Assembly: GCA_020721225.1 (NCBI GenBank)
Contig: DYNE01000016.1
Coordinates: 1 to 45,397 of the forward strand
DNA: 45,397 nt
DNA from: Pelodictyon luteolum
GTDB lineage: Bacteria; Bacteroidota; Chlorobiia; Chlorobiales; Chlorobiaceae
Direction of reading: 5' to 3'
The notes beneath the pieces are model-generated. The model was given only the letters and a program-made list of their open reading frames with translations. It ran no database searches and was not told the origin of the DNA. Below are positions 1 to 45,397 of the stretch, one piece after another. A program made the translations under genes and the position numbers. The first letter of the stretch is position 1. Every line of letters starts with the position of its first letter.

Positions 1-53
1 CACAATATACGCTTCTGATATCATCACCCACTTGAAACAGCGAGGAGCCAAAA

Positions 54-229
54 AACATAATTTTATGCCGCGCGGCGCGCGATACTCCCATTCGCGGAGC
101 GAATAATACTCCCGGTCGTACCCGACCGATACTCCCGCGAAGCGATACTCCTTTTTTCTCTGGTTAATGGAAAGGAATTTCAGGATTGTCGCGGAAAATA
201 TAACTGCATATTTGTATTGGAAATGGAAT
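54..229 (+). repeat. Composite hairpin repeat, solo right half (copy R1)
   Basis: This stretch matches 22457-22622 closely. After CATAATTTTATGCCG (56-70) come four units, each a short palindrome followed by ATACTCC (tails at 82-88, 106-112, 129-135 and 145-151; spacings 24, 23, 16). A conserved non-palindromic tail of about 75 bp follows, to about 229. The left array and core present in the copies at 22 kb and 28 kb are not visible in bases 1-53, so this copy is partial. It lies beyond the 3' end of petB. Confidence 0.85.
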
Positions 230-240
230 CACCCATCCCT

Positions 241-291
241 TCCGTCCTTATGGACGGACAATAAAAAAGCCCGGAAATTCCGGGCTTTTTT
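241..291. terminator. Intrinsic terminator downstream of petB (bidirectional)
   Basis: GCCCGG at 269-274 pairs with CCGGGC at 280-285. A-rich and T-rich flanks on the two sides allow Rho-independent termination on either strand. On the minus strand it lies 23 bases past the petB stop. A second hairpin, TCCGTCC/GGACGGA (241-258), sits next to it. Confidence 0.85.
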
Positions 292-314
292 ATTGTATTC
301 AGGTACCTGACTGT

Positions 315-1604
315 TTACAGCTGGCTGTATTCAGCATAAACGCGATAGGTATTGATCACAAGGAATGCAATCACAAGCAGACCAAGAATGGTGAATATCG
401 GGCTCCGCTGTTCTCTCGATGCCTGACGGTCAAGGAAAGGAACAAGAATCCAGAGGATAGCGCCGACAGTGAAGAGCACAATGGCAAGCAGTTCGCCGCC
501 TTCAAAGGTAAAGTCCTTGAGAAGCTGGAACTGTGCCCAGAAATACCATTCAGGTTTAATACCTACAGGAGCGGAGCCAAGGGGATCAGCCTGAACGCCG
601 ATTTCCCATGGGAACATGACTGCCAGATAGACAAGCAGACCGAAACCTATCAGCCAGCCGATAGCATCCTTGGCGAGAAAGGTCGGGAAGAACTTCTCGT
701 AGCCTTTGATAAGGCCAGCCTCTTTGTAACCGATCGGTGAAGAAGTGCCGAGCACCTGGACCAGCATGAGGTGAGCCGAAAGCATCAGGAGAAGCAGACC
801 GGGAAGCAGAACCACGTGCAGCGAGAACATACGGGTAAGGGTTTCAGGGCTGACATCTTTTCCGCCGCGAAGGATATCGACAAGCAATGCTCCACCTGGC
901 ATGACCTTGGGAACCTCGGTACCAACCTGGGTAGCGAAGAATGCAAGCTCGTTCCACGGAAGAAGGTAACCGGTAAAGCCGAAACCGAGAGAGAGTACGA
1001 GCAGCACAAAACCGCTGACCCACATAAGCTCGCGAGGTTTACGATAGGACTTCATGAAGAAGGTGCTGAACATGTGGATGAACGCCATGCCGATCATGAG
1101 ATTGGCCGACCATGCATGAACCTGACGAATCAGCCAGCCGAAAGGAACCTCTTTCTGAATAAAAACGAACGAAGTAAAGGCTTCCGCACCGGTCGGCTTG
1201 TAGTACTGCAGAAGAAGAAGACCGGTAACGACCTGAATGATAAAGAAGAAAAGGGTAAGACCGCCGAAATAGTACCAGAACGAAAGACGATGCTGAGGCA
1301 CCTCTTTTTTCTTCAGGTAGTCGATAACCGGAATCATCACATAAAACCGCTCCTGAAACCATGAAGCAAGAGCGCTCTGTTTGCTCTCCTTGTATGGATT
1401 CGAATCGGGACGGTCTACCGGAGGTTTATAGACTCCACCGCCAGCAGATGCGGCAGGTTTGGCGGCACCAGGTGCTGCCGGTTTGGCGGCGCCTGCGGCA
1501 GGCTTTGCAGCACCCGGAGCTGCCGGCTTGGCGGCACCCGGAGCAGCGGGTTTCGGCTTGGCAGGGGCTTTTCCTGCCGCAGCGTTCTGATTGTTCTCAG
1601 CCAT
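315..1604 (-). CDS. petB: Cytochrome b of the Rieske/cytochrome b complex
   Basis: Membrane subunit of the quinol-oxidising complex that passes electrons from menaquinol toward c-type cytochromes in green sulfur bacteria. The 429-residue protein has paired haem ligands H163/H177 and H263/H278; the 14-residue gap between the second pair is the b6-type spacing. The Qo-site PEWY motif is at 351-354. Helices cover the cytochrome b6 and subunit IV parts in one chain. Residues 1-60 are an Ala/Pro/Lys-rich extension with tandem AAPGAAKP units. The start is supported by AAGGGAG upstream. It lies 36 bases after petC on the same strand, so the pair is probably one operon. No c1 or f cytochrome gene is nearby, as known for this group. 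Confidence 0.97.
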
Positions 1605-1640
1605 ATTTTCTAACTCCCTTGGTTTTCAACAACGTTAAAA

Positions 1641-2186
1641 TTAAGCTTTGGAAATAATAAGGTCATCACCCTCTACCCGAACAGCATACGGGGCTAAAGG
1701 CAGCGGCTGCGGACCGGAAATGATTTCGCCTGTCTGCTGGTACTTCGCACCGTGACAGGGACAGAAAATGAGGTTATCCTTATCCTCCCAGCGGACGAGA
1801 CATCCAAGATGGGTACAGACCGCGCTGCAGGCTGTAAGCTTGCCGTTATCGTTGATAACGATGACCTTGTCCTCGTTGAACGGATAGATCTTTCCGGTGT
1901 TTTCCGGGACTTCCGCTGCTTTGCCGACAACCATTTCGTTCACGTTTTTCACTTCTTTGACAGGAGGAATGATATACTTGACGACCGGATAGAGCGTCGA
2001 TACCGCTACTGCCGCTCCAACACCGCCGACAACCTTGCCGAGAAAACTGCGGCGTTCGAAATTAACTCCTTTGAGTCCTTCTTCCCTTGGTTTTCCGGCG
2101 GAAACCGCTCCCGGGGAAGAGACTGGAGCACCCTCTTCAAGTGCACCCATTCTTGACGGGCTCTTGAAATTACCTTGTTGTGCCAT
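1641..2186 (-). CDS. petC: Rieske iron-sulfur protein
   Basis: 2Fe-2S subunit of the same complex. The 181-residue protein has the two Rieske boxes: CTHLGC at 124-129 and CPCHG at 142-146. The ligands are C124, H126, C142 and H145; C129 and C144 would form the stabilising disulfide. A membrane anchor spans about residues 48-70, preceded by a twin-arginine motif (ERRSFLG, 44-50) that suggests Tat export, as for other Rieske proteins. AAAGGAG lies just upstream of the ATG. It is the first gene of the petC-petB pair. Confidence 0.97.
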   Translation of the reverse strand: MAQQGNFKSPSRMGALEEGAPVSSPGAVSAGKPREEGLKGVNFERRSFLGKVVGGVGAAVAVSTLYPVVKYIIPPVKEVKNVNEMVVGKAAEVPENTGKIYPFNEDKVIVINDNGKLTACSAVCTHLGCLVRWEDKDNLIFCPCHGAKYQQTGEIISGPQPLPLAPYAVRVEGDDLIISKA

Positions 2187-2340
2187 TACGATCTATCTCC
2201 TTTTTAAAGATATTGTTAAGAAATCAAAAGGCATTAACTGCCTGGTCGGCCGCTGTTTTTATTTTATTGAACCTGCCGTTTCAGGGGCCTGCACGTTTCA
2301 TCTACAGGGTAGTACAAACAAACTCTGAAGTTAAAATTTT

Positions 2341-3471
2341 TTACCGTTTAAACCAATCAGTACAGCTCTTAAAAAAATTATAATAGTCATACATGAATGA
2401 GGGTTCCTTCTCCCGCCAGATCCGGCTCCTGGTAAAGAACCGCATAAAGCGCGACTGCAATCTTACCGGATTGAGAAACTCCGATATACCGCTGATGCCG
2501 TTGAGATTCTGACCGTCGATCTGCAGAGAGATGTTCGAGGCAAACCTGAGATAAAAGGGACCTGCGTCGAGCACTTTCTTCTGCGAAATAGTGACGGATG
2601 CCCGCTCATGAGAGATATCAAGCGTTCTGCCGTGAAGCGGAGAAAACAAGCCGGAAGAAAATTCACTTTCCCTGCATTGAAGCGAATCCATAACAGAAAC
2701 CTTCTCGTCGCGATTGTCATGCAGCATCAGAAAGCTCAATGGCTGGAAGTCGCTGTTTTTAAAAAAAATAACATAATATATAATATCGTATCGCTCTGAA
2801 AACGCCCTTCCCCAGTACCATCGGGCAATATATTCCTGCATGGGCATGGTGCCCAGATTATGGTCGTGATAACCCTGGGCGCGCAACTCGATACGACGCA
2901 CTCCCCCTCCGTTTTCACCGGTAATTTCGATGTAGCCTCCGACCACGGCCTTCAGAACGCTCAGCAGCCACTGGTGCTGCGAACCAGTCTCGGCAGTGTT
3001 GGTATCATTTTTCGAGTAATGCGCCCGACGACTTACCTGGAACAGCAACTCGGCCTGTACCTGCCGGTTTCGGGCAGGAAAGGCAAAATCGATAAGCAGG
3101 CGATACTCGTCTTTGTGCGCATCATAGAAAAAACGGTTCTTTTCGAACCGGAGACCGATTCCCTCGCGACTGCTTTCAAAAAGGCCGTTTCCCCCTTCCT
3201 TTATAAAATTCAATGTTTCGGAACCCTGTTCATAAAGCTGAAAACTGAAGCCTGTATGGTCTTCCGGCAACGGAAGCGCCGAACCGGCCTTATGCTTCCA
3301 GTCGTCGTAACGCTGCATGTAATAAGGGGAGAAAGGAAAACCGGAAAACCATATCAGTACGACGGAAACGCCGCTTTCCTTGTCTTCGGCATCGAAGTAC
3401 CACCACTCATAGGCGCCAGGCTCCCGCATGTCGTGCCAGACTTCCTGATGAGGTTCTGTGGTGATATTCAT
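2341..3471 (-). CDS. crtC: Carotenoid 1,2-hydratase (CrtC family)
   Basis: The 376-residue protein resembles the CrtC/hydroxyneurosporene synthase family. The N-terminal GAYEWWYFDAED and SGFPFSPYYMQRY regions and the later internal RAQGYHDHNLGT segment are typical of that lipocalin-like fold. Family members add water across the terminal double bond of acyclic or monocyclic carotenoids. In green sulfur bacteria this makes hydroxychlorobactene-type pigments. It lies 154 bases upstream of petC on the same strand, and petCB-crtC linkage is recalled from Chlorobaculum tepidum. No clear ribosome binding site is seen. Confidence 0.85.
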   Translation of the reverse strand: MNITTEPHQEVWHDMREPGAYEWWYFDAEDKESGVSVVLIWFSGFPFSPYYMQRYDDWKHKAGSALPLPEDHTGFSFQLYEQGSETLNFIKEGGNGLFESSREGIGLRFEKNRFFYDAHKDEYRLLIDFAFPARNRQVQAELLFQVSRRAHYSKNDTNTAETGSQHQWLLSVLKAVVGGYIEITGENGGGVRRIELRAQGYHDHNLGTMPMQEYIARWYWGRAFSERYDIIYYVIFFKNSDFQPLSFLMLHDNRDEKVSVMDSLQCRESEFSSGLFSPLHGRTLDISHERASVTISQKKVLDAGPFYLRFASNISLQIDGQNLNGISGISEFLNPVRLQSRFMRFFTRSRIWREKEPSFMYDYYNFFKSCTDWFKR

Positions 3472-3583
3472 ACGGAAAACAATGCTGTTCTGTCATGAAA
3501 GGTCGCTGTACGCAGTACCGACCGTTTCGAAGCTGAAAAAAGGGAACAAGTAGGAAGTGGAAGAAGAAGTGTGCAAAAACACC

Positions 3584-3659
3584 TGGTGGACAGAGAGGGA
3601 ATCGAACCCCCGACACAAGGATTTTCAGTCCTTTGCTCTACCAACTGAGCTATCTGTCC
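3584..3659 (-). tRNA. tRNA-Phe (GAA)
   Basis: The reverse complement folds as a normal cloverleaf. The acceptor GGACAGA pairs with TCTGTCC, the D arm is GCTCAGTTGGTAGAGC, the anticodon loop CTGAAAA gives GAA, and the T loop is GTTCGATTC. The 3' CCA is encoded, unlike in the two tRNAs near 41 kb. Confidence 0.97.
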
Positions 3660-3674
3660 ATGTTTGTGAGGCAC

Positions 3675-3702
3675 ATAATAAGAAATGCGCATCAAAATTC
3701 AA
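3675..3702 (-). promoter_or_regulatory. Candidate promoter of tRNA-Phe
   Basis: On the minus strand TTGAAT (3697-3702) and TATTAT (3675-3680) are 16 bp apart, about 15 bases upstream of the mature tRNA 5' end. Spacing and matches fit a housekeeping sigma promoter. Confidence 0.45.
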
Positions 3703-3739
3703 AAAGAAAAAAACATTGAAAAATCGGTTTTTTAACGTA

Positions 3740-3769
3740 CAGCCGGAACGAAACATTTCGCCCCGGCTG
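3740..3769 (-). terminator. Hairpin after gltX
   Basis: CAGCCGG (3740-3746) pairs with CCGGCTG (3763-3769), with an inner CGAAA/TTTCG stem. It lies just past the gltX stop. No immediate T-run follows, so termination efficiency is uncertain. Confidence 0.5.
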
Positions 3770-3776
3770 ACAAAGA

Positions 3777-5285
3777 CTACTCTGCGACGGAAATCAGGTC
3801 GATCCCTTTTGTGATTCTGCGGAGTACCGCTTCCCTGCCCAGCACTTCGAGCATATGGTAGAGGCTCGGGCCGAAACTTACGCCCGAAGCGAGAATCCTG
3901 AGAGGATGAATCAGTACGGCCGCCTTAAGACCTTTAGGCGCAACGAAAGCCTTAAGCGCACTCTCGATGGTTTCAGCCGTAAACGGTTCGAGAACCTCCA
4001 GCTCTGCGGTAAACTCCCGAAGAAGATCGTTTGTTTCCGGTATCCAGCGTTTTTTCACCGCCTCCTCTTCATACGATTCCGGCTCAAAGAAAAAGTATGA
4101 GGAGAAGGTGACGAATTCATGTTCGAATCCCACCCGCTCACGCATAAGCTCGATAACCTGCTCAAGATAATGGTCGCCTGTAATCACATCGACGGAAAGA
4201 AGGGTCTCCCGTTTTGCAAGCTCGGCTGCAAGTACCGGCCTGATCGTATTGATAATATCCGCTGACGGGCGATGTTTGATGTATTGTTTTTCAAGCCAGT
4301 TGAGTTTCTCCACGTTAAACACCGCTCCGGCTTTGCCAACCCGTTCAAGTGAAAACTTATCTATCAGTTCCTGAAGCGCATAAACCTCCTGCTCGGTACC
4401 CTCTCCTTCATTCCACCCAAGCATCGCCACAAAATTCACAATCGCATCGCAACTGTAACCCTTTCGGATGTAATCCTCAACAGCTACATCACCCTGACGT
4501 TTGCTGAGCTTTGAACGGTCAGGATTGAGCAACAGGGGAAGATGGGCAAATCTGGGAGGCTCCCATCCGAAAAACTCATAAAGAAGCAGGTGTTTCGGCA
4601 TGGATGGCAGCCACTCCTCACCACGAATAATATGCGTAAACTCCATGAGATGGTCGTCGATAACGCTGGCAAAGTGGTAGGTAGGAAATCCATCGGACTT
4701 CATCAGCACCTGATCATCGATGGTAGAGGAATCGAACTCGACCGGCCCACGAATCATATCTTCAAACCATACGGAAATATAATCGGGAACTTTCATCCGT
4801 ACCACATAAGGAGAACCTGCTTCCATTTTCTTTCTTATCTCGCTGGACGGCATGGCGCCGCCCATCTCCTCTGGCAGCCATTTGCGGTTATACTTGGGCT
4901 GAAACCCCTGTTTCAACTGAAGCTGACGGTTCTCCTCGAGCTCCTCGGATGTCGAAAAACAGTAGTAGGCATGTTTGTCTTCGAGCAGACGATCGCAGTA
5001 CTCGCGATAGATATGCAGTCTTTCCGACTGCACATAGGACCCGAAACTCCCCCCGTGCTCCGGACTTTCGTCAGCGATAATTCCGGCCCACTCGAGGGTT
5101 TTAATAAGATTCTGCTGTGCATCCTCAACTTTTCTGCTCTGGTCGGTGTCTTCAATTCTGATAATGAAATCGCCTTTCATTTTTTTTGCGAACAGGTAAT
5201 TATACAAGGCTGTCCGCAAACCGCCTACATGCAGATAACCTGTCGGAGAAGGCGCAAACCTCGTTCTGACCCTTTGAGCAACCAT
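3777..5285 (-). CDS. gltX: Glutamyl-tRNA synthetase
   Basis: Class I aminoacyl-tRNA synthetase that charges tRNA-Glu. In this group the product also feeds tetrapyrrole and bacteriochlorophyll synthesis by the C5 pathway. The 502-residue length is normal. The HIGH-type motif is HVGG at 19-22 and the KMSKS-type motif is KLSKR at 259-263, followed by the C-terminal anticodon-binding region. The gatA gene in this window implies a transamidation route; whether this enzyme also mischarges tRNA-Gln cannot be told from sequence alone. It is divergent from ftsH across 256 bp. Confidence 0.97.
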
Positions 5286-5419
5286 AATGTGACGTAAAAA
5301 CAGTTAATTGAAGTACTGACAAGGCGACGCCGGTGTCAGGAGCACAGAATTTAAAAAAAGTCGGTGTTTTTTGAAGGTACAAAAAAACAGATTGAGAGTG
5401 CCGAAAAAATCCCCCGTCA

Positions 5420-5435
5420 GGCATAACAATATGCC
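5420..5435. promoter_or_regulatory. Palindrome in the gltX-ftsH divergent region
   Basis: GGCATA-acaa-TATGCC is a perfect 6-bp inverted repeat in the 256-bp divergent region (5286-5541). It could be an operator, but no known regulator is indicated. AT-rich sequence between it and ftsH holds weak promoter-like hexamers (TTGCAT/TTGCAG near 5463-5480) that I cannot rank. Confidence 0.25.
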
Positions 5436-5541
5436 GATATGTCACAGAGAAAAATAAACTTTTTGCATTCTATTGCAGTTTGCTTTTAATTACTTTTAAT
5501 GCCGTAAGTTAACAGAGCCTTACTTTTCTCTCACCCACTGA

Positions 5542-7509
5542 ATGGTATCTATGCCGGAACTCAAGGAAAAAAACACGGGGAAGACCAATGCAAAGAATGT
5601 CTTCAAACCGGTACGTGACGATCAACCCCAACAGGATTGGATGCAGGGAAGCGGAGGCGGAAGCAAGGGAAAATTTCCGGGATTCCTTGTGATCATGATG
5701 CTTGGACTTATCTCGATCTTTGTATTCCAGCGCTTTTTCTCGGCTCCTGAAAACCCGGAAATCACCTATAACCAGTACAGGACTGTACTGGAAAAAGATC
5801 TTGTTACCGATATTACGGTCAAGACCTATGCAGACAGATCCGCAATGCTGAACGGCAAACTGAAATCGCCATCGCAACTTGAACTCAAGAACAACTCCTT
5901 TCTTCAGACTGACCGGTTCAGCGTAACCATTCCCGCATTTACCAACGAACAGGCTGATCTGCTCGCCGCAAAAGGAGTTCAGATTACCGTAGAAGAAGGG
6001 AGTGACGGTATCGGAACCGTCCTCGTGCTCTTCGCGCCGTGGATTATTTTTGGTCTTGTCTATTTCTTTATGTTCAGACGGATATCCCAGCAGAACGGCG
6101 GAGCGACCAAAAACATGTTCAACTTTGGAAAAAGCCGGGCAAAGATGGTCACCGAATTCGATGTAAAAATCACCTTCAAGGATGTAGCCGGAGTCGATGA
6201 AGCGGTTGAAGAGTTGAAGGAGACTGTCGAATTTCTCACCAATCCCGAAAAGTTCCAGAAAATCGGAGGCAAGATTCCCAAAGGAGTGTTGCTGCTGGGC
6301 TCTCCGGGAACCGGCAAAACCCTGCTTGCCAAAGCCATCGCCGGCGAAGCGAAGGTTCCTTTTTTTTCGATTTCCGGTGCCGATTTTGTTGAAATGTTTG
6401 TCGGCGTAGGTGCAGCCCGGGTTCGGGACCTCTTCGAACAGGCAAAGAAAAACGCTCCCTGTATTGTTTTTATCGATGAAATCGATGCCGTAGGCAGAAG
6501 CCGTGGAGCTGGTCTGGGTGGAGGTCATGACGAACGGGAACAGACTTTGAACCAGCTGCTTGTAGAAATGGACGGTTTTACTACAAGCGACAATGTCATT
6601 CTCATTGCCGCGACCAACCGTCCGGACGTACTCGACACAGCCCTGCTCAGACCGGGAAGGTTCGACCGGCAGATCACCATAGACAAACCCGATATACGCG
6701 GCAGAGAGGCGATTCTTGCTATTCACACACGTAAAACGCCTCTTGCCGGCGATGTGGACATCACGGTACTGGCGAAAAGCACGCCGGGTTTTTCAGGAGC
6801 GGATCTGGCAAACCTGGTCAATGAAGCTGCGCTTCTCGCGTCAAGAAAAAATAAGGAGAGCATCGATTCCGCAGATTTCGAACAGGCTCGCGACAAGGTG
6901 CTGATGGGCCCCGAAAGAAAAAGCATGTTTCTCTCCGATGAGCAGAAAAAGCTTACCGCCTATCACGAAGCTGGTCATGTGCTGGTTGCAGCCAATACAA
7001 AGGGATCGGATCCCATACACAAGGTTACCATCATTCCACGGGGCAGAAGTCTCGGCCTGACAGCTTATCTGCCACTCGAAGACCGTTACACGCAGGACAG
7101 ACAGTATCTGCTGGCGATGATTACCTATGCTCTTGGCGGAAGGGTTGCCGAAGAGCTTGTTTTTGATGAAATCACGACCGGTGCAGCCAATGATATTGAA
7201 AGGGCTACGGATATTGCACGAAGAATGGTCAGACAATGGGGCATGAGCGACAAACTGGGACCGATCAACTACAGCGACGGCCATAAAGAGGTGTTTTTGG
7301 GCAAGGACTATTCGCACATTCGAGAGTACAGCGAGGAAACCGCCATGCAGATCGACAATGAAGTACGTAAAATCATTATCGATTGCATGGACAATGCCAG
7401 AACTATTCTCAGCGAGAAAAAAGAGCTGCTCCACCGGCTTGCTGAAACCCTTATCGAGAAAGAGACCCTGAATGCCGGGGAGATCGACGCAATAATCGGA
7501 ACGACATAA
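5542..7509 (+). CDS. ftsH: ATP-dependent zinc metalloprotease FtsH
   Basis: Membrane-anchored AAA+ protease that unfolds and degrades membrane and regulatory proteins. The 655 residues show a transmembrane helix at about 47-65, an extracytoplasmic domain and a second helix at about 160-178. The AAA module has Walker A GSPGTGKT (253-260), Walker B IVFIDEID (308-315) and the second region of homology [18 protein letters not shown] (357-374). The protease has HEAGH (475-479) and a third zinc ligand near D551. The N-terminus is longer than usual by about 40 hydrophilic residues. A second in-frame ATG at 5551 is an equally possible start. Confidence 0.97.
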
Positions 7510-7527
7510 CGTTTGTTTTATCAAACG
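7510..7527. other. Short hairpin between ftsH and the TauE-like gene
   Basis: CGTTTG and CAAACG flank a 6-base loop directly after the ftsH stop. No T-run follows, so this may be an RNA processing or stability element and not a terminator. Confidence 0.3.
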
Positions 7528-7553
7528 CACTGACGAGGTACAGGATATAAGTC

Positions 7554-7919
7554 ATGCAAACGGTTTTCTTGCTCATTATTGGCATAGCGGCGGGTTTACT
7601 GTCGGGAATGTTCGGAGTCGGAGGAGGGATCATCATCGTTCCGGCACTGGTACTGCTTTTCGGCATGAGTCAGCACAGCGCCAACGCGACATCTCTTGTT
7701 GCACTATTGCTTCCGGTAGGCATTCTCGGGGTTATGGAGTATTACCGTTCAGGAAAAATCACCACCGAAAACATCTGGCTGGGGCTGATTCTTTCCGCAG
7801 GACTGTTTGCCGGAGCTTTTTTCGGGGCCAAAATAGCATCATCGCTTTCGAGCGATCTTCTCCGAAAAGCATTTGCCCTTTTTACAGGAATTGTTGCCCT
7901 TCGTTTATGGTTTAAATAA
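7554..7919 (+). CDS. Half-size TauE/SafE-type membrane protein
   Basis: A 121-residue hydrophobic protein with about four transmembrane segments. The N-terminal motif GLLSGMFGVGGGIIIVPAL is the signature of TauE/SafE (UPF0721) permeases, proposed to move sulfite, sulfoacetate or other anions. Full-length members have about 250 residues and two such repeats; this has one. It could work as a homodimer. It lies 44 bases after ftsH and 36 bases before the HU/IHF gene, same strand. A role in sulfur oxidation is only an inference. Confidence 0.75.
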   Translation: MQTVFLLIIGIAAGLLSGMFGVGGGIIIVPALVLLFGMSQHSANATSLVALLLPVGILGVMEYYRSGKITTENIWLGLILSAGLFAGAFFGAKIASSLSSDLLRKAFALFTGIVALRLWFK

Positions 7920-7955
7920 GTTCATACACCACAATAACCTAAGCTCGTCGTCACC

Positions 7956-8264
7956 ATGGGAAACACCACCACAAAAGCCGATCTGGTCAATGTTATCGCA
8001 CACAAAACAGGCATGACGAAAAACGAGACGGAAGCCGTCGTTGACTGCCTTTTTGAAAGCATAATCGAGTCGCTGAAAGCCGGCAAAAGAATCGAGATCA
8101 GGGGGTTCGGATCATTCAATATCCGCCACAAAAACCTGCGCCAGGCAAGAAATCCAAGAACGGGCGAAAAAGTAACCGTTGACCCGAAAAACGTGCCTAC
8201 CTTTAAAATCTCCAAGGAGTTCAAGCATGCTGTAAGTGAAAGCCTCAAAAATGGCACAGCATAG
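7956..8264 (+). CDS. HU/IHF family DNA-binding protein
   Basis: A 102-residue nucleoid protein. It shows the helical dimerisation region TKADLVNVIAHKTGMTK and the core IRGFGSFNIR. The DNA-wrapping arm is RQARNPRTGEKV (about 68-79), with the conserved proline that intercalates into DNA, followed by VPTFKISKEFK. Features fit IHF or HU; the subunit type cannot be settled by eye. It converges on the unknown gene at 8299. Confidence 0.93.
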   Translation: MGNTTTKADLVNVIAHKTGMTKNETEAVVDCLFESIIESLKAGKRIEIRGFGSFNIRHKNLRQARNPRTGEKVTVDPKNVPTFKISKEFKHAVSESLKNGTA

Positions 8265-8298
8265 CCTGACGTTCCTGAATAAACAGGATCAGATTACG

Positions 8299-8685
8299 CT
8301 AAAGATCGAAAGGGTCCTCAACGAGATTAAAAGTGATGGTTTTTATGTTATCCAGAAAACAGGTCTGGATATAGTAAAGATTTTCAGGTCTGAAAATATC
8401 TGATCCTTTTTCGGCGACATGTAAAATTATGTGCCCTTTATGATGGCCGAGTTCCCTGCCGAGATCGTTCCATTTTCTGAAAATCAGATTGGTAAACGAC
8501 TCTCCTTCTCTGACACCCAGTATTTCCGGGTCAGTAAAATCCGTAATGATCTCCGGCGATGAGAGCAGTGACATCTCTTTTCCGATCCAGATGCTGACAG
8601 GATCGAAATGAAAAGGGAAAAATACCGAGTTCCTGATATAGAATCCGGATGCCCCGTTTCTGATTGCATCGACAAAAGAGTTCAT
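8299..8685 (-). CDS. Protein of unknown function (128 aa)
   Basis: I do not recognise this family. It is a soluble, mixed-charge protein without signal peptide or membrane segment. The central part has a HHKGHIILHVAEKG stretch that looks like a beta-strand with a His-rich turn. It starts 11 bases after the stop of the ion transporter gene on the same strand, so it is probably the last gene of the rodA-mtaB-apt-transporter run. Coding status is supported by clean fit between neighbours. Confidence 0.7.
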   Translation of the reverse strand: MNSFVDAIRNGASGFYIRNSVFFPFHFDPVSIWIGKEMSLLSSPEIITDFTDPEILGVREGESFTNLIFRKWNDLGRELGHHKGHIILHVAEKGSDIFRPENLYYIQTCFLDNIKTITFNLVEDPFDL

Positions 8686-8696
8686 AGCCGAAACGG

Positions 8697-10157
8697 TTAA
8701 TGGTTGAAAAACATGAACCAGATCACAGCAAAAAAAGGAATCAGCACAGGAAACGAGTATTTATAGATATACTCGAGAAAATCCGGAACATCGACCTCTG
8801 CCTGCGCTGCAATATTTTTCACCATAAAATTCGGCGCATTGCCGATATAGGTCATCGCCCCGAAAAAAACCGAAGCTATGGAAATCGCCATCAGATAAAT
8901 TCCTGATGAAACATCTCCCTGAACAGGCGAAGCCACTCCCTCGGCAAACAACCTGATATCGGCAGACGAGCCTATATCAAGACCGAACTTGCCAAGCGCT
9001 CCGGCAAGAAAATTCAGATAGGTGGGAGCATTATCCAGAACTCCTGAAAGCGCACCGGTCATCCAGTAAAACACCGTTACGGAAAAATCGCCGGCATGAA
9101 CTGAGGCATAGGCCCCGATCAGTTCGAGAGCGGGAATCATGGTGGCAAAAATTCCGATAAAAAGAAACGCCACCTCCTTGATCGGCTCGAAGTTGAACTC
9201 ATTGCCTTTCAAGGCCTGGTGATCTGCCGTTTTATAGGCTGCGACGGATACCGCGAAAAGAATCAGTTCGCGGATGCCGAAAGGGAGATGAAACAACTTC
9301 TGAAGACTTGGAAAACCGGAAATGACGGCCGGGTCGAGAAAGACCGCAAGAATAATGACAGCCAGATAAAGAAAATTCTTTCCGCCTGTAATCCTGATGC
9401 CCCCCCCCTGTTCACCGGAAGATTTGACCGGATCGCCGGCTTTTGCGTCAAGAAGCATAAACAGGGCAACGAGACCCGCAACCGTAACCGTCCAGGGAAG
9501 CCATACTTTCGAAAGCACCCAGAAAAAAGGGACTCCTTTCAGAAATCCCAGAAAAAGCGGGGGATCGCCAATGGGAGTCAGCCCTCCTCCGATATTGCTG
9601 ACGATAAAAATAAAGAAAACAATATGAAACGCTTTAAGACGACCCTCATTGATACGCATGAAGGGACGAATCAGCAGCATCGATGCGCCTGTAGTACCGA
9701 TAAGATTCGAAAGCACAGCCCCGAACAGAAGCAACAGACCGTTTACAAGCGGTTGCCCCCTGCGTTCGATTCTGATAAGAATACCGCCTGAAACCACAAA
9801 AAGCGAGGAAATAAGAGCAATGAATGCGAGGTACTCTTCAAGCGTATGCGCCAGTGCATGAGGCCCGTGTTCCATCAGAAACCCGTAATAGACCGCTACA
9901 ACGCCCCCAAGCCCCGTTGCGACTTTTTGATAGTGACGTTCCCAGAACCGGTGATAAAAAAGAGGTCCGGTTGCAATCATGATCAGGAGCAGTATAAACG
10001 GAACAACCAGCCATAATGGCGGAAGTTGATGGGCGGTATGCAGGACGGGCACATCATGAGTACCGGCAGCAGATAGCATACTGCTGCCGGATACCGAAAA
10101 CAGAAACAGAAAAAAAATGACAATCTTTCTATCAACAGTACGTGGACGTAAAAACAT
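8697..10157 (-). CDS. Ion transporter superfamily protein (NhaD/citrate-transporter-like)
   Basis: A 486-residue polytopic membrane protein with about 12 helices. The N-terminus looks like a signal peptide ending near SAAGTHDVP. The internal NIGGGLTPIGDPPLFLGFL motif and a later NAPTYLNFLAGALG motif are typical of the ion transporter (IT) superfamily members annotated as sodium:proton antiporters or citrate-type carriers. The substrate is not evident; a sodium/proton exchange role is the most likely. It begins 7 bases after apt ends, so the two are probably co-translated. Confidence 0.8.
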   Translation of the reverse strand: MFLRPRTVDRKIVIFFLFLFSVSGSSMLSAAGTHDVPVLHTAHQLPPLWLVVPFILLLIMIATGPLFYHRFWERHYQKVATGLGGVVAVYYGFLMEHGPHALAHTLEEYLAFIALISSLFVVSGGILIRIERRGQPLVNGLLLLFGAVLSNLIGTTGASMLLIRPFMRINEGRLKAFHIVFFIFIVSNIGGGLTPIGDPPLFLGFLKGVPFFWVLSKVWLPWTVTVAGLVALFMLLDAKAGDPVKSSGEQGGGIRITGGKNFLYLAVIILAVFLDPAVISGFPSLQKLFHLPFGIRELILFAVSVAAYKTADHQALKGNEFNFEPIKEVAFLFIGIFATMIPALELIGAYASVHAGDFSVTVFYWMTGALSGVLDNAPTYLNFLAGALGKFGLDIGSSADIRLFAEGVASPVQGDVSSGIYLMAISIASVFFGAMTYIGNAPNFMVKNIAAQAEVDVPDFLEYIYKYSFPVLIPFFAVIWFMFFNH

Positions 10158-10164
10158 CAGGAAA

Positions 10165-10698
10165 TCAGTCTCCTTCGAAATCGGTCAATGAATAAATACT
10201 GTAGCCTTTGTCACGTATTTTCTGCTCGCCGCCAACATCCGGCAGATTGACGATAAAGGCCATTTCCGCTACCACTCCGCCTACTTTTTCCACCAGAGCC
10301 GCCGCGGCAAGAGCCGTTCCGCCGGTAGCGAGAAGATCGTCGACAAGCAGTACACGGGTACCTTTTTCAAGTGCATCCATATGAATTTCGATCTTGTCGC
10401 TGCCATACTCAAGCTCATACTCCTGCGAAACCACATCCGCCGGCAGTTTCCCCGGTTTTCTGACCGGTACGAACCCTTTCCCGAGTGTATAGGAGAGCGC
10501 TCCGCCGATAATGAATCCCCTTGCTTCAATACCGACAATCATATCAAAATCAACTCCATTTTCCAGATAGCGCTGGGTCAGACTGTCGATCACCAGACGA
10601 AAACCTACCGGATCCTTGATAAGGGTTGTGATATCACGAAACATGATCCCTTTTTTCGGATAATCGGGAATTGAGCGGATTCGGGATTTAATAGGCAT
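10165..10698 (-). CDS. apt: Adenine phosphoribosyltransferase
   Basis: Purine salvage enzyme converting adenine and PRPP to AMP. The 177 residues match the usual size. The PRPP-binding motif VLLVDDLLATGGTA lies at about 115-128, and the early SIPDYPKKGIMFRDITTLIKD segment is characteristic. It lies between mtaB (60 bases upstream) and the ion transporter (7 bases downstream). Confidence 0.96.
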   Translation of the reverse strand: MPIKSRIRSIPDYPKKGIMFRDITTLIKDPVGFRLVIDSLTQRYLENGVDFDMIVGIEARGFIIGGALSYTLGKGFVPVRKPGKLPADVVSQEYELEYGSDKIEIHMDALEKGTRVLLVDDLLATGGTALAAAALVEKVGGVVAEMAFIVNLPDVGGEQKIRDKGYSIYSLTDFEGD

Positions 10699-10758
10699 GG
10701 AATAAGTGGGTTTTAGATTGAGGTTGCAAGCGTTGAAACCACAGAAGAGATGAAAGAT

Positions 10759-12135
10759 TTAAAATAACAGTCTGCCATGTAAATTCAAATCATCGTCAAG
10801 ATGAGCGATGTGAACCGGCAACAGGCGACCCTTAAGATCCTCGATATTTCCGTCAAAACCGCACGTGTCTGCCGTGACATGAAGATAATGTGCAGTATAA
10901 CCGCTGCAAACCAGTCTTCCGCTCTTTTCGCGAAGAGACGATTCAACGAGAATATCGCACGCTCTCCCGATAAATTTTCCCGAATACTCCTCGGTTTTGT
11001 GTTTTCCAAGTTCGATAAGCAGGCGACTTCTTCTGTCAAGCTCCACGGGCGATATTAACCGGCGTTCATCGGCAGCAAGTTGTGCTGCCAGCACGGTACC
11101 CGGACGAACCGAACAGGTGAAAACATGCAGATACGCTATCGGTAGCCCCTCGATAAATCGATACATCTGCATGAAATCCTCTTCACTCTCTCCTGGATAG
11201 CCGGCAATGACATCCACACCAATTGCGCAATCGGAAATAGCGCCAACAGCACGGACAAGCTTCTCCCGATAGGATTCTGTCGTGTACCGCCGACGCATTG
11301 CCTTCAATATGGAATCGGAACCGCTTTGGAGCGGTACATGGAAATGCGGAGTGATTTTTTTCGATGCCGCTACGGCTTCGATCAATTCATCATCGAGAAT
11401 ATCCGGTTCAAGGGAGCTGATCCTGATACGATCGACAGAAACATCTTCAAGCATCCGTAAAAGCCCGACGAGTCCGGAAGCATGGCCGCGATAATCGCCG
11501 ATGTTCACCCCGGTCAGAACAATTTCACGATACCCGGAAAAGGCCAGACTGCGGGCACGGTCAACAATCTCTTCGGACGGAATTGAACGGGAACAACCTC
11601 GAGCATGCGGAATGGTGCAATATGCGCAACCGTAATCGCAACCATCCTGAATTTTCAAAAACGCTCGTGTCCGCGCTTCTCCCGCATGTACAGAAAGAGA
11701 ATATCCCGGAAAAACCGTCTCTGTTCTGCCGATATCCGACACTCGAACAAGAGGGGCTGTCTGTTTTTGATCCAGAAGCTCCCGATAGGTAGCGGTCATG
11801 AACTTGTCGCTGCTGCCCAGAACAGCAGCAACGCCCTCGATACCGGCAAGCAGCGCCGGCTGCAGTTGCGCATAACAGCCAATAACGACGACAACGCTTT
11901 CCGGATACCTGCGAATTATACGCCTTATTTTCTGCCTGCATTTCTGTTCAGCCTGACTTGTCACTGCACAGGTATGAATAATAATCATATCCGCACCTGC
12001 ATCGAGAGAGGAGAGTTTCCACCCCTCGGCAGAAAGCCGATCGAGTATTGCTGATGTTTCGGAATAATTCAGCTTGCATCCCAACGTTACGGCGGCAACA
12101 CTCGGCGCTCTCTTTGCATACACAACATCATCCAT
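10759..12135 (-). CDS. mtaB: tRNA t6A37 methylthiotransferase
   Basis: Radical SAM enzyme that adds a methylthio group to N6-threonylcarbamoyl-adenosine 37 of tRNA. The 458-residue protein has the N-terminal cluster cysteines C20, C56 and C87, and the radical-SAM triplet C166, C170 and C173 in DGCDYGCAYC. A C-terminal TRAM-like RNA-binding domain follows. Domain order distinguishes it from simple radical SAM enzymes; MtaB is preferred over MiaB or RimO from the CKLNYSE motif, with moderate certainty. It lies 58 bases after rodA. Confidence 0.9.
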   Translation of the reverse strand: MDDVVYAKRAPSVAAVTLGCKLNYSETSAILDRLSAEGWKLSSLDAGADMIIIHTCAVTSQAEQKCRQKIRRIIRRYPESVVVVIGCYAQLQPALLAGIEGVAAVLGSSDKFMTATYRELLDQKQTAPLVRVSDIGRTETVFPGYSLSVHAGEARTRAFLKIQDGCDYGCAYCTIPHARGCSRSIPSEEIVDRARSLAFSGYREIVLTGVNIGDYRGHASGLVGLLRMLEDVSVDRIRISSLEPDILDDELIEAVAASKKITPHFHVPLQSGSDSILKAMRRRYTTESYREKLVRAVGAISDCAIGVDVIAGYPGESEEDFMQMYRFIEGLPIAYLHVFTCSVRPGTVLAAQLAADERRLISPVELDRRSRLLIELGKHKTEEYSGKFIGRACDILVESSLREKSGRLVCSGYTAHYLHVTADTCGFDGNIEDLKGRLLPVHIAHLDDDLNLHGRLLF

Positions 12136-12193
12136 TCTTTATAACGGTTCGTTTAATACGGACGATGCAATGCCATCGCAATAAGCGGCACGT

Positions 12194-13417
12194 TCAATAA
12201 CCGATCGTCCGTCTGTTCCTGACGAAATTCAATCCGAGCGCCACCATTATCATATTTCCAAGCAAGGACGAACCTCCGTAAGAAACAAAAGGAAGGGGAA
12301 CCCCGATAACGGGAATAAGCCCGAGAGTCATTCCGACATTAATAACGACATGAACCATCAGCAGGGCCGCATAACCGGCAAACGTCAGCTCGACAAACCG
12401 GTTCTTGATGGAAAAAACAATCCGGATAAAACGGAGAATGAGAACAAGAAAAAAGCCGAGCAATAAAGCCGATCCGATAAAGCCGAGTTCTTCGGCGATA
12501 ACACAGAAAATAAAGTCGGTCCATTGCGCAGGAATGAACCGGAGTTGTGTTTGTGTCCCCTCAAGAAACCCTTTTCCGAAAAATCCACCTGAACTGATCG
12601 CTATTTTAGCCTGAAGTGCGTTGTACCCTGCCCCCTGGGGATCCGACATGGGATCAAGAAAGGTCTGAATCCTTTTCATCTGATGCGGCTTGAGAATCTC
12701 CGCCGCAAAACGGTTCGTGAAAAGAGCCGCAAGAAGTCCTGCGGATGTAACCCCCAGTTGATGCAAATGAAACTTCTTTTTCTGCATCACGAGCGCCAAT
12801 AAAAGCAGCAGTGCCAATCCGATAATAAAAAAGGGGTTAAAAAATCCGCTGAGCATAAGAATAACCGGAATGACAAGCAGCATAAGCAGATAGAGGTCAA
12901 AACCAGCCATAACGATCATCGGAACAATGAAGGAAAGACAGGTAAGCGTCGTACCCATATCCGGCTGAAGCATGATCAGCATTGCCGGAAAAAGAGGAAT
13001 GGCAAGCGCGATCAGAAGATGCGGAATAGAACGGATATCGGTTTCATCTTCCGAAAGAAATCGGGCAAGCGCAAGAATGGTTGACATTTTGGCTATTTCC
13101 GACGGCTGAAAGCTGAAAAAACCTATGCGAACCCAGCTTGTCTGACCGGCAATTTTTCTGCCGAATATTAGCACCGCAACAAGCAACAGGACTCCGATAA
13201 TGTAGAATATGTATGAATTATCGCGTATAAACCGATAATCATTGAAGTAAACAAATAACATCACGAAAACCCCGATACATCCCCATGCAAGCTGCCGGTA
13301 AAACAGGATGGTCTCGCCGGCGCCATTGGTTGCACTGTATATAGCCATAAGTCCGAGTATGATAAGACCTGCCATCGGAACCATAAGCCAGAAATCGAAC
13401 TTGACCTGCTGTTCCAT
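12194..13417 (-). CDS. rodA: Rod-shape SEDS peptidoglycan polymerase
   Basis: A 407-residue integral membrane protein of the SEDS family, with about ten helices. RodA polymerises lipid II glycan strands during cell elongation with a class B penicillin-binding protein. Seen motifs: an early GLMAIYSAT helix, [22 protein letters not shown], and the C-terminal [20 protein letters not shown] region. FtsW is the main alternative, but the length and PSEIAK context favour RodA. No PBP2 gene is adjacent in this window. It is divergent from era by 100 bp. Confidence 0.92.
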
Positions 13418-13517
13418 CTCAGGTGCCTTTACATCTTTTTCTTCCCCATCCGCCGGGAATTCTGTATAGTATTGACAGGTTTAACGGGCTCATTTTTCAC
13501 TGTTTTTAACTATTGTC

Positions 13518-14435
13518 ATGGATACACCACTGTTTTCTTGCGGCTTTGCCGTTATTGCCGGGCAGCCTAATGCGGGCAAATCAACCTTGCTGAACAAATT
13601 GCTCGACTATAAACTTTCTATTGTAACACCAAAACCACAAACTACAAGAAAAAAAATAACCGGCATCTATCATGATAACCGACGCCAGATTATTTTTCTC
13701 GATACGCCGGGCATCATGCAGCCGCAGCAGAAGCTTCATGAGTCGATGCTGGCCATCACCCGAAGGACACTTGAGGAGGCTGACGTAGTTATTGCCTTGA
13801 TTCCCTATACGAAAGGCTCCGAACCTTATGATCTTGATTTCACTGCGGAGCTTTTCAATGCATGGCTTAAACCTGCCGGCAAACCGGTTATCGCAGTACT
13901 CAACAAGTCGGATCTGGCAAGCCGGGCGATACAGGAAAAAGCCGAATCCGTTATGACACAGCTCTTCTCCCCTGCTGCCGTAATCTCGGTTTCCGCACTG
14001 GAAGGAACCGGACTGGAAAAGCTTGTCGAAGCTCTCACGCCCTTTCTGCCTATGGACGAACCACTCTATCCTGAAGACATGCTGAGCACCGCTCCGGAAC
14101 GGTTTTTCGTATCGGAAATCATCAGGGAAAAAATCTTCCTCCTTTACGGAAAAGAGGTGCCCTATGCAGCGGAGGTTGTTGTTGACGAATTCAAAGAGCA
14201 GTATGAAAACGATCCATCAAGAAAGGATCTTATCCGTTGTTCGGTTATCGTCGAACGGGATACACAGAAACAGATTCTGATAGGCAGCCAGGGTAACGCC
14301 CTGAAAAAACTCGGAAAAGCCGCACGTTCCGATATTGAAGAAATGCTGGGCAGGCCGGTATTTCTTGAACTGTTTATTAAAGTCCGTCCTGACTGGAGGA
14401 AAAAACACAATCTGCTGAAAAGCTACGGCTACTGA
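13518..14435 (+). CDS. era: GTPase Era
   Basis: Essential GTPase acting in 16S rRNA maturation and 30S assembly. It has G1 GQPNAGKS (15-22), G2 region [13 protein letters not shown]3 DTPGI, G4 NKSD and a SALEGTG G5, then a C-terminal KH domain with [11 protein letters not shown]. The 305-residue length is normal. It stands alone between divergent rodA and convergent rpsA and ends before a strong shared terminator. Confidence 0.97.
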
Positions 14436-14458
14436 AACAGGCGGACAATTTTCCGGTA

Positions 14459-14494
14459 ACAAAAAAACCCTTTCGTGTGAAAGGGTTTTTTTGT
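14459..14494. terminator. Bidirectional terminator between era and rpsA
   Basis: A 14-bp perfect stem (AAAAAAACCCTTTC / GAAAGGGTTTTTTT) with a GTGT loop. The T-run on each strand makes it work for both converging genes. Confidence 0.93.
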
Positions 14495-14522
14495 TGGATT
14501 TATGTATCTCCACGGGAGGCAA

Positions 14523-16283
14523 TTACTTGCCGCCTTTCGGCTGAGGCTCCAGCTCGGCGGTAGCATCCTCGATCTCTTTCTTTTCGTTCGGATGAGCCTG
14601 AAGGTACGCTTCGATCTCCTCCTTGCTTTTATCCTTGAAATACTCGAGAGCTGAAAGGATGATCCTTTTATTCTCCTTGTCGAACTCGATCACGCGAAGC
14701 GGAAGTTCGTTATCCACAGCGAACGAAGAGTGAATATCCTTCACGCCTCCCTGAAGCAGATGCGATACCGGCACAAAACCGTCGACATCGCCGGGAAGAA
14801 TGACGATGACGCCCTTCTCGATGATCTGTGAGATATTTCCCGGAGTTTCTGCGCCTACGGCATACTTCTGCTCGAACTCATCCCACGGGTCAGGATTGAT
14901 CTGCTTGTGGCCGAGAGCGATACGTCGGGCGTTGACGTCAAATTTGAGCACCTTGACTTCAAGTTCCTGGTTTTTCTTGACCAGTTCGCTCGGATGGCGG
15001 ATTTTCTTCGTCCATGAAAGGTCGGAGATGTGCACCAGACCGTCAACTCCGGCTTCAAGCTCAACAAATACACCAAAATCGGTGATATTGCTGACCGTGC
15101 CCTTATGCAATGAATTCTCGATATATTTTTCTGAAAGCGCGATCCAGGGGTCTTCGTTTACCCGTTTCATGGAGAGCGAAAGCTTGGTGTGCTCTTTATC
15201 GATATTGAGAATCACACACTCGACCTCCTGACCGAGAGTAACGAACTGACCCGGATGTTTGATGTGCTGCGTCCAGCTCATTTCGGAAATGTGGACGAGA
15301 CCCTCGATACCTTTCTCGATCTCGACAAATGCGCCGTAATCGGTAATGGAAACCACACGTCCGTTCGCTTTGGATCCGACAGGATATTTAAGTTCGATGT
15401 TTTCCCACGGATGAGCCTCGAGCTGTTTCATACCGAGAGAGACGCGCTTGGTGTTCTCGTCAAAGCCGACAACAACAACCTTGATCGGCTGATCAAGCTC
15501 CACGACTTCCGAAGGATGGTTGATTCTGCCCCAGGTGATGTCGGTGATATGCACCAGACCGTCGAGACCACCAAGATCGACAAAGATACCGAAGTCGGTT
15601 ATGTTCTTGACCGTACCTTCGAGCACCATGCCAACCTTGATATTGGCAAGCATCTCTTCACGGCGTGCCGCATACTCCTCTTCGAGGATGACCTTGTGGC
15701 TGACAACGATATTCTGAGTAACGGGATTGATTTTGACAACCCTGAAATCCATAGTCTGACCGACCAGGGCATCGAAATCGCGAACAGGCTTGACATCGAT
15801 CTGCGAACCGGGAAGGAAGGCTTCAACACCGGAAAGGGAAACCGTCATACCGCCCTTGACACGGTTGATGATCTTGCCGTTGATGATCGTGTCGTTTTCA
15901 ATTGAATCGTAGATCTTGTCCCAGATTCTCAATACATCAGCTTTCTTCTTTGAAAGAATGAGCTGCCCCATTTTGTCTTCGATGTTTTCGAGATAAACCT
16001 CTACTTCATCACCGACCTTGACTTCACCCTCTTCCTCGTCGCGGAATTCGAGCAGTGAGACAATGCCCTCCGACTTGTAACCGACGTCGATGGTGACATC
16101 CTTGTTGGAAATGGAGACGATACGGCCCTTGACAATCTCGTCTTCCCTGATTTCACTCAGCGTGCTCGTATAGAGCTTTTCCATCTCGGCAAGTGCCGCG
16201 GAATCGTAGTGAGCGAAAACTTTGACTTTTTTCCTTGCAGGCCTTTCCTGGACTTTCTTCTCCAGCGATAGTGTTTCTGGCAT
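14523..16283 (-). CDS. rpsA: 30S ribosomal protein S1
   Basis: The 586-residue protein carries six successive S1/OB-fold repeats, with [19 protein letters not shown] and related phrases recurring at about 90-residue intervals. The first two repeats are degenerate, as usual for the ribosome-binding part, and the acidic/charged tail is short. It recruits structured or SD-poor mRNAs to the ribosome, which fits the weak Shine-Dalgarno signals in this window. It is 109 bases downstream of cmk, a linkage also known in other bacteria. Confidence 0.97.
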
Positions 16284-16392
16284 TAAATGTTTTCCTTCCT
16301 CTCTTGTGATTTACCCTCGGTGCCGCGAGAGATTTCAGCACCCGGTTTTTAGGTTAATGAAACAACAACAAAATGTTCTCAATAAGCACCAG

Positions 16393-17106
16393 CTATCGTT
16401 CACTGCGCAATATTGCAAGCGCAAGATCGCGAACCATGACAACCTGCTCTTCGATGCTCAGTGCCGAAGTATCTATTTCAACCGCATCGGGATGTTTTTT
16501 CAGGGGAGCCAGCGTTCTTTCGGCATCCGCCCGGTCCCGTTCGACGATCTCCTGTTCAAGCGAGGCTATATCCGGCAGTTCGGAACCGGAAGCCCCTTTT
16601 GCCGCCAGTTCGGCATAACGCCGTTTTGCCCTTTCACGGGCATCGGCAATCAGAAATATTTTCAGTTCGGCATCGGGAAATACGACCGTTCCTATATCCC
16701 TGCCGTCCATGACGACCCCTCTCGAACGCCCCATCTCCTGCTGCATTTCACGAAGTCTGTCGCGAACAGGCCCGAGAGAGCTGATAAAACTGACCTCCCG
16801 GCTGACACGGTTCTCTCTGATAGCTGAAGTGACATCCCGGCCATCAAGAATAACCCCTTCATCAGAAAAGGTTATAGTCAGATCCTGCAGCAAAGGCACA
16901 ATGGTTTCGGGAGACGAGCGGACGGTATCGATCATACCGCGCTCAAGAGCCTTCAGGGTAACGGAACGGAACATCGCGCCGGTGTCGATATAGGTATAAC
17001 CAAGCTGTTCCGCGACTTTTCGGGCGGTTGTACTCTTACCGGATGCGGCCGGCCCGTCGATGGCAATGATGATGCGTTTGTTCCCTGTACTCTGTTTCAC
17101 AAGCAT
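16393..17106 (-). CDS. cmk: Cytidylate kinase
   Basis: Phosphorylates CMP and dCMP. The 237 residues include the P-loop GPAASGKS (18-25), [12 protein letters not shown], and the substrate-binding [20 protein letters not shown] segment. Its position just upstream of rpsA on the same strand supports the call. Confidence 0.96.
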
Positions 17107-17224
17107 TTTGACTTAGCCTGCAATTTTATAAAAAAAATTTGCTTTTTCCAAACTTAATGATTACATGTTAACAACCTGTGCCCGACAGGGCACGCTTTTG
17201 CAAACACCTCTTCCTTTTGTCGAT

Positions 17225-18316
17225 ATGTCTCTCCGCTGCGGAATTGTCGGACTGCCGAACGTCGGAAAATCAACACTGTTCAATGCCATAACCGCCAAGC
17301 AGGCCGAGGCGGCAAACTACCCCTTCTGTACCATAGAACCCAATGTCGGAACGGTTCTGGTGCCTGACGAGCGGATGCAGCTGATCGCCGATGTCGTTAA
17401 AACGCCGACGCTGGTTCCGGCAACACTTGAAATCGTCGATATTGCCGGCCTTGTCAGAGGAGCAAGCAAAGGCGAAGGACTCGGAAACCAGTTTCTCTCG
17501 CATATCAGGGAGGTCGATGCCATCGTACATGTAGTCCGCTGCTTTGACGACAGTAATATCATTCATGTAGAGGGCAAAATTGATCCCGCCGACGATATCG
17601 CCACCATTGACACCGAACTGATGCTGGCCGATCTGGACAGCATGGAAAGAAGAATAGAAAAACTCCGTAAAAATGCCCGGAAGGAAAAAGATCTGCTGCT
17701 GCAGGTAGAACTTGCCGAAAGAATCATTACCGGACTCTCCGAAGGCGTTCCTGCGAGAGCCATCATACAAAGCCCGGAAGAAAAAGAGCTTGCCCGGCAA
17801 TTCTTCCTGCTCACCTCAAAACCCATTCTGTATGCCGCCAACGTCGGGGAAGCCGATCTGCCGGGAGGCAATGCATATACCGAACGGGTCGCGGAAATCG
17901 CGGCAGCATCGGGTTCGATGATGCTGATCATCAGCGCAAAAAGCGAAGCCGATATAGCCGAACTTCCCGTAGAAGAACGTCCGGAGTTTCTTGAAAGTCT
18001 CGGCCTTGAAATGTCCGGGCTTGACCGGGTCATAAAAACCGCATATGATCTGCTCGGTCTCCAGACATACTTTACCGCAGGAGAAAAAGAGGTCCACGCA
18101 TGGACTATCCGCAAGGGTGCTGCTGCGCCTGAAGCCGCCGGAGCCATTCACTCGGATTTCGAAAAAGGGTTCATCCGGGCTGAAGTCATGTCATACCGTG
18201 ATCTCATAGAACTCGGTTCCGAGCAGAAAGTAAAAGAGGCCGGAAAGCTGCGCTCGGAAGGACGCGACTATATCGTCAGGGACGGTGACGTCATCGTGTT
18301 CAGGTTCAACGTATAA
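17225..18316 (+). CDS. ychF: Redox-regulated ATPase/GTPase YchF
   Basis: OBG-family P-loop NTPase that binds ribosomes and acts in stress responses. From this start the protein has 363 residues, the family's usual length, with G1 GLPNVGKS near residue 9, [10 protein letters not shown], and a C-terminal TGS domain ending [16 protein letters not shown]. An upstream ATG at 17165 adds 20 residues that do not resemble the family, so ATG 17225 is preferred. murI starts 18 bases after it. Confidence 0.95.
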
Positions 18317-18333
18317 CCGTTAACGACTCTCTG

Positions 18334-19158
18334 TTGCAGACACACCAACACAAAACCGCTCCGGAAAGCCCGATAGGCATTTTTGATTCAGGTGTCGGCG
18401 GCCTGACCGTCGTCAGGGCTATGCAGGCTATCCTGCCTGCCGAACGTCTTATTTATTTCGGCGACACCGCCCGGGTGCCTTACGGCTCCAAATCACAGGT
18501 CACCATCAGGAAATACGCGCATGACGACACGGCCATCCTGATGCGGTACCAGCCGAAAATGATTATTGTCGCCTGCAATACGGTTTCGGCACTCGCCCTC
18601 GATGTGGTTGAAAAAACATGCGGAAACATTCCGGTTATAGGCGTTCTCGACGCGGGAGCCCAGCTTGCCGTAAGCAGGAGCGAACATAAACGCATCGGCG
18701 TAATCGGAACCCAGGCAACCGTCTGCTCGAACGCCTATGCCTGTGCGATCAACATGCTCGACTCCGAGGTTACGGTACATTCAAAGGCATGTCCGCTCTT
18801 TGTTCCGCTTGCCGAAGAGGGATTCACCGATCATCCGGCAACACGCCTTATCGCAACGGAGTATCTCAGGGCATTTGAAGGGCACAATATCGACACCCTG
18901 GTGCTCGGCTGTACCCACTACCCCATTCTGCGCAACATGATCGAACAGACCATCGGACCGGATATTCACATCATCGATTCGGCAGAAGCCGTCGCCTGCA
19001 GGGCACAAGAGCTGCTCACGGAAACCGGTATGCTGAACACAACGTCAGAAGCCGTAAACCCTCACCTGCTCGTCAGCGACCTTCCCCAGAAATTCAGCAT
19101 GCTCTACCGTCTTTTCATGGGATCTGAAATGCCCGACGTAGAACTGGTTGAAGTGTAA
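18334..19158 (+). CDS. murI: Glutamate racemase
   Basis: Makes D-glutamate for peptidoglycan. The catalytic cysteines lie in ACNTVSA (C81) and LGCTHYPIL (C193); the N-terminal [10 protein letters not shown] holds the conserved Asp-Ser pair. The 274-residue frame begins at TTG 18334; no ATG gives a family-length product, so a TTG start is likely. It is tightly linked to ychF upstream and ispH downstream. Confidence 0.94.
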
Positions 19159-19243
19159 CCGGCGATTTTTTGACATGATGCTCAGGGATGTTACCTTTGA
19201 CATTCGGCACGCTCCTTAGAATTGTTATTACTCTGTTATAAAC

Positions 19244-20209
19244 GTGAAAATAAACCTCGACAGAACGTCTTCCGGGTTCTGCATCGGCGTACAGGGAACC
19301 ATCCACGTAGCTGAAGAGAAACTCGCTGCAAAGGAAATACTGTTCTCGCTCGGTGATGTCGTCCACAATGAAGTGGAGGTAAAACGACTTGAAAACCTTG
19401 GACTTACCACCATCGACGAAGCCGTCTTCAACGAGCTTCAGAACACCAGCGTGCTTATCAGGGCACACGGCGAACCTCCGGAAACCTATGCCACGGCAAA
19501 ACGGAACAAGCTCGATATTACCGATACCACCTGCCCGGTCGTTTCAAAACTGCAGCGGACTGCCCGACTTCTCTGTCAGCTCGGTTATCAGGTCATCATT
19601 TACGGCAAACATACCCACCCCGAAGTCATCGGCATCAACGGTCACTGCAGCAACCGGGCGGTCATCATCAAACATGCCGATCTCTCGGATCCTGAAGAGC
19701 TGAAAACACTCGATACCACCATAAAAACCGCGCTTATCTCACAGACAACCATGGATGTACCCGGTTTTTACGAACTGAAATCCAATCTTGAAAAGCGTTT
19801 TGCAGAATCGGATGAAACCGAAAAAAAACCCTGGACAGCAATCCGCGACATTGACATAACCGCAGCAATGACCGGTATCGGTACGATGCCCCGCACGGTT
19901 TTCAAGGACACCATCTGCCGTCAGGTATCGAGCCGAAACCAGAAACTTCACGACTTCGCACGTGCAAACAGCTGTATCATTTTTGTAGCCGGAAAAAAAA
20001 GCTCCAATGGCCAGGTACTTTACGGCATATGCCGCTCGGCCAATCCCAGAAGTTATTTTATCGAAGATATCGGTGACCTGCAGGAATCCTGGTTTGAGGA
20101 GAGCACAGGAACGCCTGTCGAAAGTGTCGGCATCTGCGGAGCCACCTCCACACCGATGTGGTTGCTTGAAAAAGTCGCCGGATTCATCGACGAACGTTTT
20201 AACCATTGA
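19244..20209 (+). CDS. ispH: 4-hydroxy-3-methylbut-2-enyl diphosphate reductase
   Basis: Last enzyme of the MEP isoprenoid pathway, which supplies quinone, carotenoid and bacteriochlorophyll side chains. The three iron-sulfur cysteines are C13 (SSGFCIGV), C97 (DTTCPVV) and C225 (KDTIC); THPEVIG is also present. It starts with GTG and has 321 residues, slightly longer than average. It is 85 bases after murI. Confidence 0.96.
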
Positions 20210-20245
20210 GATGCATAAATGCACTCCCGAAAAGCTTCACCGATC

Positions 20246-22222
20246 ATGAACGAACTGACGCTAACCATAAACGGCCGGACAATCTCCGCAACTCCGGACA
20301 TGTCGATTCTTCAGGCTGCCGCATCAGCGGAAATCGCAATACCGACGCTCTGTTTTGACAACACGCTTGAATCCACAGGCTCCTGCTGGATGTGCATCGT
20401 AGAGCTCAAGGGAAAAAACCGGTTTGTTCCGGCATGCAGCACCGCAGTATCCGATGGCATGGTTATCGAAACGGAAAACAGCGACCTGCACGCCATGCGC
20501 CGCCAGAGTCTTGAGCGCATCATCGACCAGCACTGCGGCGACTGTATGGGTCCATGTGAACTCTCCTGTCCTGCAGGCTGCAACATTCCTGACTTCATCT
20601 CCGAAATAGCCAGTAAAGACTACAGCGAAGCCATCAGAATAATCAAGGAGACGATTCCCCTTCCGGGTATTCTCGGCAGAATTTGTCCTGCCCCATGCGA
20701 AGACGAATGCCGACGCCACGGCGTGGATGAACCGGTTTCCATCTGCGCCCTGAAACGGTATGCCGCCGATCGCGATATGGAATCCGCTGACCGCTATATT
20801 CCGGAAATCCCGGAAAAAACCGGAAAAACAGTTGCCATTATCGGTTCAGGGCCGGCTGGACTGAGTGCGGCCTATTATCTGCTTGCTCTTGGTCATGACG
20901 TCACCATATTCGACGCCAACGAAGCCCCTGGAGGCATGATGCGCTATGGCATTCCGCGGTTCCGTCTGCCGGAAAGCGTTCTCGACAAGGAAATCGAGCC
21001 TCTTCGGCTCATGGGAGCCCGATTCCGCATGAACACCGTTTTCGGCAAAGATATCGCCATGGCATCGTTGCAAAAAGAGTACGACGCGCTCTTTCTCGCT
21101 CTTGGCGCATCGAAAGCCTCTCTCATGGGGATCCCCGGCGAAGAGGGCCCCTCCGTTACAAGCGGCATAGATTTTCTGCACCATGCCGCCTCAGGAAACG
21201 CCATCTATCCGGGGAAAAAGGTACTTGTCATAGGCGGAGGCAATACCGCAGTCGATGCCGCAAGAACAGCCAGACGACTCGGAGCCGAACAGGTAACTAT
21301 GCTCTACCGCAGAACGCGCAACGAAATGCCGGCAAATCATGCCGAAATCGAGGAGGCGCTTTCTGAAGGCATTACCCTGCATGCGCTTGCTGCTCCGATA
21401 TCCATCAACACGTCTGATGGCACCGTAACACTGACTGCCGTTATCATGCGACAAGGGGATCCGGATGAGAGCGGAAGAAGAAAACCGGTTCCTGTTTCCG
21501 GTTCCGAATTCACGATAACCTGCGACACGGTAATTTCGGCAACCGGACAGCAGGTTGACTGCCCGAAAGAGGATCTGAACGGAGTGACCATCAACAGAAA
21601 CGGAACACTTGCCGTCGATCCGCAAACCCTGCAGAGCAGCGTTGCGTCGGTATTTGCCGGAGGAGACTGCGTTACCGGTGCAGATATTGCCATCCGCGCA
21701 GTGGAACAGGGCAAACGGGCGGCATATTTCATCGACTGTTTTCTGCTTGGAAAAACACTTAAAGAGGAAGTTGCCGCATTCAACTCTTCCTACGGTCCCA
21801 GAGATCTGGCTCCGGCATCATTTTACAAACGGGTGCAAACAGCAAACAGGGTACCGATACCGGAAATAGATCCGGAATCAAGAACCGGAGGTTTCATGGA
21901 AGTGGTTACCGGATTCAGTGAAACCGATGCCGCCACCGAAGCCGCCAGATGCCTGCAGTGCCGCTGCAAAGCCATCGATACCTGCCGACTTCGTGATCTC
22001 GCCGCACGCTACCTTCCGGACTACACATACCGTCAGCAGGAACATCCGGAATTCAGCATCACGGCAACACCGTACATTCTTCTTGAACGGGAAAAATGCG
22101 TGGACTGCGGTATCTGCGTAAGAACGCTTGAAGAGTGCCGAACAGAGCCGACTGCGGACTATCACAAACTGGCAGCCTCATGCCCGACGGGAGCGCTGAG
22201 CGAACCGGCGCAATCCCGTTAG
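20246..22222 (+). CDS. Iron-sulfur flavoprotein: NuoG-like 2Fe-2S domain fused to GltD-type NAD(P)H oxidoreductase
   Basis: From the ATG at 20246 the product has 658 residues; an earlier ATG at 20219 adds nine. The order is: a plant-type 2Fe-2S domain with cysteines at about 36, 47, 50 and 64; a His-Cys-rich segment HCGDCMGPCELSCPAGC like the NuoG N-terminus; a GltD N-terminal Fe-S region (CPAPCEDEC); a FAD site (GSGPAG, about 200-205); an NAD(P) site (VIGGGNTAVDAARTA); and a C-terminal CVDCGIC Fe-S motif. It resembles the beta subunit of glutamate synthase and related electron-input modules. No partner subunit is adjacent, so the acceptor is unknown. It ends a plus-strand run and is followed at once by repeat R2. 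Confidence 0.85.
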   Translation: MNELTLTINGRTISATPDMSILQAAASAEIAIPTLCFDNTLESTGSCWMCIVELKGKNRFVPACSTAVSDGMVIETENSDLHAMRRQSLERIIDQHCGDCMGPCELSCPAGCNIPDFISEIASKDYSEAIRIIKETIPLPGILGRICPAPCEDECRRHGVDEPVSICALKRYAADRDMESADRYIPEIPEKTGKTVAIIGSGPAGLSAAYYLLALGHDVTIFDANEAPGGMMRYGIPRFRLPESVLDKEIEPLRLMGARFRMNTVFGKDIAMASLQKEYDALFLALGASKASLMGIPGEEGPSVTSGIDFLHHAASGNAIYPGKKVLVIGGGNTAVDAARTARRLGAEQVTMLYRRTRNEMPANHAEIEEALSEGITLHALAAPISINTSDGTVTLTAVIMRQGDPDESGRRKPVPVSGSEFTITCDTVISATGQQVDCPKEDLNGVTINRNGTLAVDPQTLQSSVASVFAGGDCVTGADIAIRAVEQGKRAAYFIDCFLLGKTLKEEVAAFNSSYGPRDLAPASFYKRVQTANRVPIPEIDPESRTGGFMEVVTGFSETDAATEAARCLQCRCKAIDTCRLRDLAARYLPDYTYRQQEHPEFSITATPYILLEREKCVDCGICVRTLEECRTEPTADYHKLAASCPTGALSEPAQSR

Positions 22223-22238
22223 TGATCTCTCTTATTCC

Positions 22239-22622
22239 AATGTATCGAGCACTTCGTGCTCGGGAGTATGCTCGCTGTCGCATTGCTGGAGTATCGCTTC
22301 GCGGCAGAAGATTGGGGAATTAGTTCTTGGTTCTGAGGGCTGAGGGCTGAGGGCTGAGGGCTGAGGGCTGAGTGGAGATCGGAAAAACGTGCTGTGCTGA
22401 GTGTTACGGGTCAGGTTGAAGTGGCTGGATGGCTTGTCAGCTGAAGTTGAAAAAAGAACATAATTTTATGCCGCTCGGAGCGCGATACTCCCATTCGCGG
22501 AGCGAATGATACTCCCGGGCGTACCCGATCGATGCTCCCGCGAAGCGATACTCCTTTTTTTCACTGGTTAATAGCAAGGAATTTCAGGATTGTCGCGGGC
22601 AATATAAATTGGAAATGGAATT
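22239..22622. repeat. Composite hairpin repeat (copy R2)
   Basis: This 384-bp element fills the gap between two converging genes. On the left are three units in one orientation (GGAGTAT followed by a palindrome; 22239, 22263, 22288). Then comes a core of about 165 bp holding a heptamer array. On the right are four units in the opposite orientation (ATACTCC tails 22485, 22509, 22532, 22548), and last the tail shared with copy R1. The 17-mer GGAGTATCGCTTCGCGG at 22288-22304 is the exact reverse complement of 22538-22554. The element ends 7 bases before the stop of the next gene. Confidence 0.88.
22333..22372 (+). repeat. G-rich heptamer tandem repeat
   Basis: Five exact copies of CTGAGGG plus CTGAG. 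Five GGG tracts are spaced by CTGA. The matching place in copy R3 (around 28295-28308) has only two TTCTGAG units, so the number and sequence of repeats vary between copies. Confidence 0.95.
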
Positions 22623-22628
22623 AAGCCC

Positions 22629-22904
22629 CTATTTCCAGGATTTCAGCAGCTCGAAAAGGGGTTTAAGCGTTGCCCCGAGACGGCCGAGCGATAACGACAC
22701 CGTCTCCTGCATCTGGCGGAAAGTTTCAGGAGCGTCACCCCCGCTTATCTGCAGATATGCCGCATAGAGTACCGCTACCGCAACAACGACGATCAACAAC
22801 TGCACCACCTTTCTGAAAAAAGAGAGCAGTATCATGACGGCAACAATAACCGCAACGGCAAGCGCCAGAGGGTTGCCGGAAAGAAGTTCGACAAGCTTTT
22901 CCAT
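22629..22904 (-). CDS. Small membrane protein of unknown function (91 aa)
   Basis: Residues about 12-50 are hydrophobic and can form two helices split by FRKVV; the C-terminal half is amphipathic. I do not recognise the family. It begins 8 bases after the lpxB stop, which suggests translational coupling and possibly an envelope role. Its 3' end abuts repeat R2. Confidence 0.7.
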   Translation of the reverse strand: MEKLVELLSGNPLALAVAVIVAVMILLSFFRKVVQLLIVVVAVAVLYAAYLQISGGDAPETFRQMQETVSLSLGRLGATLKPLFELLKSWK

Positions 22905-22912
22905 TGTTCTTG

Positions 22913-24055
22913 TTATAAATATTCTTCTATAATTGAACTGACGGCCTTCGAAGGGGAAGCGCTGGCCAGTTTATCCCTTGCACCAAGCAATTCCGCACGC
23001 ATATCGGCAGCAAGAGCCGGATCGTCAAGCAGCGGTATGGCCGCGTTCACCATTCCTTCGGCACGAGCGTCATGCTGAATCAGCTCAGGAACAGCCTGCC
23101 CGTCAGCGCCAAGCCCTCTGGCAACGATATTGGCGAGTGAAATACTCTTCAGTTTGACAAGCCGTTTTCCGATCTGATAATTCATCCATCCCGTCCGATA
23201 AACCACAATCATCGGAAGCCCGAAACAGAGCGATTCAAGTGTAGCGGTTCCGGAGGTTACAAACGCAAGGTCGCTGTACTTCATCACCTCATAGCTCCGG
23301 CACTCCACAACACGGATATCCCTGCCTCCCGTCACATGATCCTGCCAGCGAAAATCGAGATGTGGTGCGCGTCCAAGAAGGAACACTGCATTGTACTGTT
23401 CGCCGAGCATCTCCGCCGCCCTGATCATCTCAGGCAGTATCTTTGAAATTTCCTGTCTTCTGCTTCCTGGAAGAAGACCAATCAATACCGTATCCTGTTC
23501 AATATGATGTTTTCTCAAAAAAACATCGGCAGCAGGAAGCTGCTCGTCCCGAAGCTCTTCGATAACCGGATTTCCGACAAACTCGGCCGTCACTCCATGA
23601 CGACGGTAAAAATCAACTTCAAAATCAAAAATCACCAGCAATCTGTCCACGGTTTCCCGTATCTTGCCGACCCTCCCCTCCTTCCATGCCCACACCTGCG
23701 GAGAGATATAAAAAATAACGGGAATTCCCAGATCATGCAGAAAGCGCGCCATGATCAGGTTCATGCCGGGATAGTCAACAAGCAGAGCCGCATCGGGTTT
23801 TTCCGCCCGTATGAGCCCTTTCAGTTCACTGATTACCTTCCGGAGAAAACCGGCATGGCGAAGCACATCGACAAACCCCATAATACTCATCTGGCGGGTG
23901 TCGAATGAAAGATCGGCGCCAAGCGCCCGCAGCTTCTCTCCCCCGATACCGAAGACCCTGACATCGGGTTTCCGTCTCAGCAGTTCGGCAATCACGCCGG
24001 CTGCGTGCATATCACCAGAAACCTCTCCGGCTAAAACAAAAAGCGTCCTCGACAT
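22913..24055 (-). CDS. lpxB: Lipid-A-disaccharide synthase
   Basis: GT19 glycosyltransferase that joins UDP-diacylglucosamine and lipid X in lipid A synthesis. The 380-residue product begins MSRTLFVLAGEVSGDMHAA, the family N-terminus; an in-frame ATG at 24142 would add 29 unrelated residues. The central YISPQVWAWKEGRVGKI and GLLPGSRRQEI motifs and the late TSGTATLE motif are diagnostic. It is divergent from the phosphohexomutase by 107 bp. Confidence 0.95.
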   Translation of the reverse strand: MSRTLFVLAGEVSGDMHAAGVIAELLRRKPDVRVFGIGGEKLRALGADLSFDTRQMSIMGFVDVLRHAGFLRKVISELKGLIRAEKPDAALLVDYPGMNLIMARFLHDLGIPVIFYISPQVWAWKEGRVGKIRETVDRLLVIFDFEVDFYRRHGVTAEFVGNPVIEELRDEQLPAADVFLRKHHIEQDTVLIGLLPGSRRQEISKILPEMIRAAEMLGEQYNAVFLLGRAPHLDFRWQDHVTGGRDIRVVECRSYEVMKYSDLAFVTSGTATLESLCFGLPMIVVYRTGWMNYQIGKRLVKLKSISLANIVARGLGADGQAVPELIQHDARAEGMVNAAIPLLDDPALAADMRAELLGARDKLASASPSKAVSSIIEEYL

Positions 24056-24162
24056 CAAAAGCTGCTGATAATTGGATGAACGAAAGGGAAACCGTATTTT
24101 AGATCTCAAATAAAAAACGTCACACGGCTCTTCAAATCCCATTATATCAAAAACAGAAAAGA

Positions 24163-25545
24163 ATGCAAGTCAAATTCGGTACTGACGGATGGCGAGCGAT
24201 TATCGCAAAAGATTATACGTTTGATAACCTCAAACTGGCCGCTCTGGCTACCGCAAAGTATATTCAAACGCGCCCTGAAAAAGCCAAAGGCATCTGCATC
24301 GGATACGATACCCGGTTCATGTCGAAAGAGTTTGCGGAGTTTACCGCTGAAGTTATCTCCTCACAGGGCATCAAGGTATATCTTGCAAACAGTTTCGTAT
24401 CGACACCGGCTGTATCTCTTTTTACCAAAGCCAAACAGCTTGCCGGCGGCATCGTCATCACGGCATCCCATAACCCTCCAGTCTATAACGGATTCAAGGT
24501 CAAAGCTGCCTACGGAGGCCCCGCCCACCCCGAAGCGATCGCTGAAATCGAAAGCTACCTTACCGAAATCGATTCTGCGCAGCAGATCGTACCGGACAGA
24601 AAACTGATCGAATCTGCAGATCTGAAAACATTCTACATGAATCATCTCAAAGCGAGTATCGATCTGCAGCTTATTCGCGACTCTCGCATTAAAATTGCGC
24701 ATAACGCCATGTATGGTGCCGGGCAGGATATCATTACCAAACTCTTCGACGAATCCATGGTAAGCTGCTATCACTGCACCGTCAATCCCGGTTTCGGTGG
24801 AATCAATCCCGAACCCATGCCGCAGTACATCGGGGAATTCGTCGATTTTTTCCGGGAAGTCGAAACCGACGTCGCCATCATCAACGACGGCGATGCAGAC
24901 AGAATCGGCATGCTTGATGAACACGGTGACTTTGTCGATTCTCACAAGCTGTTCGCCCTTATCCTTAAATACCTCGTCGAAGATAAGCAGCAGCGTGGAG
25001 AGGTAGCGAAAACATTCGCACTTACCGACATAATCGACAGGATCTGCAGGAAACATGATCTTGTAATGCATGAACTGCAGGTAGGCTTCAAGCATGTCAG
25101 CAAACTCATGACCACCAACGATATTCTGATCGGCGGCGAAGAATCCGGAGGTATCGGCATCACCTCCTTTCTCCCGGAACGAGACGGCGTTTACATCGGT
25201 CTGCTGATTCTTGAAATCATGACCAGAAAAGAAAAAACCCTTTCGGAACTTGTTCAGGAGCTATACGATGAATACGGGTTCTTCTGTTACAAACGCAATG
25301 ACCTGCATGTCAGTGAAGAAAAAAAACAGGCGATCATCACCCGAGCCGCTGTCGGAGATCTCACCTCGATTGCCGGATACAAGGTTCTGAAATTCAGCGA
25401 TCTGGACGGCTGCAAATATCATTTCGAGGGTGGATGGCTGCTCATTCGCGCATCAGGCACCGAACCCGTACTGCGGCTCTACTGCGAAGCCGACTCCCAG
25501 GAAAAAGTCGACAACGTCCTCGCATTTGCAGCAAAACTTGCATAA
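24163..25545 (+). CDS. Phosphoglucomutase/phosphomannomutase family protein
   Basis: Alpha-D-phosphohexomutase of 460 residues. Catalytic serine S102 lies in TASHNPP; the metal loop is DGDADRIG, the sugar-recognition loop GGEESGG, and the phosphate-binding loop RASGTEPVLR near the C-terminus. Substrate (glucose, mannose or glucosamine phosphate) cannot be assigned safely. It may supply sugar nucleotides for glycogen or envelope polysaccharide. It stands alone, divergent from lpxB. Confidence 0.92.
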   Translation: MQVKFGTDGWRAIIAKDYTFDNLKLAALATAKYIQTRPEKAKGICIGYDTRFMSKEFAEFTAEVISSQGIKVYLANSFVSTPAVSLFTKAKQLAGGIVITASHNPPVYNGFKVKAAYGGPAHPEAIAEIESYLTEIDSAQQIVPDRKLIESADLKTFYMNHLKASIDLQLIRDSRIKIAHNAMYGAGQDIITKLFDESMVSCYHCTVNPGFGGINPEPMPQYIGEFVDFFREVETDVAIINDGDADRIGMLDEHGDFVDSHKLFALILKYLVEDKQQRGEVAKTFALTDIIDRICRKHDLVMHELQVGFKHVSKLMTTNDILIGGEESGGIGITSFLPERDGVYIGLLILEIMTRKEKTLSELVQELYDEYGFFCYKRNDLHVSEEKKQAIITRAAVGDLTSIAGYKVLKFSDLDGCKYHFEGGWLLIRASGTEPVLRLYCEADSQEKVDNVLAFAAKLA

Positions 25546-25554
25546 AAGAGACTC

Positions 25555-25579
25555 TCCTGCCCGTCTGTATCGGGCAGGA
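25555..25579. other. Hairpin after the phosphohexomutase gene
   Basis: TCCTGCCCG (25555-25563) and CGGGCAGGA (25571-25579) form a 9-bp stem with a 7-base loop, 9 bases past the stop. Followed by AAAACG, so it lacks the T-run of an intrinsic terminator. Confidence 0.5.
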
Positions 25580-25723
25580 AAACGTCCCGCTACCTGCACT
25601 TTTTCTGAAGGGTTCCTTTATTTTTTGCCGGAAAGATGCAGGAAGAACGAATACACGGCGTCTAATGCGATGAGAAATTTCTCTTCGTAAACGCTTAACC
25701 AGCCCTGCAGGTTATTATACTTC

Positions 25724-26332
25724 ATGGAAAACGCGGTACAATTAGCCTTGGGTGAAGATGCAAAAAGCAGAAACTTGCAAAAACATGCCAAAACATCTGG
25801 TGATGAGCTGTTCAGATCTCTGGTTACAGAGCATCAGGAGATGGTCATCAATACCTGTTACCGTTTTGTATTGAACAGGGAGGATGCTGAAGATCTTGCA
25901 CAGGACGTATTTGTCGAAGTGCACCGGTCGCTCGACCAGTTCCGGGAAGAATCCAAACTATCCACCTGGATCTACCGGATAGCGGTCACCAAATCACTCG
26001 ACCACCTCAGACGGATGAAAAGAAAAAAACGCTTTTCATCCCTTAAGAGAATCATCGGCGTTGACGACCCTGCTGAAAATCTGCCTTCATCCTCAACGAA
26101 CAATCCGGAACACACACTCGCAGAAAAAGAGAGTCTCGGCATTCTGCAGTCCGCTCTGAACGCCCTGCCGGATAACCAGAAAGCCGCTTTTCTGCTCAGT
26201 AAACAGGATGGATACAGCAACAGTGAAATTGCCGACATTCTTCAAACCTCGGTTTCAGCAGTTGAATCGCTGATTCACCGTGCAAAAAAAAATCTGCACG
26301 ATAAACTCTACAAGCATTATAAAAACAACTGA
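25724..26332 (+). CDS. ECF-type RNA polymerase sigma factor
   Basis: A 202-residue sigma-70 family protein with only regions 2 and 4. Region 2 includes [20 protein letters not shown] and the promoter-melting part [18 protein letters not shown]. Region 4 has [18 protein letters not shown] and the helix-turn-helix [19 protein letters not shown]. The linker is acidic. It is followed by a small one-helix membrane protein and two Spy/CpxP-like genes on the same strand, an arrangement like metal- or envelope-stress sigma loci such as cnr. The signal is unknown. Confidence 0.93.
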
Positions 26333-26409
26333 CTCGAAGAAAACGGAATACCAGCGTGCAAGTTTTTTCGCCGTCCGGCGTCAAAAGAATTGAACCAGTA
26401 ACAAACAAG

Positions 26410-26811
26410 ATGAAAAGATCCGATGAGAACATAGAGGAAAAGATCCGGAGAACCCTGGCGGCTCACGATGATCTTCCGAAACTTCAGGCATCTCCACTGT
26501 TCAGGGTGCATCTGATGCAGAAAATCGATGCGGAACGGAGCAGAAACACCGGAGCGGCAGCAATCAGAGGTGCTGAAGGATTCAATGTAAAACTGGCCTT
26601 TGCAGCCATGCTGCTTGTTATCAATATCACTTCGGCGCTTCTTTTTTTCACCTCTTCCGATCCGCTGAAGCTTGCTGATGCCACTGATGCGGTCGAGCAA
26701 CTAACCGATGACTATTCGGGCCCCGAACTCGCTTACTACGTCGAAACCGTTGATGCCGGAGGCAGCAGAGAGACGGATGAACAGAACCGGCAGGAAAACA
26801 GCCAGCCATAA
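26410..26811 (+). CDS. Putative anti-sigma factor, single-pass membrane protein
   Basis: From ATG 26410 it has 133 residues: a charged cytoplasmic part (about 1-60), one membrane helix (about 62-82, VKLAFAAMLLVINITSALLF) and an acidic outer part. This size, topology and position just after the sigma gene suggest an anti-sigma factor. No zinc-binding HxxxCxxC motif is present, so it is not of the ZAS type. GTG 26356 is an alternative start. Confidence 0.7.
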   Translation: MKRSDENIEEKIRRTLAAHDDLPKLQASPLFRVHLMQKIDAERSRNTGAAAIRGAEGFNVKLAFAAMLLVINITSALLFFTSSDPLKLADATDAVEQLTDDYSGPELAYYVETVDAGGSRETDEQNRQENSQP

Positions 26812-26887
26812 CACAGATGAACAGAAATAATTGACGCCTTTTGTTGATAATCCGTAATGACTATAACATATATAACTTGACAGAACG

Positions 26888-27452
26888 ATGAAAAAAACAG
26901 TGACGATGATCATGACCGCCGTACTCCTTGCGGGAGGAGGCACTGCTTCGGCAGCAGACTACAGCCGCTATTCCAGTGAAGAGCTGACCGGCATGAGAGG
27001 GAACATGCGTAATGCCTCAAGAGAAGAGCGTGCCGACTACCGCAAGGAGTGCCAGAAAAGAGGGGTGGCCATCTCTGCCGACGAACGCCCCGGCTTCGCC
27101 AAAAATGCAAGGCAGTGCCGACCATCAGTTATCAGAGAAGTTCTCGGCCTCAGCGACAACCAGCAAAAAACATTGCAGGAATTGCGTGAAAAACAGTTTA
27201 CATCCATAAAAACAGAACGCAGAGAACTGTTCGCCCTTCAGCAGGAGGTCCGCAATGAATCGTTGAAAAAAAATCCTGACAACAGAAAAATTGCGATGCT
27301 TTCGGAAAAAATAGGCCGCACCCATGCGATCATGGCGCGCATCCGAAGCGACCACTATCAAAAAATGGCGACCGTATTGACCCCCGATAGAAAAAATGAA
27401 AACCCTCATGGAAAACAGACAAATGGGGAAGAGCAGAAAAATGATGCTGTAG
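26888..27452 (+). pseudogene. Spy/CpxP-like secreted protein, probably frameshifted near 27386
   Basis: The signal peptide (MKKTVTMIMTAVLLAGG...ASA) leads to a helical protein with an LSDNQ motif of the Spy/CpxP family. The continuous frame runs to 27574 (228 aa), but after VLTP its sequence stops resembling the family. Shifting the frame by one base after the C-run (27381-27385) gives IEKMKTLMENRQ and a stop at 27450-27452. That is what follows LTPEQ in family members. A 5-base loss removing the 'EQ' codons would explain it. The restored product would have about 188 residues. The N-terminal DYSRYSSEELTGMRG region is separate and resembles small unknown domains. This could also be a sequencing error. 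Confidence 0.7.
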
Positions 27453-27457
27453 CAATC

Positions 27458-27541
27458 TGTGCACCCATGCTGAGAGAGCAGACCGGAACATCTCCCTGCA
27501 TGGGTGCACATTCATACACCCTGTATCGTTCTCTCAGCATG
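27458..27541 (+). promoter_or_regulatory. Two overlapping, mutually exclusive inverted repeats
   Basis: TGTGCACCCATG (27458-27469) is the exact reverse complement of 27499-27510. CATGCTGAGAGA (27466-27477) is the exact reverse complement of 27530-27541. The left arms share CATG, so an RNA could form only one stem at a time. The region lies after the restored stop of the first Spy-like gene and before the second. Confidence 0.7.
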
Positions 27542-27580
27542 AAACACACCGGCAAACCGTCGGGAGGAATTTAAACAATT

Positions 27581-28120
27581 ATGGATTTTCTTTCTTCAAA
27601 ACGATTTATTACCGCAACACTCGCCATTCTGATCGTAATGAATGTTGCGCTGCTCGGTCTGCTGTGGTGGCAGAATATCCACAAACCTGAAGAGCGGCAG
27701 ATCAGAATAACCCGCGAATACAAACGGCAGATTTACTTTACCGGACCGCTTGCCCTCTCCGAAGAACAGAGTCTCCGATTCCGTAAACTTCGGCAGGAAC
27801 ATTTCAGAACGGTTAAACCAAACATTCAGGCCATAGCAGAACTGAAAAAGGAGCTGGTAAAGGAATCGATAAAAGAAAAACCCGATACCCTTAAAATCAA
27901 ATCACTTGCTGGCCGCATAGGAACACGGCAGGCAGTCATAGAAAAAGAACTTGCCCTGCACTTCCATGAACTTGCAATGGTCTGCACCCCTCCCCAGCGG
28001 GACTCTCTCCAGAAAATACTGGAACGTATCGCCACACGTAAAGCGAATGTCAGAAAAGAACGATTTGGTTCGCCGCCCCATGAAATAAGAGAATTCAAGA
28101 TCATCAGGGAAGAGCGGTAA
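27581..28120 (+). CDS. Membrane-anchored Spy/CpxP-like protein
   Basis: A 179-residue protein with an N-terminal helix (about 10-30) that is likely an uncleaved anchor, then a helical periplasmic domain. It has LSEEQ (family LTxxQ type) and a later CTPPQR in the place of LTPEQR. It aligns along its length with the preceding gene: ESxKxxPDxxKIxxLxxxIG is shared. The family includes metal sensors (CnrX, ZraP) and envelope chaperones (Spy, CpxP). As a membrane-bound sensor it could control the anti-sigma factor upstream. GGGAGGA lies 13 bases before the start. Confidence 0.8.
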   Translation: MDFLSSKRFITATLAILIVMNVALLGLLWWQNIHKPEERQIRITREYKRQIYFTGPLALSEEQSLRFRKLRQEHFRTVKPNIQAIAELKKELVKESIKEKPDTLKIKSLAGRIGTRQAVIEKELALHFHELAMVCTPPQRDSLQKILERIATRKANVRKERFGSPPHEIREFKIIREER

Positions 28121-28183
28121 CAGTCAGCATTCCCCACCCGAGAAGAGAATTGTGGGCTGTGAGCAGTTGGTTGGCGGAGATCA

Positions 28184-28419
28184 TGAGTATCGTTCGCGGG
28201 GCGAACGGGAGTATGCTCGCTGTCGCATCGCGGAGTATAGCTCGCTTCGCTTTGCTGGAGTATCGCTTCGCGGTAGAAGATTGGGGAATTAGTTCTGAGT
28301 TCTGAGTGGAGATCGGAAGAACGTGCTGAGTGTTACAGGTCAGGTTGAAGAGGCTGGAGTTGAAAAAACATAATTTTATACCGTGCGGCGCGCGATACTC
28401 CCGCGAAGCGATACTCCTT
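28184..28419. repeat. Composite hairpin repeat (copy R3)
   Basis: Left array with four GGAGTAT-palindrome units (28184, 28208, 28232, 28257), a core of about 95 bp matching the R2 core without the heptamer expansion, and a right array of two ATACTCC units (28395, 28411). The left 17-mer 28257-28273 and the right 28401-28417 are perfect reverse complements and identical to those in R2. The two middle right units (47 bp) are missing exactly. The R1/R2 tail is absent. It lies between converging genes. Confidence 0.88.
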
Positions 28420-28504
28420 TTCTGCCCACGAATTTTCACCGATCGGCACGAATCAGCGCCTGTTTGTCAATGGGGACATAGAATAAGAGTGACGAAGTGG
28501 CAGC

Positions 28505-30019
28505 TTATCTTCCGCTGAATTTACTGCGTATTTTGGCAAGGACAAGAAGGCTTTCCTCACGGAAAAGCAACGCCGCCGCAGAGGCATAGAGTGCCAACAG
28601 AGCGAACCTCGAAGCGACATCCTCAAATGCACCTTCAAGCGTCCGGGAAATATACTCCTGAAAAAACGCGGCAGCGATTCCTGCTACAAACAGTATAAAA
28701 AGTTTTTTCCAATCGTAACGGTTCGGAAATACCCTGAGCGAATAGTAAGCCATTACCAGGCACATGACAATCGTTCCGGCAACAATGGCGTATGCCGCAC
28801 CATCCATACCGCTCAGAGGAATGAGCAGCCAGCAGGCAAAGCCTGTCACCGCCGCTCCGGCAAACGTAACGACCGGCAGATAGCGGGTATTGCCTGTTAC
28901 AAGCATTCCTGATGAAAGGTTGGTGGAAATCATGTCAAAAACATAACTGAGAAAAATCCATGGCAGCACGGACAGGCCGATCCAGTATTTAGGCGGCAGG
29001 ATGTAAAAACTGCCTCCATAATGGTATCTGACGAGATCCGGCACGAAAAAAGTAGCGGCAAGCGCACCAAACATCGTGATATACGTTGAAATACTGAGCA
29101 CATAGCGAAAGAGTCTTTTGGCATCGGGATCGTTGGCATGCTGCAGAAAAAAAGGCTGCCACGCAAAGCGGAAAACCTGAATCACCAGCTGCAGGATAAT
29201 GCCGAAGGCTGCTACACGGCCATAAATTCCTACGATATCCGAAGCCATATACCCATCACCATATATTCTCCTGATATCGGACGATGAAATTCTGATGAGC
29301 AGGTTACGGTCGATCAGATGAATAAGCAGCCCGGCAATACCGGTAGGGACATACGGCAGGCCGATGCGAAGCATTTCACGCAGATAATCGAAAGAAAAAA
29401 CCGGTTTCAGTTCCCTGAAAAGCGGAAGTACCGCGGCAAAACTCACCAGCGACCCGATGATATTGGCAAAAAAAGCGCCGGGAAGGCCTGCATCGAAAAC
29501 GATCAAAAGAACCAGAGCGGCGAGCACTACGGCAACCACGCCGATAATCCGCGCAACGGCAAACCGCAGAGCTTTCCGCTTCAGACGCAGCTCGGCAAAC
29601 GGAATCACCAGCAGGGTATCGATCCAGAGAATGATTGCCGCATAGTTGATAAACTCCCCATCCTCCGCACCAAGACCGATCATGGAAGCAATATCTGCAG
29701 AGAAGAGTACCATAATCAAGGCAAAAAGGGTCGAGGTAACGAGGAGGCTGAAAAAAGCGGTCGAAAAATACCCCCTGGTATCTCCGGAATGGCGAAGGGT
29801 ATCGGAGGCGGATTTCAGGTATGAGGTCTCAAGTCCATAGGAAAACAGAACATTTGCCAATGCGATATTGGCATACACAACCGTCTGAATCCCGTTGTCG
29901 AAGGTAGTGAGCTTGTTGGCATAAAGCGGAACAAGCAGGTAATTGAGGCTACGGGCAACAATGGTACTTGCACCGTATATAACCGTATCTTTGGCAAGCA
30001 GTTTTAGTTTCGCGAGCAT
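28505..30019 (-). CDS. Polysaccharide flippase (MOP/Wzx-like)
   Basis: A 504-residue protein with about 14 predicted helices, typical of lipopolysaccharide or polysaccharide exporters of the MOP superfamily. The N-terminus [28 protein letters not shown] is characteristic of RfbX/Wzx-type proteins. It likely flips a lipid-linked sugar unit. No glycosyltransferase genes are adjacent, so the substrate is unknown. It begins 17 bases after the upstream small membrane gene. Confidence 0.88.
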
Positions 30020-30036
30020 GACCCGTTGGGGTGTTA

Positions 30037-30396
30037 TTACTGGGGACCGTTCCCGACAGCTCCCGAACTCCCGTTTCTGTGCGCGGCAGCCTCCTCCTTT
30101 CGTCTCTGAACCTCCTCCTGGTCTATCTGAAAACGACCATCCTTCTGCACGACGGGAATTTTAGCGATGACTTCCCTGAGATGACGCTGCGCCTCGGCCT
30201 GCTGCTGCTTCAGTTTCTGCAGCTCCTCGCCGGTAAGGCCAACAGGGTTGTCCTTGTCAATCAAGGTATCCTTGAACGACTCTATCTCGATGTTCTGCTC
30301 TTTTTTCATGTATCCTACAAACCGTGAAAGAAGAAACAGCAGTACAAAGAAAAATGCGAGAGAAAAAATGAAAAGCCCGACCCAGCTCATAACCAA
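30037..30396 (-). CDS. Small single-pass membrane protein with coiled coil (119 aa)
   Basis: One N-terminal helix (about 5-28, [18 protein letters not shown]), then a hydrophilic part with a Gln/Lys/Glu-rich coiled-coil segment ([17 protein letters not shown]) and a low-complexity end. I do not recognise a family. It is immediately upstream of the flippase gene on the same strand. Confidence 0.7.
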
Positions 30397-30514
30397 GGTT
30401 TTAAACGTGGATTAAAAAATGCGGCCATGTTTATCAATTTACTTTATAATACCTTTTTATAAAAACACTATTATTTTCTGACTGCAAACAGCAACCGTTC
30501 GACAATCCGGTACC

Positions 30515-31495
30515 ATGAACAAAACAGATGCAATGCAAAATCTGACATCAAGCGGAAAAACAATTCTCGAGCAGGAAGCCGACGCTCTCCGGCAGATAGC
30601 CGAACGGCTTGACGACAAATTTGCGCACGCCGTAACGGTTATGCACGCATGCAACGGAAAAATAATCATTTCCGGCATGGGCAAGTCAGGAATTATCGCT
30701 CAAAAAATCGCGGCCACGATGGCATCGACCGGAACAACCGCACTGTTTCTTCATCCTGCAGATGCGGCGCACGGCGATCTCGGCATTGTTTCCGAAGGCG
30801 ACGTGGTCATCTGTCTTTCGAAAAGCGGCACGACCGAAGAGCTTAATTTCATCCTGCCGGCACTCAGAAGAATAGGAGTCGCAATTATCGCACTGACCGG
30901 AAATCCCCGCTCTTATCTCGCCCGGAATGCAGATATCGTACTTGACACGGGCATCGATCAGGAAGCCTGCCCTTTTGACCTTGCGCCGACAACATCGACC
31001 ACGGCAATGCTTGCCATGGGCGATGCGCTTGCCATCACCCTCATGCAGGCAAAACAGTTTACCCATCGCGACTTCGCCCTGACCCATCCCAAGGGAGTTC
31101 TCGGAAGACGCCTGACCATGAAAGCCTCCGATATCATGGCGTCCGGTGATGCGCTCCCGATCGTCGACGATAAGGCGGGTCTCGGCGAACTCATTCTTGA
31201 AATGACCTCGAAACGTTACGGAGTCAGCGCCATCGTTGACCGGAAAGGAATGCTCTCCGGTATTTTTACCGATGGCGACCTCCGAAGGATCGTCCAGAAA
31301 GGCGGCAATTTTCTTCAGCTTTCCGCCCGATCCGTCATGACCGAAAACCCGAAAAGCGTTACCCCCGACACCCTTGCAAAAGAGTGCCTCGACATACTCG
31401 AGACGTTCAGAATAACCCAGCTCATGGTTTGCGACAGCGATAACCGACCCATCGGAATCATTCATATCCACGACCTGATAACGCTGGGATTGTAG
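30515..31495 (+). CDS. kdsD: Arabinose-5-phosphate isomerase (KdsD/KpsF family)
   Basis: Converts ribulose 5-phosphate to arabinose 5-phosphate, the first step of KDO synthesis for lipopolysaccharide. The 326 residues contain a SIS domain (GMGKSGIIAQK, K57; AHGDLG, H86; LSKSGTTEEL) followed by two CBS domains (about 205-325). Length and domain order match the family. Divergent from the small membrane gene and flippase by 118 bp. Confidence 0.94.
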   Translation: MNKTDAMQNLTSSGKTILEQEADALRQIAERLDDKFAHAVTVMHACNGKIIISGMGKSGIIAQKIAATMASTGTTALFLHPADAAHGDLGIVSEGDVVICLSKSGTTEELNFILPALRRIGVAIIALTGNPRSYLARNADIVLDTGIDQEACPFDLAPTTSTTAMLAMGDALAITLMQAKQFTHRDFALTHPKGVLGRRLTMKASDIMASGDALPIVDDKAGLGELILEMTSKRYGVSAIVDRKGMLSGIFTDGDLRRIVQKGGNFLQLSARSVMTENPKSVTPDTLAKECLDILETFRITQLMVCDSDNRPIGIIHIHDLITLGL

Positions 31496-31501
31496 AAACT
31501 G

Positions 31502-31532
31502 AAAAAGGGGTATCCGCCGGGACCCCCTTTTT
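31502..31532. terminator. Bidirectional terminator between kdsD and sucD
   Basis: AAAAAGGGG and CCCCTTTTT arms around a GC-rich loop, directly after the kdsD stop and ahead of the converging sucD end. Confidence 0.85.
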
Positions 31533-31567
31533 CTCTGCTTAGGCTCTCAACCGGCTCCGGCCGACCC

Positions 31568-32467
31568 TTACCTGCCGAGCGCTTTCATCATCGCTTCGCC
31601 AATATCTCCGGGGTTGTCCACCACATGGATGCCTGCAGCTTCCATGGCACGAATTTTGTCCTCAGCCGTACCTTTCCCGCCGGACACGATCGCACCTGCA
31701 TGGCCCATCCTGCGGCCGGGAGGTGCCGTACGACCGGCAATAAAACCGACAACCGGCTTATTGAAATACTTTTTGATATACTCCGCAGCTTCCTCTTCGG
31801 CACTGCCGCCGATCTCGCCGATCATTACCAATCCCTCGGTTTCATCGTCTTTTGCAAACATCTTGACCGCATCGATAAACCGGGTTCCAATAATCGGGTC
31901 CCCTCCGATACCGATACAGGTTGACTGGCCAAGACCAACCGCCGTGAGCTGATGTACCGCCTCATATGTCAGGGTACCGCTCCGGGAAACAACGCCGATC
32001 GACCCTTTTTTATGAATAAAGCCGGGCATGATCCCGATTTTAGCCTCTCCGGGAGTTATAACGCCGGGACAATTAGGACCGACAAGTACGGCTCCTTTTT
32101 CCTGCACAAAAGCATAAGCCGTCATCATATCGTTGACCGGAACGCCCTCGGTAATGCAAATGATCACCTTCAGACCGGCATCGGCGGCTTCCATGATGGC
32201 ATCACCGGCAAATGGCGCCGGAACAAAAATAACCGACGTATTGGCTTCGGTTTTTTCAACGGCCTCCTTGACGGTGTTGAACACCGGAACCGGACGGCAG
32301 AAACGGTCCTTATCATTTCCATGGTACAAAACCCCGCCTTTTCCCGGAGTGACACCCGCAACGACGTTGGTGCCATACTCGAGAATCTGGGAGGTGTGGA
32401 AGGTGCCTTCACCGCCGGTTATTCCCTGCACAAGCAGGCGAGTATCCTTATTGACTAAAACACTCAT
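31568..32467 (-). CDS. sucD: Succinyl-CoA synthetase alpha subunit
   Basis: In green sulfur bacteria this works in the reductive TCA cycle, activating succinate to succinyl-CoA for carbon fixation. The 299-residue protein has the CoA-binding Rossmann part and the [16 protein letters not shown] motif. The active-site histidine is in [14 protein letters not shown]. The beta-subunit gene sucC is not in the window. gatA lies 45 bases upstream on the same strand. Confidence 0.96.
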
Positions 32468-32512
32468 AGCACTGGTAGTATTTAAGAGTTATGAAACAAC
32501 AGCCAAGGATCA

Positions 32513-33937
32513 CTATCGGCGCTGCAAATGCCTTGCAATTCCCATAAGCTTCCCTTCCTCAAAAAAATCACAGATCAGATGCATCCCTACCGGCAGATTC
32601 CTGCTGTCCATGCCGACCGGTACGCTCACGGCAGGCATACCGACGATACTTGCCGGAACGGTAAAAACATCGGCGAGATACATTTCAAGCGGATCGTCCA
32701 TTTTTTCGCCAATACTGAACGGCGGAAAAGGAGAAGTCGGTCCGGCTATGACATCAACCTTCTCCAGTGCTTCACGATACCTGTCCTGAAAAACGCGGCG
32801 AACCTGTTGCGCTTTTTTATAATAGGTATCGTAATAACCGGCAGAAAGCACGTAGGTTCCAAGCATGATACGGCGCTTCACCTCTTTGCCGAACCCTTCG
32901 GTTCTCGAATTGACATACATGGCCAGCACATCCTCAGCCCGGGACGAACGGTAACCGTAACGGGCGCCATCAAACCGGGCGAGATTGGATGATGCCTCTG
33001 CCGTAACCAGAATATAATATGCAGCTATGGCATAATCGCTTTCCGGCAGGGTTATATCGACCAGTTCCGCGCCTTTATCCCTGAGCTCATTGAGTTTTGC
33101 CCTGACTATTTCCCCGACCTCCCGATTGAGACTCTCATGAAAATACTCTTTCGGAACTCCTATTTTCAACCCATCGACCTTCACTGCGGCCATATCTGCC
33201 ATATAATCAGGAACATCACGGTGCGAAGAGGTCGCATCATGCTCATCCTTTCCGGCCATGATACCGAGCACAAGTGAGGCATCGTCGCAATTACGGGCAA
33301 GCACCCCGATCTGATCGAACGAAGAGGCGAAAGCCACAAGACCGTAGCGGGAAATCCTGCCGTAGGTCGGTTTCAGTCCGACAATATCGCAGAACCCGGC
33401 CGGCTGACGTACCGAACCGCCGGTATCGGAACCGAGAGCCGTCAACGCAAGACCGGCAGCGACGGCAGCTGCCGAGCCACCCGAACTGCCACCGGGAACA
33501 CGGGTTTTATCGAAAGGATTTGGTACGGCGCCAAATGCTGAATTTTCATTCGAACTGCCCATCGCAAACTCATCCATGTTGGTTTTACCCAGAAAAACAG
33601 CATCTTCATCCTCAAGCCTGCGAACTGCTGTGGCATCATAGACGCTCTCGTAGTTCTCGAGAATTCTGGATGCGCAGGTCAGACCGGCACCTTTGATGGA
33701 AATATTATCCTTAATTGCCATCGGCATACCGAACAATTTTCCCGGCACACCGCCCTCATTGAGTTTTTTATCAAGCTCACGGGCTTTTTCAACTGCCTGT
33801 TCATGAAAAACCGTTATATAGATATTATCGTCGCGATGCCGGTCTATACGTTCGAGATAATCGAGAACAACCTTTTCACAGGTTATTCTGCGTGAGATCA
33901 GCTCTGTACGCAGATCCTGATAACTACTGAGTTGCAC
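32513..33937 (-). CDS. gatA: Glutamyl-tRNA(Gln) amidotransferase subunit A
   Basis: Amidase subunit of GatCAB, which converts misacylated Glu-tRNA-Gln or Asp-tRNA-Asn. The 474 residues have the Ser-cisSer-Lys triad: K76 (AIKDN), S151 (GGSSGGS) and S175 (DTGGS). gatB and gatC are not adjacent. Its presence suggests transamidation is used, giving the gltX product a possible non-discriminating role. Confidence 0.95.
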
Positions 33938-34109
33938 GTCTGTACTGTATTATTTTAATAGAAGGATACGGAAATCGATACCTGCATTCCCCTCTCCCGG
34001 GGATATAAACATTGCAATGCAGACACTTCCTCGCCATGTAAGGTTTGTATAATAAGAAATAACTGCATATTATTCAATTTGAAGTGTTTTCAAATTCAGG
34101 AGGCTGACA
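33938..34109. other. gatA-uppS divergent spacer
   Basis: This spacer (with the leader ORF, 247 bp in all) must hold the promoters of both genes. A TATAAT-like hexamer is present near 34049-34056 on the plus strand, but no convincing -35 partner was found. AGGAGG at 34098-34103 belongs to the leader ORF at 34110. Confidence 0.3.
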
Positions 34110-34175
34110 GTGACGAAAAATTTCCCGATGAATTTAATTGACTGTCATTCAGGGACGATAACAAGTGATTTCTGA
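34110..34175 (+). CDS. Possible 21-aa leader peptide of uppS
   Basis: A perfect AGGAGG (34098-34103) lies 6 bases before a GTG that opens a 21-codon frame (MTKNFPMNLIDCHSG...), ending at TGA 34173-34175. The uppS ATG follows 9 bases later in the same frame and has no ribosome binding site of its own. This looks like a leader peptide coupled to uppS translation, or an in-frame stop inside a once longer N-terminus. Confidence 0.4.
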   Translation: MTKNFPMNLIDCHSGTITSDF

Positions 34176-34184
34176 TCTTATCAT

Positions 34185-35033
34185 ATGGCTCGCTTAGCAC
34201 CAATGGATCTTTCATCAGCCTTCAAGCCTCACTGGTTTTCCGCGCATATAAACTCTGACGATGCAAAAGCTCAGGATGAGCTCAAATCTTCCGTTGAGCT
34301 TCCCCGCCATATCGCCATCATCATGGACGGGAACGGCCGTTGGGCAAGATTGAAAGGCAAAACAAGAATAGAAGGGCACGCGGCAGGAGTCGATTCTGTC
34401 CGGGATATTGTCGAGGCATGCACACAGCTTGGCATCGGAAACCTGACCCTTTTCACCTTTTCAACGGAAAACTGGAAAAGACCGGAAAAAGAGGTCTCCG
34501 CCCTCATGCAGCTTCTCATCAAGGTACTGCGAAAGGAAACAAGGGAACTGCATGACAACAATATCCGGCTGAATGTGATCGGAAACATCAACCTTCTGCC
34601 CGAAAAAGTGCGCAATGTGCTCAGAGAAACCATGGAACTCACCAAAAACAACAGTCGCCTGGTTCTCAGCATTGCCCTCAGCTACAGCGGAAAATGGGAT
34701 ATTCTGCAGGCCTGCCGCTCAATAGCCGTTGACGTACAAAGAGGACGCATCAATCCGCAGGAGATCGACGAACAACTTTTCGAATCCCGCCTTTCTACAC
34801 TTTCACTCCCTGATCCCGAACTGCTTATCCGTACCAGCGGAGAGTTCAGAATCAGCAATTTCATGCTCTGGCAAAGCGCATATTCCGAAATCTATTTCAC
34901 AAACACCTACTGGCCGGACTTCCGAAGAGCTCAACTTTACGACGCCATCAGAGATTTTCAAAGCAGGGAACGAAGATTTGGTCAGACCAGCGAGCAGATC
35001 AACACATCACAAACAGTAAACAGCAAGATTTAA
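34185..35033 (+). CDS. uppS: Undecaprenyl diphosphate synthase
   Basis: Cis-prenyltransferase making the C55 carrier lipid for peptidoglycan and other envelope polymers. The 282-residue product has D48 in IAIIMDGNGRWA, TFSTENWKRP, and the C-terminal DPELLIRTSGEFRISNF and SEIYFTNTYWPDF signatures. The first 35 residues are longer than in most members. A start at ATG 34203 is also possible. bamA follows 22 bases later. Confidence 0.95.
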   Translation: MARLAPMDLSSAFKPHWFSAHINSDDAKAQDELKSSVELPRHIAIIMDGNGRWARLKGKTRIEGHAAGVDSVRDIVEACTQLGIGNLTLFTFSTENWKRPEKEVSALMQLLIKVLRKETRELHDNNIRLNVIGNINLLPEKVRNVLRETMELTKNNSRLVLSIALSYSGKWDILQACRSIAVDVQRGRINPQEIDEQLFESRLSTLSLPDPELLIRTSGEFRISNFMLWQSAYSEIYFTNTYWPDFRRAQLYDAIRDFQSRERRFGQTSEQINTSQTVNSKI

Positions 35034-35055
35034 CCCGGATCGATACGAAAGTTCA

Positions 35056-37551
35056 ATGAAAAAAATGCGCAAACTGATAGCACTGGTTCTGGTCGCTCTC
35101 GCCCTCGACGCTGCAGGCACTCCTGTAGAAGCAAAAACAATAACAATTTCAAAAGCCGGAACGCCCCGGCAGCAGAACAACACAACTGAAAAAAAGACAC
35201 TTTATACCGTAACCGGAATCACATTCAGCGGACTCGAGTCGCTCAACGCAGAGGAACTCTCGACAAGTCTTCCCGTCAAAATCAACGACAAAGTCAGTGT
35301 CCCCGGCCCGGAAGTATCCGCTGCCCTGCAATACCTCTGGCAACTGCAGCTGTTTTCGGATATCAGTGTTGAAAAAACGGATCGCGGCAACAACGCCATC
35401 ACGCTCGATTTCGTTGTCCGTGAACTCCCCCTGCTCGAATCGGTCACCTTTGAAGGCAACGACAAGTTTGACTCGGACGAGCTGCAGAAAACCGCTGCAT
35501 TCAGAACAGGAAAAAAACTCAACGAACAGGAGCTCCTGACGGGTATCAACAAAATTGAAAAACTTTATGCCGATAAAGGATATCTGAGTGCCGGAGCCGA
35601 ATATAAACTGCAGGAAACAGGAAAGAATAAGGTAAAAGCCGTTGTTACCATTCAGGAAGGGAAAAAGGTATCCATCGAGAAAATTCGTTTCCACGGCAAC
35701 AACGCCTTCGGCCAGGGAAAACTCAGGGGAGTTTTCAAGGAAACCTCACAAAATGCATGGTGGAGAAAAATTTTCGGATCGCCGAAACTTGATAAAGACA
35801 AGTACAATGATGATAAAAATCTGCTTGTCGATTTTTATCGGGAGTTCGGATACCGTGACGCACGAGTTGTCAGCGACTCCATCTCCTATACTCAGGATAA
35901 AAAAGGGCTCTTTCTCGACATCTATCTTGATGAAGGGCCGAAATACTCGATCAGAAACGTAACCTTTACCGGCAACTCAAAGGAATTCGCAACAACCGAA
36001 ATCCTTGAAAAAACCTTCGGGATAAAAAACGGAGATATCTACAACGCGAAACTGATTCAGGAACGGTTGAACTTTTCACAGGACAACTCCGACATCAGCT
36101 CCCTCTATCTCGACCGGGGCTATCTTGCTTTCAGGGCAAAAATAGAAGAGCAGGTCATAGAACCCAACCAGGTGGATCTACTCATCTACCTGCGCGAAGG
36201 AGAGCAGTTTCAATTGAACACCATTGCCATCAAGGGGAACACCAAAACCAAAGACCATGTCATCCGACGCGAGCTTTACACGATTCCCGGAGACATGTTC
36301 AGTCGTAAAAACGTAGTACGCAGCATCCGTGAAATCAATATGCTCGGTTACTTCGACCCTGAAACGCTTAAACCTGACATTCAGCCTAACGAACAGAACA
36401 ACACGGTCGACATCACCTACGGTCTCACCGAAAAACAAACCGATACCTTCAATGCATCGGTTGGCTACAGTGGCTCGAGCGGCTTCACCGGAGCGCTTGG
36501 GGTGACCTTCAACAACTTCTCGCTGCAGGATATTTTCAACCCCGATGCTTACCGGCCGCTCCCGCACGGTGACGGGCAGAAACTCTCGCTGCAGTGGCAA
36601 TTCGGTAACGACGATTACAGTACCCTCGGCCTCTCGTTCAACGAACCCTGGGCATTCGGTGGCCCGACAGCCGTAGGATTCTCGGTATTCAAGACGCACC
36701 GTACCTACGACTTTACCGACGATGATAATGATGAAAACCAAAAAACCATCGATCAGTACGGAGCCACGCTCAGTATCGGCAGACGCCTGACCTGGCCGGA
36801 CGACTACTTCTCCATTAACTGGAGACTGAAATACCTGCACAGCGAAGGCGGGTTTGTCAGCTTTATCGAAGAAGAGGACAATGCTCCCGATGAAGCCGAT
36901 GAATTCTCGATCACCCAGACCATTTCGCGCAACAGCATCGACAACCCGATCTACCCGCGCAGGGGCAGCAAAAACACATTGACCGCCCAGCTTGCCGGCG
37001 GCCCACTTCCCGGTTCCATAAACTTCTACAAATTCACCCTGAACTCAAGCTGGTATTTCCCGATCACGAAAAACCTGATACTGAACCTCTCGACCCAGCA
37101 CGGCTATCTCTCGACATTCAACGAGGACGATTACCTGCCCTATACCGAATATTTCTACATGGGAGGCAGCGGGCTTTCATCTTTGCCCACCATTCCACTC
37201 AGAGGATACGACGATCGCAGCCTGGGCGATGAAGATCCGCTCGATGAGGATTCGGAGCTCTACGGCGGCACCGTTTACTCTAAATTCGGCACGGAACTGC
37301 GCTACCCGCTCACGCTCTCGCCATCGGTAAGCGTCTACGCACTTGCATTCTTTGAAGCAGGCAACCTTTGGAAAGACATGGACTCGGTCACATACAGCGA
37401 CCTGAAAAAATCGGCAGGTATTGGCCTCCGGCTCTATCTGCCGATCATAGGTCTTGTCGGCCTCGACTACGGTTACGGATTCGACAAAGTGCCCGGCGAC
37501 GATGAACAGGGCTGGAAGTTCATGTTCACTTTCGGATCGCTTGCCGAATAA
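35056..37551 (+). CDS. bamA: Outer membrane protein assembly factor BamA
   Basis: Omp85-family translocon that inserts beta-barrel proteins into the outer membrane. The 831 residues start with a signal peptide (cleavage near PVEA), continue with five POTRA-like repeats (about 45-440; e.g. SVTFEGNDKFDSDEL and NTIAIKGNTKTKDHVI) and end in a 16-strand barrel; the VGLDYGYGFD region near the C-terminus is typical. It directly follows uppS and precedes a small barrel gene. Confidence 0.96.
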   Translation: MKKMRKLIALVLVALALDAAGTPVEAKTITISKAGTPRQQNNTTEKKTLYTVTGITFSGLESLNAEELSTSLPVKINDKVSVPGPEVSAALQYLWQLQLFSDISVEKTDRGNNAITLDFVVRELPLLESVTFEGNDKFDSDELQKTAAFRTGKKLNEQELLTGINKIEKLYADKGYLSAGAEYKLQETGKNKVKAVVTIQEGKKVSIEKIRFHGNNAFGQGKLRGVFKETSQNAWWRKIFGSPKLDKDKYNDDKNLLVDFYREFGYRDARVVSDSISYTQDKKGLFLDIYLDEGPKYSIRNVTFTGNSKEFATTEILEKTFGIKNGDIYNAKLIQERLNFSQDNSDISSLYLDRGYLAFRAKIEEQVIEPNQVDLLIYLREGEQFQLNTIAIKGNTKTKDHVIRRELYTIPGDMFSRKNVVRSIREINMLGYFDPETLKPDIQPNEQNNTVDITYGLTEKQTDTFNASVGYSGSSGFTGALGVTFNNFSLQDIFNPDAYRPLPHGDGQKLSLQWQFGNDDYSTLGLSFNEPWAFGGPTAVGFSVFKTHRTYDFTDDDNDENQKTIDQYGATLSIGRRLTWPDDYFSINWRLKYLHSEGGFVSFIEEEDNAPDEADEFSITQTISRNSIDNPIYPRRGSKNTLTAQLAGGPLPGSINFYKFTLNSSWYFPITKNLILNLSTQHGYLSTFNEDDYLPYTEYFYMGGSGLSSLPTIPLRGYDDRSLGDEDPLDEDSELYGGTVYSKFGTELRYPLTLSPSVSVYALAFFEAGNLWKDMDSVTYSDLKKSAGIGLRLYLPIIGLVGLDYGYGFDKVPGDDEQGWKFMFTFGSLAE

Positions 37552-37581
37552 AAGAAACGACTGAAGCTAAAAGGGAAATCT

Positions 37582-37609
37582 TTGACAAATAAAGGAAATA
37601 GTGTATCTT
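37582..37609 (+). promoter_or_regulatory. Promoter of the small outer-membrane protein
   Basis: TTGACA (37582-37587) and TATCTT (37604-37609) with a 16-bp spacer, followed by a leader of about 75 bases. This is the clearest consensus -35 box in the window, suggesting strong expression separate from bamA. Confidence 0.65.
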
Positions 37610-37691
37610 TAAAACAATATAGAACAGCTTGTCAAAGCTTGCTTTCTATTTGTTTTTTGCATTTCTAAGAACAAAACCTATGGAGAACACA

Positions 37692-38234
37692 ATGAAAAAA
37701 TCACTTTCTCTTTTGGCTGCATTTCTTGTTGCCGGTCTGTTTGCAGCACCTGTACAGGCAGCCGACCAGTACGTCAGCGCATTCGGTGGTGCATCTTGGA
37801 TGAACGAAAATTATGAAGGAGAGAAACTGGATGCTGGTTTAGCAGCTACTGCAGCCATCGGTTGTGACTATGGTGACACACGTCTTGAGGCAGAGATGGG
37901 CTATCAGACCAATTCATTTGGTGAAGGTGATAACGAAGCAGATGTAAATGTTTACACTCTCATGGCCAACGGGTACTATGATGTGGACCTTGGCGGTGTT
38001 GACATGTACCTGACTGCCGGTGTTGGCCTTGCTCAGGGAGATATCGACGAAGGCGATAACGAATATAAAGACTGTGAAAAAGACAGCTCTATGGCATATC
38101 AGTTCGGAGCCGGCCTTGCCGCTCCTGTTGGTGACGGTGTCATGCTCGATGCACGCTATCGTTACTTCACGACCATCGACAACTGCCAGCTTTCCAGCCA
38201 CAGTGCACTGCTTGGTCTAAGGATCAACCTCTGA
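37692..38234 (+). CDS. Small outer-membrane beta-barrel protein
   Basis: A signal peptide (MKKSLSLLAAFLVAGLFAAPVQA) is followed by about 158 residues of alternating strands rich in Gly, Tyr and Asp, ending in a short aromatic/hydrophobic strand (LLGLRINL). It looks like an OmpA-barrel or OmpX-type porin-like protein. ATG 37692 is chosen because GGAG lies 6 bases before it and a signal peptide begins exactly there; the frame is open further upstream. Two cysteine pairs (38073 and 38184 regions) are uncommon in barrels. Confidence 0.8.
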   Translation: MKKSLSLLAAFLVAGLFAAPVQAADQYVSAFGGASWMNENYEGEKLDAGLAATAAIGCDYGDTRLEAEMGYQTNSFGEGDNEADVNVYTLMANGYYDVDLGGVDMYLTAGVGLAQGDIDEGDNEYKDCEKDSSMAYQFGAGLAAPVGDGVMLDARYRYFTTIDNCQLSSHSALLGLRINL

Positions 38235-38252
38235 TCTGATTCCTTTAGGTAA

Positions 38253-38282
38253 ACAAAAAGGAGGCAACTGCCTCCTTTTTGT
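38253..38282. terminator. Terminator after the outer-membrane protein gene
   Basis: A 14-bp perfect stem (ACAAAAAGGAGGCA / TGCCTCCTTTTTGT) with a 2-base nominal loop and T-runs on both strands. It also serves the converging gene at 38335. Confidence 0.92.
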
Positions 38283-38301
38283 TTTTCACTTTTTCCGATC
38301 T

Positions 38302-38322
38302 CACCGCTCACCGCATACCGCT
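38302..38322. repeat. Degenerate heptamer repeat
   Basis: CACCGCT-CACCGCA-TACCGCT, three near-identical heptamers in a row in the short intergenic space between the terminator and the next gene's 3' end. Confidence 0.5.
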
Positions 38323-38334
38323 CACGATCAATCC

Positions 38335-38943
38335 TTACCCTATCCCTTTCAATCGAGATATCTCATCGCGCAATCTTGCCGCTTCTTCGTAATCTTCTCT
38401 CTTCACCGCCTCTGCGAGACGCACTTCCAGCTCTTCGAGCTTGCTTTCCGGGGATTTCGGCATTGCGGCAGCTTCTTCGAGTTCACGTCCCGCCTCCGTC
38501 TCTCCCTCTGTTTCAGCAGCATCATCATCCTTCTGCTCCTCCTTTATACCGGCTTCATCCATGATATCCTCCGTGACGAACACCGGAGCATTGAAGCGCA
38601 CGGCTATGGCAATTGCATCGCTGGGACGAGCGTCGATTTCATGGATTTCACCGCCAAGTTCGCAGATAACCTTGGCATAGAAGGTCTCGTTATGCAGTTC
38701 ATCGATGACGATCTCATTTACGTGCAACCCGAACACATCGAAAATATTCTTGAACAGATCGTGCGTAAAAGGTCTAGGCGGCTTGATGTTCTCGAGCTTG
38801 AGCGCAATAGCCTGCGCTTCGAAACCGCCGATGATAATGGGCAGCTTGCGCTTTCCCTCGACTTCATAAAGAATGAGCGCATAGGCGCCATTGGTGTGCG
38901 GACTTGTGGAAAGACCGAGTATATCTACCTGGAGTTTACGCAT
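38335..38943 (-). CDS. Bifunctional nuclease domain protein with UVR motif
   Basis: The 202 residues begin with a bifunctional nuclease (DUF151) domain (about 1-135; GLSTSPHTNGAYALIL, LPIIIGGFEAQAIAL, ARPSDAIAIAVRFNAPVFV). After an acidic linker, a UVR motif (about 167-200; LAEAVKREDYEEAARLRDEI) follows, as in UvrB/UvrC and ClpC-associated proteins. Family members have nuclease activity in some organisms; the cellular role is unclear. It lies 72 bases downstream of etfA. Confidence 0.9.
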   Translation of the reverse strand: MRKLQVDILGLSTSPHTNGAYALILYEVEGKRKLPIIIGGFEAQAIALKLENIKPPRPFTHDLFKNIFDVFGLHVNEIVIDELHNETFYAKVICELGGEIHEIDARPSDAIAIAVRFNAPVFVTEDIMDEAGIKEEQKDDDAAETEGETEAGRELEEAAAMPKSPESKLEELEVRLAEAVKREDYEEAARLRDEISRLKGIG

Positions 38944-39015
38944 TGTTGAACAACATTAATCATTCCTGCATGTTTTTGGAATCTGTGACATTGTATAACA
39001 GCAAAGTACGGTTAA

Positions 39016-39987
39016 TCATTTCTTCTCCAAAACTTCCTTCACCTCCTCGATAAGTGCTGGTATTACCTCCCGGACATCGCCGACGATACCATAATCGGCC
39101 GCGTCGAAAATCGGAGCGTGAGGGTCGCTGTTTACTGCAACGACGGTACGCGCTGAAGACAATCCGGCAAGATGCTGCACGGCTCCGGAAATGCCGCAGG
39201 CTATATAGAGATCGGGAGCGACCGACTTACCGGTCTGCCCTATCTGATCGCTGTGCGGACGCCACCCTTCATCAACGGCAGAGCGACTCGCTCCAACACC
39301 GCCGCCAAGCAATGACGCCAGTTCTTCAAGCAGAACGAACTGATCTTTGCCGCCCATACCGCGCCCACCTGCAACAATGATATTCGCTTCGGCAATGCTC
39401 CTGCGCGAATCACCTGCAGTAATCGACCTGATAAACAGGTTATCATGCGGCACAAAAAAGGGTGCTGCGTCAAAAAAAACACAGTGGGGGCGGTCCGGAC
39501 TCATAAAAGCGCTCCGCAGCTGCTCCCGTCCCTGTAAAAAGATCCTGATCTTCGCTGCTGGCTGATAAGCCGCAAGAACAAGACCGGAGTAAATATACCT
39601 TCTGCAGAGCCCACTCTGCAGAGAACCTCCGGTACACCCGCCAAGCAGCGATGCGTGAAGAGCCTCTGCGAGGCATGGAGCAAGTCTTTTGCCTGTAACG
39701 GTTGCCCCGATAACAATGTCGGAGCAGGCCTCTTCTGCGACCAGCGTAGTCAGAATGCGACAGAGCACAGTTGATGACGGCAAGGCAAGAGCCTCATCCG
39801 AGGCATGATAGATCGTACCGTTACCATACAGATCAGCGAGCGCTGTCGGCTTGAGAGGGCCTGCGACGAATCCGGAAACCTTGTCTCCTGACTGAGTTGC
39901 CTCCTGTTGAACCCTGTTCCAGACATCGACAGCGACGTTGCTGATAAAACCGTCTCTCTGTTCGAGAAAAACAAGATAGTAAGCCAT
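39016..39987 (-). CDS. etfA: Electron transfer flavoprotein alpha subunit
   Basis: FAD-binding subunit of the electron-carrying ETF heterodimer. From ATG 39987 it has 323 residues, with the C-terminal FAD domain motifs GRGMGGKDQFVLLEEL, QIGQTGKSVAPDLYIACG, GISGAVQHLAG and VNSDPHAPIFDAADYG. GGAG precedes this ATG; an upstream frame extension to 40062 overlaps etfB and is not used. etfB ends only 4 bases before. Confidence 0.94.
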   Translation of the reverse strand: MAYYLVFLEQRDGFISNVAVDVWNRVQQEATQSGDKVSGFVAGPLKPTALADLYGNGTIYHASDEALALPSSTVLCRILTTLVAEEACSDIVIGATVTGKRLAPCLAEALHASLLGGCTGGSLQSGLCRRYIYSGLVLAAYQPAAKIRIFLQGREQLRSAFMSPDRPHCVFFDAAPFFVPHDNLFIRSITAGDSRRSIAEANIIVAGGRGMGGKDQFVLLEELASLLGGGVGASRSAVDEGWRPHSDQIGQTGKSVAPDLYIACGISGAVQHLAGLSSARTVVAVNSDPHAPIFDAADYGIVGDVREVIPALIEEVKEVLEKK

Positions 39988-39991
39988 TCCT

Positions 39992-40750
39992 TTACTCCTG
40001 CACTGTTTTAAAGAGACCTGCCTGATGCAGCAATCCGGCAAGTTCTGCCGGAGTTGCCGCAAAACAGCACGACTTTCTGCTCAATACCAGCTCAGCACTT
40101 CTCAACCGTACCAGAGGGTCCGGAGGCACCGAAGCCGATATGATTTCAAGCGATTTTTTCCGTGCCTCCATAATCTGCCTTATTCCGGTTTTCCTCGGAA
40201 TGTTCAAACCCTTCTCGGTACTGATTACGAGAGGATAACAGGCGTCGATACACTCCATGCCGCCATCGGCCTCTCTTTCAAGCTCAAGGCGCTCTCCGTC
40301 ACTCCTGAGTGCCGTAACCGGCCCGGTGAATGGCATACCGAGCATACCGGCAAGCATTGCGGGAACCGAACCATTCTGCAGATCCAGAGACTCCCTCCCG
40401 CAAAGCACAAGTTCGGGAAGCTCCTTCCCATAGATGTTCCTAATTGCTTCGGCCAAAACCCAAGCGGCCTGAAAAGAGTCCTGTAATGGCAATGATCGTA
40501 CCTCGACCGCTCTGTCGGCACCCATGGCAAGCGCCTTCTGCAACAGCTCTTTTCCGGCTTCAGGAGCTGCTGCCAGAGCAATAACGACTGAACCCGGAAA
40601 CTGTTCTTTCAGGCGAACAGCCTCCTCGACAGCATACTCATCGTATGGATTCATGACCCAGGCAACCCGCGATAGATCGAGCGCTCCATCGACCACAGCA
40701 ACAGATGAGGGTAAGTCGGGAACCTGACAGATGCAGACGGCGATATTCAT
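39992..40750 (-). CDS. etfB: Electron transfer flavoprotein beta subunit
   Basis: The 252-residue partner of etfA, with the family N-terminus MNIAVCICQVPD and the NPYDEYAVEEAVRLKE motif, and a domain binding AMP or, in bifurcating ETFs, a second FAD. Which type this is cannot be read by eye. The pair has no adjacent acyl-CoA dehydrogenase, ETF-quinone reductase or fixCX gene, so the electron donor is unknown. Confidence 0.93.
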   Translation of the reverse strand: MNIAVCICQVPDLPSSVAVVDGALDLSRVAWVMNPYDEYAVEEAVRLKEQFPGSVVIALAAAPEAGKELLQKALAMGADRAVEVRSLPLQDSFQAAWVLAEAIRNIYGKELPELVLCGRESLDLQNGSVPAMLAGMLGMPFTGPVTALRSDGERLELEREADGGMECIDACYPLVISTEKGLNIPRKTGIRQIMEARKKSLEIISASVPPDPLVRLRSAELVLSRKSCCFAATPAELAGLLHQAGLFKTVQE

Positions 40751-40784
40751 GTGACTGAAGAATCGTTATTAACCGCAGTGCAAT

Positions 40785-40812
40785 AAAAAAGCCGCATAAA
40801 AGCGGCTTTTAA
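40785..40812 (-). terminator. Terminator after tRNA-Leu
   Basis: AAAAGCCGC (40787-40795) pairs with GCGGCTTTT (40802-40810); on the minus strand the T-run follows, closing the tRNA transcript. Confidence 0.85.
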
Positions 40813-40822
40813 CAAAAATATG

Positions 40823-40904
40823 TGCCCGAGAGGAGATTCGAACTCCTACACCTTTCGGCGCTACCCCCTCAAGATAGTGTGTCTACCAATTTCACCACTC
40901 GGGC
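40823..40904 (-). tRNA. tRNA-Leu (GAG)
   Basis: The reverse complement shows acceptor GCCCGAG/CTCGGGC, a D arm, a CTATC/GGTAG anticodon stem with loop TTGAGGG (anticodon GAG), a variable arm and T arm GTTCGAATC. The 3' CCA is not encoded. Confidence 0.93.
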
Positions 40905-40934
40905 ATCGATCAAAATAAAGAACGTTCTGTAAAG

Positions 40935-41007
40935 TGAGAATAGAAGGACTCGAACCTTCGACCCTCTGCTTAAAAGGCAGATGCTCTACCGACTGAGCTA
41001 TATTCTC
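40935..41007 (-). tRNA. tRNA-Lys (TTT)
   Basis: Acceptor GAGAATA/TATTCTC, D arm GCTCAGTCGGTAGAGC, anticodon stem TCTGC/GCAGA with loop CTTTTAA (anticodon TTT), and T loop GTTCGAGTC. CCA is not encoded. It is 30 bases upstream of tRNA-Leu on the same strand. Confidence 0.97.
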
Positions 41008-41042
41008 GACCTGAAACAACAGTACGGATAACAATCCGGAAC

Positions 41043-41150
41043 TTACTTGTTCTGGTAGCGCAGGCGCTTCTTATGCCTGTTCTTCCGACGCATTTTTTTG
41101 CGTTTGTGCACCGCCATCTTATGGCGTTTTCTTTTTTTTCCGCAGGGCAT
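41043..41150 (-). CDS. Small basic AURKAIP1/COX24-domain protein, putative ribosomal protein
   Basis: A 35-residue protein with more than half Lys/Arg/His (MPCGKKRKRHKMAVHKRKK...), matching the short AURKAIP1/COX24-domain proteins seen in Bacteroidota and Chlorobi; homologues in other bacteria are small-subunit ribosomal proteins. AAGAGGA lies upstream of the ATG. It is 35 bases before tRNA-Lys, so the three genes may form one transcript. It is too short for most gene callers. Confidence 0.8.
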   Translation of the reverse strand: MPCGKKRKRHKMAVHKRKKMRRKNRHKKRLRYQNK

Positions 41151-41182
41151 GTAGTAAAATTCCTCTTGTTTTAAAGGCTGTT

Positions 41183-41210
41183 AATATAGGATTAATTTTT
41201 ATATCTGCAA
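41183..41210 (-). promoter_or_regulatory. Candidate promoter of the small basic protein and tRNAs
   Basis: On the minus strand TTGCAG (41205-41210) and TATATT (41183-41188) are 16 bp apart, about 30 bases upstream of the ATG. The -10 is good, the -35 weak. Confidence 0.4.
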
Positions 41211-41279
41211 ACACCTGTTCATATTTCTTCTCATTTTCCTGTTCCGAACATGAGCCGCATCAATGTAAACCGTTACGTT

Positions 41280-42590
41280 TCAAGCGTTCATGTATTTGAA
41301 AAAATCCTTGTTATCCTTTGTGTCGCTCATTTTCTCGCGCATGAACTCCATGCACTCGACAGGATTCTTGTCGGCAAGGTATTTTCTCAGCAGCCAGGTT
41401 CTCGACAGCTCTTCCTGACTGAAGAGCAGCTCCTCCTTGCGGGTTCCGGAACGGAGAATGTCGATAGCCGGAAAAATTCTGCGTTCGGAAAGCCTGCGAT
41501 CGAGCACAAGCTCCATGTTGCCGGTTCCTTTGAACTCCTCGAAAATAACGTCGTCCATTCGGGAACCGGTATCGACAAGAGCTGTGGCAATGATGGTGAG
41601 GCTGCCTCCCTCCTCGATGTTACGGGCCGCACCGAAAAAGCGTTTAGGCTTGGTGAGCGCATTGGCATCGATACCGCCGGAAAGAATCTTGCCGGAGTGA
41701 GGAATGATGGTATTGTGCGCACGAGCGAGCCTGGTGATGGAATCGAGCAGGATCACCACATCCCGACCGACCTCTACAAGCCGTTTAGCCTTTTCAAGTA
41801 CCATATCAGCAACCTGGACGTGACGTTCGGGATCCTCGTCGAAGGTAGAGCTGACCACTTCAGCCTCTACGCTGCGCGCCATGTCGGTCACCTCTTCGGG
41901 ACGTTCATCGATCAGAAGCACGATCAGAAAAACTTCGGGATGGTTCTTAATGATTGCATTGGCGATCATCTGCAGCAGCATGGTCTTTCCGGTTTTAGGC
42001 TGTGCGACGATCAGACCGCGCTGGCCCTTGCCGATCGGGGTAAAAATATCCATGATCCTGCCGCAGTATTCCGTCTGGCGGGTTTCAAGCTTCAGGCGTT
42101 GATTGGGAAACAGCGGGGTGAGGTTTTCAAAAAACGGCCGTTCCCTGGTGATTTCAGGATCGTTTCCGTCGATGGTATTGATTTTCAGCAGGGCAAAAAA
42201 ACGCTCACCCTCTTTCGGTGCACGCACCTGGCCTGATACGGTATCGCCGGTGCGCATATTGAACCGCTTGATCTGGGACGGAGAAACATAGATATCGTCA
42301 GGAGAGGAGAGATAGTTGTAATTGGCGGAACGCAAAAACCCGTATCCTTCAGGAATAACCTGCAGAACTCCGGTATTGACCATCACCTGGGCGCCTTCAG
42401 GATCCGAAATTTTCTGTGACTGCGCCTCTATAATCTTGAATATCAGCTCTTCTTTCCGTAAGCCGGCCGCAGATACCCCTATTTCTTTTGCAAGAGCATT
42501 CAACTCATACACTTTCTTTTTCTGGAGTACATTGATGTCCAGACCCTTGGAAACCGAATTGTTCGACATGGTATTAGTGATTGTATTCAA
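41280..42590 (-). CDS. rho: Transcription termination factor Rho
   Basis: Hexameric RNA helicase. The 436 residues have an N-terminal helical part, the cold-shock RNA-binding domain ([21 protein letters not shown]), the ATPase P-loop QPKTGKT in [16 protein letters not shown], and Walker [17 protein letters not shown]. The C-terminus ends [16 protein letters not shown]. An in-frame ATG at 42569 is an alternative start. Confidence 0.97.
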
Positions 42591-42890
42591 ATCATGGTAG
42601 TTAAAAAAGCTGCGGCAAAATCACCGGAACAGCTGCTGGCTGCCGGTGAAAAGTAAAACGTATCGCCCCCGGTTGAGGGGTTTACCGGAAAAACCATTGT
42701 ATTGCAACATGATATCGATAAACAGAAGAATAAAGAGGAAGAGTGGCCGTATAGCGAACAGGGATGAAACCGGGATTTATCCAATGGGATTTTCCCTACG
42801 GATACTCGAAGTTTTCTTGTAGTTACCACAAATATATAATTTTTTCTCATAAAAAAGTATCGACAGAACATCAGCCCCTTAACCCTGCGA
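42591..42890. other. Rho upstream region, 300 bp without a gene
   Basis: No coding sequence is supported. Two stem-loops lie just upstream of rho on the minus strand: TCACCGG/CCGGTGA (42621-42649), and CCCC/GGGG or CCGGT/ACCGG (42667-42688) as alternatives. An AT-rich stretch (about 42830-42850) probably holds the promoter. Self-regulation of rho through its leader is known in Escherichia coli; here it is only a possibility. Confidence 0.4.
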
Positions 42891-44165
42891 TTACTGAAAC
42901 CTCTTCAGGGAAAGAATATCTCCGGCAAGAAAAAAAGAACCGGTTACAAGAATCATATCCTGAGGATCTGCATGTAGCAGAATATGTTCAAGCCCTTCCC
43001 GAGGGGTATCGAAAACAGATGGCTCATAACCCTCCTGCCTCAGGAGTTCAGCAAGCTCTGCTGCAGGAAAACTCCTTTCGGAAGGAATCGTCACAACTGT
43101 AAAGTCTGCCTTCAGAGGCAGCAGATGCCGAATCATAGCCACTGCGTCCTTGTCGGATGCCAGACCAGTAAGGATGTGCATCGCACGGTAACGGAATCTG
43201 AACAGTGCAAGCGTTGCCGCTGTCTGGCGCATCCCGTCCCCATTATGCGAAACATCAAGAAAAAGATCCGGCCTGGAGGAGATTTTTTCGAGTCGTCCCC
43301 GGTAACCGGTCTGAAGCAGATTTGCAAGCCCTGTTCTCACCGCATCTTCACCAACGCCGGCAGCTTCGGCAACCATAACGGCCAGCGAGAGGTTCGAAGC
43401 ATGGAAACCGCCGGTTACAGGGGCCTGCAAGTGGCTATACCGCATGCTGCCGCGTATGAGCGTAAACTCCAGAAGCCCTGGCTCTTCCCGGTCAACCCTG
43501 TACCGTGCATCCCTGCCCAATATGAAGAGAGGAATGCCGCACTTCACGGCTGTCCTTTCAATAACAGCAAGCGCTTCAGGATCGGTTACCGCCGTAAATG
43601 CCAGCGAGTCGCGGTTCATGATTGCCGCTTTTTCATAGGCTATCATGGCAGAAGTCGTGCCGAGCCAGTCGGTATGATCGCTCCCGATAGAGCTGATGAC
43701 CGCGTAATCGGAAACGACGGTATTGGTTGCGTCAAGTCTGCCGCCCATCCCGGTTTCAATAACTGCAACCTCGACCTGTTCATCTGCAAACCAGGCGAAA
43801 GCAAGGGCTGTCGTAGCCTCGAAAAACGTTGCCTGGAGCGAAATAACGGCATCCTTCATAACGGAACAGTATGAGGCAACCTGTTCAGGAGAGATCTGCA
43901 CCCCGTCAATACGCATCCGTTCCGTAAAATCAACCAGATGGGGCGATGTATAGAGCGCGGTTTTTCTACCCGACGCATGAAACATCGCAGCAAGAGCCGA
44001 TGCGGTCGTACCTTTTCCATTGGTTCCGGCAATATGCACAATGGTTCCCAAACGTTTGTGCGGCGACTGAAAAACATCAAGCAGCCGCTCAACCCGCTCA
44101 AGACCAGGCTTCATGCCAAACCGGTGCAGCGGAAAAAGAAAGTCAAGTGCCTGCTGATAATTCAA
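42891..44165 (-). CDS. folC: Bifunctional folylpolyglutamate synthase/dihydrofolate synthase
   Basis: Mur-ligase family enzyme that adds glutamate to folates. The 424 residues include the P-loop HIAGTNGKGTTAS (about 43-55), the metal-binding IETGMGGRLDATNTV and SIGSDHTDWLG motifs, and a C-terminal Rossmann domain. Length is normal. It lies 12 bases after ruvA. Confidence 0.94.
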   Translation of the reverse strand: MNYQQALDFLFPLHRFGMKPGLERVERLLDVFQSPHKRLGTIVHIAGTNGKGTTASALAAMFHASGRKTALYTSPHLVDFTERMRIDGVQISPEQVASYCSVMKDAVISLQATFFEATTALAFAWFADEQVEVAVIETGMGGRLDATNTVVSDYAVISSIGSDHTDWLGTTSAMIAYEKAAIMNRDSLAFTAVTDPEALAVIERTAVKCGIPLFILGRDARYRVDREEPGLLEFTLIRGSMRYSHLQAPVTGGFHASNLSLAVMVAEAAGVGEDAVRTGLANLLQTGYRGRLEKISSRPDLFLDVSHNGDGMRQTAATLALFRFRYRAMHILTGLASDKDAVAMIRHLLPLKADFTVVTIPSERSFPAAELAELLRQEGYEPSVFDTPREGLEHILLHADPQDMILVTGSFFLAGDILSLKRFQ

Positions 44166-44177
44166 CGTTGCGGTAAA

Positions 44178-44789
44178 CTAACTGTTACGGATCGAAACAA
44201 GTGCGGACTTCACCACATCCTCGACGCTGAGCGACGTATTCCCCTCGAGAATGCCCGTTACCGCTTTCTGCGCCGCCGGTTTTGAAAATCCAAGTGTAAG
44301 GAGCGCATTGAGAGCGTCGTCTTTTATCTGCATAGCATGGCTGCCTGCTGAACCGGAAGCGATGAATTTTGCGGCATCAGGAGACATTTTGAGAATTCTG
44401 TCCCGTAATTCAAGAATAATTCTTGCCGCTGTTTTTTTACCGACGCCACTGATGCCGTAAAGCCGTTCTGGCGCATTGGCCATAATGGCTTCGTGAACTT
44501 CATGAACCTGAAGTCCTGAAAGCACGGCAAGGGCAAGTTTCGGACCAACCCCGGTCGTAAGCAGAAGCAGGCGGAACAACTGCCGCTCGGATTCGCTTGA
44601 AAAACCGTAAAGCAGGAAAGCGTCTTCTTTTACCGAAAGGTGGGCGTACAAAAACACCTCCTCGCCAGGCTGGGGAAGCTGCCGATAAGTAAATGCTGAT
44701 ACAAGAAAGCGGTACCCGATACCGGATACATCGACAACCGCTTCTTCCGGCATGGCTGAAGTCAGCCTGCCCCGGAAATATGCAAACAT
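44178..44789 (-). CDS. ruvA: Holliday junction DNA helicase RuvA
   Basis: From ATG 44789 the product has 203 residues, the usual size, beginning [23 protein letters not shown] (OB domain). Two helix-hairpin-helix segments ([16 protein letters not shown] and [16 protein letters not shown]) and domain III follow. An upstream ATG at 44891 adds 34 non-conserved residues. ruvB and ruvC are not adjacent. Confidence 0.95.
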
Positions 44790-44908
44790 GAGTGGAGTAT
44801 CTGTAATCGTCCGGAAAACGCACCGCACATAAAAGTGAACGGCACGAACCGGACGAATAGCGTAACAAATCAAAACCGGCCGTACATCCAAAAAAAATAC
44901 CGTTCGGA

Positions 44909-45184
44909 CTACTCGGCTTTACCGTAATTATTAAAAAGTCTGGTCAGCTGTGATTTCTTGCGGGAAGCCTTGTTGGGATGGATATAGCGTTTGACACCCA
45001 GACGGTCAAGCTTCTGGACGGCGGAACGGTATGCCGCCTCGACTTCGTTCCTGTCTGCACGAGCATCGATCAGCTTCTGCATATTCTTCAGAAGAACTTT
45101 CAGTTCTTTTTTTCTTGCCCGGTTTCTGGCGTTTTTTCTCTCTGACTGACGGAGTCTTTTCTCAGCCGATTTGTGTAGAGGCAT
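44909..45184 (-). CDS. rpsT: 30S ribosomal protein S20
   Basis: A 91-residue, very basic protein beginning [20 protein letters not shown], the family's N-terminus (MANxKSAxKRxRQxEKRR type), ending with [15 protein letters not shown]. It binds 16S rRNA early in assembly. Confidence 0.96.
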
Positions 45185-45201
45185 AAACGAATGCTGTTAA
45201 G

Positions 45202-45230
45202 GATATAAAGAATTGGTCTGCACGTTTCAA
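45202..45230 (-). promoter_or_regulatory. Promoter of rpsT
   Basis: On the minus strand TTGAAA (45225-45230) and TATATC (45202-45207) with an exact 17-bp spacer. The ATG is about 17 bases after the -10, so the leader is very short and may lack a full Shine-Dalgarno site. Confidence 0.55.
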
Positions 45231-45310
45231 TAACAAAAGGCATGTAATATACAATAACAAGCAGAAATACAAAAACAAAATTCGCTCCCGCCATTCATCC
45301 CCGTTACGTA

Positions 45311-45397
45311 CGGAGGAGGTAAAAGGAGGAATGACTTGTTTTTAGGGAACCTCTATAAATTCTGATTTCCGAAAACGAGTCGACGAGAATATCTGGG
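45311..45397 (+). other. Possible gene start interrupted by an insertion sequence end
   Basis: GGAGGAGGTAAAAGGAGG leads to an ATG (45331) that runs only four sense codons before TAG. The stop lies at the junction with AGGGAACCTCTATAAATTC, which resembles a terminal repeat of an insertion sequence. The rest of the window (to 45397) has no recognisable coding content. Whether this is a transposon end cannot be shown without the sequence beyond the edge. Confidence 0.3.

Follow-up and report, generated by a model that had tools for sequence, protein, structure and literature searches.

A tagged hairpin-array repeat of a green sulfur bacterium is probably the interior of an IS630-derived MITE with TNA target duplications

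Introduction

The BOX elements of Streptococcus pneumoniae are small modular repeats with variable numbers of internal units and with RNA folding. Nezha elements are bacterial MITEs of the IS630/Tc1 superfamily, and we know of no tagged hairpin arrays in them. IS630 elements usually duplicate TA, not TNA, and two overlapping frames are common for those IS630 elements that are read by frameshift. The nearest described case to the element studied herein is RUP, a non-coding, intergenic and high-copy MITE of IS630-Spn1 whose transposase is thought to be supplied in trans (PMC2229807). MITEs are typically 70-300 bp long, and Nezha of cyanobacteria have been named as MITEs (PMC3733652). The related pogo transposons of eukaryotes can have 3-bp duplications, such as TAA in Fot (PMC7386202).

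The window in this study, meaning the whole stretch of DNA analyzed, is 45,397 nucleotides of Pelodictyon luteolum (contig DYNE01000016.1, assembly GCA_020721225.1). It carries copies of an element that, like RUP, is non-coding, intergenic and of high copy number, with terminal inverted repeats (TIRs) that match an IS630-family element. RUP is 107 bp long and has TA-containing targets, and no tagged hairpin arrays are described for it (PMC2229807). The Chlorobium element, in contrast, reaches about 800 bp, has a TNA duplication and carries arrays, and its own genome yielded no partner transposase. It resembles BOX as a modular repeat with variable internal units and folding; no sequence relation is claimed, and the units of BOX do not take the form of heptamer-tagged hairpins that vary in sequence. 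Similarly, it is likened to Nezha, as a bacterial MITE of the IS630 kind, by description and not by sequence. With REP, REPIN and BIME repeats it shares a short 5' tag followed by a palindrome, inverted pairs, intergenic location and many copies. It differs from them in its GGAG(TAT) tag, its varying hairpins, the lack of a RAYT nearby, and its movement as a TIR element with target duplication. In the library of papers searched, there was none on such an element in Chlorobium and none on IS630 elements with TNA duplications.

Results

Structure of the three copies within the window

The opposed hairpin arrays, the exact 17-bp inverted units and the shared core that the sequence-only reading had described in copies R2 and R3 were all confirmed in the sequence. 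Left units consist of GGAGTAT plus a palindrome, and right units of a palindrome plus ATACTCC. The unit GGAGTATCGCTTCGCGG is located at 22288-22304 in R2 and 28257-28273 in R3; R2 has the exact reverse complement at 22538-22554 and R3 at 28401-28417. The common core comprises 60 nt at 93% and 36 nt at 94%. The 17-mers had been taken as the ends of the element; they are internal units, and the termini lie outside the arrays. The coordinates first given missed the termini: R2 occupies 22235-22620, and the R3 homology spans about 28140-28490. The window also has a third copy, R1 (about 1-228), truncated by the contig start.

R2 is a complete copy of 386 bp (22235-22620, + strand; 51% GC) with the U end on the left and the V end on the right. 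Its termini were determined by copy comparison, and its site is empty in relatives. The target-site duplication TTA is present on the left (22232-22234, +) and on the right (22621-22623, +), in the TNA pattern found family-wide. The left array (22246-22304, +) contains the hairpin CGAGCACTTCGTGCTCG with a truncated heptamer, then GGAGTAT plus GCTCGCTGTCGCATTGCT and GGAGTAT plus CGCTTCGCGG. The core (22305-22469, +) includes the conserved AACATAATTTTAT as well as a heptanucleotide run, (GGGCTGA)n. The right array (22470-22554, - strand) is composed of four palindrome-ATACTCC units, one with its heptamer mutated to ATGCTCC. It is followed by the right tail and the V-type TIR (ATTGGAAATGGAA end; 22555-22620, +), also identified by copy comparison. 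Both ends of R2 are internally deleted, with the U end reduced to TTCCAAT and the V end without about 11 nt. The (GGGCTGA)n run itself covers 22335-22373. Similar runs occur at many places in other genomes of the Chlorobium group (G042, G060, G075) and are apparently independent of the MITE.

R3 (approximate limits 28140-28490, +) consists of arrays at 28184-28417 plus inner flank modules, and is a truncated or decayed copy with no recognizable terminal repeats. Its left array (28184-28273, +) has four GGAGTAT-type units, the first with a degenerate heptamer, and its right array (28379-28417, - strand) has two palindrome-ATACTCC units. R1 is the right part of a copy (1-228, +), in which the end of the core is followed by four ATACTCC units (about 67-151), the tail and a V-type end at 199-228. 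The triplet TCA on its right flank (229-231, +) fits TNA, and the left counterpart is off the contig. An Rfam scan of the window returned tRNAs only.

Ends, target-site duplications and copy number of the family

Looking outward from the arrays, the copies have sharp boundaries at GGAA|TNA. The terminal repeats are imperfect, about 30 bp long (TTCCAATTCTATTTCAATAATGC... and TTCCATTTCCAATACAAATATGC...), and abut a 3-bp TNA duplication. Read inward, the U end is TTCCAATTCTATTTCAATAATGCGCTTATAATCC and the V end is TTCCATTTCCAATACAAATATGCAGTTATATTGC; the two are homologous to each other yet distinct. Copy numbers were taken from pattern and BLAST searches plus fetched stretches. The 17-mer GGAGTATCGCTTCGCGG occurs at 94 sites of the 2.62-Mb genome with at most two mismatches, 70 of them exact, and at none for the reversed control, which is far beyond chance. 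BLAST with R3 as query gave 77 matches in the genome. A degenerate TIR pattern detected 82 ends in this genome, 4 in G047 and 2 in G048, again with 0 for the reversed control.

Each of the 27 two-ended elements within the fetched stretches combines a U end with a V end. The flanking triplets were identical by machine in 23 of the 27 (11 TAA, 10 TTA, 1 TCA and 1 TGA), and in 25 after indel correction in L093 and L431. TNA adjoins 84 of the 87 distinct ends in the window's genome (G000). Terminal inverted repeats, a target-site duplication of constant length, sites that are empty in orthologous regions for R2 and R3, and interiors of 238-1033 bp made of repeats and arrays with no transposase gene are all features of a MITE. 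The element is neither short nor AT-rich, which are typical but not obligatory MITE features; array-bearing copies usually measure about 310-810 bp, and R2 has 51% GC. The relatives L425-L431 (on contigs C4, C63, C88, C128, C35 and C27) share the U and V ends and the TNA duplications, but their interiors of 238-955 bp are different and have no GGAGTAT arrays.

Empty sites, genomic context and distribution

The genes flanking R2 are about 20-40 bp apart, stop to stop, in G049, G040, G046 and G047, compared with 406 bp here. The R3 interval is likewise unfilled in these four genomes. The relatives are only 66-80% identical at both loci, and the insertion point is not placeable to the base there. 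The orthologous regions and the 3-bp duplications on both sides of two-ended copies, two checks proposed by the earlier reading, bear out its suggestion of a non-autonomous mobile element.

R2 lies between the convergent genes 20219-22222 (+) and 22629-22904 (-), and R3 between the convergent genes 27581-28120 (+) and 28505-30019 (-). The placement between converging genes had been noted from the window; it holds for these two copies but not for the family, where crude ORF calls gave 9 convergent, 16 tandem and 5 divergent contexts among 30 sites.

Triple-heptamer GGAGTAT arrays were found in 3 of 98 Chlorobiia genomes, with 86 matches here and 5 each in G047 and G048. Among the matches listed, one is in 'Chlorobiaceae bacterium isolate Zod_Metabat.509'; the matches listed outside Chlorobiaceae in the GTDB and IMG/VR scans are other repeats or are without hairpins. 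The family has spread to dozens of sites in one green sulfur bacterium species. In two cases, arrays of two different species adjoin the same flanking sequence: L128 (G047:C22) with L138 (G048:C179), and L066 (G000:C1) with L120 (G048:C80). From these shared flanks, some insertions seem older than the separation of the G047 and G048 species and of the G000 and G048 species.

Layout, covariation and folding of the hairpin arrays

The unusual trait of this MITE is that it carries hairpin arrays with each hairpin after the same heptamer, GGAGTAT. Across the fetched copies, the commonest full layout has four left units and four right units, separated by a core of about 100-200 bp. The left units, each after GGAGTAT, are u1 (CGTTCGCGGGGCGAACG or CGAGCACTTCGTGCTCG), u2 (GCTCGCTGTCGCATCGC), u3 (AGCTCGCTTCGCATTGCT) and u4 (CGCTTCGCGG). 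The right units, each before ATACTCC, are v1 (a GC-rich palindrome), v2 (CATTCGCGGAGCGAATG), v3 (CGGTCGTACCCGACCG) and v4 (CGCGAAGCG). Common variants have fewer units, shorter cores or a tandem duplication of the whole array, as in L097. At this locus (G000:C97:27314-27756), three tandem copies of about 170 bp, each a four-unit array plus flank, have no recognizable ends.

The heptamer is constant while the hairpin sequences vary widely. Covariation was measured on 29 distinct 17-nt units that start with C and end with G, with inner pairing not required; the imperfect palindromes of the u2 and u3 types were left out. Stem pairing was present in 92.6% of cells versus 75% in shuffled sets, and two-sided stem changes numbered 35 versus 9.4 +/- 2.3, where cells count sequences and not events. 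Folding was stronger than in shuffled sequences for R2 as RNA (z -3.3) and for L071 as DNA (z -3.6). The strong folding is partly due to pairing of the left GGAGTAT arrays with the right ATACTCC arrays. The role we infer for the hairpins is the folding of RNA or single-stranded DNA, with the palindromes kept by selection or by template-switch repair.

A recognizable end lies within 260 bp of 48 of the 66 array clusters in the fetched stretches. The other 18, with no recognizable end, include three at contig edges and two chance pairs in coding DNA. About 13 arrays, including R3, are end-less, so some units may move independently.

Relationship to IS630 elements

The family-wide TIR search revealed, in other Chlorobiaceae, pairs of ends separated by about 1.12 kb. 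The transposase inside these pairs belongs to the IS630 family (NF033545, E=5.6e-36; PF13358) and is encoded by two frames, about 170 and 214 aa long, which overlap. The pairs span 1118-1132 bp and were found in G082, G054, G056, G005, G060, G013 and others. The U end of the MITE agrees with the IS end on the transposase side at 33-38 of 44 positions, compared with a maximum of 26 in 2000 shuffles. By eye, the alignment can be followed to about 58 bp, where it has entered the 3' end of the transposase gene. The V end and the other IS end are weakly alike (26-29 of 44). Thus, shared ends as expected for an IS630 derivative are clear for U and weaker for V.

The TA target duplication expected for such a derivative was not seen; both the MITE and its full-length IS relatives have TNA. 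The TNA flanks of the full-length IS are identical in G082, G054, G056, G005, G013 and G060, and mismatched in G021 and G084. The departure to TNA is common to the whole IS630 subgroup.

Searches of the 144 contigs of the window's genome for an IS630 transposase of this lineage found none, and a copy could be missing from the assembly. Two IS630 relatives are present, a broken one (C58, 41-46%) and an intact but unrelated one (C141), neither with these ends. No full IS was found inside a local TIR pair, where the longest interior (1033 bp) has no transposase. The family looks orphaned, because no such transposase was found in the genome.

Insertion at stop codons

The four TNA triplets are either stop codons (TAA, TGA) or reverse complements of stop codons (TTA, TCA), so an insertion at a stop codon rebuilds the stop codon. 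An open frame reads toward 66 of the ends, and 15 of these sit exactly on the stop codon of that frame. Compared with the available TNA sites, 5 stop-codon sites were observed and 2.6 +/- 1.1 expected (n=18, reconstructed gaps, crude ORF calls). This modest excess is suggestive of stop-codon targeting but is not proof, and tolerance may explain most of it.

Discussion

The element moves by a TIR/TNA process, and at least one of its ends descends from an IS630-type element. We consider it highly probable that the repeat forms the inner part of a MITE whose movement depends on an IS630-family DDE transposase acting in trans, in an account that includes its ancestry, amplification, helper loss and array exchange. 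The likely mobilizing partner is an IS630-type DDE transposase and not TnpA-REP. The trans-mobilization, the loss of the helper and the behavior of the arrays are what we infer. An ancestral IS would have lost its transposase gene and gained GGAGTAT-tagged hairpin arrays. The MITE would then have amplified in the species while the helper transposase was present, and the helper may since have been lost or may lie in an assembly gap. Inside the element, tag-hairpin units may multiply and exchange via recombination or replication slippage. The palindromes could be kept by template-switch correction, or by (weak) selection on folded RNA or a single strand, in which the left and right arrays would pair.

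Nested mobilities, in which an older dispersed hairpin repeat with its own mode of spread entered the IS630 MITE and hitch-hikes in it, are a possible but rather doubtful alternative. It is equally tentative to regard the whole as a two-level repeat, whose tagged hairpin arrays multiply and swap modules themselves, keep their palindromes as the sequences turn over, and have colonized an IS630-type MITE. The array-free variants L425-L431 speak for such nesting, as do the arrays without ends, among them those in G047 and G048 beside the same gene (L128/L138), and the array sets L078 and L098 with other hairpins and cores. However, a TIR lies within 260 bp of about three quarters of the arrays, those with no end may be MITEs in decay, and neither an enzyme nor a boundary was found for movement of the arrays alone.

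The covarying stems, the strong folding and the placement of R2 and R3 between convergent genes would also suit arrays that are a selected functional element, such as a bidirectional terminator or an mRNA 3'-end structure. We judge this unlikely, since the gene context is mixed genome-wide, the pattern scan listed no terminator-like sites inside the R2 or R3 arrays, and the sites are empty in relatives and hence not conserved. Stable folding is known for MITE transcripts (PMC10969869), a point that can be counted in favor of a structural role.

The sequence-only reading had also considered a BIME-like structure. A BIME or REPIN cluster of REP-like units mobilized by RAYT/TnpA-REP is improbable. 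The unit layout is REP-like (a short 5' tag and an imperfect palindrome next to it, in inverted pairs and many intergenic copies), about 13 arrays lack TIRs, and the genome does have a RAYT above the NCBIfam cut-off at C9:664-999. But the published REP tag is GT(A/G)G (PMC3686654), not GGAG(TAT), and a REP class usually has a characteristic palindrome, whereas these hairpins vary widely and the heptamer stays. The mobile boundary with target duplications lies at the TIRs, not at the hairpin units. The proposed search for RAYT genes did find them, yet none in the genome is flanked by GGAGTAT units, and among 28 RAYT-like loci examined in 6 genomes there was no GGAGTAT hairpin array close to any. 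After PF01797 and NF047646 searches and reading of the flanks, which held no GGAGTAT hairpins, the RAYT link was rejected.

The RAYT at G000:C9:664-999 (L062, L115) has no GGAGTAT units in its flanks. At G000:C40:8900-9190 (L063, L117), a RAYT-like domain lies in frame inside an apparent HsdR-type restriction subunit (1332-aa open frame), as does a repeated peptide of the ENGGLENPPPFQENG type. A RAYT match in G048 (C44:9421-9711, L500) lies in a similarly long open frame of 1082 aa.

Chance or an assembly artefact, which the many contigs ending inside copies might suggest because repeats break assembly, is refuted by the 94 sites of the 17-mer against none in the control, by the target duplications, and by the same elements in the two other genomes, G047 and G048.

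The IS630-derived MITE directs attention to an IS630 subgroup whose target duplication is TNA instead of TA. Because stop codons are rebuilt, the element may survive more easily in a compact genome. What resembles a REP cluster in a bacterium can be the inside of a DDE-transposon MITE, and catalogues based on palindromes only can therefore mis-assign the mobilizing enzyme. The covarying hairpins behind a fixed heptamer raise the question of how palindromes are kept up in selfish DNA.
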